Source: Nostocoides jenkinsii Ben 74
GTDB lineage: Bacteria > Actinomycetota > Actinomycetes > Actinomycetales > Dermatophilaceae
Direction of reading: 5' to 3'
NCBI RefSeq assembly: GCF_001046875.1
Contig: NZ_HF571038.1
Coordinates: 70,344-134,343 of the forward strand
DNA: 64,000 bases
Below the pieces are notes generated by a model that ran no database searches, was not told the DNA's origin, and saw only the letters and a program-made list of their open reading frames with translations. This document shows, piece after piece, positions 1 through 64,000 of this stretch. Within the stretch, counting starts at the first letter, position 1. The number at the start of each line of letters is the position of its first letter. The translations under genes were made by a program, and so were the position numbers.

Positions 1-36
1 AGGTCGCCACCTCATGAACCCGACACGGCCGCCGCG

Positions 37-549
37 ATGGACCCGACCAGTTCCATGAAACCACCTGGCTCGATGAACATGACGACCCCCCGCGACCCTG
101 AGCACCTCGTCGCCGCGGTCCACGAGCGGCTGCGTGCCCGCGGGGAGCGGATGACCAGCCAACGCCGGGCCGTCTTGCACGCGATGGCGACCACCACCGG
201 GCACTTGAGCGCCGACGAAGTCTTCGTCCTCGTCGCCGCTGGCGAGCCCGCGGGGCGAGCGCGCGGCATACATCAAGCCAGCGTTTATCGCACTCTCGAG
301 GCGCTCAGCCACCTCGGCATCGTCCAGCACATTCACCTGGGTCACGGGGCCACCGCATACCATTTGATCGACGACGCGCAGGCGCACCCGCACGCGCAAT
401 GCCGGGTCTGCGGGGTCGTGGTCGACCTCCCGGTCGACGTGCTCGATGCCGTCGCCACCCAGCTCGCCGCGGCCGACGGATTCCGACTCGACGCGGCCCA
501 TGCCGCCCTGTCGGGCACCTGTTCCACCTGTCTGAAGGAGACCTCGTGA
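37..549 (+). CDS. Fur-family transcriptional regulator
   Basis: This is a metal-dependent winged-helix repressor of the Fur superfamily. The N-terminal half has the winged-helix DNA-binding region (TSQRRAVLHAM, then SVYRTLEALSHLGIV). The C-terminal half has the dimerisation domain with the HAQCRVC and CSTC pairs that bind the structural zinc. The metal sensed (iron, zinc, or peroxide through iron) cannot be told from the sequence. The start is uncertain: in-frame ATGs lie at 37, 55, 73 and 79, none has a clear ribosome binding site, and the frame is open to the left edge. Sequence similar to other family members begins near 79. The stop overlaps the GTG start of the glycogen debranching gene (GTGA), so the two are probably translated together. 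Confidence 0.9.
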   Translation: MDPTSSMKPPGSMNMTTPRDPEHLVAAVHERLRARGERMTSQRRAVLHAMATTTGHLSADEVFVLVAAGEPAGRARGIHQASVYRTLEALSHLGIVQHIHLGHGATAYHLIDDAQAHPHAQCRVCGVVVDLPVDVLDAVATQLAAADGFRLDAAHAALSGTCSTCLKETS

Positions 550-3077
550 CGGCAGCCGCCCTCACTGCCATGCCGACCCCCGACCGCCGCGACGCCTGGG
601 ACAAGGCCGCCTGGCCACTCGGCGCGCACTACGACGCGCAGACGTCCTCGACCACCTTCGCAGTCGCCGCGCCAGAGGCAACCCGCGTCCTGCTGGAGTT
701 GTATGCCGCGCCCACCGGCCGCGACGCCCTCACCGACGTCGATCTCGTCCGGGACAACGACGGCATCTGGCGCGGCCGGGTGACCGGGGTAGGCCCGGGG
801 GCGCACTACGGCTACCGCGTCTGGGGGCCGGGCTGGGATGTCGACAAGGAGTGGACCCGCGGCAACTCGGCCGCCGGTTTCGTCGCCGACCTCGGCCCGC
901 AGGGGCAGCGGTTCAACCCCAACAAGGTCCTCACCGACCCTTATGCGCGCGAGATCTCGCACGCCCCGTCCAGCCCACTGATCACCGACGCCGGCGCCGA
1001 CGCGGGGATCTTCGGCTGGGGGCCGCGCGACTACCGCGGCCGGGCCCTGCGCGAGTGGGACACCGGCCAGTTCGCGCCGAAGGCCATCGTCATCGACGAT
1101 GACACGAGCCCCGGGACGAAGCCGGCGATCCCGCCGGAGTCGAGCGCGATCTACGAGGCGCACATCCGCAATCTGAGCCTCCACCCCTCGGCGGGGGCAC
1201 TGCGCGCTCACCTTGCCGACCTGCCCGGGTTCGGCGATGTCTTGGACGTTCCCGAGAACCTCCGAGGGACGTATGCCGGGGCGGCCTACCTCGCGCCATA
1301 CCTCAAGGCGTTGGGGTTCACCACGATCGAACTCCTGCCCGTGCATGAGTCGAGCGGATCGGAACTCAACACGTCCGGTTCGTCGAACCACTGGGCCTAT
1401 ATGACCCTCGGGTTCTTCGCCCCGAACCGGCAGTATGCGGCCGACAAGTCCCCCGGCGGGCCGACGCGCGAGTTCAAGGAGATGGTGCGGGCCTTCCACG
1501 AGGAGGGACTGGAGGTCTACCTCGACGTCGTCTACAACCACACCGGCGAGGGCGGCAACTGGGGCGATCGCGACACGGTGGGCTTCACCTCGTTCGGTGG
1601 GTTCGCGACGACGGATTATTACGTGCTGACCGACGACGGGGTGCTCGTGGACGGCGCCACCGGCTGCGGCAATCAGACGAATATGTCGAGCATCGTCACG
1701 CGGGCTCTGGTGGTGCACTCGTTGGCCTACTGGAGCGACGAGATGGGCGTCGACGGCTTCCGCTTTGACCTCGCGCCGGTGCTCGGTCGACGCCCGGAAG
1801 CTCAGGCGCGCAGCGACTGGAGCGGGCAGCAGCGGTTCTATCAGGATCATCCGTTGCTCATCGCGATCCGCGAGATGGCGCAGGCCCGTGACATCGAGGT
1901 CATCGCCGAGGCGTGGGACTTGTGGGGCTATGAGGTCGGCAACTTCCCGGACGGTTGGGCGGAGTGGAACGGCCGGTTCCGCGACGGCATTCGCCGCTTC
2001 GGCAAGGGCGACGGTAATACCGGTGCCTTCCTCGAAATGATGAATGGCGACTATCGCAATTTCGCCGATCAGGGCGGGCCCCAGCGCTCGATCAACTTCG
2101 TCACCGCGCACGACGGCTTTTGCCTGCTCGACCTCGTGGCCTATGACCAGAAGAACAACGGCGGCGCGTGGCCGTTCGGCCCTTCCGATGGCGGGAGCGA
2201 CAGCAACGACTCCTGGGGCTCCGGCGGCGACCCGGCGCTGATCCGGCAGCGGCTGCGCAACTTTTGGACCCTGCTCTTCCTCGCGCGCGGCGTGCCGATG
2301 GTGTGCTCCGGCGATGAGTTCGGCCGCACGCAGAACGGCAACAACAACCCCTACAACCTCAACACCGTCGGTATGTGGAACAACTGGGCCGCGCTCGCGA
2401 CCTCGTCGCCGACGGCGATTCCGGTCGACCCGGGCCGCCCAGACCTGGCGTATCGCGACGCCTTCGGCCGCGCCGCCGGCCCGGCGCAGGTGAACCCGCA
2501 GGTCGTCTTCTCGGCCTACCTCGCTCGGCTGCGCCGGGATCACCCCGGCCTGCGGCAGCGGACGTATGGCGATGCCGTCCTCGGCGGCGGCGACGTCAGC
2601 TATGTGTTTTTCACTCCGGGAGAGGCGAATTCGCCTCGCGAGGGCGATCGTGCGCTGCGCCTGTGGATCGACGGCTCGGGGGTTGGCGCCTCGGACCTGC
2701 TGGTGCTGATCAATATGGCCGATCACCCGGTGACGTTCGCGGTCCCGCAGGGCCCGGAGACGGTCGCGTGGCGCCGGATCATCGACACCTCCGCGACCTT
2801 CGAAGCCGGTTTCAATTGCTGGTCCGTCGCCGCCGGGGATGTGATCGTCGGGACGTATGGCGCGGCCCCCTGGTCCATCGTCGTGCTCGCCGAAGGCGCC
2901 CCGGGCTCGTCGGGCTCCCCCGGATCGGGTCCGGCGGCACCACCGGACCCGGCTTCGGGGAAGGGGAAGGGCGCCAACACCGGCCCGGCCAAGCCACCAG
3001 CCACCGATGTGGTGAGCCAGGTGACGGACTTGTTGGTCGAGTCGGTGACGGGCTGGTTCAAGCGCCGCAAGCGCTGA
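546..3077 (+). CDS. glgX: glycogen debranching enzyme (GH13 isoamylase type)
   Basis: The enzyme hydrolyses alpha-1,6 branch points of glycogen limit dextrins in the cytoplasm. An N-terminal beta-sandwich (CBM48-like) is followed by a GH13 barrel. The nucleophile Asp lies in DGFRFDLAPVLGR (about residue 405), the acid/base Glu in VIAEAWD (about 453), and the transition-state Asp in FVTAHDGF (about 520). The GTG start at 546 is chosen because GAAGGAG lies five bases upstream and the codon overlaps the Fur stop. At 843 residues it is longer than the usual 660-720. The extra length is a Gly/Pro/Ser-rich linker and a basic tail ending WFKRRKR. Coupling to a Fur regulator is unusual for a glycogen gene. 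Confidence 0.95.
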   Translation: MTAAALTAMPTPDRRDAWDKAAWPLGAHYDAQTSSTTFAVAAPEATRVLLELYAAPTGRDALTDVDLVRDNDGIWRGRVTGVGPGAHYGYRVWGPGWDVDKEWTRGNSAAGFVADLGPQGQRFNPNKVLTDPYAREISHAPSSPLITDAGADAGIFGWGPRDYRGRALREWDTGQFAPKAIVIDDDTSPGTKPAIPPESSAIYEAHIRNLSLHPSAGALRAHLADLPGFGDVLDVPENLRGTYAGAAYLAPYLKALGFTTIELLPVHESSGSELNTSGSSNHWAYMTLGFFAPNRQYAADKSPGGPTREFKEMVRAFHEEGLEVYLDVVYNHTGEGGNWGDRDTVGFTSFGGFATTDYYVLTDDGVLVDGATGCGNQTNMSSIVTRALVVHSLAYWSDEMGVDGFRFDLAPVLGRRPEAQARSDWSGQQRFYQDHPLLIAIREMAQARDIEVIAEAWDLWGYEVGNFPDGWAEWNGRFRDGIRRFGKGDGNTGAFLEMMNGDYRNFADQGGPQRSINFVTAHDGFCLLDLVAYDQKNNGGAWPFGPSDGGSDSNDSWGSGGDPALIRQRLRNFWTLLFLARGVPMVCSGDEFGRTQNGNNNPYNLNTVGMWNNWAALATSSPTAIPVDPGRPDLAYRDAFGRAAGPAQVNPQVVFSAYLARLRRDHPGLRQRTYGDAVLGGGDVSYVFFTPGEANSPREGDRALRLWIDGSGVGASDLLVLINMADHPVTFAVPQGPETVAWRRIIDTSATFEAGFNCWSVAAGDVIVGTYGAAPWSIVVLAEGAPGSSGSPGSGPAAPPDPASGKGKGANTGPAKPPATDVVSQVTDLLVESVTGWFKRRKR

Positions 3078-3114
3078 CGCCGTGGTTCGGACCACCAAGT
3101 CTCGGGTCCGAGGC

Positions 3115-3225
3115 CTGGTGCTAGGTTGGCCGGGCGTCGAGCAGGGAAAGTCCGGTGAGATCCCGGCGCTGACCCGCAACGGTGACCGCTACGGCGGCGA
3201 GCCCGAATGCCTGTGCGGCGCAGTC
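3115..3225 (+). ncRNA. cobalamin (B12) riboswitch
   Basis: The leader contains the conserved core of the cobalamin aptamer in order: GGGAAAGTCCGGTGAGATCC, then CGGCGCTGACCCGCAACGGT, then a GAGCCCGAATGCCTG segment. The boundaries are approximate because the outer P1 helix was judged by eye. It lies between glgX and the secreted protein at 3277, about 50 bases before that start, so it should repress that gene when adenosylcobalamin is plentiful. The downstream ribosome binding site (GGAGGAAGGA, 3261-3270) can pair in a short hairpin with CTCC at 3271-3274, which suggests control of translation. Confidence 0.9.
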
Positions 3226-3276
3226 CGGTTGCACCCATTCGATTCCCCGCCGAGGTATGCGGAGGAAGGACTCCCC

Positions 3277-4347
3277 ATGATCATCACTCGTTCCCGTCGT
3301 GCCCTCGTGGCCCTCAGCGCCACGGCCCTGTCCGGGGCACTGTCCGGAATGCTCGTCTCGCCCGCTGCGGCACACGCCGACACGTCAACCACCGCCGGGG
3401 ATGTGGCCCCGGCCGCCTCGGCCGGCGACCGCGCCGCCGCACAGCACGCCGCCGCCTGGCTCGGCTGGCAATTCGTCGAGAAGAGTCACTTGCAGACGGA
3501 GTTCGACGGCACGGCATACGACGATGCGGGCTTGACCCTCGACGCCGTGCTCGCCTTCGCCGCAGCCAAGAGCAACGCGGCACGCTCGGGAGCCGCCCTG
3601 AACTGGCTGTCCGACTCGACGCGACTGGCGGGCTACATCGGGGACGGGACGACCGAGTCGTATGCCGGTGCCCACGCGAAGTTGGCGCTGGCGTTGCAGG
3701 TGAGCGGGCGCGATGCCGCGTCGTTCGGCGGTCGCAATGTCGTCTCCGAGTTGGCCGGCCTGCAGGCCTCGAGTGGCCGGCTGAGCGACACGTCGCAGTG
3801 GGGCGACTACAGCAACGCCTTCGGCCAGAGCCTGGGGACGATTGCGCTGGTGCGCGCGGGCCAGACGAAGCCGGCGAACCGCGCCGCCGCCTACCTGGCC
3901 AGCCAGGCATGTGCGGACGGCGGAGTCCCGATCGCGTTCGAGCAGGGCGCGTGCACGTCCGACGCCGACGCGACGGCATTGGCGGTGCAGGCGTTCGCCG
4001 CGACGGGGCGCGGTGCTGCGGCCGCCAGGGCGGCAACCTGGTTGCGCGGCAAGGCAATTCCGGCGGCCAACACCAACTCGGCGGGTCTCGCGGGTGCCGC
4101 GCTGGTTGTCGCCGGGCGACCGAACCTCGCCACCGCGGCGGGGTTGCGCACCTTCATCCGGGGCAAGCAGCAGACCTGCGACGCCCCGGCCGGGCGGCGT
4201 GGTGCGATCGCGTATGCCGCGGGCCCCTTCGATCGTGGCACCGCCGTGCGGGCGACCACCCAGGCGATCCTCGGACTGACCTCCGCAAATCTCGCGACGC
4301 TCTCGGCGACCGGTTCCACTCCCGGCGCCCCGGCGCTGACCTGCTGA
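3277..4347 (+). CDS. B12-regulated secreted alpha/alpha-toroid protein, possible cobalamin binder
   Basis: This 356-residue protein has a Sec signal peptide (basic start, hydrophobic stretch, Ala-rich cleavage site near residue 34). The mature part is made of repeated helical segments such as AAAWLGWQF, YAGAHAKLALAL and RAATWLRG, typical of the prenyltransferase/squalene-cyclase toroid. The same fold forms the alpha domain of animal intrinsic factor and transcobalamin. Four cysteines (QACADGG, GACTSD, QTCDAP and the terminal LTC) could form two disulfides. No membrane anchor is seen, so it should be exported free. The ATG has the strong site GGAGGAAGGA upstream. Because it is the only gene under the riboswitch, a role in capturing cobalamin or a precursor outside the membrane is inferred. 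Enzymatic cyclase motifs were not seen. Confidence 0.75.
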   Translation: MIITRSRRALVALSATALSGALSGMLVSPAAAHADTSTTAGDVAPAASAGDRAAAQHAAAWLGWQFVEKSHLQTEFDGTAYDDAGLTLDAVLAFAAAKSNAARSGAALNWLSDSTRLAGYIGDGTTESYAGAHAKLALALQVSGRDAASFGGRNVVSELAGLQASSGRLSDTSQWGDYSNAFGQSLGTIALVRAGQTKPANRAAAYLASQACADGGVPIAFEQGACTSDADATALAVQAFAATGRGAAAARAATWLRGKAIPAANTNSAGLAGAALVVAGRPNLATAAGLRTFIRGKQQTCDAPAGRRGAIAYAAGPFDRGTAVRATTQAILGLTSANLATLSATGSTPGAPALTC

Positions 4348-4369
4348 GGCGGCCGCGCACCATACGGTG

Positions 4370-4587
4370 GTGAGGCTTTCCCGCCGTGGTGAGGCTTTCC
4401 GCGGAGCCCGTGAGGCTTTACCACCGTGGTGAGGCTTTCCGCGGGGCCCGTGAGGCTTTCGTGCTGTGGTGAGGCGTTATAGCGCCTCACCACAGCACAA
4501 AGCCCTCACCAACCCGCACAAAAGCCTCACGACTGGACAAACCCCTCACGACCGCACGAAAGCCTCACGACCGCACAAACCCCTCAC
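4370..4587. repeat. inverted array of twelve GTGAGGCTTT-type repeats
   Basis: Six copies of GTGAGGCTTT or one-base variants (starting at 4370, 4389, 4410, 4429, 4450 and 4469) alternate 19 and 21 bases apart. They are followed by six reverse-complement copies at similar spacing up to 4587. The centre is a perfect 16-base inverted repeat, GTGCTGTGGTGAGGCG, with loop TTATAG (4461-4498). The array separates two convergent genes and its last units encode the C-terminus of the dioxygenase-like gene. It may act as a two-way terminator or be an expanded intergenic repeat. Confidence 0.9.
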
Positions 4588-5454
4588 GACCCGGGGCCGA
4601 CGGCGTCAGCAACACCGGGTCCAGCCGAACCGCATCCAGCACCACCGGGTTCAGCGGGGAAGCCGCCACATCGCCGGGGGCGCAGCCGGGCAGCCAACGC
4701 TCCAGATCCCCCGCCGCGTGCGCCCCCGGGCGCTCGACGACGCGCTCGCCATCGGCATACCAAATCACCGTCATCACCGCCCGCATCCGGTCGGTGCCAT
4801 TGGCCAGGGCCCGGTGCAGCGTCCAGCCCCCGTGGAAAGAGGCGTCCCCGAGCGCGAGGCTGGCGGGCTCGGACACCGGAAACCGTTCCCCCAGAACGCC
4901 ATCCACCACCTGCGCAGCGAAGAACGACTCCGACGCCGCCGAGATCACCTCCTCCGACAACGACCCGACCGCATTCGTGCCCGACGCGAACTGCAGGGTG
5001 CCCATCGCCGGTTCCACCGTTTGCAGCGGGAGCCACATCGTGATGCAGCGCTCCCCGCGCAGCGGCCAGTAGCCCGCGTCCTGATGCCAGGGGGGATCCC
5101 GCCGCCCGGCTCCTTGAAGAGCGCCTGATCGTGGTAGAGCCGCACCCGATCCACCCCCAGCAGCGCCGCCGCGATCCCGGCGAAGCGCGGCGCCAGCACG
5201 AGCTCGGCGACCGTGCCGTCGACCTCCCACAGATTCATCGTCTGCAGGAACGCCTGGCTGTACAGGTCTCGCTGCGCCAACGGCCGCGATTCGGTTTTGT
5301 TGGCCACCACCGCCGCCTCGATCACCGGCGCGAACCGGGCCACCTCGTCCGCCTCGGCGACCCCTCGCAGGACGACGTGACCATCGCGGACGTATGCCGC
5401 GCGGGCGGCGGCGGACACGGCATACGGCTCGACGAATGCGGGGGCAGCGCTCAC
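4565..5454 (-). pseudogene. phytanoyl-CoA dioxygenase-like (PhyH) gene, frameshifted
   Basis: The two parts together look like an Fe(II)/2-oxoglutarate-dependent oxygenase of about 296 residues. The first part (GTG at 5454) runs through LFKEPGGGIPP. The second part begins at WHQDAGYWPL, which carries the HxD iron ligands, and goes on to GGWTLHRALANG, which carries the distal His. The reading frame breaks in a run of six G on the plus strand (5090-5095). One extra base, or two fewer, would restore it. The break is either a real inactivating mutation or a homopolymer sequencing error. The C-terminal codons lie inside the neighbouring repeat array. The substrate is unknown. Confidence 0.8.
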
Positions 5455-5523
5455 GAGTCCCAGGATATGGACCGGCCCCCGCCCACGGACCGACCCGGGC
5501 GGCGCGCACGCTTTGATGGACGT

Positions 5524-6333
5524 ATGACGATCACCCGCCAGGTCGGCGCCGTAATGGACATGTCGGTCAATGGCACGGCCGACCTCATCCTGTCCCTCGC
5601 CGTCGCCGCCGACCACACCGTGGAGTCGGAGCGGCTGTCGATGGTGATCAATGGCTACGAGATGGTCATGACCGAGGTGCTCGGCCCGGTCGGTTCCCGG
5701 TTCCATGTCGCGCGCGGGCTCCCGGTCGGGCGCATGACCCTCACCTACGAGGCGACCGTGACCGGCGCGCTCGAACCCACCCGCGTCAGCCCCCTTGAGT
5801 TCATCGAATCCGTGCGCCCGAGCCGCTATTGCGACTCCGACAGGCTCCTGACCGTTGCCCGGGCGGAACTCGGATCACTCACTGGCACAGAGCTTTTGAT
5901 CGCTGCGACGCAGTGGGTCAATCAGCACATCAGCTACGTCAGCGGCTCGTCGCGCCCGGTCGATACGGCGCTGGACACCTACCTCGCGCGCCGGGGCGTC
6001 TGCCGTGATTTTGCGCACCTGCTCATCACCTTCCTGCGCGCTTACAACGTGCCGGCGCGGTTGGTGTCGGTGTATGCCCCGGGCCTTAGACCGATGGATT
6101 TTCACGCGATCGTCGAGGCCTGCATCGACGGTGTCTGGTACGCCCTCGACGCCACCGGCCTCGCGCCCCGCGACGCCATGGTCCGCATCGCAACCGGCCA
6201 GGACACCTCGGACACGGCGTTCATGACGGTCACCCGCGGCTTCGTCGCGCTCCATTCGATGCAGGTGACGGCGGTGCTCGACGGACGCGATCTCAGCGTC
6301 GACGACCCGTCTCAGTTGATCGCGCTGAACTGA
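5524..6333 (+). CDS. transglutaminase-like cysteine-protease-fold protein
   Basis: The 269-residue protein has an N-terminal beta domain of the bacterial transglutaminase type, followed by the catalytic core. The triad is visible: Cys160 in RRGVCRDFAHL, His194 in MDFHAIVEA and Asp209 in WYALDATG. Proteins of this family are usually cytoplasmic amidases or proteases of unknown substrate. Some sit beside peptide ligases, but none is next door here. The ATG at 5524 is chosen because the homologous region begins there (MTITRQVGA) and it clears the divergent oxygenase gene. Its last 22 bases overlap the 3' end of the convergent dehydrogenase gene. Confidence 0.85.
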   Translation: MTITRQVGAVMDMSVNGTADLILSLAVAADHTVESERLSMVINGYEMVMTEVLGPVGSRFHVARGLPVGRMTLTYEATVTGALEPTRVSPLEFIESVRPSRYCDSDRLLTVARAELGSLTGTELLIAATQWVNQHISYVSGSSRPVDTALDTYLARRGVCRDFAHLLITFLRAYNVPARLVSVYAPGLRPMDFHAIVEACIDGVWYALDATGLAPRDAMVRIATGQDTSDTAFMTVTRGFVALHSMQVTAVLDGRDLSVDDPSQLIALN

Positions 6334-7259
6334 CCACGCTTGAACTCGCCGCGCACGAGATGGCTCGGTTCCTCGCCGCGCCCGATCCGCCCCAATTGCT
6401 CGCGCAGGAGTTGGATGGCACGGGGCCGCATGGCGGTCGACATGCCGCCCACGTGCGGGCTGATCAGGACATTCGGCGCACGCCACAACGGATGCTCGGC
6501 GGGCAGAGGCTCTGGATCCGTCACGTCCAAGGCGAACGCCAGCCGGTCCGTTTGCCGCAGCACGGCTTCCGTGTCGGCCACCGGTCCGCGGGCCACATTG
6601 ACGACCAGCGCGCCGTCGGGGAGCGCGGCCAGGAAGTCGTCGCCGACCAGCCCGCGCGTCGCGTCCGAGAGCGGCACCACGACGATGACCACCTGAGCCA
6701 GCGGTAGCAATGTGGGCAGCTCGTCCGTACCGTGCACACGGTCGACAAGATCGTCCCCGGGCCGCGCCCGGCTCGCCACGGCCGTCACCTCGGCTTTGAA
6801 CGGCAGCAGCCGGGAAACGATGGCCCGCCCCACCGACCCATATCCGAGGACCAGCACCCGCCGATCGGCCAGCGCCGGCCAGTCGTGTGGGCGTGCCCAG
6901 GTCCCGTCCGCCTGGTTCCGGACGAACTGGGGTATGCCGCGCAGCCCGGCCAGCGTCAACGCGAGCGCCATCTCCGACGTCGAGTCGTCATGCAGGTGCC
7001 CCGCATTGGCAACGGCCACGCCCTCGGGCAGCTTCTCGAGAATGCCGTCGTAGCCCGCCGTCAACAACTGCACGAAGCGCACGGTGGGCACATTCGCAAC
7101 GGCGCCGATGCGCCGGGCGGCTCCCAAATAGTTCGGGATGACGACCTCGATGTCGTCGGTCGGCGGCGGGTCGGTGAGGTTCCAGACGACCGCGTCGATC
7201 CCGGGGATAGGGCCCACGTCGTCAAGCCAGGATTGGTCGGGGAAGGAGGCGCGCACCAT
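6312..7259 (-). CDS. D-isomer-specific 2-hydroxyacid dehydrogenase family protein
   Basis: This NAD(P)-dependent oxidoreductase of 315 residues converts a 2-keto acid and its D-2-hydroxy acid into one another. It has the split catalytic domain around a Rossmann domain. The nucleotide motif GYGSVG is at residues 139-144. The family Arg is in NVARGPVAD, the acidic residue in DPEPLPAEHPL, and the catalytic His in LISPHVGG. The short length and the GMS after the His motif resemble the phosphoglycerate-dehydrogenase-like and hydroxypyruvate-reductase-like branch, but the substrate cannot be assigned. It stands alone, convergent with the transglutaminase-like gene and divergent from the molybdate operon. 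Confidence 0.88.
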   Translation of the reverse strand: MVRASFPDQSWLDDVGPIPGIDAVVWNLTDPPPTDDIEVVIPNYLGAARRIGAVANVPTVRFVQLLTAGYDGILEKLPEGVAVANAGHLHDDSTSEMALALTLAGLRGIPQFVRNQADGTWARPHDWPALADRRVLVLGYGSVGRAIVSRLLPFKAEVTAVASRARPGDDLVDRVHGTDELPTLLPLAQVVIVVVPLSDATRGLVGDDFLAALPDGALVVNVARGPVADTEAVLRQTDRLAFALDVTDPEPLPAEHPLWRAPNVLISPHVGGMSTAMRPRAIQLLREQLGRIGRGEEPSHLVRGEFKRGQFSAIN

Positions 7260-7312
7260 ACGACCAGGGTATGCCGCGCCTCACCTCCCCACCTCACCTC
7301 ATCGAGCAACTT

Positions 7313-7331
7313 CCGCATCTGCGGATAGAAT
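7313..7331 (+). promoter_or_regulatory. palindrome and possible -10 box upstream of the molybdate operon
   Basis: The 12-base palindrome CCGCATCTGCGG (7313-7324) directly precedes a TAGAAT sequence (7326-7331) that could be a -10 box. No convincing -35 box is seen. The position suits an operator for the molybdate-responsive regulator encoded just downstream, but this is inference from placement only. Confidence 0.4.
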
Positions 7332-7367
7332 GGACAGATCAATCCGTGAATGCGTTAGTGTGCGCTG

Positions 7368-7775
7368 GTGCCTGAGTATCGCGTCAAGCAAGCCGCCGAC
7401 CTGCTCGGCGTCTCCGATGACACCCTGCGCCGGTGGATAGAGCAGGGGCGCCTCGCCGCCACGACGAGCGCAGGCCGCCAAACTGTCGACGGCGCCGAAC
7501 TTGCCGCGTTCGCCCACGCTCTCGCCGCCGACGTGCCCCGCCCGGCACCCATGCCGGTGGTCTCCGAGTCAGCGCGCAATCGGTTCGTCGGCCTGGTCAC
7601 CAACGTCATCCGCGACACCGTCATGGCGCAAGTGGAGATGCAGTGCGGCCCGCACCGGATCGTCTCGCTGATGAGCCGCGAGGCCGCCGATGATCTCGGT
7701 CTGGAGCCGGGCGTCCTGGCCATCGCGGCCGTCAAGTCAACCAATGTCGTTGTGGAGGTTCCCGACCGTGCGTAA
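7368..7775 (+). CDS. molybdate-responsive one-component regulator (MerR/excisionase-like HTH plus Mop/TOBE domain)
   Basis: Residues 1-50 are a small DNA-binding domain (YRVKQAADLLGVSDDTLRRW) of the MerR/excisionase type. Residues 68-130 are a Mop/TOBE module (RNRFVGLVTNVIRDTVMAQVEM ending with AIAAVKSTNVVVEV), which in this family binds molybdate or tungstate oxyanion. The protein therefore resembles a small ModE made from different parts. The GTG at 7368 is the first start that keeps the whole HTH. The modA start lies inside its last codons, an eight-base overlap, so regulator and transporter form one transcript and feedback control is likely. Confidence 0.85.
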   Translation: MPEYRVKQAADLLGVSDDTLRRWIEQGRLAATTSAGRQTVDGAELAAFAHALAADVPRPAPMPVVSESARNRFVGLVTNVIRDTVMAQVEMQCGPHRIVSLMSREAADDLGLEPGVLAIAAVKSTNVVVEVPDRA

Positions 7776-8616
7776 AACAAGCCTCAGCGTGAGTGTTGCC
7801 TACTCCGTTGCCAGCTTCGCGCTGCTCGCTGGCTGCGGAGGGAGCAGCGGGCAGACGAGTTCCACCGGCTCGACGTCCACCACGTCATCGGCGAGTTCAT
7901 CCGACACGTCAGCCGCAACGTCATCCACTACCGCGGCCGGAGCCACCGGCTCGATCACGGTCCTCGCCGCGGCCTCGCTCACCGAGTCGTTCACCACGAT
8001 CGCGAACGACTTCGAAGCCGCCCACCCCGGCTCAACCGTGACCCTCTCGTTCGGCCCGTCCTCGGGCCTGGCCACCCAAGTGGTCAATGGCGCTCCCGCC
8101 GACGTCTTCGCCGCCGCCAGCACCAAGACAATGGGCACTGTGGTCGACGCGGGCTACGCGAGCGGGCCGACGAACTTCGCCACCAATTCGATGACGATCG
8201 TGGTCCCGACCAAGAATCCGGCCAAGGTGGACAGCCTCGACGATCTGACCAATCCCGACACCTTGGTTGCCGTGTGCCAGGCCGAGGTCCCGTGCGGCGC
8301 CGCGGCCGCGACCGTCTTCGGCAACGCCGGGCTCACCGTCAAGCCCGTGAGCGAGGAAGCCGACGTCAAGGCGGTGCTCACCAAGGTCAGCCTCGGCGAG
8401 GTCGACGCCGGGATCGTCTATGTCACCGACGCGAAGGCCGCGGCCAACGACGTCACCGCCATCGCGATCCCCGCCGCCGACAACGCCACCACGAGCTACC
8501 CGATCGCCGCAATCTCCAAGGCGCCGAGCCCGGCGCTGGCCAAGGAGTTCGTCGCCTACGTCCTCTCCGACGCGGGTCAAGCCGTCCTGGCCCAAGCGGG
8601 CTTTGCCGCGCCTTAG
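7768..8616 (+). CDS. modA: molybdate ABC transporter substrate-binding lipoprotein
   Basis: This is the extracytoplasmic receptor for molybdate (or tungstate), 282 residues. It starts with a lipoprotein signal peptide ending in the lipobox LLAGC (Cys23), so the protein is anchored to the outer face of the membrane. A Ser/Thr-rich linker of about 40 residues leads to the type 2 periplasmic-binding fold (ITVLAAASLTESF, TLSFGPSSGLATQV, NGAPADVFAAAS). The GTG start at 7768 is chosen for its GGAGG site nine bases upstream (7754-7758) and because it gives a proper signal peptide. It is followed by modB after 31 bases. Confidence 0.95.
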   Translation: MRKTSLSVSVAYSVASFALLAGCGGSSGQTSSTGSTSTTSSASSSDTSAATSSTTAAGATGSITVLAAASLTESFTTIANDFEAAHPGSTVTLSFGPSSGLATQVVNGAPADVFAAASTKTMGTVVDAGYASGPTNFATNSMTIVVPTKNPAKVDSLDDLTNPDTLVAVCQAEVPCGAAAATVFGNAGLTVKPVSEEADVKAVLTKVSLGEVDAGIVYVTDAKAAANDVTAIAIPAADNATTSYPIAAISKAPSPALAKEFVAYVLSDAGQAVLAQAGFAAP

Positions 8617-8647
8617 GCAGGCCATTGCCACCCGGCAAGATGAGCGT

Positions 8648-9457
8648 ATGAAGGAGCGAGCCCACGGATCGGCGGCCACACCCCGACCCGTGAGTTGGCA
8701 ACTCGGCGCACCCGCCGCCGTGGGCGCGGCCTTCCTTCTCCTTCCCCTCCTCGCCCTTGTGACGAGAGCGCCCTGGCGCTCACTGCCCGAACACCTCAGC
8801 GAACCCGCGATTCAAACCTCCTTGCGGCTGTCGTTGGTGTGCGCGACGGCGGCGGCGGGCACGGCCATACTCCTCGGGGTTCCGCTTGCCTGGGTGTTGG
8901 CGCGATCCCGTGCCCGGGGAATCGGGCTGGTTCGGGCACTGGTCACCGTGCCCCTCGTGCTTCCCCCTGTCGTCGGCGGCGTGGCACTGCTCAAGGCGTT
9001 CGGTCGCAACGGACTCCTCGGCCGCTGGCTCGACGAGGCCTTCGGGGTGACGCTGCCCTTCACCACGACCGGCGTGATCGTGGCCGAGACCTTCGTCGCT
9101 ATGCCCTTCCTGGTCCTGGCGATGGAAGGCGCCTTCCGCTCGATCGACCCTGGTCTGGAGGAGGCCGCGACCACCCTAGGGGCGTCGCGCTGGTTCGCCT
9201 TCACTCGGGTGAGCCTGCCCTCCGCCCTCCCGGGGCTGCTCGCCGGATCGCTGCTGGCCTGGGCCCGAGCTCTCGGCGAGTTCGGTGCGACGATCACCTT
9301 CGCCGGCAACTCCCCTGGGCGCACCACGACGATGCCAATCTCGGTCTATCTCGCGATGGAACGCGATCCCGATGCCGCCGTATCCCTCGCGCTTGTCCTC
9401 TTGCTGACGGCTGTCATCGTCCTGGTCGCCCTCCGCGGACGCTGGTTGACGACATGA
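8648..9457 (+). CDS. modB: molybdate ABC transporter permease
   Basis: This is the integral membrane channel subunit, 269 residues with about five or six transmembrane helices. The conserved EAA loop that docks onto the ATPase is visible as EEAATTLGASRWFAFTRVSLP. The C-terminal motif ARALGEFGATITFAGN is typical of ModB. The ATG at 8648 follows the modA stop by 31 bases. The stop overlaps the modC start by four bases (ATGA), so the permease and ATPase are translationally coupled. Confidence 0.95.
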   Translation: MKERAHGSAATPRPVSWQLGAPAAVGAAFLLLPLLALVTRAPWRSLPEHLSEPAIQTSLRLSLVCATAAAGTAILLGVPLAWVLARSRARGIGLVRALVTVPLVLPPVVGGVALLKAFGRNGLLGRWLDEAFGVTLPFTTTGVIVAETFVAMPFLVLAMEGAFRSIDPGLEEAATTLGASRWFAFTRVSLPSALPGLLAGSLLAWARALGEFGATITFAGNSPGRTTTMPISVYLAMERDPDAAVSLALVLLLTAVIVLVALRGRWLTT

Positions 9458-10659
9458 GTTCCGTGGATGCCATCGCGCGCGCCGACCTACTCGTCACCGC
9501 CACCTTGGGCCATCCCCCCTTCACCCTCAACGCCGACGTCCGCTTCCCGGCCGGCCAGGTCGTCGGCGTCTTGGGCCCCAACGGGGCCGGGAAAACCACC
9601 CTCCTGCGCGGGATCGCCGGTCTCGCTCCAGTCCGTTCGGGGCGAATCCGCCTGGGCGAGCGGACTTTCGACGACGAAGCCACCGGTGAGTTCGTGACGC
9701 CGCAGGAGCGGCGGGTGGGGGTCGTCTTCCAGGACTATCGCCTCTTTCCCCGAATGAGCGTTCGGGACAATGTCGCCTTCGGTCTGCGGGCCGCGGGACG
9801 TCCTCGGCCGTATGCCCGTGCTGTCGCGGACGCCTGGCTGGCTCGCGTTGGTCTCGCCGACCTCGCCGAGCGTCGACCCGGGGCGTTGTCGGGCGGGCAG
9901 GCCCAGCGGGTCGCGCTGGCCCGGGCCCTGGCGACTGACCCCGAGGTCCTCCTCCTCGACGAGCCGCTGGCGGCCTTGGATGCGGGCACCCGGGCCGCCA
10001 CCCGATCGTGGTTGCGCAGCCATTTGGCGGAGGTGGCCGGACCTGTCGTCGTGGTGACGCACGACCCACTGGAGGCGATGGTGCTGACCGATCGGCTCGT
10101 TGTCCTCGACGCGGGAGGTGTTGTGCAGCAAGGCAGCCCCGCCGAGGTCGCCCGCCGCCCGGCCGGTGAATGGGTCGCCACCCTGCTCGGGCTGAACTTC
10201 TATCGTGGCTACCTCGACGCCGCCACCGGGACCGTTCTCCTCGACGGTGGGGGGCACCTGGTGACCAGTTCTGGGGGGGAGTTCGAGTCGAGACGGGACT
10301 CGGGACTCGACGCGGGTCCCGACTCCGGACTTGTCGCGGGGCTCGACCCCGCACTCAGGTCCGGTCCCGCGTTGGTGACTCTGTCGCCGTCGGCGGTCAC
10401 GGTCCATACGAGCAAGCCGCACGACGCCTCGCCCCGCAACGTCTGGCCGGGACGCATCACTCATCTCGAAGCGCTCGGCGGGCGCGTACGCCTCGACGTC
10501 GCCGGCGAACCGTCTGCTTTGGTGGACCTCACCGCGGCCAGCGTCGCGGAGTTGGGCCTCGGCCCCGGCGTCCCGGTCTGGCTCAGCGCGAAGGCGACGG
10601 AGGTCGAGGTTTATCGCGCCGCGCCGGCGCGCGATGTCGAGGTGGCGGACTCCCCCTAA
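9454..10659 (+). CDS. modC: molybdate ABC transporter ATP-binding protein
   Basis: This is the cytoplasmic ATPase that powers ModAB, 401 residues. Walker A is GPNGAGKTTL (about residues 43-50), the Q-loop is VFQDYRLFP, the signature is LSGGQAQRVALARAL, Walker B is VLLLDEPLAALD and the switch His is in VVVTHD. The C-terminal part carries a TOBE domain (WPGRITHLEALGGRVRLDV) that in ModC proteins binds oxyanion. Between them lies an odd low-complexity stretch (about residues 273-303) rich in DSGL, DAGPDSGL and AGLDPALRSG repeats, which looks like a small tandem expansion inside the linker. Confidence 0.95.
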   Translation: MSSVDAIARADLLVTATLGHPPFTLNADVRFPAGQVVGVLGPNGAGKTTLLRGIAGLAPVRSGRIRLGERTFDDEATGEFVTPQERRVGVVFQDYRLFPRMSVRDNVAFGLRAAGRPRPYARAVADAWLARVGLADLAERRPGALSGGQAQRVALARALATDPEVLLLDEPLAALDAGTRAATRSWLRSHLAEVAGPVVVVTHDPLEAMVLTDRLVVLDAGGVVQQGSPAEVARRPAGEWVATLLGLNFYRGYLDAATGTVLLDGGGHLVTSSGGEFESRRDSGLDAGPDSGLVAGLDPALRSGPALVTLSPSAVTVHTSKPHDASPRNVWPGRITHLEALGGRVRLDVAGEPSALVDLTAASVAELGLGPGVPVWLSAKATEVEVYRAAPARDVEVADSP

Positions 10660-10683
10660 GGTTGGCCACCGAAAGGAGGTCCC

Positions 10684-11481
10684 GTGCCAGACCTGCTGGG
10701 CGCCGTGGACGTCACGGAGGCCTTCCGGTTCGTCGACGTCGCCGGCGTGTTTTGCAATGGTGCGATCGGAGCGACCATCGCGCGGCGGCGAAAGTTCGAT
10801 GTCATCGGCTTCACCGTCCTCGGCGTCGTCTCCGGCCTGGCTGGCGGGGTCATCCGCGACGTGATGCTCCAGGTCGGGCAGCCCGTCGCCCTGACCGACC
10901 CGGCCTACCTAGTGACCGCACTGCTCGGCGTGCTGGCGGCCACCCTGATCAAGATGGACGGGCGCACGTGGCAGTGGCCGCTCGCGGTCTTCGACGCCCT
11001 GGCCCTCGGCTGTTGGGCGGCCACCGGAACCATCAAGGCGCAGATCACCGGCCTGGGAATGCTGGCCTCCGTCCTGCTGGGCGTCATCACCGCCATCGGC
11101 GGCGGAATGGTGCGCGACGTCTGCATCGGGCAGGTCCCCGCCGTCCTCGGCGGCAACACTCTCTATGCGACGGCCGCCCTGGCCGCGTCGACCTCGATCC
11201 TGCTCGTCCCGCCCACCCAACGACCAACCCTCGGTATGGCGATCGGCATCGCCGTCGGCAGTGCCCTCACCTTGATCGCGCGGTGGCGCAAATGGACGCT
11301 GCCGGTCGACGCGGACGTCGGGGTGACCCTCTCCCCGCGCCAGATGCGCAAACTCATCCGGCGAAGCGTGCGCGCCGGGGTCCGCCAAGAGCGTCGCCGG
11401 GCCCTGGCCGCAAGCGCCGAGGGGGCAGTGGGGGCCGAGGGGGTTGAGGGGGCAGCGCGCGGCAGCGACCCCGGAACGTGA
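10684..11481 (+). CDS. TRIC-type cation channel family (UPF0126) membrane protein
   Basis: The 265-residue protein has about seven transmembrane helices in two similar halves. Each half carries the family signature: GGVIRDVML near residue 58 and GGGMVRDVCIG near residue 140. Bacterial members resemble the trimeric intracellular cation channels and may conduct potassium. The GTG start has a nearly perfect ribosome binding site (AAAGGAGGT, 10672-10680), although it is only three bases away. The C-terminal 60 residues are basic and then become a low-complexity Gly/Ala/Glu tail. It follows modC by 24 bases and may share its transcript, but no functional link to molybdate is evident. Confidence 0.85.
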   Translation: MPDLLGAVDVTEAFRFVDVAGVFCNGAIGATIARRRKFDVIGFTVLGVVSGLAGGVIRDVMLQVGQPVALTDPAYLVTALLGVLAATLIKMDGRTWQWPLAVFDALALGCWAATGTIKAQITGLGMLASVLLGVITAIGGGMVRDVCIGQVPAVLGGNTLYATAALAASTSILLVPPTQRPTLGMAIGIAVGSALTLIARWRKWTLPVDADVGVTLSPRQMRKLIRRSVRAGVRQERRRALAASAEGAVGAEGVEGAARGSDPGT

Positions 11482-11491
11482 AGCCACCACC

Positions 11492-11575
11492 ACTCCGAAC
11501 TTGAGCACGCCTTACGAACTTGAGCACGCCCTGGAAGGCGTGCTCAAGTTCGTAAGGCGTGCTCAAGTTCGGAGT
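11492..11575. terminator. perfect 39-base inverted repeat between convergent genes
   Basis: The left arm (11492-11530) and right arm (11537-11575) are exact reverse complements separated by the loop CTGGAA. Each arm is itself built from two direct copies of CGAACTTGAGCACGCC. It sits between the stops of the TRIC-type gene and the EF-G-like gene, so it can end transcription from both sides. There is no U-tract. Confidence 0.85.
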
Positions 11576-11616
11576 CAGGCCTGAGGTTGCCCGCACCGTC
11601 AGGCCCGACCGGACCG

Positions 11617-13704
11617 TCAGTTGGCGGTGACCTCGCGGGCCAAGGCAGTCGGCATGTGGTCGTAGCGCACGAACTCTCGGGTGAAACTGCCCGTGCCGTG
11701 CGCCACCGAGCGCAGGTCGATCGGATAGCGCGACAACTCGTGCTGCGGGACCTCGGCCGTGATGGTCGTAAAGCCTTCGGTGTCGTCGGCGGGCAGGGTG
11801 CCGTGGACTTGGCCGCGGCGGCCGCGCAGGTCGGCGAGCACCGCACCCACGTGGTCATCCGCAACCGTGACCGTGATGGCGTCGATCGGCTCCAGCATCG
11901 CCACCGTGCCCTCGTCGGCCGCCTCGCGCAACGCCTGCCCGGCCGCGGTCTGGAATGCCATGTCCGAGGAGTCGACCGAGTGGGCCTTCCCGTCATACAG
12001 GGTCACGCGGACGTCGACGCAGGGGTAGCCCGCCAACACGCCCTTCTCCAACTGCGCGCGGGCGCCCTTCTCGACCGACGGGATGAACTGGCGCGGCACC
12101 GCCCCGCCGACCACCTTGTCGACGAACTCGATGCCGGCGCCCCGCTCCAGCGGCTCGATCTTGATCTTCACGACCGCATATTGACCGTGACCACCGGACT
12201 GCTTCACGAGTCGCCCTTGGACATCGCAGGCTCGCACAAAAGTCTCGCGCAGCGAGGTCTTCAGCGGCTCGGCCTCGACGTTGACGTTGTAGCGCTCCTT
12301 CAACCGGGCGAGCAGGTCATCGACGTGCGCCGGGCCAAGCGCCCACAACACCAACTGGTGCGTCTCGACGTTGTGCTCCAACCGCATGGTGACGTCTTCG
12401 GCAACGAGCCGGCCCAGCGCCGCAGCCAACTTGTCCTCGTCAGCCTTCGAGGCCGCGTGGATGGCGACGGGCAGCAGGGGCTCCGGCAGCAGCCACGCCT
12501 GCACCAGCGCCGGGCGCTCCGGCGTCGACAAGGTGTCCGACGTCTCGGCGTGCGCGACCTTGGTTACCCAGACCAGGTCACCGGCGATGGCTTCTGTGCG
12601 GGGCACGGACTCCTCGCCCGACGTGGTGGACACGTGCCCACTCCGATCGGCATCGGAGTCGTGATCGGGGTGGCCCTCCGTCGCATGCGCCGCGGTCTGC
12701 GCGAGGTGACCGGAGACGTGCAGTTGCATATCGGGTCGCAGCGTCCCCGAGAAGACGCGGACGAGCGAGAGCCGACCGACATACTGGTCACTGGAGGTGC
12801 GCACCACCTCCGCGACCAACGGCCCTGCCGGATCGCAGGTCACCTCGCCGAAGTCCGCGCCGTCCGGCGTGGTTACCTCGGGCATCCACGCGTCCGCGGG
12901 CGACGGGAAGCCGTGCTCGAACAGCCGCAGCAACTCGCTGACCCCCACGCCGCTCGCCCAGTGCGTCGGCACGATCGGGAAGAAGCGCGCCGATCCGATC
13001 GCCGCCCGCAGGTCCGCGCGGAGAGTCTCGGCGTCGAGATCCTCGCCCTCCAGGTAGCGGTCGAGCATCGACTCGTCCTCAGACTCCTCGATGATCGCCT
13101 CGACCACCCCGCCGCGCAGGTCGTCGACGATGGCCCGCTGGTCGTCGTCGAGCGCGCCGACCGCAGCGCCGTCCGGGCCGTGGACCTCCTGGCTGAGCAG
13201 GTCGATCAGGCCGGTGACCTTCTCCCCGTCGAGGACCGGAACCTGTAGCGGCTGCGCGTCGCCAAACGCCCGCCGGCAGGCGTCCACCACCGAGGCGTAA
13301 TCGTCGCGCGTCTGCTCCAGCTTCGTCAGGGCGACGGCTCGCGGCATACCGACCGCGGCACACTCGCGCCACAACATCTTGGATGCTTCGTCCACGGTGG
13401 CACCCGCCGCCACCACGAAGAGCGCCGCGTCCGCCGCGCGCAGCCCGGCCCGCACTTCGCCGACGAAGTCCGGCGCCCCGGGAGTGTCGACCAGGTTGAT
13501 GAGCAGATCACCGTGCCCGAGCGCCGACATCCGCAGCGCCGTCGAGGCGCTCGAATCATCCTTCCGGCGCCCCCCACCGGCTCCGACCAGACGATCGAAG
13601 AGCGTGGACTTGCCACCACCGCTCGGACCGACCAGGACGATATTGCGAATCTGCTGCGGGGAGGCAGGTATGGGCAGTGAAGGCCCACCATTGGGACGAC
13701 TCAT
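11617..13704 (-). CDS. elongation factor G-like GTPase (EF-G2 type)
   Basis: This translational-GTPase paralogue of 695 residues has the EF-G domain order: G domain, domain II, domains III-V with an intact domain IV (GQYAVVKIKIEPLERG). The G domain is unusual. G1 reads GPSGGGKST (residues 26-34) instead of GHVDAGKTT, the G2 effector Thr region is not recognisable, G3 is DTPG (73-76), and G4 is TKLE (127-130) instead of NKxD. Actinobacterial EF-G2 proteins are known to diverge like this and do not replace EF-G. The start at 13704 (MSRPNGG) is preferred to one six codons upstream. The role is unknown, possibly ribosome-associated under stress. Confidence 0.88.
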   Translation of the reverse strand: MSRPNGGPSLPIPASPQQIRNIVLVGPSGGGKSTLFDRLVGAGGGRRKDDSSASTALRMSALGHGDLLINLVDTPGAPDFVGEVRAGLRAADAALFVVAAGATVDEASKMLWRECAAVGMPRAVALTKLEQTRDDYASVVDACRRAFGDAQPLQVPVLDGEKVTGLIDLLSQEVHGPDGAAVGALDDDQRAIVDDLRGGVVEAIIEESEDESMLDRYLEGEDLDAETLRADLRAAIGSARFFPIVPTHWASGVGVSELLRLFEHGFPSPADAWMPEVTTPDGADFGEVTCDPAGPLVAEVVRTSSDQYVGRLSLVRVFSGTLRPDMQLHVSGHLAQTAAHATEGHPDHDSDADRSGHVSTTSGEESVPRTEAIAGDLVWVTKVAHAETSDTLSTPERPALVQAWLLPEPLLPVAIHAASKADEDKLAAALGRLVAEDVTMRLEHNVETHQLVLWALGPAHVDDLLARLKERYNVNVEAEPLKTSLRETFVRACDVQGRLVKQSGGHGQYAVVKIKIEPLERGAGIEFVDKVVGGAVPRQFIPSVEKGARAQLEKGVLAGYPCVDVRVTLYDGKAHSVDSSDMAFQTAAGQALREAADEGTVAMLEPIDAITVTVADDHVGAVLADLRGRRGQVHGTLPADDTEGFTTITAEVPQHELSRYPIDLRSVAHGTGSFTREFVRYDHMPTALAREVTAN

Positions 13705-13796
13705 ATTCCTAACCTTAGTCACCTGCCGCGCGCCGACCGGCCCCCCTCACCGTGGTGCCGAACGGGGTTCCACGAGGGCCCGGGCGGGTTATGACG

Positions 13797-14465
13797 TCAG
13801 TCGCCCGAGGCCGCGATCAGCGCGTCGTGGACCCCGGGTTCCTGGGGTCCGAGGATCGGATCACGCCCACTCACCACGTCGTATGCCGCTTTGACCGCCG
13901 CGAGCTTCTCTCGCCGCGCGCCGGCGGTCCAGGGGCCGGAGTACCTCTTGCCGACCGTGTCCCCGACGCCGTCGGCGTCGAGACCGAGGGCGCGACAGGT
14001 CGCCACCGCACGCGGGAGGTGGAACTCCTGGGTCACGGCGATGACGCGCTGGACAGCGAAGATCCGCTGCGCTCGCGCGCACGAGTCGTAGGTATCCCGT
14101 CCGGCGAAGTCCCGGACAACACGGTCGGCCGGAACCCCTTGTGCCACGAGGTAATCCAGCATCGCGGTCGGCTCGTCATAGTCGTGCGTGCGGTTGTCCC
14201 CGGACACCAAAATCACCTCGACCTTGCCGGTGTCCAGGAGCGTCTTGGCGACATCGAGGCGATAGGCGAGATAGGGGGTCGGGCGACCATCGGCGGTGAT
14301 TCCGGCACCGAAGACTAGGGCGACGGGAGCGGGCGGGACGTCGGCCGCGGCATACACGTGTCCGTCGGCCTTATCGGCGATCCAGAGGTTGGCGCCCACC
14401 GGGACGGCCAACCCGAGCGTCGCGAGCGCGCCGGCGGCGAGGATGAGCTTGCGCCGCTTCGTCAT
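13797..14465 (-). CDS. SanA/YdcF-family (DUF218) membrane-anchored protein
   Basis: The 222-residue protein has an N-terminal signal anchor (residues 6-28) and a DUF218 domain outside the membrane. Family motifs are LVFGAGITADGRPTPYL, ILVSGDNRTHDYDEP, GRDTYDSCARA and VTQEFHLPRA. Relatives such as SanA affect envelope permeability and vancomycin sensitivity in enterobacteria; the biochemical activity is unsettled. The start codon lies inside a 23-base tandem duplication. It is divergent from the DUF4235 gene and downstream of the EF-G-like gene on the same strand. Confidence 0.85.
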   Translation of the reverse strand: MTKRRKLILAAGALATLGLAVPVGANLWIADKADGHVYAAADVPPAPVALVFGAGITADGRPTPYLAYRLDVAKTLLDTGKVEVILVSGDNRTHDYDEPTAMLDYLVAQGVPADRVVRDFAGRDTYDSCARAQRIFAVQRVIAVTQEFHLPRAVATCRALGLDADGVGDTVGKRYSGPWTAGARREKLAAVKAAYDVVSGRDPILGPQEPGVHDALIAASGD

Positions 14466-14505
14466 CCGGTCACGCTCCGTTCCGTCATACGGTCACGCTC
14501 CGCTT
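14460..14505. repeat. 23-base tandem duplication over the SanA-like start
   Basis: Two adjacent 23-base copies (14460-14482 and 14483-14505) share the core CGGTCACGCTCCG and differ at four positions. The first copy contains the start codon of the SanA/YdcF-family gene. The pair lies in the short divergent region before the DUF4235 gene, so it may place two copies of a regulator site. Confidence 0.7.
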
Positions 14506-14544
14506 CGGGGTCAGATCGACATGGTCGTGTGGCATCGTGTGCGC

Positions 14545-14835
14545 ATGGGCAATATGGTCTGGCGAGTCCTCGGGACGGGCGCGGCAGTGGTCGCGGGCAT
14601 CGTGGCCAACAAGGGTGTCACGGCAATCTGGCAGAAGGCCGGCAAGGACGACACCGTCGACCCGCAGAACCCGCACACCCCCGTCGGTGAGGCGCTGGCG
14701 CTGGCCGTCCTGAGTGCCGCGGCAGCCGCGCTGGCCAAGACGATGTTCACGCGCAAGGCGGCGGCCTACTACGAGCAGTCCGCCGGGCATCTGCCGCAGC
14801 CGATGCGCGACCGGGAAGAAGCACGCAGCGTCTAG
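14545..14835 (+). CDS. DUF4235 small membrane protein
   Basis: The 96-residue protein has two hydrophobic helices (VWRVLGTGAAVVAGIVANKG and LALAVLSAAAAALAKTMF) separated by a polar loop with DDTVDPQNPHTPVGEA. This is the pattern of the DUF4235 family found in actinobacteria. The function is unknown. The ATG at 14545 is preferred to one eight codons upstream because family members start a few residues before the first helix. It is divergent from the SanA-like gene and convergent with hutI. Confidence 0.75.
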   Translation: MGNMVWRVLGTGAAVVAGIVANKGVTAIWQKAGKDDTVDPQNPHTPVGEALALAVLSAAAAALAKTMFTRKAAAYYEQSAGHLPQPMRDREEARSV

Positions 14836-14876
14836 GCAGCCCCCCAGCTGACGCTGCTCCATCGTCTGGCGCGGCC

Positions 14877-16049
14877 TCATCGAGTCTGCTCCCCCTCCGG
14901 CTCGATCGCGCTAGCAATCGGGACGCCCGGACGATAGGCGAGATGCACGTATGACGGTGCCTCCAGCATCGTGAGGTCGGCCGGCCCGCCGACCTCGATT
15001 CGCCCGATATCGCTGCGCCGCAATGATTGTGCCGACCCCACCGTGGCCGCGAGCAGCGCCTCGGCCGGTGTCAGCCCCATCTCCCGCACCGCCAGCGCGA
15101 TCATCAGTGGCATCGACGAGGAGTAGCACGTGCCCGGATTGCAGTCACTGGCCAGCGCGATCTGGACCCCGGCGTCGAGGAGGCGGCGCGCGTCCGGATA
15201 GGGCGAGCGCGTCGAGAACTCCACGCCCGGGAGCAGGGTCGCCACTGTCTCCGGCGCACTGGCGAGGGCATCGATGTCAGCGTCGCTCACATAGGTGCAG
15301 TGGTCGACGCCGGCGGCGCCGACCTCAACCGCGAGGCGGACGCCCGGGCCCGGGCCGAGTTGATTGCCGTGCACCCGCGGAAGCAGGCCGACTGCCATCC
15401 CTGCCTGCAGCACCGCTCGGGATTCGTCCTCATCGAAGGCGTGGGCAGACCCCGGCTCGCAGAACACATCAATCCAACGGGCGTATGGCGCGCACGTCGC
15501 CACCATCTCGCCCATCACCAGCGCTAGGTAGTCATCTCGTTGGACGCCCGCCGGCACGACATGTGCGCCGAGAAAGGTTGTCTCGGAGGTGATTTCGCTG
15601 GCGAGGCGGAGCAATCGCTGCTCGGTGCGCACGTCGAGGCCGTAGCCGGACTTGATCTCCAGCGTGGTCGTGCCCTGGCGCCGGGCTTCGCTCGCGCGGG
15701 ATGCCAGTAGTGCCCGAAGCGTCTCGTCGTCGGCCCCGCGGGTGGCCGCGACGGTCGTCGCAATCCCGCCCCCGTCATACGGCACCCCGGTCATCCGGGC
15801 GGCGAACTCGGCGGAGCGGTCGCCCGCAAAGACGAGATGCGTATGGCTGTCCACGAACCCCGGGATGACACTCCGGCCGGCGAGATCCCGCCTCGTGTCG
15901 CACGTGGGCGCCGCGGCGTCGGGACCGATCCAGGCGATGCGCCCGGCATCCACGACCACGGCAACGTCGCGCATGATGCCCAGCCGATCGGGGCCGGAGC
16001 CGTCGCAGGTGACGAGTTCGCCGATCCCGGCGAGCAATAGCGCGCTCAT
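14877..16049 (-). CDS. hutI: imidazolonepropionase
   Basis: HutI opens the ring of 4-imidazolone-5-propionate to give N-formimino-L-glutamate, the third step of histidine breakdown. The 390-residue protein is a metal-dependent amidohydrolase. HxH is in [13 protein letters not shown], further ligands are in [10 protein letters not shown] and [13 protein letters not shown], and the catalytic Asp is in ASDCNPGTC. The ATG at 16049 is used because it overlaps the stop of the last mini-ORF of the tandem array (TAATG) and follows GGAG. A GTG three codons upstream is also possible. It is the last gene of the hut cluster. Confidence 0.95.
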
Positions 16050-16055
16050 TAACTC

Positions 16056-16140
16056 CACTCCATCAATGCGGCCACTCCATCAATGCGGCCACTCCATCAA
16101 TGCGGCCACTCCATCAGTGCCGCCACTCCGTCAGTGCCGC
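16056..16140. repeat. five tandem 17-base repeats between hutF and hutI
   Basis: Five contiguous 17-base units fill the junction: three identical CACTCCATCAATGCGGC units and two variants at the hutF side. Read in the hut direction, units contain an ATG followed after five codons by a stop, with the stop of one unit overlapping the ATG of the next (TGATG). The peptides would be MEWPH three times and then MEWS, whose TAA overlaps the hutI ATG. The unit nearest hutF encodes its last residues and has ACG instead of ATG. Confidence 0.9.
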
Positions 16141-17456
16141 AGACCGGCGAAGGCTTCGGCCAGGAGAAGTCCGACGTCGCCAAGGCGATGCTTGCCGTCG
16201 CTGACGATCTGATCTCCACCGACGACGGCCGCCAGAATGTCGGCGGAGGTCGCGGCATACGCGATCTGGTTCGGGCGGCACCCCGCCGTTCGCGGCGAAT
16301 CTCGCTGCACCACAATGAAATCGGCGAGAGAGCCGGCGCCGAGGGAACCCCCGTTCGGCCAGCCGAGGCTCCGATAGCCGGCCGCCGAGGCAGCGCGGCC
16401 CAAGTCATCCATCGTGAACCGGCCCCGCTCGCCGGTCAGGAGACGCTCGTGCATCTCCAGCCCGCGAAGCTCCTCGAACGGATCGATCATGGCGTGCTGA
16501 TCCGAGCCCAGGCACAGAGTGACCCCCGCATCGGCGAGGGCCCGCGCCGGACCGATCCCGTCCGCGAGATCACGCTCCGTCGTCGGGCAGAAGCAGGCCA
16601 TCGCATCGGCACGGGCCAAGCGCTGGATGTCGTCGGCGTCCACGTGGGTCGCGTGCACGGCGGTGAAGTTGGGACCGAGCAGGCCGGCCTCCGAGAACAG
16701 CGTCGTCGGGGTGGCGCTGTAGTAGATCATCGCCGCCGCGTTCTCGGCGAGTTGCTCGCTCACGTGCGCGTGCACGGGCCGGGCGCCGACGACGGAGGCG
16801 AAGTCCGAGAGCGCGTGGCGCGGAACAGCCCGCACCGAATGCACTGCCGCGCCGATCCGGGTCGTCGGCCCATCCGGCAGTTGCGAGACCCGCTCGATCC
16901 ACCGGGGGACATCGCCATCGGTGAACCGGCGCTGGACCGGGTCCAGGTCGAGGTGTCCCGACCCGGACAACCCGCCAGCCAGGTAGCAGGTGTCCAGCAA
17001 GGTCAGCCGAATTCCAGCGGCGACCGCCGCGTCCACGAGGGCCTGGGACATGGCGTTGGGATCGGCATACGGCTTGCCCTGGAGGTCATGGTGGAGATAG
17101 TGGAACTCCCCGACCACAGTGAAACCGGCCGCCACCATCTCGGCGAAAACCGCCTGTGCCAGAACGCGGTAGCTGTCCGGATCGAGGGTTCCGGCAACGG
17201 CATACATCGTCTCGCGCCACGTCCAGAAATCCCCGCGCCCGCCATGGGTGCGCCCGCGCAGGGCCCGGTGGAAGGCGTGGCTGTGGGCGTTGGCGAAGCC
17301 GGGCAGCGCGACCCCGTCGATACGGATGTCGCCGGGCTCGGAGTTGGTGCGGGAGGTGACGTCGGTGATGACGCCATCCGTCGTCATGAGCCGGACGCGG
17401 TTGGCTAGGCCGGTCGGCAAGATGGCGCTGGAGACCCAGTAGTTGGTGGATGTCAT
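16131..17456 (-). CDS. hutF: formimidoylglutamate deiminase
   Basis: HutF hydrolyses N-formimino-L-glutamate to N-formyl-L-glutamate and ammonia. The 441-residue amidohydrolase shows HxH in GFANAHSHAFHRAL, HAHVSEQ, TAVHATHVDADD and the metal-binding Asp in LCLGSDQHAMID. The ATG at 17456 is fixed by a four-base overlap (ATGA) with the stop of the M20 gene upstream. HutF commits the pathway to the formylglutamate branch, so a deformylase is needed. No classical HutG is seen nearby. Confidence 0.95.
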   Translation of the reverse strand: MTSTNYWVSSAILPTGLANRVRLMTTDGVITDVTSRTNSEPGDIRIDGVALPGFANAHSHAFHRALRGRTHGGRGDFWTWRETMYAVAGTLDPDSYRVLAQAVFAEMVAAGFTVVGEFHYLHHDLQGKPYADPNAMSQALVDAAVAAGIRLTLLDTCYLAGGLSGSGHLDLDPVQRRFTDGDVPRWIERVSQLPDGPTTRIGAAVHSVRAVPRHALSDFASVVGARPVHAHVSEQLAENAAAMIYYSATPTTLFSEAGLLGPNFTAVHATHVDADDIQRLARADAMACFCPTTERDLADGIGPARALADAGVTLCLGSDQHAMIDPFEELRGLEMHERLLTGERGRFTMDDLGRAASAAGYRSLGWPNGGSLGAGSLADFIVVQRDSPRTAGCRPNQIAYAATSADILAAVVGGDQIVSDGKHRLGDVGLLLAEAFAGLRH

Positions 17457-18658
17457 GAGGTGCCCCCGCACAGCTCGGTCACGACCCCGACGAGAGCGTC
17501 GATGCCTGCCTCGCAGTCTGCCGGATCGGCGAACTCCGCGGGCGAATGCGACACCCCCGTCGGGTTGCGCACGAACAGCATGGCGCTGGGGATCCCGGCC
17601 TGGGTGAGGACGCCGGCGTCGTGCCCAGCCCCCGTCCCGAGCAGGGGTATGCCGCCCAGCGCCCCCGCCAGTCGACTCGCCAACGCCGGGTCGAAAGTCG
17701 TCACCGGGGTCCACGATTCCTCGCGCACCTCGCCGTGCGCGCGCGTCACCATTGCCGTCACATCCTCTATGACGCCGCGGACGGCTTCCGGGTTGCTTCC
17801 GCGCGCATCGAGCCAGCCGGTGGCGTGGCTGGCCACGGCGTTGATACCGCCGGGCTCGACGTGGACCTTGCCGATCGTGGCGAGGCAGCCCCGCCGCGAA
17901 GCGGACTCGCGGGCGCCTTGGATCACGCGGGCGAGTTCGAGCAGCGCGTCGCGGCGGTCGTCGAGGCGCGTGGTGCCGGCGTGGTTGGCCTCGCCGGGCA
18001 GGTCGATCCGCCAACGACCGTGGGGCCAGATGTCGGTGCCGACCGCGACCGGGGCGTCGAGGTCAGCGAGGACCCGGCCCTGCTCGACGTGGAGTTCGAC
18101 GTAGGTGCCGATGCGGGCCAGTACTTCCGGATCGGGGCCGATGTGAGCCGGGTCGCGCCCGGCGGCCCGCAAGGCGTCGGCCATCGAGACGCCATCGATG
18201 TCCTTGAGGTTTCGCGCCTTGTCGGGATCGAGGAGCCCGGTGAGCACCCGTGACCCGGCGAGGGCGATGCCGAACCGGGCGCCCTCCTCGTCGACGAAGT
18301 TGGCGATGCCGACGGGGCGATCAGGAGTGAACCCACGCGCTCGAAGTTCGTCCAGCGCGAGGAAAGCCGACACGACGCCCAGCGGCCCGTCATACGCCCC
18401 GCCGTCGGGGACGGAGTCGAGGTGACTGCCGAGGACCAACCCGGGCCCGTCGCGATCGGGATTGCCCCACCACGCCCACTGGTTGCCCATGCGGTCCTCG
18501 GTCAGGTCCAGCCCCCTGACCTGCGCCTCCTGCGCAAACCACTCGCGCAACTCGTGGTCGGCCCGACCCCACGCAAACCGCCGGTAGCCCCCCGTGCCGG
18601 CGTCCCGCCCAACCGGCAGCAGGGCAGCCCACATCGCGGGGAACGTCAGCGCTGACAT
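17453..18658 (-). CDS. M20-family amidohydrolase (annotated family: allantoate amidohydrolase), candidate N-formylglutamate deformylase
   Basis: The 401-residue enzyme belongs to the M20 amidase group with allantoate and N-carbamoyl-amino-acid hydrolases. Dinuclear metal ligands are visible: His/Asp in GSHLDSVPDGGAYDGPLG, the Glu pair in NFVDEEGARFG, His in ELHVEQG and the last His in GVSHSPAEF. The dimerisation/lid domain lies near WRIDLPGEANHAGTTRLDDR. The ATG at 18658 is the best start. It lies between hutU and hutF and is coupled to hutF by ATGA. Since HutF makes N-formylglutamate and no HutG is present, this gene may supply the deformylase step. That is inference from position. Allantoate use is the alternative, but no other purine gene is here. 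Confidence 0.85.
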   Translation of the reverse strand: MSALTFPAMWAALLPVGRDAGTGGYRRFAWGRADHELREWFAQEAQVRGLDLTEDRMGNQWAWWGNPDRDGPGLVLGSHLDSVPDGGAYDGPLGVVSAFLALDELRARGFTPDRPVGIANFVDEEGARFGIALAGSRVLTGLLDPDKARNLKDIDGVSMADALRAAGRDPAHIGPDPEVLARIGTYVELHVEQGRVLADLDAPVAVGTDIWPHGRWRIDLPGEANHAGTTRLDDRRDALLELARVIQGARESASRRGCLATIGKVHVEPGGINAVASHATGWLDARGSNPEAVRGVIEDVTAMVTRAHGEVREESWTPVTTFDPALASRLAGALGGIPLLGTGAGHDAGVLTQAGIPSAMLFVRNPTGVSHSPAEFADPADCEAGIDALVGVVTELCGGTS

Positions 18659-18665
18659 ACCTGCA

Positions 18666-18695
18666 CCCAATCAGATCGCCCCCAATCAGATCGCC
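18666..18695. repeat. 15-base tandem duplication before the M20 gene
   Basis: CCAATCAGATCGCCC occurs twice in direct contact (18666-18680 and 18681-18695), just upstream of the M20 gene start on the minus strand. It could be a doubled regulator half-site or a simple tandem expansion. Confidence 0.65.
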
Positions 18696-18739
18696 CCCAC
18701 TCGCCGCTGTGGTGGAGTGCACTTTTCCGCCCATTGCCG

Positions 18740-18788
18740 GAACGTGTACATACGCAACGGATCATTACCGTTGCGTATGCACACGTTC
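18740..18788. terminator. 21-base inverted repeat after hutU
   Basis: Arms 18740-18760 and 18768-18788 are reverse complements with one mismatch, around the loop ATCATTA. It lies between the hutU stop and the M20 start on the same strand, so it could weaken transcription into the distal hut genes or stabilise the upstream mRNA. Confidence 0.75.
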
Positions 18789-18808
18789 TCTCCCGTGATG
18801 CGCCGGGG

Positions 18809-20438
18809 CTACTCGGCCATCGGGATCCGGACCCCGCGGTCGCGCGCGACGTCCTCGGCGATCTCGTAGCCCGCGTCGACGTGGCGGATCACGCCCATAC
18901 CCGGGTCATTGGTGAGGACGCGAGCGAGCTTCTCGGCCGCGAGCGGCGTGCCGTCGGCGACGGAGACCTGGCCGGCGTGCATCGAGCGGCCGATGCCGAC
19001 GCCGCCACCGTGGTGCAGCGAGACCCAACTAGCGCCGCTGGCCGTGTTGACGAGCGCGTTGAGGAGCGGCCAGTCGGCGATCGCATCGGAACCGTCGGCC
19101 ATCGCTTCGGTCTCGCGATAGGGGCTGGCGACCGAGCCGCAGTCGAGGTGGTCGCGCCCGATGACGATGGGGGCGCTCACCTTGCCGGAGGCGACGAGAT
19201 CGTTGAAGGCCAGGCCGGCCTGGTCGCGCTCGCCATACCCCAGCCAGCAGATGCGGGCCGGAAGTCCTTGCCACGCAATGCGATCCTGCGCGCCGCGGAT
19301 CCACTTGTGCAGCCGGTCGTTGTCCGGGAAGAGGTCGAGGACGGCCCGATCGGTCTCGGCAATGTCTTTCGGATCCCCCGAGAGGGCGACCCAGCGGAAC
19401 GGGCCTTTGCCCTCGCAGAACAACGGTCGGATGTAGGCCGGGACGAACCCCGGGAAGGCGAAGGCCCGGTCATACCCCCCGAGCCGGGCCTCGTCCCGGA
19501 TGCTGTTGCCGTAGTCGAAGGTTTCGGCGCCGCCGTCCTGGAAGCCGACCATCGCCTCGACGTGGCGGGCCATCGACTCGCGGGCGCGGTCAGTGAACTC
19601 CTCGGGCTTCTTGGTCGCGTATTCGTCCCACTGGTCCAACTCGATCCCGACCGGCAGATAGGACAGCGGGTCGTGCGCGCTGGTCTGGTCGGTGACGATG
19701 TCGATCGGGACGCCGCGGCGCAGCAGCTCGGGGAAGACCTCAGCGGCATTGCCGACGACGCCGACCGACCAGCCGCGACGCTCCTCTTTCGCCTTGAGCG
19801 ACTTGGCGATCGCGTCGTCGAGATCGTCGGCGACTTCGTCGAGATAGCGGTGCTCGACGCGGCGCTGCAGCCGGTGCGGATCGACGTCGACGATCAGGCA
19901 CGCGCCCTCGTTGAGGGTGACGGCGAGCGGCTGCGCGCCGCCCATCCCGCCGCAGCCGACGGTGACCGCCATACCTCTTCTCGGCGATCGCGGCGAAGGT
20001 TTCATAGGTGCCCTGGACGATGCCCTGGGTGCCGATATAGATCCACGAGCCGGCCGTCATCTGGCCGTACATCGTCAGCCCGAGGTGCTCCAGCCGCCGG
20101 AATTCGGGCCAATTCGCCCAGTCCGGAACGAGATTCGAGTTCGCGATGAGCACGCGTGGCGCCCACTCGTGGGTGCGGAAGACCCCGACCGGCCGGCCCG
20201 ACTGCACGAGCATTGTCTCGTCCGGGTTGAGGTCGGTCAGGGTGCGCACCATGGCATCGAAGCTGCGCCAGTCGCGCGCCGCCCGCCCGGTGCCGCCATA
20301 GACGACGAGGTCGTCCGGCCGCTCGGCCACCTCCGGATCGAGGTTGTTCATCAGCATCCGCAACGGTGCCTCGGTGCTCCATCGCTTGGCCGTCAACGTG
20401 TTCCCGCGCGCCGCGCGGACCGGGCGTGCCCCGTCCAT
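18809..20438 (-). pseudogene. hutU: urocanate hydratase, reading frame broken
   Basis: Urocanase adds water to urocanate using bound NAD+, the second step of histidine breakdown. The N-terminal part (ATG 20438, with GGAG seven bases upstream) reads [13 protein letters not shown] through [20 protein letters not shown]. The C-terminal part continues in another frame from [18 protein letters not shown], the NAD-binding GGMGGAQ region, to the normal end. At the junction (about 19965-19980) roughly eight residues that the family normally has are missing. One ATGGCGG remains where two copies may once have flanked a segment of 3n+2 bases, so recombination between short repeats would explain the loss. 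As sequenced the enzyme would be inactive. Confidence 0.88.
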
Positions 20439-20522
20439 ACCGGATCTCCTCATCCTTGAGTCGTATGCCGATCCTATGGCGCCCGCCCGCCTCGCCGCCG
20501 CTGCCTCCCGGCGGCCGGGTCC

Positions 20523-20855
20523 TCAGGTCGTTCGCCGGCCCCGCGCGGTAAGAGCCAGGATCGCGAGGGTCGCCGTCGCGATCCCCAGGCCCTGCCCGAC
20601 CGTATGCCGCCGTCCCCCACTCGTCGCCGCCCCCTGCACTTCCCCGGCCGCGGCCGCGGACATCACCGATCCCGCGCTGGCGGCGGACATCAGGGACCCA
20701 GCGCTCGCCGCCGAGGCGATGCTGAAGGCCGACGCGATCGACCCGATGGACCCGATCGACAAGGCGCTGCCCACGGACCCGATGCTGAGCACCGACCCGC
20801 GACTCGCGATGCACAGGATCGAGTCTTCGGAGGCGATGGACCACTTCGACGACAT
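20523..20855 (-). CDS. serine-triplet repeat protein with C-terminal membrane helix
   Basis: The predicted 110-residue protein begins MSSKWSIASEDSILC. For about 70 residues it places Ser (sometimes Cys or Ala) at every third position, as in SVLSIGSVGSALSIGSIGS. Small and beta-branched residues lie between. This period suggests a narrow beta-solenoid or a stacked Ser ladder. A hydrophobic helix (LGIATATLAILALTA) and a basic end follow, so it may be tail-anchored. I know of similar proteins in other actinobacteria but no function. It lies inside the hut cluster between hutH and hutU on the same strand, with its own inverted-repeat upstream region. Confidence 0.7.
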   Translation of the reverse strand: MSSKWSIASEDSILCIASRGSVLSIGSVGSALSIGSIGSIASAFSIASAASAGSLMSAASAGSVMSAAAAGEVQGAATSGGRRHTVGQGLGIATATLAILALTARGRRTT

Positions 20856-20930
20856 ACGGCCACTCTCGCACCATCGGGGAGGCGGGTTGGGGTTCCAGGT
20901 GGGCCGACACGCGTTCGCGCGAGGAGCGCC

Positions 20931-20947
20931 GTTCAGAATGTCTGAAC
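20931..20947. promoter_or_regulatory. GTTCAGA inverted repeat (candidate operator)
   Basis: GTTCAGA-ATG-TCTGAAC is a perfect inverted repeat with seven-base arms. Related half-sites (TTGAACA, TTCTGAACC) lie within the next 30 bases. The group lies about 75-120 bases upstream of the Ser-repeat gene on the minus strand, a suitable place for a regulator to act. Confidence 0.5.
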
Positions 20948-21005
20948 AGCGGCACTTTTTGAACACTTCTGAACCGCAGCCGAGAACACTGCGCACCCGA
21001 AGCAT

Positions 21006-21063
21006 CGAGTTCGGGAAACACGCCGAGGGGGATGCCCGCGCGCCGGCGTGCTTCCCGAACTCG
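21006..21063. terminator. 19-base inverted repeat after hutH
   Basis: Arms 21006-21024 and 21045-21063 are reverse complements except for one base. They lie 15 bases beyond the hutH stop in the direction of transcription. The loop is 20 bases and GC-rich, and there is no U-tract. It probably ends or reduces hutH transcription before the Ser-repeat gene. Confidence 0.7.
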
Positions 21064-21078
21064 ACCGGCGGAGTCGGG

Positions 21079-22665
21079 TTAGTTCAGCGGGCCGGCGACA
21101 GACTCGGCGGCGTGGCGGACGGAGCCGTCGGCGACGGCATACACCGCGGCGGCGATGTCGTCGGCGAGGAAGCGGTCAGGACCGGGGGCGGTGCGGGAGA
21201 CCTCGTCAAGGGCGGCGATGATCGCCGCGCTCACCGGGGAGGGGGTCAAGGGTGCGCGCAGTTGTATGCCGCGCGCGGCCGTGAGCAGTTCGATGGTCAG
21301 CACCTGGGTCAGGGCGTCGACGGAGCGCCGCAGTTTGCGCGCCGCGCCCCAGCCCATCGAGACGTGATCCTCCTGCATCGCGCTGCTGGGGATCGAGTCG
21401 ACACTCGCGGGCACCGCGAGGCGCTTCATCTCGGAAACCATTCCGGCAGCGGTGTATTGGGCGATCATCAGGCCGGAATCGACGCCCGGGTCGTCGGCGA
21501 GGAAGGCGTTCAACCCGTGGTTGCGGGCCTTGTCGAGGAAGCGATCGGTGCGCCGCTCGCTCATACTCGCCAGGTCGGCGGCGGCGATGGCGAGGAAGTC
21601 GAGGACATAGGCGACCGGCGCGCCGTGGAAGTTGCCATTGGACTCGACTCGGTCGTCCAGGGTCACGACCGGGTTGTCGACGGCGCTCGCCAACTCCCAG
21701 CCCGCGACCCGGGCGGCGTGGTCGAGGGTGTCGCGAACCGCGCCGGCGACCTGGGGCGCGCATCGCAACGAGTAGGCGTCCTGGACGCGTGTGCATGCCT
21801 CCGGGTCGCGGTGCGAATCGCGAATACCGCTGACGGCCAGGACTTTCCGCATGTTCGCGGCGCTGAGCGCTTGGCCCGGCTGGGGCCGCAGGGCGTGTAG
21901 GTCGGCGGCGAAGACGTCGTCCGTTCCGAGCAGGCCCTCGACACTCATCGCGGCGGCGAGGTCCGCGATGGTGACGAGCGCGCGGAGGTCGGTGATCGCC
22001 ATACACAGCATCCCGAGCATGCCGTCGGTGCCATTGATGAGGGCCAGGCCCTCCTTCTCGCGCAGTTCGACGGGCGCGATATCAGCCGCGGCGAGCGCAT
22101 CACCGGCCGCCATCAGCTCACCGTCGGCGTCGCGCACCCAGCCCTCCCCCATCAGCGCGAGCGCGCAATGCGAGAGCGGGGCGAGGTCGCCGGAGCAGCC
22201 GAGCGAGCCATACTCGCGCACGACGGGGGTGATCCCGGCGTTGAGCATCGCGACATACGCGCGCAGCGTTTCCTCGCGTATGCCGGTGCGGCCGGTGGCG
22301 AGGGTCTGGATCCTCAGTAGCATGAGGGCGCGCACGACTTCGCGCTCTACCTCCGCGCCCGAGCCAGCCGCGTGGGAGCGAATCAGACTGCGCTGCAATT
22401 GTGTTCGCTTCTCCGGGGGGATGCTCGTGTTGGCGAGCGCGCCGAAACCCGTGGAGATTCCATAGTGCGCGACGGTGTCGTCGGCGAGGGCGTCGATCAC
22501 CCCCCGCGTATGCCGAACCCTCCCCCACGCGGCCTCGCTCACCTCAACGCTCACGGGCCTGCCGAGGTAGTCCGTGCCGGGCGGCGCGGAGCGGGCGATG
22601 TGGACCACCTGTTCGATGGTCAGGGGTTCGTTGCCGAGGGTCACCGTTGACGTCACAAGGTTCAT
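21079..22665 (-). CDS. hutH: histidine ammonia-lyase
   Basis: HutH removes ammonia from L-histidine to form urocanate, the entry step of the pathway. The 528-residue protein has the lyase active-site motif YGSLGCSGDLAPLSH. Residues 157-159 are Cys-Ser-Gly where the usual MIO-forming triad is Ala-Ser-Gly. Other conserved parts are YGISTGFGALANT near residue 68, NGTDGMLGML, and the SSAMQEDHVSMG segment. The ATG at 22665 is chosen because the family N-terminus begins there. It is the first gene of the hut cluster and is divergent from the hemerythrin gene. Confidence 0.95.
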   Translation of the reverse strand: MNLVTSTVTLGNEPLTIEQVVHIARSAPPGTDYLGRPVSVEVSEAAWGRVRHTRGVIDALADDTVAHYGISTGFGALANTSIPPEKRTQLQRSLIRSHAAGSGAEVEREVVRALMLLRIQTLATGRTGIREETLRAYVAMLNAGITPVVREYGSLGCSGDLAPLSHCALALMGEGWVRDADGELMAAGDALAAADIAPVELREKEGLALINGTDGMLGMLCMAITDLRALVTIADLAAAMSVEGLLGTDDVFAADLHALRPQPGQALSAANMRKVLAVSGIRDSHRDPEACTRVQDAYSLRCAPQVAGAVRDTLDHAARVAGWELASAVDNPVVTLDDRVESNGNFHGAPVAYVLDFLAIAAADLASMSERRTDRFLDKARNHGLNAFLADDPGVDSGLMIAQYTAAGMVSEMKRLAVPASVDSIPSSAMQEDHVSMGWGAARKLRRSVDALTQVLTIELLTAARGIQLRAPLTPSPVSAAIIAALDEVSRTAPGPDRFLADDIAAAVYAVADGSVRHAAESVAGPLN

Positions 22666-22741
22666 CAAATCCGAGACGCGCCGCGAAATCCACCAGGCCA
22701 CAAGAACCCGACAGCCGTGGTTGGGTGGGCACGATGGCCGG

Positions 22742-23368
22742 ATGAACACGCTCTGGATCCAGCAGCCCACCAATGGCGATGTCGTCGAGTTGATCCTCGG
22801 CGATCACCGCACCTTCGAAGACCTCCTGCGCGAATGCCGTCGCGACGATCGCGACCGGGCCGCCGCCCGTTCGGCGCTCGCGGAGTTGCTGGTCGCCCAC
22901 GCGGAGGCGGAGGAGAGTGAGGTCTATCCGTCGCTGCACGCCAAGCGGGCCATTAGCGCCGACAAGGAGGAGCACGGCGAGCACGAACACGCGGAGATCC
23001 TGGAGGCGCTGCTCGCGTTCCTGGATGCGAAGGGCACGACGACGCAGAAGTATGAGGACGCCCTCGAGGAGCTGAGCAAGGTCGTCGCCCACCACAGCGG
23101 CGAGGAGGAACTGTCCATACTCAACCCCGCCCGGGCCGATGTGTCGGCGACCATCCGTCACGAGCTGGGTGCCGCCTGGTGCACCAAGCGAAATGCACTG
23201 CTGACCAAGGGCTGCGCCTCTCGGGCTCAGGTCGCGAGCCTGTTGGCCGAGGCGGTGCGCGAGAAAGTCTTACCGCCGGCCGATGTGCGCGAGCAAATGG
23301 AGGCGATTGAGGCCGAGGCGAAGGCCAAGACCAAGGAGTTGGAGCAGGAGGCGACCGCGAAGCCGTGA
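22742..23368 (+). CDS. hemerythrin HHE domain protein
   Basis: The 208-residue protein has a four-helix hemerythrin-type domain that holds a non-haem di-iron centre for binding oxygen or related gases. Ligands are visible as DHRTFEDLL, HAEAEESEVYPSL, HGEHEHAEILEAL and VAHHSGEEE. The last 60 residues are charged helix with possible coiled coil ending in EAEAKAKTKELEQE. The ATG at 22742 is the only start consistent with the domain. It is divergent from hutH. Roles in oxygen or nitrosative sensing are known for the family; the specific role here is not. Confidence 0.85.
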   Translation: MNTLWIQQPTNGDVVELILGDHRTFEDLLRECRRDDRDRAAARSALAELLVAHAEAEESEVYPSLHAKRAISADKEEHGEHEHAEILEALLAFLDAKGTTTQKYEDALEELSKVVAHHSGEEELSILNPARADVSATIRHELGAAWCTKRNALLTKGCASRAQVASLLAEAVREKVLPPADVREQMEAIEAEAKAKTKELEQEATAKP

Positions 23369-23574
23369 GGACAAACGGGCGGGCTTCTGCGCTGCGACTT
23401 TCGGAGCAACTTAGAAGTCTCATTCGACGCCCCGAGAGCGCCGACAACGTGATGGGCATCATCCGACGTGGGCGCGCACGAGATGTGCTGGACGACCGGC
23501 CAGCGGAGGAGGTTGTTGGCTACGGCCCGGACAGAATCCCTCGATGGCTGTCGTCACTCGTGGCTCCCAAATGA
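23365..23574 (+). CDS. possible small coupled ORF, hypothetical
   Basis: A 69-codon frame starts at a GTG that overlaps the hemerythrin stop (GTGA), as expected for translational coupling. The product is basic and has no recognised domain. The sequence around it is the only sizeable space between two genes here, and the frame could be a chance opening in GC-rich DNA. Confidence 0.25.
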   Translation: MRTNGRASALRLSEQLRSLIRRPESADNVMGIIRRGRARDVLDDRPAEEVVGYGPDRIPRWLSSLVAPK

Positions 23575-23684
23575 GCGAAAACCCTTGTCAGAGTTGGGAA
23601 AAGCCCTTGACCTCAGCATAGAACGCGCGTACTATTGAGGCATTAGCCCGGGGTGGGCAGCGCGAGCGATACGGGGGTGTCGGC
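23575..23684 (+). promoter_or_regulatory. promoter region of the HNH gene (TTGACC-17-TACTAT)
   Basis: TTGACC (23607-23612) and TACTAT (23630-23635) are separated by 17 bases, the best sigma70-type promoter in the window. It should direct transcription of the DUF222/HNH gene at 23685 from a start near 23642. The remaining sequence from 23369 shows no other gene apart from the doubtful small ORF. Confidence 0.7.
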
Positions 23685-24950
23685 ATGAGTGTTGTGGCCT
23701 TCCCGCATGCCGCGTCGGCGCCGGATCCGGACACGATCTGGGATCGTGCGACCGCTATCGCGGGTCAACTCAATGCCTTGCACGCCGAGCTCGTGGAGTT
23801 GACGGCTCAGGCCATCGAGGCCGATTGCTGGGGTGGCAATGGCGGCGTGCGGTCGCCCGAGCACTGGCTGGCCTTGCGCGCCGGGCTATCGCCGGCGACG
23901 GCGGCCCAGATCACCACGCTCGCGCGCGCCCGGACCCGCCTTCCAGTGTTGACGGGCTTGGTGGAGCAGGGGCGGCTCTCCCTCGACCAGGCCGCGGCGG
24001 TCGCGGGGCGGGTGCCCGCGGCATACGAGGAAGCGGTCTGCGAACTTGCTCCGCTGATGACCGTCACCCAACTGCGGCGGATCGTCAACCGCTACCCGTT
24101 CGAGCCCGATGAGCCCGACCGTGCCGAGGATGCGTCAAAGACCGAAGAGCCGACGGTAGCTGCTGCTCCGCCGGCCTTCCCCGACCGAGCCGACCAGCCG
24201 AGTTCCGTGTCCCTGCAGTGGGACGACGGCCGGTTCGTGCTCCGGGCCGATCTCGATGCCGCCGATGGCGCCTTGATGGAGAACGCTCTTCGCGAGGCGA
24301 AGGATGCGCTCTTCACCGCCGGGAACCCCGCAGCGACGTATGCGGATGCGCTGATCGAGATCGCCTCCCGCAGCCTCGGTGCCGTCGAGTCACCGGCCCG
24401 GGCCAGTCATTACCGCGTCCACATCCACCTCGACACCGAAGGCGCCTGGGTCAACGCCCGCGGCTCGCTGGCCGCGCACCTCGCCGCCCGGCTCGGCTGC
24501 ACCGCCGACACGGCTGTCGATTGGCAGACGAAGGGCCGGCCCGTCTCAGTCGGCCGATCTCAGCACGCCATTCCGGAGCGGCTCCGCCGGCTCGTCGAGG
24601 ACCGGGATCGTGGCTGTGCCTATCCCGGCTGCACGGCGACCCGATTCGTCGAGATCCACCACATCGACCATTGGGCCGACGGTGGCGGCACCGACTACGC
24701 CAACTTGATCAGTCTGTGCCCGCACCACCACGACGCGCACCACGCCGGCGACTTCACCATCTCCGAGAGTGGAAATGCGTTGTTGCCCTTCGTATTCCGC
24801 ACCCGCCATGGTCGTTCGATCCAGGTTGCCCCACCCGACCCACACGGCGGCGAGGCGCCTCCCAAACCAGCGCGGCCGTCAAGGGACTACCGCCCACCGT
24901 TGGGCGAGCGGCTCGACACCGATTGGATCTACTTCCGCAAACGCCCCTGA
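23685..24950 (+). CDS. DUF222 / HNH endonuclease domain protein (13E12 repeat family)
   Basis: The 421-residue protein has the N-terminal helical DUF222 region (RSPEHWLALRAGLSPATAAQ, LPVLTGLVEQGRLSLDQAAA) and a C-terminal HNH nuclease. The zinc and catalytic residues are seen in CAYPGCTATRFVEIHHIDHW followed by the NLISLCPHHH segment. Such proteins occur in many copies in actinobacterial genomes and were first noticed as 13E12 repeats in mycobacteria. Their role is unsettled: mobile element, DNA processing or defence. It has its own strong promoter and no obvious operon partner. Confidence 0.9.
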   Translation: MSVVAFPHAASAPDPDTIWDRATAIAGQLNALHAELVELTAQAIEADCWGGNGGVRSPEHWLALRAGLSPATAAQITTLARARTRLPVLTGLVEQGRLSLDQAAAVAGRVPAAYEEAVCELAPLMTVTQLRRIVNRYPFEPDEPDRAEDASKTEEPTVAAAPPAFPDRADQPSSVSLQWDDGRFVLRADLDAADGALMENALREAKDALFTAGNPAATYADALIEIASRSLGAVESPARASHYRVHIHLDTEGAWVNARGSLAAHLAARLGCTADTAVDWQTKGRPVSVGRSQHAIPERLRRLVEDRDRGCAYPGCTATRFVEIHHIDHWADGGGTDYANLISLCPHHHDAHHAGDFTISESGNALLPFVFRTRHGRSIQVAPPDPHGGEAPPKPARPSRDYRPPLGERLDTDWIYFRKRP

Positions 24951-25018
24951 GACGGTGCACCGGGTCGGCCCGGCACTCGATCAATGGGCCCCTCTCTTCG
25001 GGGCAAGGAGCGCATCGA

Positions 25019-25774
25019 TCAGGTGAGTTTGCGGACGACCGGAAGCGGGGCGTGGCGCAGGACGGTCCCCATCGGCACCCAGGGCCATGACGGGACGCGG
25101 GCGTGGGGCTTGCGCTTCTCGATCGCCTCGACCATCGCCGCGACGCCGGTCGGGGTGTCGACCATGAAGGGCATCGGCTTCTTGACGTGCTCGTTCATCT
25201 CCGAGCGGATGTAGCCGGGATAGATCACCGAGACGTCGATGGCGAGGCCGGGCTCGCCGGCCATCTCGTGGCGGATGCCCTCGGCGAGGGCGGCGACGCC
25301 GGCCTTGGTCGCGGCATACGTCGTGATGGTCTTGGGCATGCCCCGCATCGCGGACATGGACGAGATCATGACCAGGTGCCCGGCCTTCTGGGCGCGGAAG
25401 ATCTCCATCGCCGCCTCGCATTGCGCCAGTGCCGCAACGAAATTCGTCATCGCGGTGGCCTTGTTGGCGTCATACCGGCCCGTACCGATCGGGGCACCCT
25501 TGCCGAGGCCGGCGTTGACGATGATGCGATCGATGGTGCCGAAGTCGTCGCGGAAGGCGCGGAAGACCTCGAAGACTTGGTCGTCATTGTTGACGTCGAG
25601 GGCGCGGATCTCAACGCGGCACTCGGGGTGCGCATTCTCGATCTCGTCGCGTAGCTCCTCCAGCCGCCCCGTGCGGCGGGCCGCGAGCGCGAGGTCGTGG
25701 CCGAGCGCGGCCATCTGCCGCGCCATCTCGGCACCCAGGCCGGAACTGGCTCCCGTGATCAAAACCGTTGTCAT
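25019..25774 (-). CDS. short-chain dehydrogenase/reductase (SDR)
   Basis: This is an NAD(P)-dependent oxidoreductase of 251 residues. The cofactor motif TGASSGLG is at residues 7-14, a second basic patch AARRTGR favours NADP, and the catalytic Ser (VMISSMSA) and YxxxK (TTYAATKAG) are present. A hydrophobic and basic C-terminus (VPSWPWVPMGTVLRHAPL) resembles membrane-associated SDRs. It is the last gene of the TetR-linked catabolic operon, 27 bases after the histidine phosphatase gene. The substrate is unknown. Confidence 0.88.
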   Translation of the reverse strand: MTTVLITGASSGLGAEMARQMAALGHDLALAARRTGRLEELRDEIENAHPECRVEIRALDVNNDDQVFEVFRAFRDDFGTIDRIIVNAGLGKGAPIGTGRYDANKATAMTNFVAALAQCEAAMEIFRAQKAGHLVMISSMSAMRGMPKTITTYAATKAGVAALAEGIRHEMAGEPGLAIDVSVIYPGYIRSEMNEHVKKPMPFMVDTPTGVAAMVEAIEKRKPHARVPSWPWVPMGTVLRHAPLPVVRKLT

Positions 25775-25801
25775 TGTTGTCCTTTCAGCGGGGCTGCCCT
25801 T

Positions 25802-26476
25802 TCAGCGGGCCGACCACAGTTCGCCCAGGTGGCTCGCCTCGTTGAAGCTCATCAGATGTATGCCGCGCGCCCCCACCCGCACTTGGGTCACCGAGGCGTT
25901 GACGACGGTCCGCTGCAGCCGGTCCCAGACCAGCGGCCCCCCGTCGAGCAGGTGCGCACCGATCGCGCTGATGACACCACCCGAGGTGACGACGACCGCG
26001 TCCTCCTTGGGAGCGAGGGTCGCGGCCAGCGATTCCAGGGCAGCCGAGGCTCGGGCGGTGAACGCGGCATACGTCTCGGGGTAGTCGCCCTCGCCGAGGA
26101 CCCAGCGGCGCAAGGCTGCGGCATACACCACATCGAAGGCGCGGGCATCAAAGGCGCGGCGCTCGACGGAGGCTGCGCTCGCGGCATACACCGGATCCTC
26201 GGCGGGCAGGGCGGCGAGCACGGCAAGGTGGTCGTACTCATCCCACGCCGGGTCACATTCCGGCGCGACCCTCCAACCCGCCGCCGCTGCCGCAGCTGCC
26301 CTCGAATCTCGTTGCCGAATAAGCTCACCCGAGATCAGTCGGACCGGATCGATGCCCTGCCTGGCGAGCCACGCCCCGGTCGCGGCGGCCTGCCGGTGCC
26401 CCAACTCGCTCAACGCGTCATAGTTCTCGGCGCCCCACGACGCCTGCCCGTGCCGAACCAGGAAGATCCGGCTCAT
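25802..26476 (-). CDS. histidine phosphatase (phosphoglycerate-mutase-like) family protein
   Basis: The 224-residue protein starts MSRIFLVRHGQASWG, containing the phosphoaccepting His of the RHG motif. The second family His region appears as VVVTSGGVISAIGAHLL, where His is not in the usual place, so the exact activity is uncertain. Members remove phosphate from small molecules or proteins. The ATG at 26476 overlaps the kinase gene stop by four bases (ATGA). Its place next to a small-molecule kinase and an acyl-CoA dehydrogenase suggests it may act on a phosphorylated pathway intermediate. Confidence 0.85.
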   Translation of the reverse strand: MSRIFLVRHGQASWGAENYDALSELGHRQAAATGAWLARQGIDPVRLISGELIRQRDSRAAAAAAAGWRVAPECDPAWDEYDHLAVLAALPAEDPVYAASAASVERRAFDARAFDVVYAAALRRWVLGEGDYPETYAAFTARASAALESLAATLAPKEDAVVVTSGGVISAIGAHLLDGGPLVWDRLQRTVVNASVTQVRVGARGIHLMSFNEASHLGELWSAR

Positions 26477-27564
26477 CCGAGCAACTCCGTGCACCGGGCG
26501 TCGAGAATCCGGACGAACATTCCCATGCCGGCGGCCTTCGGATTCGTGGTCTGCCCATGGAACGCGCGGTAGTAGATCTGCTGCGCGATGACGGCGAGCC
26601 GGAAGGTGCCGAAGAGTTCGTAGAAGCGCCGGTCCTGCGCGCTGATCGTGAGCCCGTGCTGCTCACCGTAGGCCGTCCATACCTGCTCCCGAGTCCACAT
26701 CCCCGGGGCATTGGTCGGCTGCAGCCGGATGGCCTGCATCGCATCGGGGTCATCGGCCTGCGACCAGTACGCCAGCGCCGAGCCGACGTCCATGAGCGGG
26801 TCACCGACGGTCGACAGCTCCCAATCCAACACTCCCGCAACGCGACTCACATCATCCGCGGCGAGCACGAGATTGTCGAAGCGGAAGTCGTTGTGGATCA
26901 TCGTATGGGCGTGGTCGTCCGGCTGATGCGCGTCGAGCCACGCCATAACCTCGGCAAAGTCGCCGACATCCTCCGTGCGCGCTCGCCGGAAGCGCTCGGT
27001 CCAGCCGCCGACCTGGCGGGCGACATAGCCCGGGCCGCGGTCGAGTTCCCGCAAGCCCGAGGCGTCGAGATCGGCCGTATGGAGGGCGACGAGCGCATCA
27101 ACAAAGGTGCCGCACAAGCGATCTCGTGCGGCCCCGTCATCGAGCCCGACCCCCTCGGGGAAGTCGCGCCGCAGGATCAACCCCTCGACGCGCTCCATGA
27201 CATAGAACTCAGAGCCGATGACCGACTCGTCGCCGCAGTAGCCGATCATCCGGGGTACGAGCGGATAAACGGGCGCGAGGGCGTCCTGGATACGGTATTC
27301 GCGCGCCATGTCGTGCGCGCCTTTGGCCTTGGTGCCCGACGGCGGACGCCGCAAGATGAGGTCGCGCTCGGGCCAACGCAGGAGGTAGGTCAGGTTGGAG
27401 GCGCCGCCCCCGAACTGCTGCACCTCCGGCTCAGCGTCCAAACCAGAAGCGTCAACGGCGTTGCCGCGCAACCATTCCGCGACGGCGGCGGCATCGAAGG
27501 CGTCCTCGTCCCGCACGGCTCCCGCACCGGCCACTGGCTCGCCACCGGTCACATGATCGCTCAC
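26473..27564 (-). CDS. APH-type phosphotransferase of the acyl-CoA dehydrogenase-linked family
   Basis: This kinase-fold protein has 363 residues and resembles the aminoglycoside phosphotransferase domain of ACAD10/ACAD11 and the LvaA kinase. The nucleotide loop is FGGGASNLTYLLRW, the catalytic loop is MIHNDFRFDNLVL and the metal-binding region is GVLDWELSTVGDPLMDVG. These relatives phosphorylate 4-hydroxyacyl-CoA. It overlaps its neighbours on both sides by four bases, so it is fully coupled to the SDR and phosphatase genes. Antibiotic resistance is unlikely given this context. Confidence 0.9.
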   Translation of the reverse strand: MSDHVTGGEPVAGAGAVRDEDAFDAAAVAEWLRGNAVDASGLDAEPEVQQFGGGASNLTYLLRWPERDLILRRPPSGTKAKGAHDMAREYRIQDALAPVYPLVPRMIGYCGDESVIGSEFYVMERVEGLILRRDFPEGVGLDDGAARDRLCGTFVDALVALHTADLDASGLRELDRGPGYVARQVGGWTERFRRARTEDVGDFAEVMAWLDAHQPDDHAHTMIHNDFRFDNLVLAADDVSRVAGVLDWELSTVGDPLMDVGSALAYWSQADDPDAMQAIRLQPTNAPGMWTREQVWTAYGEQHGLTISAQDRRFYELFGTFRLAVIAQQIYYRAFHGQTTNPKAAGMGMFVRILDARCTELLG

Positions 27565-28346
27565 TTCGCGGCCTTCCTGGCCAACCGTTGCGCGCCCTTC
27601 CCGAACGCGCGGTCGTACAGCGGGCGAGCGAAGCGCTTGGTCCCGTAGGCGGCATACCCCTGCCGGTCGGTGAGGATGACCGGCCGGTCCTTCTCGATGC
27701 CGCGTAGCACCTTGGCCGCGATGTCGTCCGCGCTCGCGCCAGCCTTGGTGATCAGCCGAACCGCCGTCTTCTCCATCTCCTCGTCCTTCCCCTGCAGCGA
27801 GGTGTGCAGGTTGGTCCGGAAGAAGGACGGACAGACGACATTGACGGCAATACCGAAGGGCGCCAACTCAAATCGCAGTGTCTCCGACAGCGCCACGACT
27901 CCGGCCTTCGCCGCGTTGTAGGACGACATGGCCGGCCCATGCACGAGTCCGGCGAGTGAGGCAACATTGACGATCCGCCCCGATCCCCGCTCCTTCAGCA
28001 GCGGCACGAACGTCTGGCAGCCCCGCACCACACCAAGCAGATTGATGTCGATGACCCGCTCCCAGTCCGCGAAGGCCTCGACGTCGATCCGCCCACCGGT
28101 GGCCACGCCGGCGTTGTTAACCAGCAGGTCCAGCCCGCCCCACCGCTCGCGCACGTCTGCGAGCGCCGCATCCCAGTCCTGCTGGCTGCGCACGTCGAGC
28201 CGGACGTATGCCGCCCCCTCCGGCACGCTGTCCGGCCGCTCCTCCGCGAGGTCCCCGACGAGGACCTCGTCCCCGCGAGCGAGCATCGCCGTGGCCAAGG
28301 CGAGCCCAAGCCCGGACGCCCCGCCGGTGATGAGCACCCGACTCAC
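27561..28346 (-). CDS. short-chain dehydrogenase/reductase (SDR)
   Basis: This NAD(P)-dependent oxidoreductase of 261 residues has TGGASGLGLALA at residues 7-18, an acidic residue after the second strand (VGDLAEE) that favours NAD, the NNAG motif (LLVNNAGVATGG), Ser in NVASLAG and YxxxK as SSYNAAKAG. The C-terminus is basic and hydrophobic. It is coupled by ATGA to the acyl-CoA dehydrogenase before it and the kinase after it. A dehydrogenase acting on a hydroxyacyl intermediate of the same pathway is likely. Confidence 0.9.
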   Translation of the reverse strand: MSRVLITGGASGLGLALATAMLARGDEVLVGDLAEERPDSVPEGAAYVRLDVRSQQDWDAALADVRERWGGLDLLVNNAGVATGGRIDVEAFADWERVIDINLLGVVRGCQTFVPLLKERGSGRIVNVASLAGLVHGPAMSSYNAAKAGVVALSETLRFELAPFGIAVNVVCPSFFRTNLHTSLQGKDEEMEKTAVRLITKAGASADDIAAKVLRGIEKDRPVILTDRQGYAAYGTKRFARPLYDRAFGKGAQRLARKAAK

Positions 28347-29623
28347 TGGGCCGCCCCAACGGCCATCGCCTTCTTGGCGTAGGGCGCCAGCATCAGCCGC
28401 GAGACCACTCCGAGGTGGACCTCGTCAGGGCCGTCGGCGAGACGCAGGGAGCGCGCTCCGGCATACGCCGCCGCGAGGGGGAAGTCCGGGCCGGTCCCGC
28501 CCCCGCCGTGGATCTGGATCGCGAAATCGATGACCTCACAAGCCATTCTTGGCACGGCGACCTTGATCTCGGAGACCTCGCTCAGCGAGGCGGCGGAGCC
28601 GAAGGTGTCGAGCTTCCACGCGGCGTGCAAGACATGCAGGCGAGCCTGGTTGATCTTGATCCGCGCCTCGGCGAACTTCTCGCGGTTGCCACCCAATTGC
28701 GCGAGCGGTTTGCCGAACGCCACGCGACTGACCGAGCGCTGCAGCGCCAGATCCAGGCACTTCTCGGTCAAGCCAATCAGCCGCATGCAGTGGTGCACGC
28801 GCCCCGGTCCGAGCCGGCCCTGCGCGATCTCGAAGGCCCGCCCCGGACCGCCGATGATGTGATCGACGGGCAGCCGCACATCGGTCAAGGTGACCTCACC
28901 GTGCCCGAGCGGCTCGTCATACTGCCCAAGCGTGGAGAGCATCCGCTCGACCCTGACTCCTGGGTGGTCCATCGGGACCACGACCATCGAATGCCGGTGG
29001 TGGCGATCTGCATTCGGGTCGGTGACCGCCATATAGATGCCGACCTTGCAGTCGGGATGGCCGGCACCGGAGGACCACCACTTGCGGCCGTTGAGGACGA
29101 CCTCGTCGCCGTCGATCTCGGCGCGCGCCTGCATATTCGTCGCATCGGAGCTCGCCACACCGGGCTCGGTCATCAGGAAGGCCGAGCGGACCTTGCCGTC
29201 GAGCAGCGGCTCGAGCCAGCGGTCCTTCTGGGCATGCGAGCCGTACTTCAGCAGCACCTCCATGTTGCCCGTGTCCGGCGCATTGGAGTTGAAGATCAGC
29301 GGCGCGATGAACGAGCGGCCCATCTGCTCGGCTACCGGCGCATAGTCGAGATTCGACAACCCGGCGCCGCCATCGGTGCCGAAGCGCTCGGCATACGGCC
29401 CCTCGTGCCCGGCGGGCAGGAAGAGATTCCACAGACCCTGGCGGCGCGCCTCGGCCTTCGCCTCCTCGATCCGCGGATCGATGCGCCACGGATCCTCACC
29501 ACGCAGCCGGCGCGCCGCGACATCGGCGACGAGTTCGGCCTCCAGGGGCTCGACGTGGGTGTCGACAAATTCCCGAACCCGGGCGGACAGATCGGCGGCG
29601 CGGGGCGACAGGCTGAAGTCCAT
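28343..29623 (-). CDS. acyl-CoA dehydrogenase (ACAD10/11-like)
   Basis: This FAD-dependent acyl-CoA dehydrogenase family protein has 426 residues: an N-terminal helical domain, the central beta domain with MTEPGVASSDATNM and GRKWWSSGA, and the C-terminal helical domain with IQIHGGGGTGPDFPLAAAY. Near the end it reads LRLADGPDEVH, the form seen in ACAD10/11-like proteins, where ordinary acyl-CoA dehydrogenases have the catalytic Glu in an EGT motif. With the adjacent kinase this suggests removal of phosphate from a phosphorylated hydroxyacyl-CoA rather than simple oxidation. The start at 29623 lies a few bases from the predicted transcription start. Confidence 0.9.
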   Translation of the reverse strand: MDFSLSPRAADLSARVREFVDTHVEPLEAELVADVAARRLRGEDPWRIDPRIEEAKAEARRQGLWNLFLPAGHEGPYAERFGTDGGAGLSNLDYAPVAEQMGRSFIAPLIFNSNAPDTGNMEVLLKYGSHAQKDRWLEPLLDGKVRSAFLMTEPGVASSDATNMQARAEIDGDEVVLNGRKWWSSGAGHPDCKVGIYMAVTDPNADRHHRHSMVVVPMDHPGVRVERMLSTLGQYDEPLGHGEVTLTDVRLPVDHIIGGPGRAFEIAQGRLGPGRVHHCMRLIGLTEKCLDLALQRSVSRVAFGKPLAQLGGNREKFAEARIKINQARLHVLHAAWKLDTFGSAASLSEVSEIKVAVPRMACEVIDFAIQIHGGGGTGPDFPLAAAYAGARSLRLADGPDEVHLGVVSRLMLAPYAKKAMAVGAAQ

Positions 29624-29630
29624 GCCCTTG

Positions 29631-29661
29631 ACCCTAACGGCTTATTGAGCGATGCTCAATA
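29631..29661. promoter_or_regulatory. TetR operator and promoter of the acyl-CoA dehydrogenase operon
   Basis: TATTGAGC-GAT-GCTCAATA (29643-29661) is a perfect eight-base-arm inverted repeat that includes the ATG of the TetR gene. On the minus strand TTGAGC (29659 to 29654) and TAGGGT (29636 to 29631) are 17 bases apart, a plausible promoter whose -35 lies inside the repeat. A bound TetR dimer could block both genes. Confidence 0.7.
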
Positions 29662-30254
29662 GCGTGCCGAGTCGCGACGATCACAGCACCCCACCGCCGG
29701 GTCGTGTGCGGCTGAGCCCGGACGAGCGGCGCCGCCAACTGCTCGGGATCGGTCTCCGCAAGTTTGTCGAGCGCCCCGCGATGGACCTCTCCCTGGACGA
29801 GGTCGCGACTGAGGCGGGAGTTTCGCGAGGCCTGCTCTTCCACTACTTCCCCACAAAGGCCCTCTTCCACGAGGCCGTCGTCGCGGCCGCCGGGCGCCGG
29901 GTGCTGCGGACGGTTCGGCCCGATCCCGACGCGAGCGGGGAGGAGGCGATTCGGCAACTGGCAGAACGCTTTATCGCCCAGATCGTGCGCCGGCACGACT
30001 TCTATCTCGCCCTCGTCTATGGCCAGTCCGGTCCGCTCGCCGATCTCGACGACCCCGGCGCCACCGCGACGAGCCTGCGTTCCGGGATCGCCGAGCACGT
30101 ATGCCGTGCCCTCCCCGCGACGGACCCCCGCGTCGCCCACGCCTGGGTCGCGTATGTCGAGGATCGCGCCCTCCAGTTGCCCCCCGGCTCGGAATTACAC
30201 GCCTTGACCACGCACTGTGTCACCGCTTTGCGTGCGCTATCGCGGATATCCTGA
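29652..30254 (+). CDS. TetR-family transcriptional regulator
   Basis: The 200-residue regulator has an N-terminal helix-turn-helix (LSLDEVATEAGVSRGLLFHYFPTKALFHEA, residues about 46-75) and a helical ligand-binding domain. It is divergent from the acyl-CoA dehydrogenase operon and separated by 28 bases. The ATG at 29652 lies within the palindrome that is its likely operator; a GTG four codons later (29664) is an alternative. No ribosome binding site is seen, so the mRNA may be nearly leaderless. The ligand is probably an acyl-CoA or fatty acid of the pathway. Overlapping short hairpins follow the coding end (30251-30274). Confidence 0.9.
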   Translation: MLNSVPSRDDHSTPPPGRVRLSPDERRRQLLGIGLRKFVERPAMDLSLDEVATEAGVSRGLLFHYFPTKALFHEAVVAAAGRRVLRTVRPDPDASGEEAIRQLAERFIAQIVRRHDFYLALVYGQSGPLADLDDPGATATSLRSGIAEHVCRALPATDPRVAHAWVAYVEDRALQLPPGSELHALTTHCVTALRALSRIS

Positions 30255-30384
30255 AAGTCCCCCGTTTCAGGGACTACCGCGTTACGCCGCCCAATTGCAT
30301 AGTTGAACCGTCACCTCTTGCCAGAACGGCAGACTAATGTCGACTGAGCCTCGACATCTTTAGGCACTATCCGGGGAGATCGCT

Positions 30385-31140
30385 TTGCAGTGCCACAACT
30401 GCCGGCTGCACATGGCTGACGACGACGATTTCTGCGGTGGCTGCGGCACGGCCCGCCCGCCCGGCTCTCAGGTCAAGCTCGGGGCATCCATGCCGACTGG
30501 AGCGTCATCCGACGAGAGTGGCGCAAGGCATGACGGCACCGTGGGCAGCCATGACCCAACGTCTCTCCCCCCGAAAACAGCCAACCCACCGACGATCAAC
30601 CCTGTCCTCACACCGACACTGGCAGAGTCCAAGCCCGACGCCGCACCTACCCCATCTCCCCCTCCGGTGCCGCTCGCGCCTGCCACGCCGCGGCGAAAGA
30701 AGAAGCGCCGAATACTCAAGTTTGTGGTGTTGCCACTCGCGCTCCTTGTCGGGACGTCAGAACTCATTGACCTTATCAACTCCGGGATCAAAAACGGAAG
30801 TGGCGAAGTGACGTCGGATAACACCGGCGCGGCATCCACGCCAACGTCGGCCTCCAGCAAGCCGAAGAGGATCAAGATCCCGGCCACCTCGCGCATATGC
30901 GGCAAGGCAAACACCAAGATCACAGTCAATACCTACGCCGGTACACGTGACACTCCGTGTAGCTTCGCTTTAGCTGTCCGCACCGCCTATTTGGATATCC
31001 CATCCAAGAAACGCAAAGGAGCAGTCAACCTCAATGCCTATAGCTCAATTAGCAGAAAGAACTTGCGCGTTAAGTGCGAGAACACAATTCCACTGCGGTG
31101 TACGAGCGGCGACTTCGTGATCTACCTTAAGGCGCGCTAG
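30385..31140 (+). CDS. zinc-ribbon single-pass membrane protein
   Basis: The 251-residue protein starts with a zinc ribbon (CHNC and CGGC, residues 3-24). A long Pro/Ser/Thr-rich stretch, a basic cluster RRKKKRR and one transmembrane helix (ILKFVVLPLALLVGTSELI) near residue 115 follow. The outer domain of about 110 residues has four Cys (RICGK, TPCSF, VKCEN, LRCTSG) that could form two disulfides. The start is TTG at 30385 with GGGGAG six bases upstream. Base composition is more AT-rich than the flanks, suggesting transfer. It converges on the TerD gene and marks the edge of the GTPase cluster. The function is unknown. Confidence 0.75.
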   Translation: MQCHNCRLHMADDDDFCGGCGTARPPGSQVKLGASMPTGASSDESGARHDGTVGSHDPTSLPPKTANPPTINPVLTPTLAESKPDAAPTPSPPPVPLAPATPRRKKKRRILKFVVLPLALLVGTSELIDLINSGIKNGSGEVTSDNTGAASTPTSASSKPKRIKIPATSRICGKANTKITVNTYAGTRDTPCSFALAVRTAYLDIPSKKRKGAVNLNAYSSISRKNLRVKCENTIPLRCTSGDFVIYLKAR

Positions 31141-31163
31141 GCACCGCCGCAAGAATTAATACT

Positions 31164-31198
31164 GGTGCCGGCGTCAACCAGTGGCTCACGCCGGCACC
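31164..31198. terminator. bidirectional terminator hairpin
   Basis: GGTGCCGGCGT (31164-31174) and ACGCCGGCACC (31188-31198) are perfect reverse complements with a 13-base loop. It lies between the convergent stops of the zinc-ribbon gene and the TerD gene, so it can serve both transcripts. Confidence 0.75.
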
Positions 31199-31208
31199 GT
31201 CTCGATCA

Positions 31209-31790
31209 TTAGCCCGCTACTAGGCCGTGCGCCGCGAGTGCACCACCCAGTCCGCCCGGCGTGAAGTCGCCGATCGCATGAAAGGTCCAATCGGCCTCTT
31301 GCCGCTCCAGTTCGGCGAAAATGAGGCAATCCTGGCCCGTTGCGCCCTGCGACAGTGAGAACCTTGCCAGTTCGCGATTGTCGCTCTGGTTAACAATGCG
31401 GATGAAGGCATTCGCAACCAAGCCGAAATGCTGACCGCGGCTCGCAGCCTCGTGAATGCTGACCACAACCCGCAGCCTGACGACTGCGCTAGGAACCTTG
31501 GACAGGGTCATAAGAATCTGCTCGTCGTCGCCATCGCCAACCCCGGTCATGCTGTCACCGCAGTGCGTCACAGCGCCCGAGTTGTGCACCTTGTTTCCGT
31601 AGAACACGAAGTCACTATCCGTGACGCATCGAGACCATGAGTCCGTCAAGAACACGGACGCATCAAGGTCGAACGGTGCCCCAGTGTCTGCGGGGTCCCA
31701 TCCCAGGCCGACCAGCACGTTGTCCAGGGGCGCCGGACCCGACTCCTTTGCGAGAGAGATAACGCCGCCTTTAGAGAGAGATATAGCCAT
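31209..31790 (-). CDS. TerD-family calcium-binding stress protein
   Basis: The 193-residue protein has the TerD fold. The calcium-binding residues are seen in LGWDPADTGAPFDLDASVF near residue 30 and in a second acidic stretch, SMTGVGDGDDEQI. Family members bind calcium and occur in stress and conflict gene clusters; the tellurite name is historical. It is the last gene of the long minus-strand operon, 44 bases after the GTPase gene. Here it probably works with the GTPase and the VWA protein rather than in metal resistance, because no other ter metal genes are present. Confidence 0.92.
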   Translation of the reverse strand: MAISLSKGGVISLAKESGPAPLDNVLVGLGWDPADTGAPFDLDASVFLTDSWSRCVTDSDFVFYGNKVHNSGAVTHCGDSMTGVGDGDDEQILMTLSKVPSAVVRLRVVVSIHEAASRGQHFGLVANAFIRIVNQSDNRELARFSLSQGATGQDCLIFAELERQEADWTFHAIGDFTPGGLGGALAAHGLVAG

Positions 31791-31834
31791 CTATTGCACC
31801 CTTCTCGAGTTGAGTTTCTGTTGCACTTTCCAGA

Positions 31835-32992
31835 TCAAGCCGAAGGCACGACCCCCTTCTCGTTGAGGATCCATAGAAGCGGATCCAGAACCCGGAATGG
31901 GGTGATTCCGTGGTCGGGCAAGAGCTCCCCGTCGGCAGCTGCTCCCAACGCGGAAGTTGCAAAGAATCGGTGTGGCAGCACAACTTTGGTCGCGGGATTT
32001 TCGACCATATTGACGATGGACGTGCCGTTGAGAAGCATCAAGGTGGACCGGACCTCTTCACTGAGCAGCAGGCCATCCGCCTGGTCATACGCCGGCCCGC
32101 CGATTGTGCGCTTGGGGGCTTCACGCACGAGCGTGGTCCCGGCATTGGCAAAGACCGGGCTCAGCGGGCTATTTTGCTCACCCAACGCTTGCAAGGCATC
32201 GACTTTGGCGAGGCAAACAGCCAAGTGCGGGCGACCGTTGGAAATGTGTTTCAATACGGTTCCAAGCACGCGTTGCGGGTCCTGCCCCGGTTCACCCTGC
32301 CGTGGTATCACGCTCTCTAGAGCGTCGCGGATACTTCTTATCGCGAGCGGGTCAAAGAGAAAGATGACGAGGTCAGCCCGCCCCAGGAAGCTGAGATTCA
32401 GTGACGAGTCAGACTTCTCAAGATCTTCTCCCGCGATATCACGGAAGGCCAAATAGCGATGCTTTCCATTCAACTGCCCCAGGCTGTAGAGAAGTGAACG
32501 TGCGATTCCCGGCGGGGTCGCCGGGTATGCCTTCCCCGTGAGAATCTGGTCGAGGTATTCCTTGCTTTCATCTGTCTGCGAATACCGTGACTCGAAGGTA
32601 AGGGCTGAACGGAGTTCCTCGACCAATTTCTCCACGAAAAGGCGCATGACCCCGATCGAGACAGACTTTCCGGTCGCTCGAGCGCCGGTCAATGCAACAC
32701 AAATGACATCGGAAGTGTCGATATCTTTGGGGATGGGTTGCTGACACACGAGGCACGACCGTTCCATGTGTGCGCCGCACTTCGTGCAGTGCTGCTCCAG
32801 ACGGGGCGTCCACGGTCCGCGGTGGTCTTTCGGACGCACCTCGCGGCGACGTTGCTTGATCTTCATTTCACGACCGAGATACGCCTTCACCGCAGGATGC
32901 TCCGTCGCCTCGCTCGCGCAATCGCGGTTCACGCACTGCCAACTGGCCTCTACTGTGCCGACATCAGTGAAGCAGAGCGGGCACTTACTCAT
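31835..32992 (-). CDS. zinc-ribbon GTPase of the double-GTPase (DO-GTPase) type
   Basis: The 385-residue protein has two N-terminal zinc ribbons: CPLC with CVNRDC (residues 4-25) and CTKC with CLVC (69-83). A P-loop GTPase domain follows. Walker A is GARATGKS (103-110), the G3 motif is DIAGED (185-190), and LAKVDAL near 257 may be the G4 motif. It resembles the family called double-GTPase 2 in domain databases, named from memory. The ATG at 32992 overlaps the VWA gene stop by four bases. It probably hydrolyses GTP in the cytoplasm as a switch for the system. The effector is unknown. Confidence 0.8.
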   Translation of the reverse strand: MSKCPLCFTDVGTVEASWQCVNRDCASEATEHPAVKAYLGREMKIKQRRREVRPKDHRGPWTPRLEQHCTKCGAHMERSCLVCQQPIPKDIDTSDVICVALTGARATGKSVSIGVMRLFVEKLVEELRSALTFESRYSQTDESKEYLDQILTGKAYPATPPGIARSLLYSLGQLNGKHRYLAFRDIAGEDLEKSDSSLNLSFLGRADLVIFLFDPLAIRSIRDALESVIPRQGEPGQDPQRVLGTVLKHISNGRPHLAVCLAKVDALQALGEQNSPLSPVFANAGTTLVREAPKRTIGGPAYDQADGLLLSEEVRSTLMLLNGTSIVNMVENPATKVVLPHRFFATSALGAAADGELLPDHGITPFRVLDPLLWILNEKGVVPSA

Positions 32993-33987
32993 ACCGCCAC
33001 CGCCTTTCCGCAGAGGCTTTCCTGGGCGAAGCAGCCCCGCAGGAGATCCTTGGCCAATGCGGTGAGTCGATGCTCGTCCGCGGGATCGCGCGGCCACACT
33101 GTGATATCTACGTGGCCCACGCGCGCAGGCGCCGAGGCCGAGTTGGCGACAACGACGAGGTGACGGGCCTGCCCGTCGATGTCAGCGAATGTCGCTAGGC
33201 CGCCTGGCAATTCGTCGGTGACGAGATACACGACTGTCGGCTCGTCGGAGGCTGGAACCACGTCCGGCAGGTCCAGCGTGATTCCCAACCGGTACGGTGA
33301 TTCGCTGAGGCTCGCTAGCAGGGACTCCGGCGATTCGAATCGACGACGTGGTCGACCCGCGAGATGCCACTCCAACCGTCTGGCGCGCCCCCCGAGTACG
33401 GCATGAATCCCCGTGATTGCCGTTGCGACTTCGGCTAGTGCCCTCATGGCGGAGTTCGTCTTCATTGAGCCGGACGGATCGACAACGACCACTACGTGCG
33501 CCCGTTGCGGCTCCGGAACCATCGGCATACCCAGCACCCGACGGGCTGCAGCAGCCATGGCCGCGGCCTCGCGCGTGAGACCCTCCGGGTCCTCAGTTGC
33601 CCCGGCCGGGCGGCTGAAGGTGATCCACTCATCCGCGATCCCCACGGAGACCAAATCCGCTATCGGCATACCGCCAAGCCCACCCAACGTCCAGGAAATG
33701 CCGTCCTGTCCGACGAGGAGTGATACGTGCACCGGAGGTGTTGCGGGGAAAGGGCTTCCGTCTGCCCGGGCGACGGAGATCAGCATTTGGGGAGGCAGAT
33801 CGGCGACCGGACGGTTGAACATTCCGAGATAGCCGGTTCCATGCTGTGCCCAAATCCCCTCCATCGGAGGCCGGGCGTCGGTGCTGCGCAGGTTCAATCG
33901 CAGCGGCTCGTCTCCGAGAACCGCGGCGATCTCAATCCGTCCGCGGCGAAGTCCAACTGGCTGTTGCCCGAGTTCATAGTTGGTCAT
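32989..33987 (-). CDS. cytosolic von Willebrand factor A domain protein
   Basis: The 332-residue protein has an N-terminal beta-rich domain of about 150 residues and a VWA domain with an intact metal site, DPSGSMK (Asp170, Ser172, Ser174). A conserved-looking Asp occurs in YLVTDELPGG. No signal peptide or membrane helix is present. VWA proteins often act as metal-dependent adaptors that bring together a P-loop NTPase and its targets. Coupling to the GTPase gene by ATGA suggests the two are made in equal amounts and bind each other. Confidence 0.88.
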   Translation of the reverse strand: MTNYELGQQPVGLRRGRIEIAAVLGDEPLRLNLRSTDARPPMEGIWAQHGTGYLGMFNRPVADLPPQMLISVARADGSPFPATPPVHVSLLVGQDGISWTLGGLGGMPIADLVSVGIADEWITFSRPAGATEDPEGLTREAAAMAAAARRVLGMPMVPEPQRAHVVVVVDPSGSMKTNSAMRALAEVATAITGIHAVLGGRARRLEWHLAGRPRRRFESPESLLASLSESPYRLGITLDLPDVVPASDEPTVVYLVTDELPGGLATFADIDGQARHLVVVANSASAPARVGHVDITVWPRDPADEHRLTALAKDLLRGCFAQESLCGKAVAV

Positions 33988-34023
33988 CAGTTTTCCTTTT
34001 GTGAGGCGCCAAAGGTGGATTGC

Positions 34024-36675
34024 TCATCGGCCGAAGAGCCGGCCGCCGACGTTGCGGATTCGATCACCTACACCACGACTTCCCGAGATTCGCATCAGCC
34101 AGGAGCGAGCGAACTCGTGCACCTCGGTGTCGTCCGGGAAGAGCCGCGCAACCGTCGCTGCCACGCCATCTCGACATCCGGCGAGCGAGTCTCGATCCAG
34201 GCCGGAGAAGTAGCGGAGTAATCCCATTTGGAGCGCCGGGTAGGAGTCTCCATCGACCAGCGAGTGGAGCCTGCGGACCGGAGCTTGCGGATCCAATGGC
34301 CGAGGGAAGTCCGGCTCGCATGACATGACTCGCATGCCCAGCATGTCGATCTTTTCGTAGCTTGCCGAATCGGTCAGGCGAAGGGATATCAGCGAGCGGA
34401 ACAGCTCGCCACAACCGGGGGCCTTCCCACCTGCCTCCGGAAGCACATCGTTCCAAAATCCGTGTGGGTCGCTTCGAGCTTCGACCAACTCACCAGCACA
34501 GACAAGGTGTCGTAGCCACAGCGGCCCCGCGGTGGTCTTAGAAGCCGCCCAAAGTTCTTTGAACGCGGCCACAACCTGAGGCGCATATACCTCGACCGCT
34601 TGCTCAAAACTCTGGGCTCCCCAGGCTTCGCCGCCAAGAATCAGTTGTAGCCACCGGGCGGACCTGCCTAGGCCGTCGGGGCTCTCAGCTACCCTCGAGT
34701 CCGCAAGAAGCGCTACCACCTCGCCTCGTTCGTCTTCCTGCGCACCGAGGATCGCGGCGGCTAGCTGCACCCGGGACACGCGGACGTCAGCTTGTATCAA
34801 CCTCACGACTTCTGCCGGTCGGAGTGGACGTGAATCGGCGATGACGGCCAACAACTGCCCCCGCAGCTCTAACTGGCCCCGCAGCTCTGGCTCCCCGCCA
34901 GATCTGGTCACGAGCAGCGCGTCGAGCAGCAACTGGCGCCCCATCATCCGCGCATCGCGGTCAGGTCCGGCTAGGGCCACTAAGGCAAGTGCCTCGAGAT
35001 CCAGCGGCGATAGTTCCTCCGGTGCGGGGCCCAAGTCGTCGGCCCCGTTCGGATACAGCCAGGCGATAACGTCAGACGGCGTTCGTCGTCCTAACGGAAG
35101 ATAGAACTGCCTGGCGATATCGTCCGGCCAGTCCGCCAGCGCCGGTCGCAGTAGGCCGGCTCGCGTTTGCAACGAAACGTGCCTCATGGACGTCACTTGC
35201 CGACGTAGTTCAGCACTCCCGAGGACTGGCCGGAGGCACCCGGCCAGACCACGAAGCAGCTGGCCGTCACACAAGCTGTCCGGGTCTTCGACGGGCCAGC
35301 CAGAGCGAATCAGCAGGTCGGCGAGGTTGATCATCAGCACGGCCGCCATGGGCGTGTCGAGTTCGGCTAGGCGCTGAACGGCGACTGTCGCTTCCGCCTC
35401 CAACCCAGGATGGTCTGTCGGCCGCCAACCCGGGTCACACCGAGTGGGTGGCCCACCGGGCGTAGCCAACCAGGAATCATCTGCTAGGGCGCGAACTAAG
35501 TAGATCCGTTGGAGAACCTGCGCAATCGGGCCGGGGGCGCAGGCTGACAGGGCCTGCCACGAGTCCGCAGTGGATTCACCCGTATGCCGGCCGACCACGG
35601 CCAACGTGGTCGAGAAGAGGTCCGCCTGCCCGGCCAAGGATGGCGGGCTCCCTGAACCCAGTGCCGCGGCAATGGGCTGCGATAAGAACGCCCACGAGTC
35701 CAGGCGCTGGGCCATCACCATGGCGAGCGGCCAGAATCGGGAAAGGTCGACATCCCCGACACGAGTCGACACCTCATCGATCTCGCGAAGAACGTTGTAG
35801 GGATCGTCGGCAAGGCTGAGCATCCCCACCGACAAGGCCCCCCAGGCTGCCTCACCGCCGGCGGCAGAAGTCCAATCGCGTGGCGTGGCGCCATCCTCGT
35901 CGTCGAGAATGGTCAGTTGCGGGTGCTGTTCACGGATCTCGGTCAGATCATTGGATGCAACACAGATGAACTCGTAGGTCACCGGCCGATCGCCCTGTAA
36001 CGCGCGCGGGCTCTCCCAGACGCCGAACCCGAGTTTGGCAGCCGCACCCGGTGACATGAGATGGGCGACTGACCCAATCCAAAGCGCGCCGACATCGGGA
36101 CTCTTGACGCCGAGGACGACGGGTCCGCGTGCCCCCCGTGGGAGGGCAAGCTCGTCCAGAAGGACGGACAAAGTGCCAAGTCTCCAGGTCGAAGGATCAA
36201 GGAGGAAGTCACACACACCTTGGTAACCGACCACGTTTCCCGGGCGAGGAAGAGCGGGAGGAAGCGCACTGCCGCGGACCTCGGCCGCGCCATACGGAGT
36301 TGTCCAATCCGGTGACCGCCAGGTATCGATGAGCCGACGGCCGTCGTGGGCTGGAGCACGATCGAGCAATGCATGGATGAAGACGTTGCCGGCGCGACCG
36401 CTCTCATCGGCTCCGGCGGGCGAGCTATGCCATGCAGCCGCACCCGTGGGGATCGGCGTCACCACGAGGTTTCGATGGAAAGTCGCCACTTCATCGGGCG
36501 CGGCGAATCGGGGCAGGGGCTGGCCGAAGTCGGTGCGTCCAGGATCGGCTCCCCGCACCAGCAGATCCCGTTCCGTGTCCGTCAGCTGACCCACTTCGGC
36601 ATGAATGCCGAATCCGCCGCGGCTTGACGTGTAACCGATCTGTCCCGCGGCGTCTTCTTCGCCGGAGGCATACAT
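34024..36675 (-). CDS. large GTPase-associated protein (GAP1-like)
   Basis: The 883-residue protein resembles the GTPase-associated protein 1 (GAP1) family found next to double-GTPases. Its N-terminus reads QIGYTSSRGGFGIHAEVG, then HRNLVVTPIPTG, and has a globular domain to about residue 300. A helical middle and C-terminal part rich in Leu/Ala repeats follows. No membrane helix or catalytic motif is evident. The start at 36675 is chosen because its ATG overlaps the upstream stop as TGATG; an ATG three codons earlier is possible. It may bind the GTPase or the tubulin-like protein. The family name comes from memory of domain databases and needs a profile search. Confidence 0.65.
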   Translation of the reverse strand: MYASGEEDAAGQIGYTSSRGGFGIHAEVGQLTDTERDLLVRGADPGRTDFGQPLPRFAAPDEVATFHRNLVVTPIPTGAAAWHSSPAGADESGRAGNVFIHALLDRAPAHDGRRLIDTWRSPDWTTPYGAAEVRGSALPPALPRPGNVVGYQGVCDFLLDPSTWRLGTLSVLLDELALPRGARGPVVLGVKSPDVGALWIGSVAHLMSPGAAAKLGFGVWESPRALQGDRPVTYEFICVASNDLTEIREQHPQLTILDDEDGATPRDWTSAAGGEAAWGALSVGMLSLADDPYNVLREIDEVSTRVGDVDLSRFWPLAMVMAQRLDSWAFLSQPIAAALGSGSPPSLAGQADLFSTTLAVVGRHTGESTADSWQALSACAPGPIAQVLQRIYLVRALADDSWLATPGGPPTRCDPGWRPTDHPGLEAEATVAVQRLAELDTPMAAVLMINLADLLIRSGWPVEDPDSLCDGQLLRGLAGCLRPVLGSAELRRQVTSMRHVSLQTRAGLLRPALADWPDDIARQFYLPLGRRTPSDVIAWLYPNGADDLGPAPEELSPLDLEALALVALAGPDRDARMMGRQLLLDALLVTRSGGEPELRGQLELRGQLLAVIADSRPLRPAEVVRLIQADVRVSRVQLAAAILGAQEDERGEVVALLADSRVAESPDGLGRSARWLQLILGGEAWGAQSFEQAVEVYAPQVVAAFKELWAASKTTAGPLWLRHLVCAGELVEARSDPHGFWNDVLPEAGGKAPGCGELFRSLISLRLTDSASYEKIDMLGMRVMSCEPDFPRPLDPQAPVRRLHSLVDGDSYPALQMGLLRYFSGLDRDSLAGCRDGVAATVARLFPDDTEVHEFARSWLMRISGSRGVGDRIRNVGGRLFGR

Positions 36676-39419
36676 CAGGCCCACCGCAATTCCGTAACGG
36701 ACGGATCAAGGACGACGATCCTGCGCAGAGATTCAGCGCCGACTCCAGGTGAGACGAAGAGCCGAACATATCCGCGAGCAACGGGCGATGGCAGGAGCAT
36801 TCGAAAGCGAGGCGACTGTGGACCTCCGATCAAGGTCTGCGGATGCATCACCTGAGTTGGTGATGCATCCGGTGTCGCATCCGGGACGCACGTCAGGATT
36901 ACGCCGTCTCGCGGATGCATTGGCAGCCGGTCCTGGTTATACGCGACGACGAACGGCGGTGATCCGGCGGCTTGCTCGTTGGGCGCCCACACCGCCACCC
37001 GCACGTAGTCCACCGGTCCGATGAGGCGTCGACGGTGCAATTCGACCGAGTAACGGATCTGCCACCGCTTGGGTAGTGGAACCGCCACGGGTGCACTCAC
37101 GGAGTCACCGCGTACGCCGGTGAGAAAGACCGCGGCGTCGGAGGGGGGGTTGTAGGCCATCCGCAGACCCCCATGGCGCCGATAGTCTTCCTCGGTCACT
37201 TGGTGATGGGGGTTGCCGCTGCAGACAGCGTGAGGTTCTGCCCCAACCGGGCCGATGTAGGCACGGACATACGTGGCGCCCTCCGGCCAGACAAATGTGA
37301 TGACCTGCTGAGCAACCCGATCAACGAGGCGTGGATCGCCTGGCGCGACGGGTGCTTCTTCAACGCTCGGCCGTCCGGGCAGGGCGCGCTGACCCAGAAT
37401 GGTCACGGGAACGAAGTGAATGCGTGGCCAGCCCGGCGGCCAGGGCACCTCGGCCATGCGGATCTGATCGTCGCCCATCGGGTCCTGGGGGTTCTTGCAC
37501 AGCTCGCTGTCGGTCAAGCCCATTTGCGGGAGTGCGCCCTTGTCAACTTCGACCCCCAGAATGCCGGCCCCCAATGGCTCCTTGAGGCGATAGATCTGGA
37601 CGTCCCCGACCGGCAATGCCGTCCACGTCAAGTCCACCATTCCCGACTCGAATCGGGTTGGCCCTTTAACCGTATGAATGGCCAGGTTCGTGACTTCGCG
37701 AATAACGGCTGGCCACTCCAATCGCAGATCGACAGGGCTCGATTGGTGGCTTCCCCCGGAAGGATCTCTCGCCTCCACGATCATGCGATAGACGTATGCC
37801 GCGCCGGCCTCCCCGCCGCGATCGACGACACCACCCAGGTTAGGACGATCGGTGGCAATCTCGAAAGCCCGAAATCCGGACGGGCCCGTCATTGCGGGGG
37901 GAAGCCGGAACACCTGGACCCTGCTGGCGCCAGGCGGTGCCGTCCAGACGAGGGCGACCTGGCCGAAATCTGGGGAGCCGGACACCTCGTGCACCGGGGC
38001 CACCCGGACGCATTCGGCGACAAGTCGAGGCTGCGCCGCCTTCGCGGCGCCGATCGAGTCGCCGGAATTGGCCCAGACTTGAACGAAGCGGAAGAGCCCT
38101 CCGATCGGGGCACCATCCTCAACTTCAGTACCCTGGGTGACCGCAAGAAGATCGCCCATCTCGGGCACCAGCGGGCGTTGACTGTCGGACACGACAACCC
38201 GATAGATCGTCAGTGCCTCCGACTGGGCCGGCCACCGATAGATCGATCGCCCGTCCATACTGATGTGGTCGACCACGGTGCTGGCCGGCTCGGCCACGAC
38301 ACTCAACGCCTCAGCGAAGCCACGCTCGATATCATCGTGACTTTCGATGCTCCGGAGATCGGACGGCAGCGTCTGCGCGCCGCCCGGTTTGTCGGCCGAT
38401 ACCTCGGCCGACACCTCGGTCTGCACTTCTCCGTCCTCGCGCGCTGCGGCGGCCAGGCTAGGCGGCTCGTGAGCCGTAGACGCGGTGACAGCTGAAGGGC
38501 GTGATTCAGTCGCATTGGACGCAACCGAGCTGGAGGTCGAGCGCGGTGCCGTTGTATCCGCGACGTGACCCTGATACGCGCTCGTGGTCGCCCCGGAACT
38601 GTGGCTGCCTGACGGCAGAACGGACGCCCCCGGATATTGCGCGGTGGACGGGTACACCGGCGAGGTGTAGTCCGCGGGCGGCTGAACGGTTGTGACCGGC
38701 CGGCCGCCAGACAGTGACGACGGCGGGACCGCTTCGACTGCACGTATGGCTGTCGCGAGGTTGCTCCGTGGAACAGTCCGCGGCTGGGCCTCGTCCTCGT
38801 CCGTCGCGACGAACGTCGTTGCGGGCGTCGTAGATGACGCAGGAGCGGCGGAGGTCTCCGCCGCAGCTACGACATCGAAAACTTCCTGGGCGAAGGGGGC
38901 AAGTGCGGCGACGCGCTGGCCCACATCTGCCGGTCGCTTCATCGCGGGACGAATCAACATGACGAGGTGGTGATCCGGTGCAGCGCCTGCCGCGAGGGCC
39001 CCGTCCTTGACAGCGCGATCGCGCCACGCACGAAGGCCGTCTAGGAGGTTGGGCGCTGCTCCGGTCGCTGCCGCCATTCCCGTGAGTGCGGGCGTCCCGA
39101 CGGGTGCAGCCGCATTGGGGGAAGTAGTCGGGGATGACGTGGCTAGGGGTGTCGCTGACCCCCGACCAATCGTTGCTGCCAAAGGTCGCAGCAAGTCTCC
39201 CGTGAGGTGGATGCCTTCCCAGGTCACGCCGAACTTGGCCTGGTTCAGCAGGAAAGAGATGGCGTGTCCCCAACTGGCAACGGCGGAAGGCGGGTTGTCT
39301 GGAATCCGACCTTGGGCGCAGATGAAGGACAAATCACTCTCGCTCGGCAATGACGGCATCCCATTGGCAGCCATGAACCGCCGCCACGTGAGGAGGATGC
39401 ACTGCTTGTTCTCACACAC
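36675..39419 (-). CDS. large protein with beta-sandwich (fibronectin III-like) repeats
   Basis: The 914-residue protein begins at a GTG with GGAGGA eight bases upstream. The N-terminal 90 residues have a Cys pair (CENKQC) and a small helical domain. A Pro/Ser/Thr-rich linker extends to about residue 330. After residue 390 there are several repeats with the pattern VALVWTAPPGASRVQVFR, VDLTWTALPVGDVQIYRL and ITFVWPEGATYVRAYIG, which look like fibronectin type III modules. No signal peptide is found, so these domains are predicted to lie in the cytoplasm, which is unusual. It is tightly coupled to the GAP1-like gene and may be a scaffold. Confidence 0.65.
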   Translation of the reverse strand: MCENKQCILLTWRRFMAANGMPSLPSESDLSFICAQGRIPDNPPSAVASWGHAISFLLNQAKFGVTWEGIHLTGDLLRPLAATIGRGSATPLATSSPTTSPNAAAPVGTPALTGMAAATGAAPNLLDGLRAWRDRAVKDGALAAGAAPDHHLVMLIRPAMKRPADVGQRVAALAPFAQEVFDVVAAAETSAAPASSTTPATTFVATDEDEAQPRTVPRSNLATAIRAVEAVPPSSLSGGRPVTTVQPPADYTSPVYPSTAQYPGASVLPSGSHSSGATTSAYQGHVADTTAPRSTSSSVASNATESRPSAVTASTAHEPPSLAAAAREDGEVQTEVSAEVSADKPGGAQTLPSDLRSIESHDDIERGFAEALSVVAEPASTVVDHISMDGRSIYRWPAQSEALTIYRVVVSDSQRPLVPEMGDLLAVTQGTEVEDGAPIGGLFRFVQVWANSGDSIGAAKAAQPRLVAECVRVAPVHEVSGSPDFGQVALVWTAPPGASRVQVFRLPPAMTGPSGFRAFEIATDRPNLGGVVDRGGEAGAAYVYRMIVEARDPSGGSHQSSPVDLRLEWPAVIREVTNLAIHTVKGPTRFESGMVDLTWTALPVGDVQIYRLKEPLGAGILGVEVDKGALPQMGLTDSELCKNPQDPMGDDQIRMAEVPWPPGWPRIHFVPVTILGQRALPGRPSVEEAPVAPGDPRLVDRVAQQVITFVWPEGATYVRAYIGPVGAEPHAVCSGNPHHQVTEEDYRRHGGLRMAYNPPSDAAVFLTGVRGDSVSAPVAVPLPKRWQIRYSVELHRRRLIGPVDYVRVAVWAPNEQAAGSPPFVVAYNQDRLPMHPRDGVILTCVPDATPDASPTQVMHPQTLIGGPQSPRFRMLLPSPVARGYVRLFVSPGVGAESLRRIVVLDPSVTELRWA

Positions 39420-39436
39420 CTGCCCGTTCCTCCACG

Positions 39437-42079
39437 TTAGAAGATGTCGTCAACGATGGGCCGGACCAGCCGGGTGGTCGCGCCGCCGTTCGATGACCCC
39501 ACGTTGCCGATCGGGTCTTCGTGCCGGCGCGCCTCAGGACGTAGGTATTCGGCGGGCATGGGAACGGAGATCTGCGCCAGAACGACAGTGCGCGACAGCC
39601 CCTCCGACCACTCCCGGCACCAGGTCACGTGCGGCCGCATCAGGTCGCCCGTGATCGCGCTGGCCGAGAACAGGGTCGTGGGGAAGCCAGTCGGTGTTAT
39701 CACCTGGGCCGTCAGCCCACCAAGGAACTCATTAAGCGCCGTGGGCGCGCCGGTCTCAGTGCGAACCTGTCCCAACAGCCGTTCTAGCTCATCCCGCGCA
39801 GTCGTTTGCAATGTGTGAACGATGCGCTCCCACGTCTGGTCGCCAGCAGTTCCAGGGACTCCCTGCTCGGTGAGCGCCTCGACCCACCTGGGCAATAGCA
39901 CGTCTTCTTGGATGGCTCGCTGCCGATAAAGCAGGGCCGGCTCGTCGAGAAGCATTGTCCCGCGCGCACCGAGGAGGTGACCGGCGCTCCCCAAAAAGGC
40001 ATCCCATACGGAGTCGAGCCACCCGACCGGGAAGAACTGCCGGCGGAGAGCGCTCGCGGCGCGCGCCACCTCGCGATCGTTGACCTCCGCTTGTCCGAAC
40101 TGAATTGCAAGCGGGTGGTCGGTTCCCGGCCCCACGTTGGGCCCCGCCTGCGCACTTGCCTGACCTAATGGATCGGAGGCGAAGATCGCCAGCGACTCGG
40201 CCCATTGCAGGAGGAGGGCATAGGCGTCTCCACAGCGTCGAGCGTCCCGGATGGCCGCGGCGAGGTTATATTCCGCTGCGTCAGCCTTGCTCAATGCCTC
40301 GGCCCGCATGTTCTTCAACTGGAATAGCCGGCGCTGACCCTTAAGGAAGGTCAAGACCGAACTCACCAGCCAGCCGAGCATCCATACTCCCAAGGCGATC
40401 CCGGCGACCAGCCACGGAATCACGGCTAGTGCCCCGAGGGTGATCGTGGCGGTGATGAGCAGAACCAGAGCGATGAGCAGGAACCGCAGCCGGGAGGCGA
40501 GCCGATTCTGCTCGTGGCGAATGTCGTCTGGGATTCCCGTGGTGGCCTGTGCGGCTTGCAGCACGGCGGTGTACTCGGCTATCTCGGCCAACCGGCGCTC
40601 GAACTCGTCCGACAGGCGGAGCGATACTTTGGTCGTATATGTCGCGCTGACCCGCCGCCACCATGCCTGGAACTTCTCCATAGTCGCTGACGCATCGGCG
40701 CCTGCGATTGGGTCAGCGGCCAAAGCGCTCAGGCGGGTGCCGAATCGGCGGATCTGCAGCGTGTCGTATGGTGCCAACTCGTCCGTCTCGGTGGCGGCCC
40801 GCACTGCTCCGGGAATGTCGGTGAAGGAGTCCGTCGCGCGAGAGGGCGCGAGAAACCGGCCGAACCGGATGATCCCGGTGTCGCTGCCGATCTTGGCAGC
40901 GTCCATCTGATCACCCCGTCGGGGCTGCCCGTCGAGCAAGGTCAAGCCACCGGAGACCAAGTCTTGCCACAGGCTATCCATCCGGGAGTGGACGTGGTGC
41001 CCGTCTTGCGCCGGACCCAGCGAGTTCTCGAGTGCGCCCAACGCCTCCACTTGGGTTTGCCAGGAGGCTGATTGCCCGCGGACGCCCCCGACGACGACCG
41101 CGAAGGCGCTGTTCTGACCGAAGATCGCCCGCGTCGCCGTGGTGGCCACCCACTGCTTGCCGGTGTAAATGACCTTGTTGGCCCACTCCGCGGGTGCGTT
41201 CTTGATCGAGGCCCAAAGAAAGCTCCAGAGCATCCGGAACGCCTTCCAGATGCCGAGCGACTCCACCTGCGCCAACTGGGGGTTCTGGCGCGCGCTGCGC
41301 AGGATGCCAAGGTGGCGACTCCACAGACCATTGGCCATGTCGAGATTGGCGAGGTCGATGTTCTCGACATACGTGGCCGAGGCCCCACCGGCTCCCAGCA
41401 CCAGCGGATACCCATCGGTTAGGCCAAGAGTTTGGCGTTGCAGCGCGTCGCGGACAGTCGAGGCGTCAAGACGGCGGGCGAAGACTCGCAGAACCTGGAA
41501 CGTTGCCCCCGGGGGGACGGGCGTGTCATCGAGCGGCCCGGCCTCCACGCCGTCGAATAGCGCCCCCACAGCAGCAACCGCCGGGAGCGCGAACTGCGCT
41601 ATGTCCTCGTCGGACGCGGGGCCTTCGAGCAAGGTATGGGGCTTGGTCGGCCCCGCGGCATCATCGGGTGAAATGAGGATGTTGTGCCATCCCTCAAGTG
41701 CCGTCAACGCGCCTTCTCTTGCCTCCAGGCGAGTCACGACAAGCTGCACGAGGGTGGTGCGAATCTCCCCTCCCGCTCCGCCGACCGCTGCCGCCAGGCT
41801 GGTGGCGTTCCGCGCCGAATCAGCGCCGTCAACCAATTCGCTGGTCAGGGCGACGATGCGCACGTGACGGGGAGAACGGCGGGCGAGCAGGTCTCCGAGG
41901 GAGGACACGACAACGTCTCCCGACTCGACCAACCGCGCCTCAATGAGACGCGAGTTGGGCGTCGCCGGTGGTACCCACACAAAGGGGCGAATCAGCCCGG
42001 CAGCAGACCAGTCCCTAAGGGCGGCCGGGATCCCGGCAAGGGTTGGATTCTCGGTGACGAGAATTGTCAGGTCGCTCAT
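39437..42079 (-). CDS. large membrane protein with central hairpin anchor and helical cytoplasmic parts
   Basis: I do not recognise the family. The 880-residue protein has one strongly hydrophobic region near residues 536-577 (LLIALVLLITATITLGALAV, then LVAGIALGVWMLGWLVSSVL), long enough for two membrane helices, so both large parts should face the same side. The first 200 residues look like an alpha/beta domain (LTILVTENPTLAG to VRIVALTSELVDG). A segment with possible coiled coil precedes the anchor (SLRLSDEFERRLAEIAEYTA). The start is uncertain between 42085 and 42079. The gene lies between the tubulin-like and repeat-protein genes and could dock the tubulin-like polymer to the membrane. 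Confidence 0.6.
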   Translation of the reverse strand: MSDLTILVTENPTLAGIPAALRDWSAAGLIRPFVWVPPATPNSRLIEARLVESGDVVVSSLGDLLARRSPRHVRIVALTSELVDGADSARNATSLAAAVGGAGGEIRTTLVQLVVTRLEAREGALTALEGWHNILISPDDAAGPTKPHTLLEGPASDEDIAQFALPAVAAVGALFDGVEAGPLDDTPVPPGATFQVLRVFARRLDASTVRDALQRQTLGLTDGYPLVLGAGGASATYVENIDLANLDMANGLWSRHLGILRSARQNPQLAQVESLGIWKAFRMLWSFLWASIKNAPAEWANKVIYTGKQWVATTATRAIFGQNSAFAVVVGGVRGQSASWQTQVEALGALENSLGPAQDGHHVHSRMDSLWQDLVSGGLTLLDGQPRRGDQMDAAKIGSDTGIIRFGRFLAPSRATDSFTDIPGAVRAATETDELAPYDTLQIRRFGTRLSALAADPIAGADASATMEKFQAWWRRVSATYTTKVSLRLSDEFERRLAEIAEYTAVLQAAQATTGIPDDIRHEQNRLASRLRFLLIALVLLITATITLGALAVIPWLVAGIALGVWMLGWLVSSVLTFLKGQRRLFQLKNMRAEALSKADAAEYNLAAAIRDARRCGDAYALLLQWAESLAIFASDPLGQASAQAGPNVGPGTDHPLAIQFGQAEVNDREVARAASALRRQFFPVGWLDSVWDAFLGSAGHLLGARGTMLLDEPALLYRQRAIQEDVLLPRWVEALTEQGVPGTAGDQTWERIVHTLQTTARDELERLLGQVRTETGAPTALNEFLGGLTAQVITPTGFPTTLFSASAITGDLMRPHVTWCREWSEGLSRTVVLAQISVPMPAEYLRPEARRHEDPIGNVGSSNGGATTRLVRPIVDDIF

Positions 42080-42129
42080 CGGCATACGTCCAAATCGCTC
42101 GCGTGAGGTTGGGGGCACAGGGGCAATGG

Positions 42130-45100
42130 TCAGAACGTCGCGTCCATGACGCCGTGGGCACTGTTGTTGGCGCCACCGATGCTGGCGTTGGTTGTCATGT
42201 CGATTAGTTGTGGGAGGACTTTGTGCAGGTCGGCGTTGAGGTCGCGGAAGAAGGGGACGCGTTCGCGTTGGTCGGGTGAGGTGATTTGGCAGAATTCACC
42301 TCTGCCGTCCGGGCGGAAGTGGTCGCTGACGAGGCCGTGGATGGAGTCCAGCCACGCGAGAGCGGCGGTGCGCCGGTCCTCGCCGGTGGCGGTTGGCTCG
42401 ATTCCGGGGACGCGTGAGCCAGGTCCGGGTGGGGTGCGACCGTCGGTGAGCCAGGTGGCTAGGGCTCGTGATCCGCGGGTTTGGAACATTCCGGCGGCCA
42501 TGGGGGTCGGTTCGTCGGGGTTGTCGTCCCAGATTCGGCGGAGTGATTCGTAGGGTGCCATGGATTGGCCGACGGGGCTGGCGCCGAAGTTGGCGACCGC
42601 GAGGAGGTGGGATTCTAGGACGGCGGGGAGCCAGTCGAAGTTGCGCAGGAATCGTTCCGGCGGTGTCAGGAGGGGGTTCGGGAACGCCAGCCAGGTCTTC
42701 TTCTGTGCGTCCCAGACGCGGACGGGCTGGGTGTATGGCGGTGCGGGGATGTCGATTTCGCCGGTGATTTGGCCGAGGAACCACCCGCCCACCATGGCTT
42801 GGCGTTCTGCTCGACTCATGGCGAGGGCGGCGGGCAGGGGGCGGCTGCGTCGGCCGTGCCAGAAGGTCTTGCGGGAGTCCGCGGACATGGATTGGGCCCA
42901 TTGGGCTCGGGTTGGCTCGAGGAGTCCGGAGTAGACGACGGGGAGTTCGTTGGGGTAGTAGCCGAAAACGTCGATCCGCGTCGCTGGGGCTTGGCTGAGG
43001 GCCAAGGTCAGGTTCTGGGTGGTCAACGCGTCGACGGAAGAGTCTTGGGTGACGAGCGCTTCCAGTTCGGCGGCGATGGGCAAGCCGGCGAAGGGGATGT
43101 CGGAGAAGAAGAAATTGACCGTGGCCGGGCCGTCATGGACCTCGTCGACGACGTGCGGGCTGACTTGGGCGAAAGGGACAGCCTTGGTCAAGACGGATCG
43201 GAACTTGCCGACGACCTCGTTGCTGCGTTGACCGCCGCCGGTGTCGACGTAGGCGCGGATGGATTCCTGGACGAAGAGTGAGAAGGAAGACTGTGTCCGG
43301 TTGACGTACTGTCGGGCACGGTCGAGGAGATTCTCGGCGCTGACGTGCATCGTGTAGACGGCTCGGGTGGGGATCTGGGGCCGCCCCGTGCCCGGGTCGA
43401 TCGGAAGCGACTTCGCGACGAATTGCGGGTCGGTTGTGATCAGGCCGCCGGGGGGCGAGAACCCGCCGGCGGTCGCCCATAGGCCCGTCACCACGGCATG
43501 GGTAGTGCGGCGACGAGCCTCGGCGATGGGTGGTGGTGCCCCGTCGCTGTCGATCTGGCTCGCGGTCGCCAGATCGCGAAGGTACTGATCGGGGAATGCG
43601 GCTGCGGGCGTGAGGAGGACTTCGTTGTCTGCTGCGCTCCAGCGGGCGTCGACGATGACGTCCTCGTCGGAAGGCCATAGGGGATAGAGCGGGGTCGCGA
43701 CAGTTGCCAGCCCGGTGCGCGTGGCGGCGGCCGCGCGCGCGGACTCGACCTCGCGCAGCGCGGCCATGACCGCCTCATTCATGGGGGCCAAGACGCCGCC
43801 GGCGATATCCCCGAGGACCTGGGCTACGTGGGAGCACCACATGCCGCGCGCCGACATATCGAGCATGGCGGCGTAGCGTTCCTTGACTTGGTCCGCGAGA
43901 TCTTGGCCACGTTGGATGACCCCACGCATGGAAGAGAACAGTTCCCCGACTCCTGGCGGGACTTGCGCCGCATCTGGCGTTTGGGCACCGAGAGCCGAGA
44001 GCCCGGCGGCACCGTAGTTGCCGGTCAGATGTTCTTGCAGGACAGAGATGAGTTCCTTGGTGTAGACCAAGCCGTGTTGCGCGATGGCGTCTCCGATAAC
44101 GGACTCCAATCGCGAGACAAAACTGCCGGTCCAGACGTAGGCGTCGGCATAGGCCGCCTGGCGCGACAACTCGGCTAGTTGGTTGCGCGCGCGACCTAGG
44201 AATGCCATGAGCGTCGGCACGAACTGCTCGGACGGAATGCCGGCGGTAGCGACCGGCATCTCTGCCGACAGTCCCCGTTCCACCACCGAGCGCGCAATGT
44301 GCGCGGACTTTTGCCGCGGTAGTCCCCCCTCGTAGAGCCACCGCACCAGCGCCTGCGGATCCTGCCCGCCACCCGCGGGCAGACCGAGTTGTGAACACAC
44401 ATAAGGCCACTGCGAGGCGACCATCGCGCGCGCCTGAAGTTGCCCCGAGTTGGGGTTCCCTCGCTGCAGATGGCCACCGATCAGGTGGTCCAGCGCGGCC
44501 CGCGCCATGCGTTGCGCGGCATACTCCGCGTAGCGATCACGCCCCATCGACAACGAGGCATAGCCGATCGACCCCCACTGAATATCGGGATTGCTGTTAG
44601 CGCCCCACCCAAAGGCCGACACTCGCGTATGCGCGCGCGGAGTGAAGTTCTCCAGAATGAACTTTCGGTAGTTCTCCAGAGCCTTCTCACTGACGGTCAA
44701 CGCCGCCAGGCACTGTCCCACCCCCCGGTAGATCGTCTGCATGCTCCCGTCCCCGAACGGGGTTCCCGCCGTCCCCAAGAAGCGCCCAACCGGAATCACG
44801 CGCGCAAACGGGACCGGCGCGGCACCGGTGACCGGCGCGCCGACCGCCGTCAACAACGCCAGGTCATGCTCATGGGACTCCCCGAGTTGGCTCGCGACGA
44901 TCTCCCCCAACATCGCCAGCGCGTTCGGACGCACCCCCACGCGCAGCGTCGCAGGAATCGAATCGAACACATCCGGAGAACACATGAACACCGACATCAA
45001 CGAGCTGTCGACGATCTGCCCGAGAATGCGACAGACGTCCAACGCAATGGAGGCGCCCGTGCCGCCGGCCATCGACGACAAAACGATGGTGTATGACGCC

Positions 45101-45597
45101 TGCGCCGCGTCATAGGGCTCTCCCAAAGCCTTCGCCGCGGCATACATCTCGCTGGTCGCCTCCGCGGACTTCATCCCATCCACGGCAGCCTTCAACTGCT
45201 CCAACAGGCTCGGTGCCCGCGACGCCAGCAAGACCCGCCCCAGGACTCGCTGCTGCGCGGCCCCTAGCTGGATCGGAACGTTCACCCGATCGGGACGCCG
45301 GGGAGCCCACGTCGCAATCTCACCCAACGCGTTGCCCGTCGTCACGGCTCGGTCGACAATGCCATACGACCCGACCTGTGGCGCCAACGCGATGTACTTG
45401 CCCCCCAGATCCCAGATGGTGCCCAGGCCAGGAGCCAACGGGTCCGGGGACGGCGGACAATCCACGTGGATGAATCCCCACCCACTCGGGAGCTGCTCGA
45501 TGCCCTGCCGCCGCAAATCAGAGCGGAGCTGGTCCATTAGATAGCCAAGCAACGCCCCGCCGGAGCCACCACAACCAACAAACAGGATATTGCGCAT
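42130..45597 (-). CDS. giant tubulin-like GTPase
   Basis: The 1155-residue protein starts with a tubulin/FtsZ-type nucleotide domain. GCGGSGG (residues 8-14) matches the first phosphate loop and SSMAGGTGAS (174-183) matches the tubulin signature GGGTGSG. It fits the 'tubulin-like' family in domain databases. The GTPase domain probably takes the first 400-450 residues. The remaining 700 residues form large unassigned helical and mixed domains without membrane helices. The ATG at 45597 follows GGGAG at modest distance. It may form filaments or GTP-dependent oligomers. It is the best handle for finding related systems. Confidence 0.82.
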   Translation of the reverse strand: MRNILFVGCGGSGGALLGYLMDQLRSDLRRQGIEQLPSGWGFIHVDCPPSPDPLAPGLGTIWDLGGKYIALAPQVGSYGIVDRAVTTGNALGEIATWAPRRPDRVNVPIQLGAAQQRVLGRVLLASRAPSLLEQLKAAVDGMKSAEATSEMYAAAKALGEPYDAAQASYTIVLSSMAGGTGASIALDVCRILGQIVDSSLMSVFMCSPDVFDSIPATLRVGVRPNALAMLGEIVASQLGESHEHDLALLTAVGAPVTGAAPVPFARVIPVGRFLGTAGTPFGDGSMQTIYRGVGQCLAALTVSEKALENYRKFILENFTPRAHTRVSAFGWGANSNPDIQWGSIGYASLSMGRDRYAEYAAQRMARAALDHLIGGHLQRGNPNSGQLQARAMVASQWPYVCSQLGLPAGGGQDPQALVRWLYEGGLPRQKSAHIARSVVERGLSAEMPVATAGIPSEQFVPTLMAFLGRARNQLAELSRQAAYADAYVWTGSFVSRLESVIGDAIAQHGLVYTKELISVLQEHLTGNYGAAGLSALGAQTPDAAQVPPGVGELFSSMRGVIQRGQDLADQVKERYAAMLDMSARGMWCSHVAQVLGDIAGGVLAPMNEAVMAALREVESARAAAATRTGLATVATPLYPLWPSDEDVIVDARWSAADNEVLLTPAAAFPDQYLRDLATASQIDSDGAPPPIAEARRRTTHAVVTGLWATAGGFSPPGGLITTDPQFVAKSLPIDPGTGRPQIPTRAVYTMHVSAENLLDRARQYVNRTQSSFSLFVQESIRAYVDTGGGQRSNEVVGKFRSVLTKAVPFAQVSPHVVDEVHDGPATVNFFFSDIPFAGLPIAAELEALVTQDSSVDALTTQNLTLALSQAPATRIDVFGYYPNELPVVYSGLLEPTRAQWAQSMSADSRKTFWHGRRSRPLPAALAMSRAERQAMVGGWFLGQITGEIDIPAPPYTQPVRVWDAQKKTWLAFPNPLLTPPERFLRNFDWLPAVLESHLLAVANFGASPVGQSMAPYESLRRIWDDNPDEPTPMAAGMFQTRGSRALATWLTDGRTPPGPGSRVPGIEPTATGEDRRTAALAWLDSIHGLVSDHFRPDGRGEFCQITSPDQRERVPFFRDLNADLHKVLPQLIDMTTNASIGGANNSAHGVMDATF

Positions 45598-45631
45598 ACG
45601 ACAGAAGCTCCCTCGGAGTCGAAAGTGAAGG

Positions 45632-48631
45632 TCAGCGCGACGAGTTGTCGTCGGGGGGCCACGGCGACGTGGTTTCAGGCGACCAGTCGAAGAACCCGGT
45701 CTGCTCGGCGATATTTGCCCGCGGCTGGGTCGCCATGGACTCCGCGTCAGTCGCCGGCGCGCCGGTTTGGGGGATCACCTCAGTCGGCGGTTCGTATGCC
45801 GGTGCGTCCCCGCCCATCTGCGCCCACGGATCGGCCGACCCACTCGGCTGCGGAGTAGCGGCACCCTGCCCCCAGGGATCGGCCAATCCGCCTGGCGCGT
45901 AGGTCGGGGAACCCCACTCACGATCTCCGCTGACCGAGTCCAGTCGGCCGGTTGCCCCTGGGCTCCACGTCGCGTCCGGATCCGCAAGGACTGGTCCTGC
46001 TGTGCCGCCCTGTGTCCCGAGGTCGCCGGGGAAGGGCGACGGGACCGCTCCGGACGCTGCACCCGCGCTCGCGCTCATTTCCTGAAGGCGTTGAGGAATG
46101 ATCGCGAGGGCTTTGTTGACCAGGTCGGAGCGACGATCCGGCCCCGCATCGGCGCTAGCCAGCAGGAGCAGGCGACCGTGACCGGGTCCTCGATCTGGGG
46201 CCGTGAAGAGCGCCCAGGTGTTGTGGATTGCCAGCGGCAGCTCCGCCTGTCCATCCTTGCGGACTGCGGACCGCTCAGACGACACGCCGACGGCGCCCGC
46301 GATCGCGGCGCGCACCGATCCGGCGCCGAAAGGTGACCACCCGTTCGACACCTTGAGCTGGGCGGGACCGATCGTCAGGGACGTCGCGCCTTCCAAAGGA
46401 ATGGGGATCGGGTCACGCAACTCGTGCGGCTGCAACGCGAAGGGCGTGCCGTCGCGCAGCACTTGGCCTGCATCGACCGATACGTCGAACACACCGGCCA
46501 TCAGCGGCAGTGGCGGGATCTTGGAGCTCATCCGCTTGACGAGGTACATGAGCCCCACGGGGATTGCGATGCCTCCAAATAAGGTGGCCACGAATACTGC
46601 CCAGCGCTTGCCAATATCCGGTTGCTTCGCCAAGTTGGCCGTGAAAGTCAGCGACTTCGTGCGTGCCCGATCCGGCTCGTCTTTTGGCGCGAGATGCGCC
46701 GTCAACGTCCCCGTCACAGCCCCATTCGCCGCGGCAGACGTAGCGAAGTCGATCGGCAACTCCTTGGTCTCGCCGTCGGCGACGGCGATGCAGGAGGTGG
46801 CTGAACTAGCGCTGCTGCTCACCGCGATCTCCCCGGCCTGCTCGGGGGCGGCGGTCACCTGGGGACCGTCCACCCAGACGCAACCAGGCCCGGTGACCGT
46901 GACCGATGCGGACGACTTGGCCGCACCCCTGGCCGACCCGAATGTCACCGTGTCAGTCACGGTGGGGAACCCCACTGGCGGTGCCACGGCAACATCGACG
47001 TCGACTGCCGACGTGGCGAGCGGCGTGCCGGGAATGGTCTTCCCCTTCGCCGGCTTGATCGACGCCGTCGTAATGGTCGCCTCAACGGTCAGCGTGCCGG
47101 CGCCATCGGCCGCCTTGGTCAGATCAATTGTCACCGGTTCCGCCAGCCCCGCGGCATCGATGCCCGAGGCGACCGGAGTGACGTTCTTGGCCGAGTCTGT
47201 AAAGGCGACATCGACAACCACGGAGCCCAAGAGCGACTTGGGGTCTATGGGCTTGCCGTCCGTGCGCTGCAACCCGAGCTGAATTGGCTTCGAGCGCTCT
47301 CCCGCATAGATGGTGCCTGCCGGCAGGGTCGCCGTTGGCTCGATGTCCCCAGACAACGAGATCGACGTTTCGGACACGGCATTGCCGGAGCCACTCTTGG
47401 GATCTACGAAAACCAGTGACCACAAGCCAGTCCAGGACCCCTTCGCCGAGAAGTCCAGCGTGACGGTGTCTTCAGCAAGTCCTTCGCTGCGGATGACCGC
47501 TCCCCCGACGCGGGTGTCTTTTGTCCCTGCGATGGGAATCTTGACCGCATCGCCCTTGGGTGGGAGCACATAGAGGTCAAGGCCGGTGGCGCCCCCCGTG
47601 GCGGCTACGTGCACGCTGGTGATCGAGTCATCGAGCACAAAACTGTGCGCTTCAGTGGCACAGACTTGCCCTTGACACACCTTGCGACGCTCCGTGATCG
47701 GCAATTGGCCTGGAGTGCGAAGCGCGTCAAAGGCCAACATCAGTTGGCCGATATCCGACGCCAAGTGGAAGTCGCCTGTGCCCGCGGCCGACACGGCACC
47801 GCAGTTGTTGGTGCCGAGGGCGATGGACTTCATGAGGTCGAGGTCCTTCGCAGTTGCGGTCTTGGCGGCCAACCCGATCCCAAACGTCGCGACTCCCGAG
47901 GAACGCACTTGGTCAGCTAGGCCGCCCTTGCGGCACAGGTCCTTGCTGGCAGCTGCGGTGGCCGAGGCGTTGTCGGTCTTGGCCTTGAGGTAAGGCTTGA
48001 CCGCCTCCTTGACCTTTCCGTTGACCACGCCCTGATACGTCGAGAACGCGTCAAGCTTTCCATCACTGAACCAGAGAATGGCCTGACAGCTGGACCCGCC
48101 GCTCTCGGAGCGTTCGGCGAGCGCCGAGCGGGCGCCGTCGAGTGCCATCCAGTAGTCGGTCTGTGCGCCGGTGTCTCGCGGCCGGAATGCCTCCAACTCC
48201 TCAGTGATGCGGCGCTCGTCAGTCGCGGCGTCACGCCACGCGCCACTGGCATCGGACACGCTTCCCGAGAAGCCCATGGACTGAATGGCCATCTTGACCT
48301 TGTTCTCCCGAGCGAGAGCAGCCCACTGTTTGACGAGGTACTTGGACGCGTCCACCCGGGCACCTGCCGGATCGCTGTCCTTCAACGAACCCGACTCATC
48401 CAGCAGGATGACGACGTCGGCGGACTTCTTGTTCTTCATGCACGCGCCGAATTTGGCAATTCCCTGCGAACCGGCCGCTCTTTCCGTCGCGAATGACCGG
48501 ATGGGTGGTGAGGCCGGTGCCGGCACGGACGCCGAGAAGACCGCACGTGCATCCGGTGCGACGGTGACGGGAAGAGCGACAACGCCGACGGTGAAGGCGG
48601 CAGCCACAGCCCGAGCGATAAGGGTGCTCAT
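45632..48631 (-). CDS. envelope-anchored VWA sensor-like protein
   Basis: The 999-residue protein has a signal peptide (cleavage near residue 30). A VWA domain outside the membrane carries the metal site DESGSLK (Asp78, Ser80, Ser82). Several beta-sandwich regions follow, then one transmembrane helix near 680-703 (WAVFVATLFGGIAIPVGLMY). A cytoplasmic part of about 150 residues and a disordered tail complete it. The tail carries repeated Trp motifs (LADPWGQ, SADPWAQ, FFDWSPE). This type I topology fits a receptor or adhesion protein that reports envelope state inward. It overlaps the preceding gene by four bases. Confidence 0.8.
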   Translation of the reverse strand: MSTLIARAVAAAFTVGVVALPVTVAPDARAVFSASVPAPASPPIRSFATERAAGSQGIAKFGACMKNKKSADVVILLDESGSLKDSDPAGARVDASKYLVKQWAALARENKVKMAIQSMGFSGSVSDASGAWRDAATDERRITEELEAFRPRDTGAQTDYWMALDGARSALAERSESGGSSCQAILWFSDGKLDAFSTYQGVVNGKVKEAVKPYLKAKTDNASATAAASKDLCRKGGLADQVRSSGVATFGIGLAAKTATAKDLDLMKSIALGTNNCGAVSAAGTGDFHLASDIGQLMLAFDALRTPGQLPITERRKVCQGQVCATEAHSFVLDDSITSVHVAATGGATGLDLYVLPPKGDAVKIPIAGTKDTRVGGAVIRSEGLAEDTVTLDFSAKGSWTGLWSLVFVDPKSGSGNAVSETSISLSGDIEPTATLPAGTIYAGERSKPIQLGLQRTDGKPIDPKSLLGSVVVDVAFTDSAKNVTPVASGIDAAGLAEPVTIDLTKAADGAGTLTVEATITTASIKPAKGKTIPGTPLATSAVDVDVAVAPPVGFPTVTDTVTFGSARGAAKSSASVTVTGPGCVWVDGPQVTAAPEQAGEIAVSSSASSATSCIAVADGETKELPIDFATSAAANGAVTGTLTAHLAPKDEPDRARTKSLTFTANLAKQPDIGKRWAVFVATLFGGIAIPVGLMYLVKRMSSKIPPLPLMAGVFDVSVDAGQVLRDGTPFALQPHELRDPIPIPLEGATSLTIGPAQLKVSNGWSPFGAGSVRAAIAGAVGVSSERSAVRKDGQAELPLAIHNTWALFTAPDRGPGHGRLLLLASADAGPDRRSDLVNKALAIIPQRLQEMSASAGAASGAVPSPFPGDLGTQGGTAGPVLADPDATWSPGATGRLDSVSGDREWGSPTYAPGGLADPWGQGAATPQPSGSADPWAQMGGDAPAYEPPTEVIPQTGAPATDAESMATQPRANIAEQTGFFDWSPETTSPWPPDDNSSR

Positions 48632-49215
48632 CGCGTAGCCACCCAGTTGGCGATGACATAGGCCGACGCCGTCACGCCCAAAATCGCCAAGATGCCGACG
48701 CCCACTGTGGCGGGGCGAGCCCAGGACCCGTCGTAGAACGCCCGCGCACGCTGGCGCTCATCACCCTTGACGAACTGCCCCAACAATGCGATAGCCACCG
48801 GTCCGGCAAGGAGCCAGCTGACGAGTGCCAGGGGGAGCGAACCATTCAGCACGAATGCGGCAAGTAGCCCGCCGATGAGCGCGAGTCCGGCGCTAGCTGC
48901 GGCTCCCGCGATCCAGGGCACCGGTGGCCTACCCGGCGGCAACGCAGCAACCGGGCCGGGGCTTCCGCCATCGAATCCACCGCCCCACAGATCGGTCGCG
49001 CCCCCCTCGTTGCCCCACGCGGAGCCTTCGACGGGCGCTTCGTCAGGGCTAGGCCAAACTGGAGCACCCCCACCACCTGGCCCGCCGGGGTCCCAGGGAG
49101 AGGTCCCCGTTCCTGGCCATTGCGAGGCCCCACTTCCGGAGCCACCAAGAGAGCCGCTGCCGGCCTGACCGCCAACCCCCTGGGACCCGGGAAATGGCTC
49201 GGGGTTCCAGCTCAT
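48628..49215 (-). CDS. Gly/Pro/Trp-rich three-TM membrane protein
   Basis: The 195-residue protein begins MSWNPEPFPG with AGAGGA six bases upstream. Residues 1-95 are low complexity, rich in Gly, Pro, Ser and regularly placed Trp (SQWPGTG, SPWDPGG, SAWGNEG, DLWGGGF). Residues 96-195 hold three membrane helices (IAGAAASAGLALIGGLLAAF, LALVSWLLAGPVAIALLG, PATVGVGILAILGVTASAYV). It is the first gene of the operon and overlaps the VWA gene by four bases. The Trp-rich tail resembles the VWA protein's cytoplasmic tail, so the two may meet in the membrane. The function is unknown. Confidence 0.75.
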   Translation of the reverse strand: MSWNPEPFPGSQGVGGQAGSGSLGGSGSGASQWPGTGTSPWDPGGPGGGGAPVWPSPDEAPVEGSAWGNEGGATDLWGGGFDGGSPGPVAALPPGRPPVPWIAGAAASAGLALIGGLLAAFVLNGSLPLALVSWLLAGPVAIALLGQFVKGDERQRARAFYDGSWARPATVGVGILAILGVTASAYVIANWVATR

Positions 49216-49526
49216 GTGTCGTCCTCTGCAGTGGGATGGCGTGGGCCGCAGTCCAACAGGCCAAGAGCGGCGTGCTGGGCCCCAATCAACTTGCCGGAGT
49301 GTCCAGGGACCGACCAGTCCTCGCATTGAAGGACAAGCCATGGCGCGCCCTCCCTCAACTGACCGCCTAGAGGTGCGCGAACGACGATGCCCCCGCGTTG
49401 TCCTTGAAAAGGAGGACCGGGAACAAGCGAAATCGCCCAATAGCATTCCGGCATCGCATAACCGCGCAAGATCCGTGCGCACGCCGACCGCCGTGCCACG
49501 CACGACGGAGAAGACGGTGACTATTC
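49216..49526. promoter_or_regulatory. divergent intergenic region at the head of the GTPase cluster
   Basis: This 311-base region separates the minus-strand operon from the plus-strand membrane protein gene and must hold both promoters. I see no convincing -35/-10 pair. An imperfect inverted pair, TTGAAGGACAA (49326-49336) and TTGTCCTTGAA (49398-49408), differs at one base and is spaced symmetrically, which could mark a shared regulator. An AAAAGGAGG (49407-49415) resembles a ribosome binding site, but no good ORF follows. Confidence 0.4.
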
Positions 49527-50285
49527 ATGGGAGACGGTTGGTCGGTCGATGACCTCAGGTTAAGTGACCCGGACGATGTCGCATCGCCGGGCCAAGTCCC
49601 TAGCAGCCCGTGGTCGGCACCCGCCGGATCACCCATTTATCCGACGGGAACTCCTCACTTCGTGAGCACGCCCACCCCTCAGTTCGGCTCGATACAGTCC
49701 TATACGACACCCACACCCGCCCCCAGAGACCTCGCAGTGTGGAGTCCGACACCGTCATCCCATCCGCTGGGGGCACCGGCCAGCTCTGGCCACCCAGTAG
49801 CCGTTGCAGGCTCAACCGGCCCCACTGCTTCTCTCAAGGGCCGACGCGGGCGACTCAGCGTGGGGGCGCTGACCGCGGTCGTGGTCGGGACACTTGTCGG
49901 CGCCTTGATGCTGTATGAGGCCATCGCATCCGTGAGTCTCATTTCGACCGATCCGCTAGGCGACGGCCTTTTGTGGCTCACCGGATGGTTAGGGATGGAC
50001 ATTCTCATCACCGTCGGCCTAATCGTGGCGGTGATCGGCCTTGTGCGTGGCCCCCGTCGAGGAATGGCCGGGATCGCGATGGCGATCGGCGTCATCGTGA
50101 CGCCCATGGTCTTTCTCGGCGCCATGCAGCTCGGCGTAAACACTGTCCAGGATCGGGCCAGGCAGCAGTTATCAGGAACCGCGGGAGCCGCTGGTCATTC
50201 GGTCCTGAGTTACGCCCAGGACCACAACATCGATCTCGGTCCGTTCCGACCGATTCTCGACGCGCTCCTCGACGACGGTCGTTGA
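49527..50285 (+). CDS. Pro-rich multi-pass membrane protein
   Basis: The 252-residue protein has a disordered first part of about 105 residues rich in Pro, Ser, Thr and Gly (SPWSAPAGSPIYPTGTP). Three or four membrane helices follow (GALTAVVVGTLVGALMLYEA, MDILITVGLIVAVIGLV, MAGIAMAIGVIVTPMVFLGA). A short C-terminal segment closes it. The DUF4190-like helix pattern is common in actinobacteria, but no function is known. It is divergent from the GTPase operon, whose first gene has the same layout, so it may be part of the system. Ten bases separate it from the convergent exporter gene. Confidence 0.7.
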   Translation: MGDGWSVDDLRLSDPDDVASPGQVPSSPWSAPAGSPIYPTGTPHFVSTPTPQFGSIQSYTTPTPAPRDLAVWSPTPSSHPLGAPASSGHPVAVAGSTGPTASLKGRRGRLSVGALTAVVVGTLVGALMLYEAIASVSLISTDPLGDGLLWLTGWLGMDILITVGLIVAVIGLVRGPRRGMAGIAMAIGVIVTPMVFLGAMQLGVNTVQDRARQQLSGTAGAAGHSVLSYAQDHNIDLGPFRPILDALLDDGR

Positions 50286-50294
50286 CCGCGGGAG

Positions 50295-51248
50295 TCACTT
50301 CGGCCGCGAGGCCCCGCCCAGGCGGGTTATCGCCACGCCCACTAGGCACAGCACACCACCGATGACTGTCAGGAGGGTTGGCGCCTCGCTCAGGAGCAGC
50401 CACGACATCGCGATCGCAAACGCCGGGACGATATAGCTCGTCGCGGCCGTGCGACCGGCTGAGGTCCGGGCCAGGACATAGGCCCAGGTCGTGAACGCGA
50501 TGGCCGTCGGAAAGATGCCGAGATAGACCACCCACAAGGTCGCCGACGTCGGCGCCGTCTGCAGATCCGATGCAAGCCGACCTGCCCAGGGCAGCAGGGC
50601 GATGGTCCCGGCGACCGCACCGAGCCAGGTCAGCGTGGTGGAGTCCACCCTCGCGAGGAGGCGCTTCTGGCCGAGGGTGCACCCGGCATACATCACGGCG
50701 GCGAGCAGCGCGAGCGCGAGCCCGGGCAACTCGACGTGACCACCCCGGGACTGGGTCGCGATGAGCCCAACCCCGAGGAACGAGATGGGCGCGCCGATCA
50801 CCAGCGCTCGTGGAAAGCCTTCTCCGAGAAGAAGACCGCCGACGATAACGACCATCAGCGGGGCAAGATTCACCACGAGCGCCGCTGTCCCGGCGTCGAT
50901 GGTCTGTTCCGCGGTGTTCAGCGCGACGTTGTAAACGCAGAACCACGCCACGCCCCACGCGACGACCCCTGCCAGCGAGCGACGCGGCGGCCAGCGCACC
51001 CCACGCACCCCGGCAATGACGCTGAGGACGACCGACCCGACCGCCATCCGCAACAAGGCCAGGGCACCCGCGTCGAAATGTTTGCCCGCCGCGCGAATCC
51101 CGATGAACGCCGATGCCCAGAACAGCATCGTCACCGCGGCCGCCGCCAGCGTCCGCGGCTCATTGGCCGGTCGACATCGGCGCTCATGCCGTGAATCCTG
51201 CCCGACATCGGGTTCGACCTGACGACACCAGGCCCGGTAGGTAGTCAA
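50295..51248 (-). CDS. EamA/DMT-family transporter
   Basis: The protein has ten predicted membrane helices in two EamA repeats (AVTMLFWASAFIGIRAAGKH in the first, LWVVYLGIFPTAIAFTTWAY in the second). Family members export amino acids or other metabolites. The start is uncertain. The TTG at 51248 gives 317 residues with a charged, unlikely N-terminal extension, while an ATG in another frame (reading MSADVDRP) would fit better if one base were different, so a small indel near 51170 is possible. Confidence 0.85.
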   Translation of the reverse strand: MTTYRAWCRQVEPDVGQDSRHERRCRPANEPRTLAAAAVTMLFWASAFIGIRAAGKHFDAGALALLRMAVGSVVLSVIAGVRGVRWPPRRSLAGVVAWGVAWFCVYNVALNTAEQTIDAGTAALVVNLAPLMVVIVGGLLLGEGFPRALVIGAPISFLGVGLIATQSRGGHVELPGLALALLAAVMYAGCTLGQKRLLARVDSTTLTWLGAVAGTIALLPWAGRLASDLQTAPTSATLWVVYLGIFPTAIAFTTWAYVLARTSAGRTAATSYIVPAFAIAMSWLLLSEAPTLLTVIGGVLCLVGVAITRLGGASRPK

Positions 51249-51266
51249 TCGTTCGGTGGGCTGCCC

Positions 51267-51677
51267 TTAGACCCGAAGCACGTCCACCAGACCGAGATCC
51301 GCGAGCACGTCAAAGTCGTCATCCTGCGTCACGACGAGGAGGCCATTCGCCCGGGCGACCGCCGCGATCCACAGGTCGTTGACATTCACGCGTCGCCCGG
51401 CTTGGCCGAGGTGAACGCGCAATAGTGCCCATTCCTGCGCTGCACGCCCGTCGACAGGTAGCTGCTCTGCGGCCGTCGCCCGCTCTAGCGTTCGCAGACG
51501 GATCGCCCGCTCTTCGACGCTCCGGGCCGCGAGTACGCCCGCCCGCAACTCAGCCACCGTGATAACCGAGACCGCCAAGTCCGGCGGCATTGACTTCACA
51601 TCAATCGCTCTGCCCGTCTCGTGCGCGACGAAGACACTGGAGTCCGCGAGGCCTCTCGTCAGTCGTGGGTTGCCCAT
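51267..51677 (-). CDS. vapC: VapC-type PIN-domain toxin ribonuclease
   Basis: The 136-residue PIN-domain protein has the acidic active-site residues in LADSSVFV, VAELRAG, VNDLWIAA and TQDDDFD, so it should be an active Mg-dependent RNase that cuts a structured RNA such as tRNA or rRNA when freed. It overlaps the antitoxin gene by 19 bases and follows it, the usual order. Confidence 0.92.
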   Translation of the reverse strand: MGNPRLTRGLADSSVFVAHETGRAIDVKSMPPDLAVSVITVAELRAGVLAARSVEERAIRLRTLERATAAEQLPVDGRAAQEWALLRVHLGQAGRRVNVNDLWIAAVARANGLLVVTQDDDFDVLADLGLVDVLRV

Positions 51678-51931
51678 GGATCATTCAATTCGTCCGTGGA
51701 GCCATCTTTAATCCACGCCAGGTCGGCTCGGAGACGGCCATCAACTCCGCCCTCGTGACCCGGCCCAACCACCATCGCGGGCGTGAGAAAGGTCGGCTTA
51801 GCACTCGTCGGGCGCGTGATCAGGGCAACCGGGCGACCGTGAACGGTCACGGTGACATCCGTCCCTTCAGCCACCTGGCGGAGCACCTCGGCCGTGTGAT
51901 TCCGCAGGTCACGGCTGGCTACGGTCGTCAT
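51659..51931 (-). CDS. vapB: Phd/YefM-type antitoxin
   Basis: The 90-residue protein starts MTTVASRDLRNHTAEVLRQV, the DNA-binding and dimerisation part of Phd/YefM antitoxins, then VTVHGRPVALITRP. The C-terminal 40 residues are the probable toxin-binding tail. The ATG at 51931 is chosen from family alignment. Upstream CAAAG and CTTTG half-sites flank TTGCTACG on the minus strand and may be the autoregulatory operator. Confidence 0.9.
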   Translation of the reverse strand: MTTVASRDLRNHTAEVLRQVAEGTDVTVTVHGRPVALITRPTSAKPTFLTPAMVVGPGHEGGVDGRLRADLAWIKDGSTDELNDPWATHD

Positions 51932-52004
51932 GCACAAAGCGTAGCAACTTTGCCACTCCCGCGGTCGTGGCCGGGCAATCTGCTGGTGCCTACGATCGGG
52001 AGGC

Positions 52005-53114
52005 ATGAAGGCGATCACGATTCCAAGCCCTGGCGAGCCCGACGCTCTGGTCCTGGCCGAGGTGCCCGACCCGACCCCAGGCCAGGGCGAAGTGCGGATC
52101 CGGGTCGCCGCGGCGGGAGTGAATCGCGCGGATGTCATGCAGCGCAAGGGGTTCTATCCGCCGCCAGCGGGGGCATCGGCATACCCCGGCTTGGAAGTCA
52201 GCGGCACCATCGACGCGCTCGGGGAGGGGGTCGAGGGCTGGGCGGTCGGCGACGAAGTGTGCGCGCTCCTGACCGGCGGTGGGTATGCCGAGCTGGTCGC
52301 CGTCCCCGCGACGCAACTCCTCCCCATACCCGCCGGCATCTCAGTCCAGGACGCCGCCGCCCTTCCCGAGGTGACGTGCACGGTCTGGTCCAATGTCTTC
52401 CTCACCGCGAATCTCCAGACGGGAGAACTCTTTTTGTGCCACGGCGGCTCCTCAGGGATCGGCACCATGGCGATCCAGTTGGCCCGCGCGGTGGGGGCAC
52501 GGGTCGCCGTCACCGCCGGCTCGCAAGACAAGCTCGACGTATGCCGTGACCTCGGCGCCGAGGTCCTCATCAACTACCGGGACGAGGACTTCGTCGCGCG
52601 CATCAAGGAGGCGACTGACGGGCGCGGGGCGGACGTCATCCTCGACAATATGGGCGCGAAGTACCTGCCGCGCAATGTCGATGCCCTCGCCATCAACGGG
52701 CGCCTTGTCGTCATCGGCCTACAGGGCGGGGCGGTCGGCGAGCTGAACCTCGGCCAACTCCTGACCAAGCGCGCCGCGGTGATCGCTACCTCGCTGCGCG
52801 CCCGCCCGCTCGCGGAGAAGGCCACGATCGTGGCCGCCGTTCGGGAGCACGTCTGGCCGCTGATCGCTGAAAGTGGGAATGGCGAGTCAGGAACGGTCCG
52901 GCCGGTGATCCAGGCGACCTACCCCCTGGCCGACGCCGCCGATGCGCACCGCGACCTCGAAGCGAGCCAGCACATCGGCAAGCTTCTGCTGGTGGCGTCC
53001 AGATTCCGGTGTAAACGCGCGGGCTCTGGTTCAGGTTTCGTGGGGTTGATGTTACGCGGTGGCGGTGACAGCGTCGGTTTGGTGGGCGTGGTCGACGGCG
53101 TGTCGGGGTCGTAG
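52005..53114 (+). CDS. zinc-independent quinone oxidoreductase (MDR family), C-terminus altered by IS element
   Basis: This NADPH-dependent medium-chain reductase resembles zeta-crystallin/PIG3 quinone oxidoreductase. The GroES-like part has GVNRADVMQRKGFYPPP. The nucleotide loop is HGGSSGIGTMAIQLARAVGA. The native protein should end near HIGKLLLVAS at about 52999. From there the frame runs 38 residues into the IS256-type element before a stop at 53114. Most of the domain is intact, so activity may persist. It is divergent from vapBC. Confidence 0.85.
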   Translation: MKAITIPSPGEPDALVLAEVPDPTPGQGEVRIRVAAAGVNRADVMQRKGFYPPPAGASAYPGLEVSGTIDALGEGVEGWAVGDEVCALLTGGGYAELVAVPATQLLPIPAGISVQDAAALPEVTCTVWSNVFLTANLQTGELFLCHGGSSGIGTMAIQLARAVGARVAVTAGSQDKLDVCRDLGAEVLINYRDEDFVARIKEATDGRGADVILDNMGAKYLPRNVDALAINGRLVVIGLQGGAVGELNLGQLLTKRAAVIATSLRARPLAEKATIVAAVREHVWPLIAESGNGESGTVRPVIQATYPLADAADAHRDLEASQHIGKLLLVASRFRCKRAGSGSGFVGLMLRGGGDSVGLVGVVDGVSGS

Positions 53115-54470
53115 TTCGCGGGGTGGGTCGAGTAGGGATCGGCGGAGGTCGTGTAGCAGGCGTGAGCCGGCGGGGGTCATGGCCAGGCCGCGCCAGCCGG
53201 CGGAGGCGCGGTCCAGGACGGCCCAGACCAGGCTGATGCAGGAGGTCTCGCCGGGGAAGCGGCCGATGACTTTGGCGCGGCGGCGGGTTTCGCCGAAGGT
53301 GCGTTCGATGAAGTTGGAGTGCCGGATCCGTTGGTGGTGCTCGGCCGGGAAGCGCAGGTAGGCGCTCAGTCCGGCGGCGTCGGTGAGCAGGATCTTCATC
53401 GCTGCCGGGTAGATGGCGGCGTACTTCTCGGCGAACGCGCGGACGCGGGTGTCGATCAGGTCGACCAGCGCGGGGCCGGGTTCGATATCGAGGTCGGTGG
53501 TGTCGAAGATGGCCCAGTAGCTGTCGCGGATCTCGTCCTGCATCCCGGTCGGGGTCTTCGCCAGAACGTTCCGCAGCCGGTGGATGAGGCACCTCTGCCG
53601 CAACGCTTTCGGGTAGATCTGCTCGATCGCGGCGATCAATCCTTGAGCGCCGTCGGAGATGACCAGCAGCGGACTGCCCAGGCCCCGATCGCGCAGGTCG
53701 GCCAGGAAGTCGACCCACGCGTCGGTGGATTCCCCGGCCCCGGGCGCGAGGCCGATGAAGACGGGTTTGCCGTCAGTGCTGATCCCCCAGGCGGCCAGCA
53801 CCGGCTCGGCCGGGCTGCCGGGGTGCATCCGGAAGAACGAGGCGTCCAGGAACAGGTAATCCACGCTCACCCCCTCCAGGCGGCGGGCAGCCCACTGCTC
53901 GTACTCGGCGGTGATCGCCTGGCAGATGGTGGAGACGGTGGACTTGGAGATCGCGGCCTGGTCCCCGAGGGCTTCAGCCAAGGTGGCCTCCACATCGCGC
54001 ACCGACAGGCCCCGCACGAACGCGGCGATCACCAACGACTCCAACGCGTTGGTCTTGGTCACATGCTTACCGAACAGGCGGGAGGCGAACGCGGCGGTGG
54101 TGCCGCGCAGCTTCGGCCGCTCCAGCTGGACCGGTCCGGCGGTGGTCTTGACCGTCACCGGCCGGTACCCATTACGGGACCCCGGCCGGGCGTCGGTGAT
54201 GGTCGCGGCGCGCTGGTAGCGCTCCCGGCCGAGGAACTCGGTGACCTCGGCCTCCAAGGCGGCCTGCATCAACAGCTGCGCGCCGAGCCGGGCCACCTCC
54301 TCCAACACCTCCGGCAGCGGCCGGTCCTGCGCGAACAGGGCGTCGATCCTGGCGTGGATCCGATCGGTGGGTGATACTCGTGCAGACACGGGCGTAGGGT
54401 CCTTCCTTCGATGACTTTGAGCGGTCTCGAAACCGAACCTACGCCCGTCTCATTTACACCGGCCGCTGGA
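52998..54470. mobile_element. IS256-type insertion sequence
   Basis: The element is about 1.47 kb with one full-length transposase. Its ends are imperfect inverted repeats. The left begins TCCAGATTCCGGTGTAAA. The right, read inward, begins TCCAGCGGCCGGTGTAAA. They share a GGTGTAAA core and further matches. Flanks TGGTGGCG and CACGACCG do not match, so no target duplication is seen, which suggests a later deletion or rearrangement beside the insertion. It joined the oxidoreductase frame and lies next to a decayed sigma/anti-sigma pair. Confidence 0.85.
53052..54389 (-). CDS. IS256-family transposase
   Basis: The 445-residue DDE transposase (mutator/IS256 type) has catalytic residues in YLFLDASFF, VISDGAQGL and the Glu in the HSNFIERTFGE region. 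It follows an N-terminal DNA-binding part (MQAALEAEVTEFLGRERY) and the RPKLRGT motif typical of the family. It appears intact and could move the element. Confidence 0.95.
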   Translation of the reverse strand: MSARVSPTDRIHARIDALFAQDRPLPEVLEEVARLGAQLLMQAALEAEVTEFLGRERYQRAATITDARPGSRNGYRPVTVKTTAGPVQLERPKLRGTTAAFASRLFGKHVTKTNALESLVIAAFVRGLSVRDVEATLAEALGDQAAISKSTVSTICQAITAEYEQWAARRLEGVSVDYLFLDASFFRMHPGSPAEPVLAAWGISTDGKPVFIGLAPGAGESTDAWVDFLADLRDRGLGSPLLVISDGAQGLIAAIEQIYPKALRQRCLIHRLRNVLAKTPTGMQDEIRDSYWAIFDTTDLDIEPGPALVDLIDTRVRAFAEKYAAIYPAAMKILLTDAAGLSAYLRFPAEHHQRIRHSNFIERTFGETRRRAKVIGRFPGETSCISLVWAVLDRASAGWRGLAMTPAGSRLLHDLRRSLLDPPRELRPRHAVDHAHQTDAVTATA

Positions 54471-54543
54471 CACGACCGCTTCTGCTCCTGCCCTGACACT
54501 CCAGCCCTGGCGCTGCGGCCCTGACCCTCAAACTCCGTGAGGC

Positions 54544-55520
54544 TCAACTACGGGCGTCCACGAACCACTGCGCGAGGTGGACCTCGTCAACCTGGAGCGC
54601 CGGATCGGAATCAACGAGCACTCGCCCGCTACCGTCGACCAGCTGAAAGGTCGATCCCGTGCCCGTCGAACTTGTGCCCGTCGATCTTGTGCCCGGAGAA
54701 CCAGCGCCCTTGGTGAGCGGCTGATCCGCCAACCACGGAGCCCCGGGAACCCAGCTGCCCGGCAACAGGCTCACAGTTCCCTCCGCTCCGGTGCCCAGAT
54801 CGGCCACCGACCACCGGATGCCCCCACCGCCATTCGACGCCGCCAGGCCCACCGACCGCCCGTCCGGTGCGACCGACCCCACCATCCCCGCACCCAGGCA
54901 CCACGCGGCCGTGGGTGCCGCTCCGGTGGACTGCCAATCAATCACGCGTGCCACGTCGCTTTGGCGGACATAGTCGAGATTGAGTGACTTCAGGCCGCAG
55001 TCCCGTGTTCCAGCGCCCGCCACGCCGATGACGTCACCGAGTCCATTCGGCCCACTCCAGCACCGCCCGTCGCCATCCACGACAAGCACCCGGTCATCTC
55101 GCGTATGCACGAGCGCGGCAAGGCGGTCTGCGCGCGGCGGCAGCGGCGAGACGGGCTCCATCGCACGTCAGGGTCAGCGCCGCGGTCGTCGAGCCGGTCG
55201 TCATCCCGGCCGTCGCGCCGGTCGTCCCACTATTCGCCCCGGTCGTCGCCGAGGTATTCGCCATCGTCGCCGGCGGCAGCGACTCGCTCCCCCGGAAGTA
55301 CTGAAGCCCCGCCCACCCCCCCTGCGGCCCACACCCCTCCGGCCAACGCCATCGACGCGGCCGCCAGACCGCCGAGCAACCGCAGCCGGCCCAGGCGCCG
55401 CGACCGCTCCACGCGCCCCATGATCTGGTCCATCAGATCGCCCGAAGGTGCGTCCGGCAGCTCAACCTCACCCGGCCGCGCAGCTGCCTCCCGAATCACC
55501 GTCTCCACCTGGTCGATCAT
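54544..55520 (-). pseudogene. anti-sigma-factor-like membrane protein, multiply frameshifted
   Basis: The N-terminal piece (MIDQVETVIREAAARPGEVE to about residue 65) has a cytoplasmic sigma-binding-like part and one membrane helix (LRLLGGLAAASMALAGGVW). The remainder is in other frames: a Gly/Thr-rich linker read in frame as ANTSATTGANSGTTG, and a C-terminal outer domain ending VDEVHLAQWFVDARS. The first break is in a run of seven C on the plus strand (about 55316-55322) and a second is near 55110-55160. It directly follows the broken ECF sigma gene, as expected for a sigma/anti-sigma pair. It is adjacent to the IS element. Confidence 0.7.
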
Positions 55521-55752
55521 GTTTGCGCCAGGTATCGATCGACTGCGTCACGAGCATCCGCCGCACGTAGGCCTCAGGGTGGCCGCGACCGATGATCCGA
55601 GACCAGTTCGCCCCGGCCCGCACGAGCACATCCTGAACCAGGTCCTAGGCGCCTTCGCGCGTCCCCGTCAGGAGATAGGCGGCGCGGACGAGCGCGGCAT
55701 ACCTCGCCCGGACGAAGTCCTCGAAATCGACGCCCGCCTGCCCTCCCGTCAA
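55468..55752 (-). pseudogene. ECF (SigE/SACE-type) sigma factor remnant
   Basis: Read on the minus strand, one frame gives VDFEDFVRARYAALVRAAYL, then LTGTREGA, a TAG stop (55645-55647) where the family has Glu, then DLVQDVLVRAGANW and HPEAYVRRMLV. This is sigma region 2 of an ECF factor. Region 4 is missing: the frame meets the anti-sigma start soon after TWRKHD and stops at 55468. The start codon is also unclear. The gene is therefore dead by a nonsense change and a deletion. Confidence 0.8.
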
Positions 55753-55851
55753 CCTCGATTCTGCCGTTACGTCCTACACGAACGAACCGTCGTCTGTGGA
55801 GGGGTATGAGGCGTCATCAGTCGTGTCATCAGAACGTGACCCACCACCCGC

Positions 55852-55918
55852 ATACCGCGTATTGCCAACCTTCTCATACTCGGTATACAGTCGCTTCAGC
55901 ACGGGAAATACCCAGTAT
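55852..55918 (+). promoter_or_regulatory. three ATACnnnGTAT operators and a promoter for the padR operon
   Basis: ATAC-CGC-GTAT (55852-55862), ATAC-TCG-GTAT (55876-55886) and ATAC-CCA-GTAT (55908-55918) are three perfect 11-base palindromes. A promoter with -35 TTGCCA (55862-55867) and -10 TATACA (55884-55889), 16 bases apart, overlaps the first two. The third lies downstream of the likely start. This suits autorepression by the PadR protein encoded at 55957. Confidence 0.75.
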
Positions 55919-55956
55919 TAGACCGGTGACACCCGACCGAATGGAAGGCGGCGCGA

Positions 55957-56643
55957 ATGTCAGTCAAGTTGGGGATGCTGGCCCTCCTGGCCGAGGAACC
56001 CATGTATGGCGCGCAGTTGCGCAGCGAGTTCGAGGGCCGCACTGGCGGGACGTGGCCGCTCAATGTCGGGCAGGTCTACACCACGCTGGCCCGCCTCGAG
56101 CGCGACGGCATGGTCGTCCAGGACGCCGAGCCCGATGAGGAAGGCCGGATCCGCTACCAGTTGACCGATCTCGGGCGCACCGAGGTTATGGCCTGGTGGG
56201 AGACGCCCGTGCGGCGCGAGGAAACGCCCCGCGACGAACTCGTCATCAAACTGGCGCTCGCGGTGACCACCCCGGGCGTCGACGTCCGCGCCGTCGTCCA
56301 GACCCAGCGGACCGCGACCATTCGCCACTTGCGGGATCTGACGCGGGTCAAGACGCAGGCGAGCGATCGGCATACGTCCGAAGGAGAGCAGCGGGACCTC
56401 GCGTGGCTCCTGGTCGTCGAGAACCTCATCTTCGCCGCCGAAAGCGAGGTCCGCTGGCTTGACCATGTCGAGTCCAGCCTCGCTCGGGCCGCCGCGATGC
56501 CCCGGCGTGCCGCAGTGACTGACGGGGCATCCCCTCGCATGAGCACGAACCAGTCCGGCACAAACCAGCCAAGGAACCAGTCCGGCACGACGCAAGCAAC
56601 CACCGATTCAAGTTCAACCGATCTGCAGGGGGCAAAGAAATGA
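55957..56643 (+). CDS. PadR-family transcriptional regulator
   Basis: The 228-residue regulator has an N-terminal PadR winged helix (VKLGMLALLAEEPMYGAQLR, VGQVYTTLARLERDGMV) and a C-terminal helical dimer domain (Vir_act_alpha_C type). The last 40 residues are a low-complexity Ser/Thr/Asn/Gln tail with NQSG repeats, unusual for the family. GGAAGG lies upstream of the ATG. Its stop overlaps the ABC ATPase start (ATGA). It should repress this operon through the three upstream palindromes and respond to a compound exported by the ABC system. Confidence 0.92.
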   Translation: MSVKLGMLALLAEEPMYGAQLRSEFEGRTGGTWPLNVGQVYTTLARLERDGMVVQDAEPDEEGRIRYQLTDLGRTEVMAWWETPVRREETPRDELVIKLALAVTTPGVDVRAVVQTQRTATIRHLRDLTRVKTQASDRHTSEGEQRDLAWLLVVENLIFAAESEVRWLDHVESSLARAAAMPRRAAVTDGASPRMSTNQSGTNQPRNQSGTTQATTDSSSTDLQGAKK

Positions 56644-57365
56644 CCGAATCAATCCTTCGTCTCGTCGACGTCACCCGTACGCACGGGACCGGCGAGACCG
56701 CCGTCCACGCGCTCCGCGGCGTCAGCCTCGAAGTGCGCCCGGGCGAACTCGTCGCCGTCATGGGCCCCAGCGGCTCCGGCAAATCCACCCTGCTCAATGT
56801 CGCCGGCGGGCTCGACAAGGTGACCTCGGGCGAGGTCCTCATCGAGGGGGAGCCACTGAGCACTATGTCCGCCCTCCAATTGGCGGCGCTACGCCGCCGA
56901 CGCGTCGGCTTCGTTTTCCAGGACTTCAATCTCATCCCCTCCCTCACGGCAGGCGAGAATGTCGCGCTCCCCCTCGAACTGGACGGACTCTCCCCGCGCA
57001 AGGCACGTCACTTCGCCAGTGACGCCCTCGACCTGGTCGGCCTTCGCGAGTTGATCGACCGCTTCCCGGACAAGATGTCGGGCGGTCAGCAGCAGCGCGT
57101 CGCCATCGCTCGCGCCTTGGTCGGCGATCGACGCCTCGTCATGGCGGACGAACCGACCGGCGCTCTCGACTCGCACACCGGCGAGGGTGTGCTGCGTGTG
57201 CTGCGGGAGCGCTGCGACTCCGGCGCCGCCGGCCTGCTCGTCACGCACGAGGCTCGGCACGCCGCCTGGGCCGATCGGGTCGTCTTCCTGCGCGATGGCG
57301 TGGTCGTCGACACCACCGGCTCGCCGGACGAAATCCACGATCTGCTCGCCGGGGCGGGGCACTGA
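56640..57365 (+). CDS. ABC transporter ATP-binding protein (MacB/LolD type)
   Basis: The 241-residue ATPase has Walker A GPSGSGKSTL, the Q-loop VFQDFNLIPSLTAGENVALP, the signature MSGGQQQRVAIARAL, Walker B LVMADEPTGALD and the switch His in LVTHEARHA. This type works with FtsX-like permeases in antimicrobial or lipoprotein export rather than uptake. It is coupled to padR upstream and the permease starts two bases after its stop. Confidence 0.95.
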   Translation: MTESILRLVDVTRTHGTGETAVHALRGVSLEVRPGELVAVMGPSGSGKSTLLNVAGGLDKVTSGEVLIEGEPLSTMSALQLAALRRRRVGFVFQDFNLIPSLTAGENVALPLELDGLSPRKARHFASDALDLVGLRELIDRFPDKMSGGQQQRVAIARALVGDRRLVMADEPTGALDSHTGEGVLRVLRERCDSGAAGLLVTHEARHAAWADRVVFLRDGVVVDTTGSPDEIHDLLAGAGH

Positions 57366-57366
57366 C

Positions 57367-60195
57367 ATGACCGCCACATCCACGCTCCCGCAGGCACCGA
57401 CGCGCCCTCCCGGCCCGTCACTGACGTCCGGCTCTCGCTTCCAACGCTGGCTGGCCAGTTGGCTCGTCTCGTTGAAGATGGCTCGCCGCGATGCGCTGCG
57501 CTTCAAGGGTCGCAGCGCCCTAGTCGTCGTCATGGTCGGCCTGCCGGTCGCCCTGATCGTCGGCGGCCTCACCCTCGCCAGCACCTCCGCCCGCAGCGCC
57601 CGCGAGGACCTGCCGGCGCGCCTCGGCAATGCCGTCGCCCTCATTGACAACATCTCGGAGACCAAGATCCTCAACCAATCCGTCGAGGGCTGGGAGATGG
57701 GCGGGCCGAGCGATGGATCCCCGCCTCCCAAGGCACTCCCCATACCCGGGTATGCCGCGGACGCGCCTGCCGCTGAACAGAACGCCGCGCTCGGGGCCTT
57801 CCTCGGGGGAACCATCGTGCCCATCGGCTATGGCGACATCCGGTGGGACGCCACCCCGGAACGCCGACCGTCGGCCTCCGTCGCCTACCTCGATCCCACC
57901 GTCGATCTCGGTCCGAAGTTGTCGCTGCTCTCCGGCCGCTGGCCGACCTCGAATGCCGAGATCGCGGTGACACCCGCGGGAGTTCACCAGGGGATGCCGA
58001 AGTCCGGGCAGGTCACGCTGCGCCTGCCGAATGGCACCGCCAAGGCCGTGACAGTGGTCGGCGAGGCGTCCTTGCTCGATCCCAACGTGGGTATGCCGTC
58101 CCTCCTCACCACCGAGGTCTGGGATGGCGCAAACTTCTGGCAGACGCAACGCCTGCTCCAGCGGTCCACGCCAGTGAGCTGGGACGAGGTCAAGAAGCTC
58201 AACGACTACGGCCTGACGGTGGTGAGCCGGGCAGCCATCGAGAATCCGCCCGTCGTCGCCGACCGCACCCCTGAAGAGCAGCGCCAGAGCAATGACACCC
58301 GGATCGCCGCGGCCATGCTCGGCAGCACGTTGTTCATTTTGACCGCCCTGCTGGTCGGGCCGGCCTTCGCCGTGAGCGCCGGACGGCAGCGCCGATCCTT
58401 GGCGCTCGCGGCGAGCAATGGCGCCGAGACGCGCCAGCTGCGCCGGTCGGTCCTGGCCTCCGCAGTAGTTCTCGGCGTTGTTGCGGTCGTCGTCGGCGCC
58501 GCCGTCGGCATCGCCGGTGCCTTGGCAGCGGCCACGTACTGGCGCACCACCCGGCCCTGGACAACGGCCGTCGGCCCGAACCAGGTGCCGTGGATCGCCG
58601 TCGCCATCGTCGCCATCTGCGCGACTCTGGCAGCGCTGACGGCCGCGCTGATCCCCGCTCTGCGACTGGGTCGCCTCGACATCATCGGGGTGATGAAGGG
58701 GCAGAACGTCTCCCCGCCGCACAGCCGGAAACTGCCGATTGTCGGTCTGATCCTGTTTGCGATCGGCGGCATCGGCACCTTCCTCGCGGTGACGAAAGAG
58801 TCGGCGGGGGCCGCGATGATCGGCATACTCGGCCTGTTTGTCGGTCCCCTGCTGTTGATCCCGCTCATGCTGGTGGTGGCCGGACGGATCGCCGCGCGCT
58901 TCCCGGCACCGTTCCGGATGGCGACCCGGGACGCCGCCCGCCAACGGCACCGCTCCGCCCCGACCGTGGCGGCCGTCATGGCCGGCAGCGCGCTCCTGGC
59001 GACTTTCGCGGTGACCGGGGAGAGCCTGGATAAGTTCAACGAGCGGCAGTACGTCCCGACCAATATCGCCGGGGAGGGGACCGTCTGGCTGGGCGACACC
59101 ACCATGAAGCAGGAGTTCGAGCAGGCGGCCGCGACCTACGCTCCGACGTGGAAACTCGTACCCAGCTACCAGATTTCCAACTACGACCCCACGAGCACGA
59201 CCGAGCCGACGGACGAGGCGTTCGCGAGCGTCATACCGCCCGGTTGCACGCTGGCGCAGTCGTTGCCTGACTGGTCCAACAATTCCGACCCGTTCACCAA
59301 CCCGTGCGTCAAGGCCGGCACGAGTGGCGGTCCGGAGCGCAGCGGCTTCATTGTGATCCCGGCGGACGAAGTCATCCGGCGTCTGCAGCTGACCGGGGCT
59401 GCCGCGGAGGCGGTTCGCAACGGAGCCGTGGGGGTCGCCGACGCCGCCTGGGCACCCGGCGGGAAGGTCACGCTCGGTTATGGCACCCGCGCCTACGAGG
59501 CCAACGGCCCGAGCGGGCCGGCGAAGGTCCTCACCTCGCAGGAGACGCAGGTCGACGCCTATGTCATCCCCGCAGAGGCGTATGCCCGGGCGGCCGTCGA
59601 CAGCTACTCGGGTGTCGTGATCCCGGTCGAGACGGCGAAGAAGCTGCAATTGCCGACGCAGATCAACACCTACTTCCTGTATGACCCGCGTGGCCCGATC
59701 AGCACCGACGCCCAGAAGAATGTGCAGGAACATCTGACCAGCGAAGGCCAGATGCAAATCGAGCGCGGATACCAGAACGAGTTCAAGTGGATCATGCTGA
59801 TCGTCTTCGGGATCGCGGCGTTCCTGCTGGTGACGGTCACCCTGATCAGCACGGCGTTGGCGCTGGCCGAGCAGCAATCCGACATGGGCACGCTGGCCGC
59901 GGTCGGGGCGACGAAGGGAACGCGCCGGCGCTTCGCGGCGGCGCAAGCGGTGACCGTGGCGCTGGCCGGCGGGCTCCTGGGGACGTTGATCGGCCTGGTC
60001 GCCGGCGTGGCACTCGCCTATCCGCAGACCTCGAACGGGTGGGACAGCGTGACCGGCGAGCCAATGACGCTCAGCCCGACGATCGGCATACCGATCCTGC
60101 CCATGCTGGCCACCCTGGTCGGGGTGCCCTTGATCGCCGGTTTCATCGCGGCGATCGCCATCCGGAAGGCGCCGACGGTGACGCGTCGGGCGTGA
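57367..60195 (+). CDS. FtsX-like ABC transporter permease (large)
   Basis: The 942-residue membrane protein has an N-terminal helix after MARRDALRFKGRSALVVVMVG, a long outer domain and two FtsX-type groups of membrane helices (about residues 310-530 and 800-940). A second large outer segment lies between them. It should form the translocation or mechanotransmission part of a PadR-regulated export system. The ATG at 57367 follows the ATPase stop by one base. A perfect hairpin terminator follows at 60272. Confidence 0.92.
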   Translation: MTATSTLPQAPTRPPGPSLTSGSRFQRWLASWLVSLKMARRDALRFKGRSALVVVMVGLPVALIVGGLTLASTSARSAREDLPARLGNAVALIDNISETKILNQSVEGWEMGGPSDGSPPPKALPIPGYAADAPAAEQNAALGAFLGGTIVPIGYGDIRWDATPERRPSASVAYLDPTVDLGPKLSLLSGRWPTSNAEIAVTPAGVHQGMPKSGQVTLRLPNGTAKAVTVVGEASLLDPNVGMPSLLTTEVWDGANFWQTQRLLQRSTPVSWDEVKKLNDYGLTVVSRAAIENPPVVADRTPEEQRQSNDTRIAAAMLGSTLFILTALLVGPAFAVSAGRQRRSLALAASNGAETRQLRRSVLASAVVLGVVAVVVGAAVGIAGALAAATYWRTTRPWTTAVGPNQVPWIAVAIVAICATLAALTAALIPALRLGRLDIIGVMKGQNVSPPHSRKLPIVGLILFAIGGIGTFLAVTKESAGAAMIGILGLFVGPLLLIPLMLVVAGRIAARFPAPFRMATRDAARQRHRSAPTVAAVMAGSALLATFAVTGESLDKFNERQYVPTNIAGEGTVWLGDTTMKQEFEQAAATYAPTWKLVPSYQISNYDPTSTTEPTDEAFASVIPPGCTLAQSLPDWSNNSDPFTNPCVKAGTSGGPERSGFIVIPADEVIRRLQLTGAAAEAVRNGAVGVADAAWAPGGKVTLGYGTRAYEANGPSGPAKVLTSQETQVDAYVIPAEAYARAAVDSYSGVVIPVETAKKLQLPTQINTYFLYDPRGPISTDAQKNVQEHLTSEGQMQIERGYQNEFKWIMLIVFGIAAFLLVTVTLISTALALAEQQSDMGTLAAVGATKGTRRRFAAAQAVTVALAGGLLGTLIGLVAGVALAYPQTSNGWDSVTGEPMTLSPTIGIPILPMLATLVGVPLIAGFIAAIAIRKAPTVTRRA

Positions 60196-60271
60196 CAGGC
60201 GGGGCGTGACGGCGCGGGCGTGACGGGCGGGGCGTGACGGGTCCCGGCGGGGGCCGGGATGTATGGGGAGC
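60196..60271. repeat. short GGCGTGACGG direct repeats after the permease
   Basis: GGCGTGAC occurs four times between 60188 and 60240 at irregular spacing of 12-17 bases (variants of GGGCGTGACGGGC), directly after the permease stop. It resembles the small repeat growth at other gene ends in this window. Confidence 0.5.
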
Positions 60272-60305
60272 GGGCGGGAGTGCGTGCAGGGGCGCACTCC
60301 CGCCC
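60272..60305. terminator. terminator hairpin after the ABC operon
   Basis: GGGCGGGAGTGCG (60272-60284) and CGCACTCCCGCCC (60293-60305) are perfect reverse complements with an eight-base loop. There is no strong U-tract, as is common in actinobacteria. It ends the padR-ABC transcript before the desaturase gene. Confidence 0.8.
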
Positions 60306-60424
60306 GGCTCATTTCAGCGAGATGGGCTGCGACGGTAGCGGCACCGGCGTTCGCCCCCTAGCCTTGACCGCATGGCCGGGTCATAGCCGCCCCGCTGCCG
60401 CCCATCGATTCCGAGGTGAGCACG

Positions 60425-61363
60425 ATGAGCACAACCGCATGGACCCAGACGGCGCTGTTGCTGGAGTTGAGCCAGGTCGTCGAGGGCGAACTCAACCGGC
60501 ACAACAAGGTTGCGAAGGAATGGTTCCCGCACGACTACGTGCCGTGGTCGGACGGGCGCAACTACGACGGGTTGATGGGCGGGGAGCCGTGGAGTCCCGA
60601 CGACGCGCCGATCTCCGACGTCGCCCGGTCCGCGTTGATCGTGAATCTGCTGACCGAGGACAACCTGCCGAGTTATCACCACGAGATCGCGATCATCTTC
60701 GGGCGTGACGACGCCTGGGGCGAGTGGGTTCACCGCTGGACCGCCGAAGAGGGTCGGCACAGCGTGGCCATGCGCGACTACATGTCGGTCAAGCGCTTGG
60801 TCGATCCCGTTGACCTCGAACGTCACCGGATGGCGCACATGTCGACGGGCTACGAGTCGCAGCACTCCGGCGACATGATGCGCTCGCTCGCCTATGTCAG
60901 CTTCCAGGAGTTGGCCACGCGCATCTCGCACCGCAACACCGGCACCTACACCAACGACCCGCTGTGCGAGCAACTACTGCAGCGCATCGCGGCCGATGAG
61001 AACCTCCACATGATCTTCTATCGCAACCTGCTCAAGGCGGCGCTGGAGTTGTCGCCCAACCAGGCGATGTGTGCGATCCGCGATGTGGTGACCAACTTCG
61101 CCATGCCGGGCACCGACATACCTGGGTTCCAGCGCAAGGCCGTCGAGATCGCCCTCGCCGGGATCTATGACCTTCGCTCGCACAAGGACGAGGTCGTGGC
61201 GCCCGTCCTGCGCTATTGGAAGGTCTGGGACTTGGAGGGCCTCGACGGCGAGGGCGAGGCCGCCCGGATGGAACTCGACGCCTACATGACCGAGTTGGAG
61301 AAGCAAGCCTCTCGCTTCGAAGACAAGCGCGAGATGATGAAGAAGCGGATGGGCGTGGCCTGA
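60425..61363 (+). CDS. acyl-ACP desaturase (stearoyl-ACP type, DesA-like)
   Basis: The 312-residue di-iron enzyme introduces a double bond into acyl chains on acyl carrier protein in the cytoplasm. Iron ligands lie in LTEDNLPSYHHEI, TAEEGRHSVAM and AADENLHMIFY, the E...ExxH, E...ExxH pattern of the class. The ATG at 60425 has GAGGTGA seven bases upstream; a GTG three codons earlier is possible. It stands alone between a terminator and the proteasome activator gene. Confidence 0.93.
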   Translation: MSTTAWTQTALLLELSQVVEGELNRHNKVAKEWFPHDYVPWSDGRNYDGLMGGEPWSPDDAPISDVARSALIVNLLTEDNLPSYHHEIAIIFGRDDAWGEWVHRWTAEEGRHSVAMRDYMSVKRLVDPVDLERHRMAHMSTGYESQHSGDMMRSLAYVSFQELATRISHRNTGTYTNDPLCEQLLQRIAADENLHMIFYRNLLKAALELSPNQAMCAIRDVVTNFAMPGTDIPGFQRKAVEIALAGIYDLRSHKDEVVAPVLRYWKVWDLEGLDGEGEAARMELDAYMTELEKQASRFEDKREMMKKRMGVA

Positions 61364-61468
61364 TCGGGCACCGCCTAAGTCACCGGCACAGAGTCTGGAG
61401 TCCACGAACCTATCGGCTGATGACCCGTCTGGCGTTAGCGCCGGGCCACCTTTGGCAGGATGATCGGC

Positions 61469-62092
61469 ATGACTGACGCCCCGAACGACGCCGCCACCCA
61501 GGACACCTCCAGCCAGGACACCGGCACCGACGGCTCGACCGCGCCGGAAGACGCTTCGGCCGAGCGGGTCGTGGTGTTGACCCCGGAAGGCATGGGCGTC
61601 GTGGAGGCCGGGGACGACCGCAACCCGGCCGACCTCATCGAGCAGCCGGCCAAGGTCATGCGCGTGGCCTCGATGATCAAACAGCTCCTGGAGGAGGTCC
61701 GTAGCGCACCGCTGGACGACGCGGGCCGTGCTCGGCTGGCCCAGATTCACGCCCAGTCGATCTCGGAGCTCAAGGACGGCCTCGCGCCGGAGTTGATCGA
61801 GGAGTTGGACCGGCTGGCACTGCCGTTCAGCGGCGGCACCCCGAGCGACGCGGAGTTGCGTATCGCCCAGGCCCAACTCGTCGGCTGGCTCGAAGGACTG
61901 TTCCACGGCATCCAGGCGGCCCTGGTCGCGCAGCAGATGGCGGCGCAGGCGCAGCTCCAGCAGATGCGTCGCGCCCTTCCCCCCGGCCACCCCGCCGCGC
62001 AGGAGGACGCAACCCCCATGGGTATGCCGCCCGGCCAGCCCCCGCGGCCCGGGATCCCCGGTGACGGCGGCCCGACGGGCCAGCACCTCTAG
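61469..62092 (+). CDS. bpa: bacterial proteasome activator (Bpa/PafE-like)
   Basis: The 207-residue protein has a disordered Asp/Thr-rich start, the conserved core VVVLTPEGMGVVE to LVGWLEGLFHGIQAALVAQQ (long helices that build the dodecameric ring) and a Gly/Pro-rich tail. Bpa opens the 20S proteasome through a C-terminal GQYL motif. Here the end reads GPTGQHL, with His in place of Tyr. The ATG at 61469 has AGGA eight bases upstream. It implies that the genome encodes a 20S proteasome. Confidence 0.92.
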   Translation: MTDAPNDAATQDTSSQDTGTDGSTAPEDASAERVVVLTPEGMGVVEAGDDRNPADLIEQPAKVMRVASMIKQLLEEVRSAPLDDAGRARLAQIHAQSISELKDGLAPELIEELDRLALPFSGGTPSDAELRIAQAQLVGWLEGLFHGIQAALVAQQMAAQAQLQQMRRALPPGHPAAQEDATPMGMPPGQPPRPGIPGDGGPTGQHL

Positions 62093-62111
62093 CACCGGGA
62101 TTTCGCCGCTG

Positions 62112-62155
62112 GTGGGGAACTTTGCTGTCGCCCCAACGACAGCAACGTTCCCCAC
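62112..62155. terminator. 19-base inverted repeat between convergent genes
   Basis: Arms 62112-62130 and 62137-62155 are reverse complements with one mismatch around the loop CCCCAA. It lies between the Bpa and flavoprotein stops and can end both transcripts. Loop size and arm length match the element at 11492. Confidence 0.8.
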
Positions 62156-62175
62156 GACGCAGCAGGGCGGTGCGG

Positions 62176-63825
62176 TCAGGTCGCGGCGGCTGCCGCGCGG
62201 CCGGCGTTGCGCCCGGAGAACATGCACCCGCCCAGGAATGTCCCCTCCAGCGCCCGGTAACCATGCACCCCACCGCCGCCGAACCCGGCGACTTCGCCCG
62301 CGGCATACAGACCGGGGAGGGGTTGCCCCGCCAGGGTGAGGGCGCGCCCGTCGAGATCTGTCTCGATGCCGCCGAGGGTCTTGCGGGTGAGGACGTGGAG
62401 GCGAATGGCGATGAGCGGCCCATACGACGGATCGAGGATGGCGTGCAGGGGGTGCGCGCGCTTGGTGAGCCGATCGCCCCGGTAGCCGCGAGCGTTGTGA
62501 ATGGCGCCGACCTGGGCGTCCTTGGCGTACGGATTGGCGACCTGGCTGTCGCGCTCGCGGATCTGCCGCTCCACGGCATCCCCATCCACGGGCGTATGGG
62601 GAGTGAGGGCGTTCATCTTCGCCACGAGTTCGGCGATGGTCGCCGCCTGAACGAAGTCGACACCGTGGTCGAGGAAGGCCTGCACCGGTGACGGCATCTT
62701 GGTTAGGGGCCGGCGTAGGACGTCGCGGACCGACTTGTCGGTGAGGTCGGGATTCTGCTCCGAGCCAGAGAGGGCGAACTCCTTCCCGGCGATGGCGGAG
62801 TTGAGGATGAACCACGAGTGGTCGTGGCCGGTGGTGCGCAGGTGGGCAAGTGTGCCGAGGGTGTCGAAGCCGGGCCACAGCGGCGCGGGGAGGCGGTTGC
62901 CGGTGGCGTCGAACCACATCGAGGACGGTCCGGCGAGGATCCGGATCGCGTGGCCCGGCCAGATCGGGTCCCAGTTCTGGATGCCTTCGACGTAATGCCA
63001 CATCCTGTCGGTGTTGATCAACCGGGCCCCGGCGTGCTCGCTGATCCCAAGCATGCGGCCGTCGACGTGGGCCGGCACGCCGGTGTGCATCACCGTCGGC
63101 GGCTGGCCGAGCCGGGCGGGCCAGTGGCGGCGGACGAGGTCGTGATTGCCGCCGATGCCGCCGGCGCTGACGATGACGGCGCCTGCGTGAAACTCGAAGT
63201 CCCCCAAAACATCTCGGGACGTGGGGACGCCGCGGTCCTCGGTGCTCGGGGCCAGCACCGCTCCGCGCACGCCGGTGACCCGACCATCGGAGACGACGAG
63301 TTCGTCGACACGGTGGCGCGGCCGATAGATCAGGCGCCCGACGGCGATGGCCGCGCGGACGACCTCTTCGAAGGGGGCCACGACACCCGGCCCGGTCCCC
63401 CAGGTGACGTGGAAACGCGGGACGGAATTGCCATGTCCCCCCGCCTGCCCGTCGCCCCGCTCGGCCCAACCGACGACGGGGAACCAGCGCATCCCCATAC
63501 CGTGCAGCCAGGCCCGCTTCTCGCCGGCGGCGAACTCTACATAAGCCCGAGCCCACTGCTGCGGCCAATAGTCTTGCGGCCCATCGAATCCCGCAGTGCC
63601 GACCCAGTCCTGCCAGGCGAGGTCGAGGCTGTCGCGGATGCCCATCCGGCGCTGCTCGGGGGAGTCGACCAGGAACAGACCGCCGAACGACCAGAACGCT
63701 TGACCGCCGAGATTGGCCTGGGACTCCTGGTCCACCAGCAGCACTTTGCGCCCGGCGTTGAGCACCTCACCCGCGGCCACGAGCCCGGCGAGCCCGTGGC
63801 CCACGACGACGACATCGGCATCCAT
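62176..63825 (-). CDS. KstD-like FAD-binding dehydrogenase
   Basis: The 549-residue flavoprotein has the FAD motif VVVVGHGLAGLVAAGEV at the start, the GGQAFWSFGGLFLVDSPEQ segment, the second FAD motif region (AGAVIVSAGGIGGNHDLV) and the C-terminal motif PLPGLYAAGEVAGFGGGGVHGYRALEG (quoted in part). It belongs to the flavocytochrome c/3-ketosteroid dehydrogenase group. The substrate is unknown and steroid genes are not next to it. The ATG at 63825 is fixed by family alignment. An inverted repeat upstream may be its operator. Confidence 0.88.
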   Translation of the reverse strand: MDADVVVVGHGLAGLVAAGEVLNAGRKVLLVDQESQANLGGQAFWSFGGLFLVDSPEQRRMGIRDSLDLAWQDWVGTAGFDGPQDYWPQQWARAYVEFAAGEKRAWLHGMGMRWFPVVGWAERGDGQAGGHGNSVPRFHVTWGTGPGVVAPFEEVVRAAIAVGRLIYRPRHRVDELVVSDGRVTGVRGAVLAPSTEDRGVPTSRDVLGDFEFHAGAVIVSAGGIGGNHDLVRRHWPARLGQPPTVMHTGVPAHVDGRMLGISEHAGARLINTDRMWHYVEGIQNWDPIWPGHAIRILAGPSSMWFDATGNRLPAPLWPGFDTLGTLAHLRTTGHDHSWFILNSAIAGKEFALSGSEQNPDLTDKSVRDVLRRPLTKMPSPVQAFLDHGVDFVQAATIAELVAKMNALTPHTPVDGDAVERQIRERDSQVANPYAKDAQVGAIHNARGYRGDRLTKRAHPLHAILDPSYGPLIAIRLHVLTRKTLGGIETDLDGRALTLAGQPLPGLYAAGEVAGFGGGGVHGYRALEGTFLGGCMFSGRNAGRAAAAAT

Positions 63826-63848
63826 GACCGGAATGCTACCCGCGAGTA

Positions 63849-63890
63849 GGTCAGACGGTTGAGCACTCAGAGGTACTGAACCGTCTGACC
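63849..63890. promoter_or_regulatory. 12-base inverted repeat upstream of the flavoprotein gene
   Basis: GGTCAGACGGTT (63849-63860) and AACCGTCTGACC (63879-63890) are perfect reverse complements separated by 18 bases, 24 bases upstream of the flavoprotein ATG. This fits an operator for an unidentified dimeric regulator. Beyond it, CGGCGAG-ATTAG-CTCGCCG (63912-63930) is a small hairpin. No gene is seen from here to the window end. Confidence 0.55.
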
Positions 63891-64000
63891 TTGTTGTCCA
63901 CAGGCGCTCAACGGCGAGATTAGCTCGCCGTCCACAGCCCATAAGCCGGTGTCACGACATCCCGGCGTGGCCCGGCTTGACTCGTAGACATGATCGCCGC

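Follow-up and report, generated by a model that had tools for sequence, protein, structure and literature searches.

A cobalamin riboswitch ahead of a secreted toroid protein in Nostocoides jenkinsii: the probable alpha half of a split transcobalamin-like B12 binder

What is a cobalamin riboswitch doing ahead of a lone gene whose product is an exported protein built of helical toroid repeats? The question is raised by a locus of Nostocoides jenkinsii Ben 74, which was analysed within a stretch of 64,000 nucleotides (the window). The first-pass annotation of this stretch had read the locus as a riboswitch controlling a secreted toroid protein, a possible bacterial counterpart of intrinsic factor. 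The observation itself, a riboswitch followed by a gene for an exported toroid protein, is confirmed here, and the locus had been placed correctly to within a few bases (Table 1). In our reading the product is probably the alpha half, secreted and without an anchor, of a cobalamin binder that resembles transcobalamin but is split in two; it would work together with a beta protein and with the pair at an ECF transporter.

Table 1. Features of the window locus and of the fused relatives. Positions of the first five rows are those of the window; positions of the last row are those of the respective loci.
Feature	Position	Strand	Basis
5' leader, cobalamin riboswitch with expression platform	3125..3276	+	aligned with 19 family leaders; RF00174 match within
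Cobalamin aptamer core, RF00174 model positions 45-169	3143..3212	+	27.8 bits, E 3.6e-5; genome-wide E 5.5e-5
P13-like hairpin CCGC-CGAGGTAT-GCGG, putatively regulatory	3247..3262	+	CCGY...RCGG kept in family leaders
Shine-Dalgarno sequence GGAGGAAGG	3261..3269	+	sequence
Secreted soluble alpha/alpha-toroid protein, 356 aa, four conserved Cys; probable alpha half of a split transcobalamin-like binder	3277..4347	+	ORF, alignment, model, fold search, tree
Beta-alpha-alpha-TM fusions	L044 11302, L047 10280, L056 12476, L090 11841, L093 11208, L053 3272	L053 on (-)	

The reading frame of the window gene, at C1:73620-74687 of the genome, ends on Cys356. Only one hydrophobic segment, located at the N-terminus, was detected on the Kyte-Doolittle scale, and after residue 40 no run of 19 residues reaches 1.2 or more; the protein carries an N-terminal export signal and has neither a later membrane span nor a lipobox Cys. 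Cys 212, 226, 301 and 356 are invariant in a family alignment of 11 sequences, and the AlphaFold2 model is a helical toroid (pLDDT 87.7, pTM 0.84), so the exported toroid with four Cys described from the letters alone is borne out. A profile link to the eukaryotic cobalamin-binding family was not obtained, since the Pfam scan of the protein returned no family at E<=10, PF01122 included. The NCBIfam SCO2321 family NF053823 (equivalog) matches with 64.6 bits (E 7.4e-18) against a curated cut-off of 300 bits, which makes the window protein a relative of this family and not a member.

The description as a single gene is locally right, as no partner gene adjoins it within the window, and the genes around it show no sign of a B12 context. 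Its upstream neighbours are a glycogen-debranching type alpha-amylase gene and the gene of a Fur-family regulator (window 399-3077 and 37-549, respectively). On the 3' side of the window gene lies an array of GTGAGGCTTT units at a spacing of about 20 bases (window 4366-4591), in which direct units come first and inverted units follow, together forming a large imperfect palindrome. The genome has eleven sites with paired GTGAGGCTTT units (38 pattern matches), and six relatives have no such site; the array is a species-specific dispersed repeat.

One further alpha member was identified in the genome, at C1:980959. Like the window protein it matches NF053823; its tail is rich in Ser and Thr, and a membrane span lies at the C-terminus (anchored alpha). 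Its operon runs in the order anchored alpha, soluble beta, anchored beta, EcfT/CbiQ, double EcfA (ECF_ATPase, CbiO) and ECF S component. The soluble beta gene (C1:982476-982901) is thus part of the ECF operon, and its soluble alpha counterpart, the window gene, is unlinked to it. The best NCBIfam match of the S component is a folate family, below threshold, and a cobalamin specificity was not identified.

Both beta proteins, which are small and exported, match the SCO2322 family NF040672 weakly (29.5 bits against a curated cut-off of 85). The soluble beta was modelled with a pLDDT of 84.8, and a Foldseek search of the PDB with this model placed transcobalamin at all of ranks 1-10 (probability 0.97-1.00), with the probability falling to 0.41 at rank 11. 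Among these ten is 5np4, the isolated human TC beta domain with cyanocobalamin (TM 0.61 by target). The E-values are only about 1e-2, and the strength of this predicted likeness lies in the unanimity of the top ten and not in the E-values. A DUF4430 search of the genome and Pfam and PDB-sequence searches with the beta protein gave no match; therefore, the kinship of beta to transcobalamin is visible by structure only. The window protein, for its part, has an alpha domain with no beta domain in the same chain, so it is not a counterpart of intrinsic factor as a whole. What stands of that comparison is the toroid fold, the riboswitch, the export and a family that occurs in an ECF operon beside a beta protein.

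Is there a need for outside B12 in this organism? No match to CbiC or CobS was found in the genome (98.9% complete), and six B12-binding domains are present, which makes it most likely that the genome is dependent on outside cobalamin. A second RF00174 match of the genome, at C1:3012085, has gpsA on one side and on the other the opening codons of an alpha-like gene, which then runs into a 100-N gap (L117 2086-2532). The other part of the anchored alpha gene lies, together with the operon, behind another 100-N gap at C1:0.98 Mb (L016 7853-7960, C1:980852). In two congeners gpsA is found upstream of the anchored alpha, and in genome G002 a riboswitch scoring above the RF00174 cut-off is situated between the two genes (L013). 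A scaffold misjoin is likely, being the simplest reading of a start and an operon that are about 2 Mb apart, and with it both cobalamin riboswitches found in the genome would serve alpha genes. The riboswitch at C1:3012085 had also been considered as an orphan before a transposase; this was dropped, as the first codons of a gap-cut alpha-type gene follow it.

We infer cobalamin as the ligand of the soluble pair. It is possible but unlikely that the soluble alpha, alone or with beta, has as its ligand a different corrinoid or a product of B12 breakdown such as cobinamide, or that it starves competitors of B12. A cobalamin riboswitch and an ECF context would fit any corrinoid, and the soluble class is also found in further genera, Streptomyces included, the check for B12 synthesis having covered this genome alone. 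However, incomplete precursors would be of little use to a genome without CbiC and CobS, and the simplest use for co-regulated twins is delivery to the anchored pair.

A scan of a species-genome collection yielded 80 loci, nearly all from actinomycetes, and of 297 genomes sampled from the class, 44 have relatives of the window protein. Two kinds of alpha were distinguished: in the soluble kind, to which the window protein belongs, the chain stops no more than a few residues after the last Cys, and the anchored kind carries a membrane tail; the beta proteins also comprise soluble and anchored kinds, and the assignment was made by hydropathy of the last 75 residues. Set composition was counted for the 47 loci whose retrieved stretch has a complete ECF set. 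Anchored and soluble alpha together with anchored and soluble beta make up 21 of these, anchored alpha with anchored beta another 21, and the other 5 loci are mixed or cut. Among neighbouring genes, a soluble beta comes after a soluble alpha in 22 cases and an anchored beta after an anchored alpha in 51, while an anchored beta comes after a soluble alpha in 4; anchored alpha precedes soluble beta in 10 cases, in 8 of which the next gene is an anchored beta, as in this genus.

A soluble alpha and two beta genes are present in all four genomes of this genus. Other genomes of the same family (G004, G010, G012 and G022) have one anchored alpha and one beta each, with departures in G013 (two anchored alphas and two betas) and G011 (no alpha match, three betas). 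On the trees the soluble class shows 5 state changes for alpha against 25.7 in shuffles, and 6 for beta against 31.6, which indicates that the soluble kind is mostly inherited and not re-invented. At six loci of Streptomyces, Kitasatospora and Dactylosporangium (Table 1) one beta, two alphas and a membrane span are joined in a single chain, and from these cases alpha and beta can be regarded as natural fusion partners.

In this genus the genes of soluble alpha and soluble beta lie far apart, and they are paired by co-occurrence only. This arrangement bears on a reading in which the window protein is an accessory of the anchored receptor complex, serving for instance as a structural cap or a surplus alpha subunit, and has no ligand of its own. 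The lack of an adjoining beta gene in this genus, where soluble alpha is unlinked, would agree with such a role, as would the fact that toroids can be scaffolds between proteins. Soluble alpha and soluble beta occur together, however, and in other families the alpha gene is often the immediate upstream neighbour of the beta gene (the 22 cases above); we regard an accessory role as improbable.

The riboswitch was located by a 601-base search (Table 1). Its score is below the Rfam gathering score for RF00174 (31.5 bits), and for this reason a default Rfam scan of the window listed nothing; the whole 3.81 Mb genome gives only one other match with E<=1. RF00174 scores above the gathering score were obtained at the same place for the orthologs in three congeneric genomes (L004 41.4, L019 41.2 and L017 39.4 bits), and the aptamer that had been proposed ahead of the gene is thereby upheld. 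Twenty leaders could be aligned through the riboswitch core (GGGAA, CCGGTG..CCGG, CCCGCAAC and AGCCCGAATGCCTG), and in this alignment the P4-P6 pairs and the CCCGCAAC- and AGCCCGAATGCCTG-type boxes are present and the core is invariant. Within the core, most leaders of the soluble class have CCCGCAACGGT, whereas most of those of the anchored class have CCCGCAACCGT (leaders L033-L093 versus L081-L108).

On the 3' side of the aptamer lies the hairpin, whose consensus pairs occupy columns 151-154/164-167 of the alignment. The first two G of the Shine-Dalgarno sequence are within its 3' arm, with the ATG at 3277, and the same overlap was observed in the congeners L032 and L043. To judge from the sequence, a translational OFF switch would be the natural reading of this overlap. 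The gene might instead be constitutive and its leader a decayed, non-functional riboswitch, as a score under the cut-off could indicate; the plain thermodynamic fold of the leader, no better than that of shuffles (z 0.24), goes the same way and is uninformative. Decay is less probable still than an accessory role of the protein, given that the invariant core residues are kept in the window leader, that the congeners score above the cut-off and that members of the genus retain a hairpin which overlaps the ribosome site.

When the window alpha model was compared with the PDB by Foldseek, toroids of all kinds were recovered, namely AprG, squalene-hopene cyclases, transcobalamin and prenyltransferases. 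Rat transcobalamin (8ixt) appears at rank 9 with an E-value of 9.3e-5 and is not the best toroid match, and terpene cyclases and AprG have equal or better scores. The fold is thus indeed the one seen in the alpha domain of animal cobalamin carriers, and it is common to cyclases, AprG, farnesyltransferase and complement as well; with matches of all these kinds, the fold alone is no proof of a B12 carrier. A secreted class II terpene cyclase or prenyltransferase-like enzyme, which the toroid repeats, the fold matches to cyclases and the profile matches to squalene-type cyclases (drimenyl diphosphate synthase 9.8e-12, squalene-hopene cyclase 2.2e-7) might suggest, is barely credible and was dropped as the identity of the window protein, because the significant matches cover repeat segments only (314-485 of drimenyl diphosphate synthase, outside the region of D303), because the catalytic DXDD motif, which the first-pass annotation would have expected intact in such an enzyme, is absent from the window protein and from all 48 soluble-class sequences examined, and because the protein is a single exported toroid of 356 amino acids whose family context is ECF uptake under cobalamin riboswitches.

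For the window protein as the secreted alpha half of a split cobalamin binder, the following course of events can be proposed. At low cobalamin both alpha transcripts would be translated and the window protein would be exported. Outside the cell it would pair with the small secreted beta protein of the ECF operon, and the two may hold the corrinoid between them, in the manner of the alpha and beta domains of transcobalamin. Anchored alpha and anchored beta would form a receptor over the ECF transporter; the loaded soluble pair might deliver to, or exchange with, this anchored pair, and the transporter would import the vitamin into a cell apparently unable to make B12. When cellular cobalamin is high, the leader hairpin would close over the ribosome site and production would stop.

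The analysis suggests that bacteria of this kind send out a free two-part B12 catcher. For the wider proposition, that many actinomycetes export a free two-chain B12 carrier which is controlled by a riboswitch and received by an anchored twin pair on an ECF transporter, we see the chances as about even. B12 exchange shapes microbial communities, and extracellular B12 capture by Gram-positive environmental bacteria is poorly known. If the proposal is true, a diffusible B12 binder under riboswitch control would be the protein counterpart of a siderophore, and sharing, cheating and piracy would become testable; bacteria would also have, for a vitamin, a complete system of carrier and receptor whose carrier could be shared or stolen. 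The unnamed SCO2321/SCO2322 families would gain a testable function, and the split alpha and beta chains together with their natural fusions bear on the origin of the two-domain B12 carriers of animals.

Several known systems can be compared with the present one. SCO2321 and SCO2322 (NF053823 and NF040672), which alpha and beta match far below the curated cut-offs, are names without a function. BtuG and BtuH are lipid-anchored surface proteins of Gram-negative bacteria and have other folds. The resemblance to BtuG/BtuH of Bacteroides consists in extracellular B12 capture ahead of a transporter (PMC6143338). ECF-CbrT is an ECF-type B12 importer of a B12 auxotroph and demonstrates that ECF transporters can import B12; as described, it comes without extracellular alpha/beta proteins (PMC5997447).

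Closer to our proposal, the available part of Burroughs et al. (2007, PMC1796856) describes a transcobalamin-type beta-grasp domain in bacteria, with toroid fusions in Firmicutes, with CbiO/CbiQ operons and with B12 synthesis missing, predicts the toroid/beta-grasp proteins to be B12 scavengers and proposes a transfer of the fused form to animals. The clade is listed there for low-GC Gram-positives, planctomycetes and some euryarchaea, and in the same part actinobacteria are mentioned for ComEA only (PMC1796856). The SLBB proteins of low-GC Gram-positives are similar in combining a beta-grasp domain with a toroid, in being secreted or anchored and in having CbiO/CbiQ operons, whereas the toroid examples given in that part are single Firmicutes chains, and paired soluble and anchored split sets are not reported in it (PMC1796856). 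The literature searched, outside which most subscription journals lie, contained no paper on the function of SCO2321/SCO2322 or on a secreted split pair. B12 scavenging by toroid/beta-grasp proteins had thus already been predicted, and the split, doubled and partly secreted form appears, provisionally, to be new.

The likeness to transcobalamin, intrinsic factor and haptocorrin of animals extends over the alpha/alpha toroid fold class, the ten best structural matches of the partner beta, secretion and a presumed role in carrying cobalamin to a receptor. The animal carriers consist of one chain, whereas the bacterial alpha and beta are two chains with no sequence-profile match to them and with a riboswitch ahead; and where the animal carriers meet an animal surface receptor, the presumed receptor here is the anchored alpha/beta pair with its ECF transporter.
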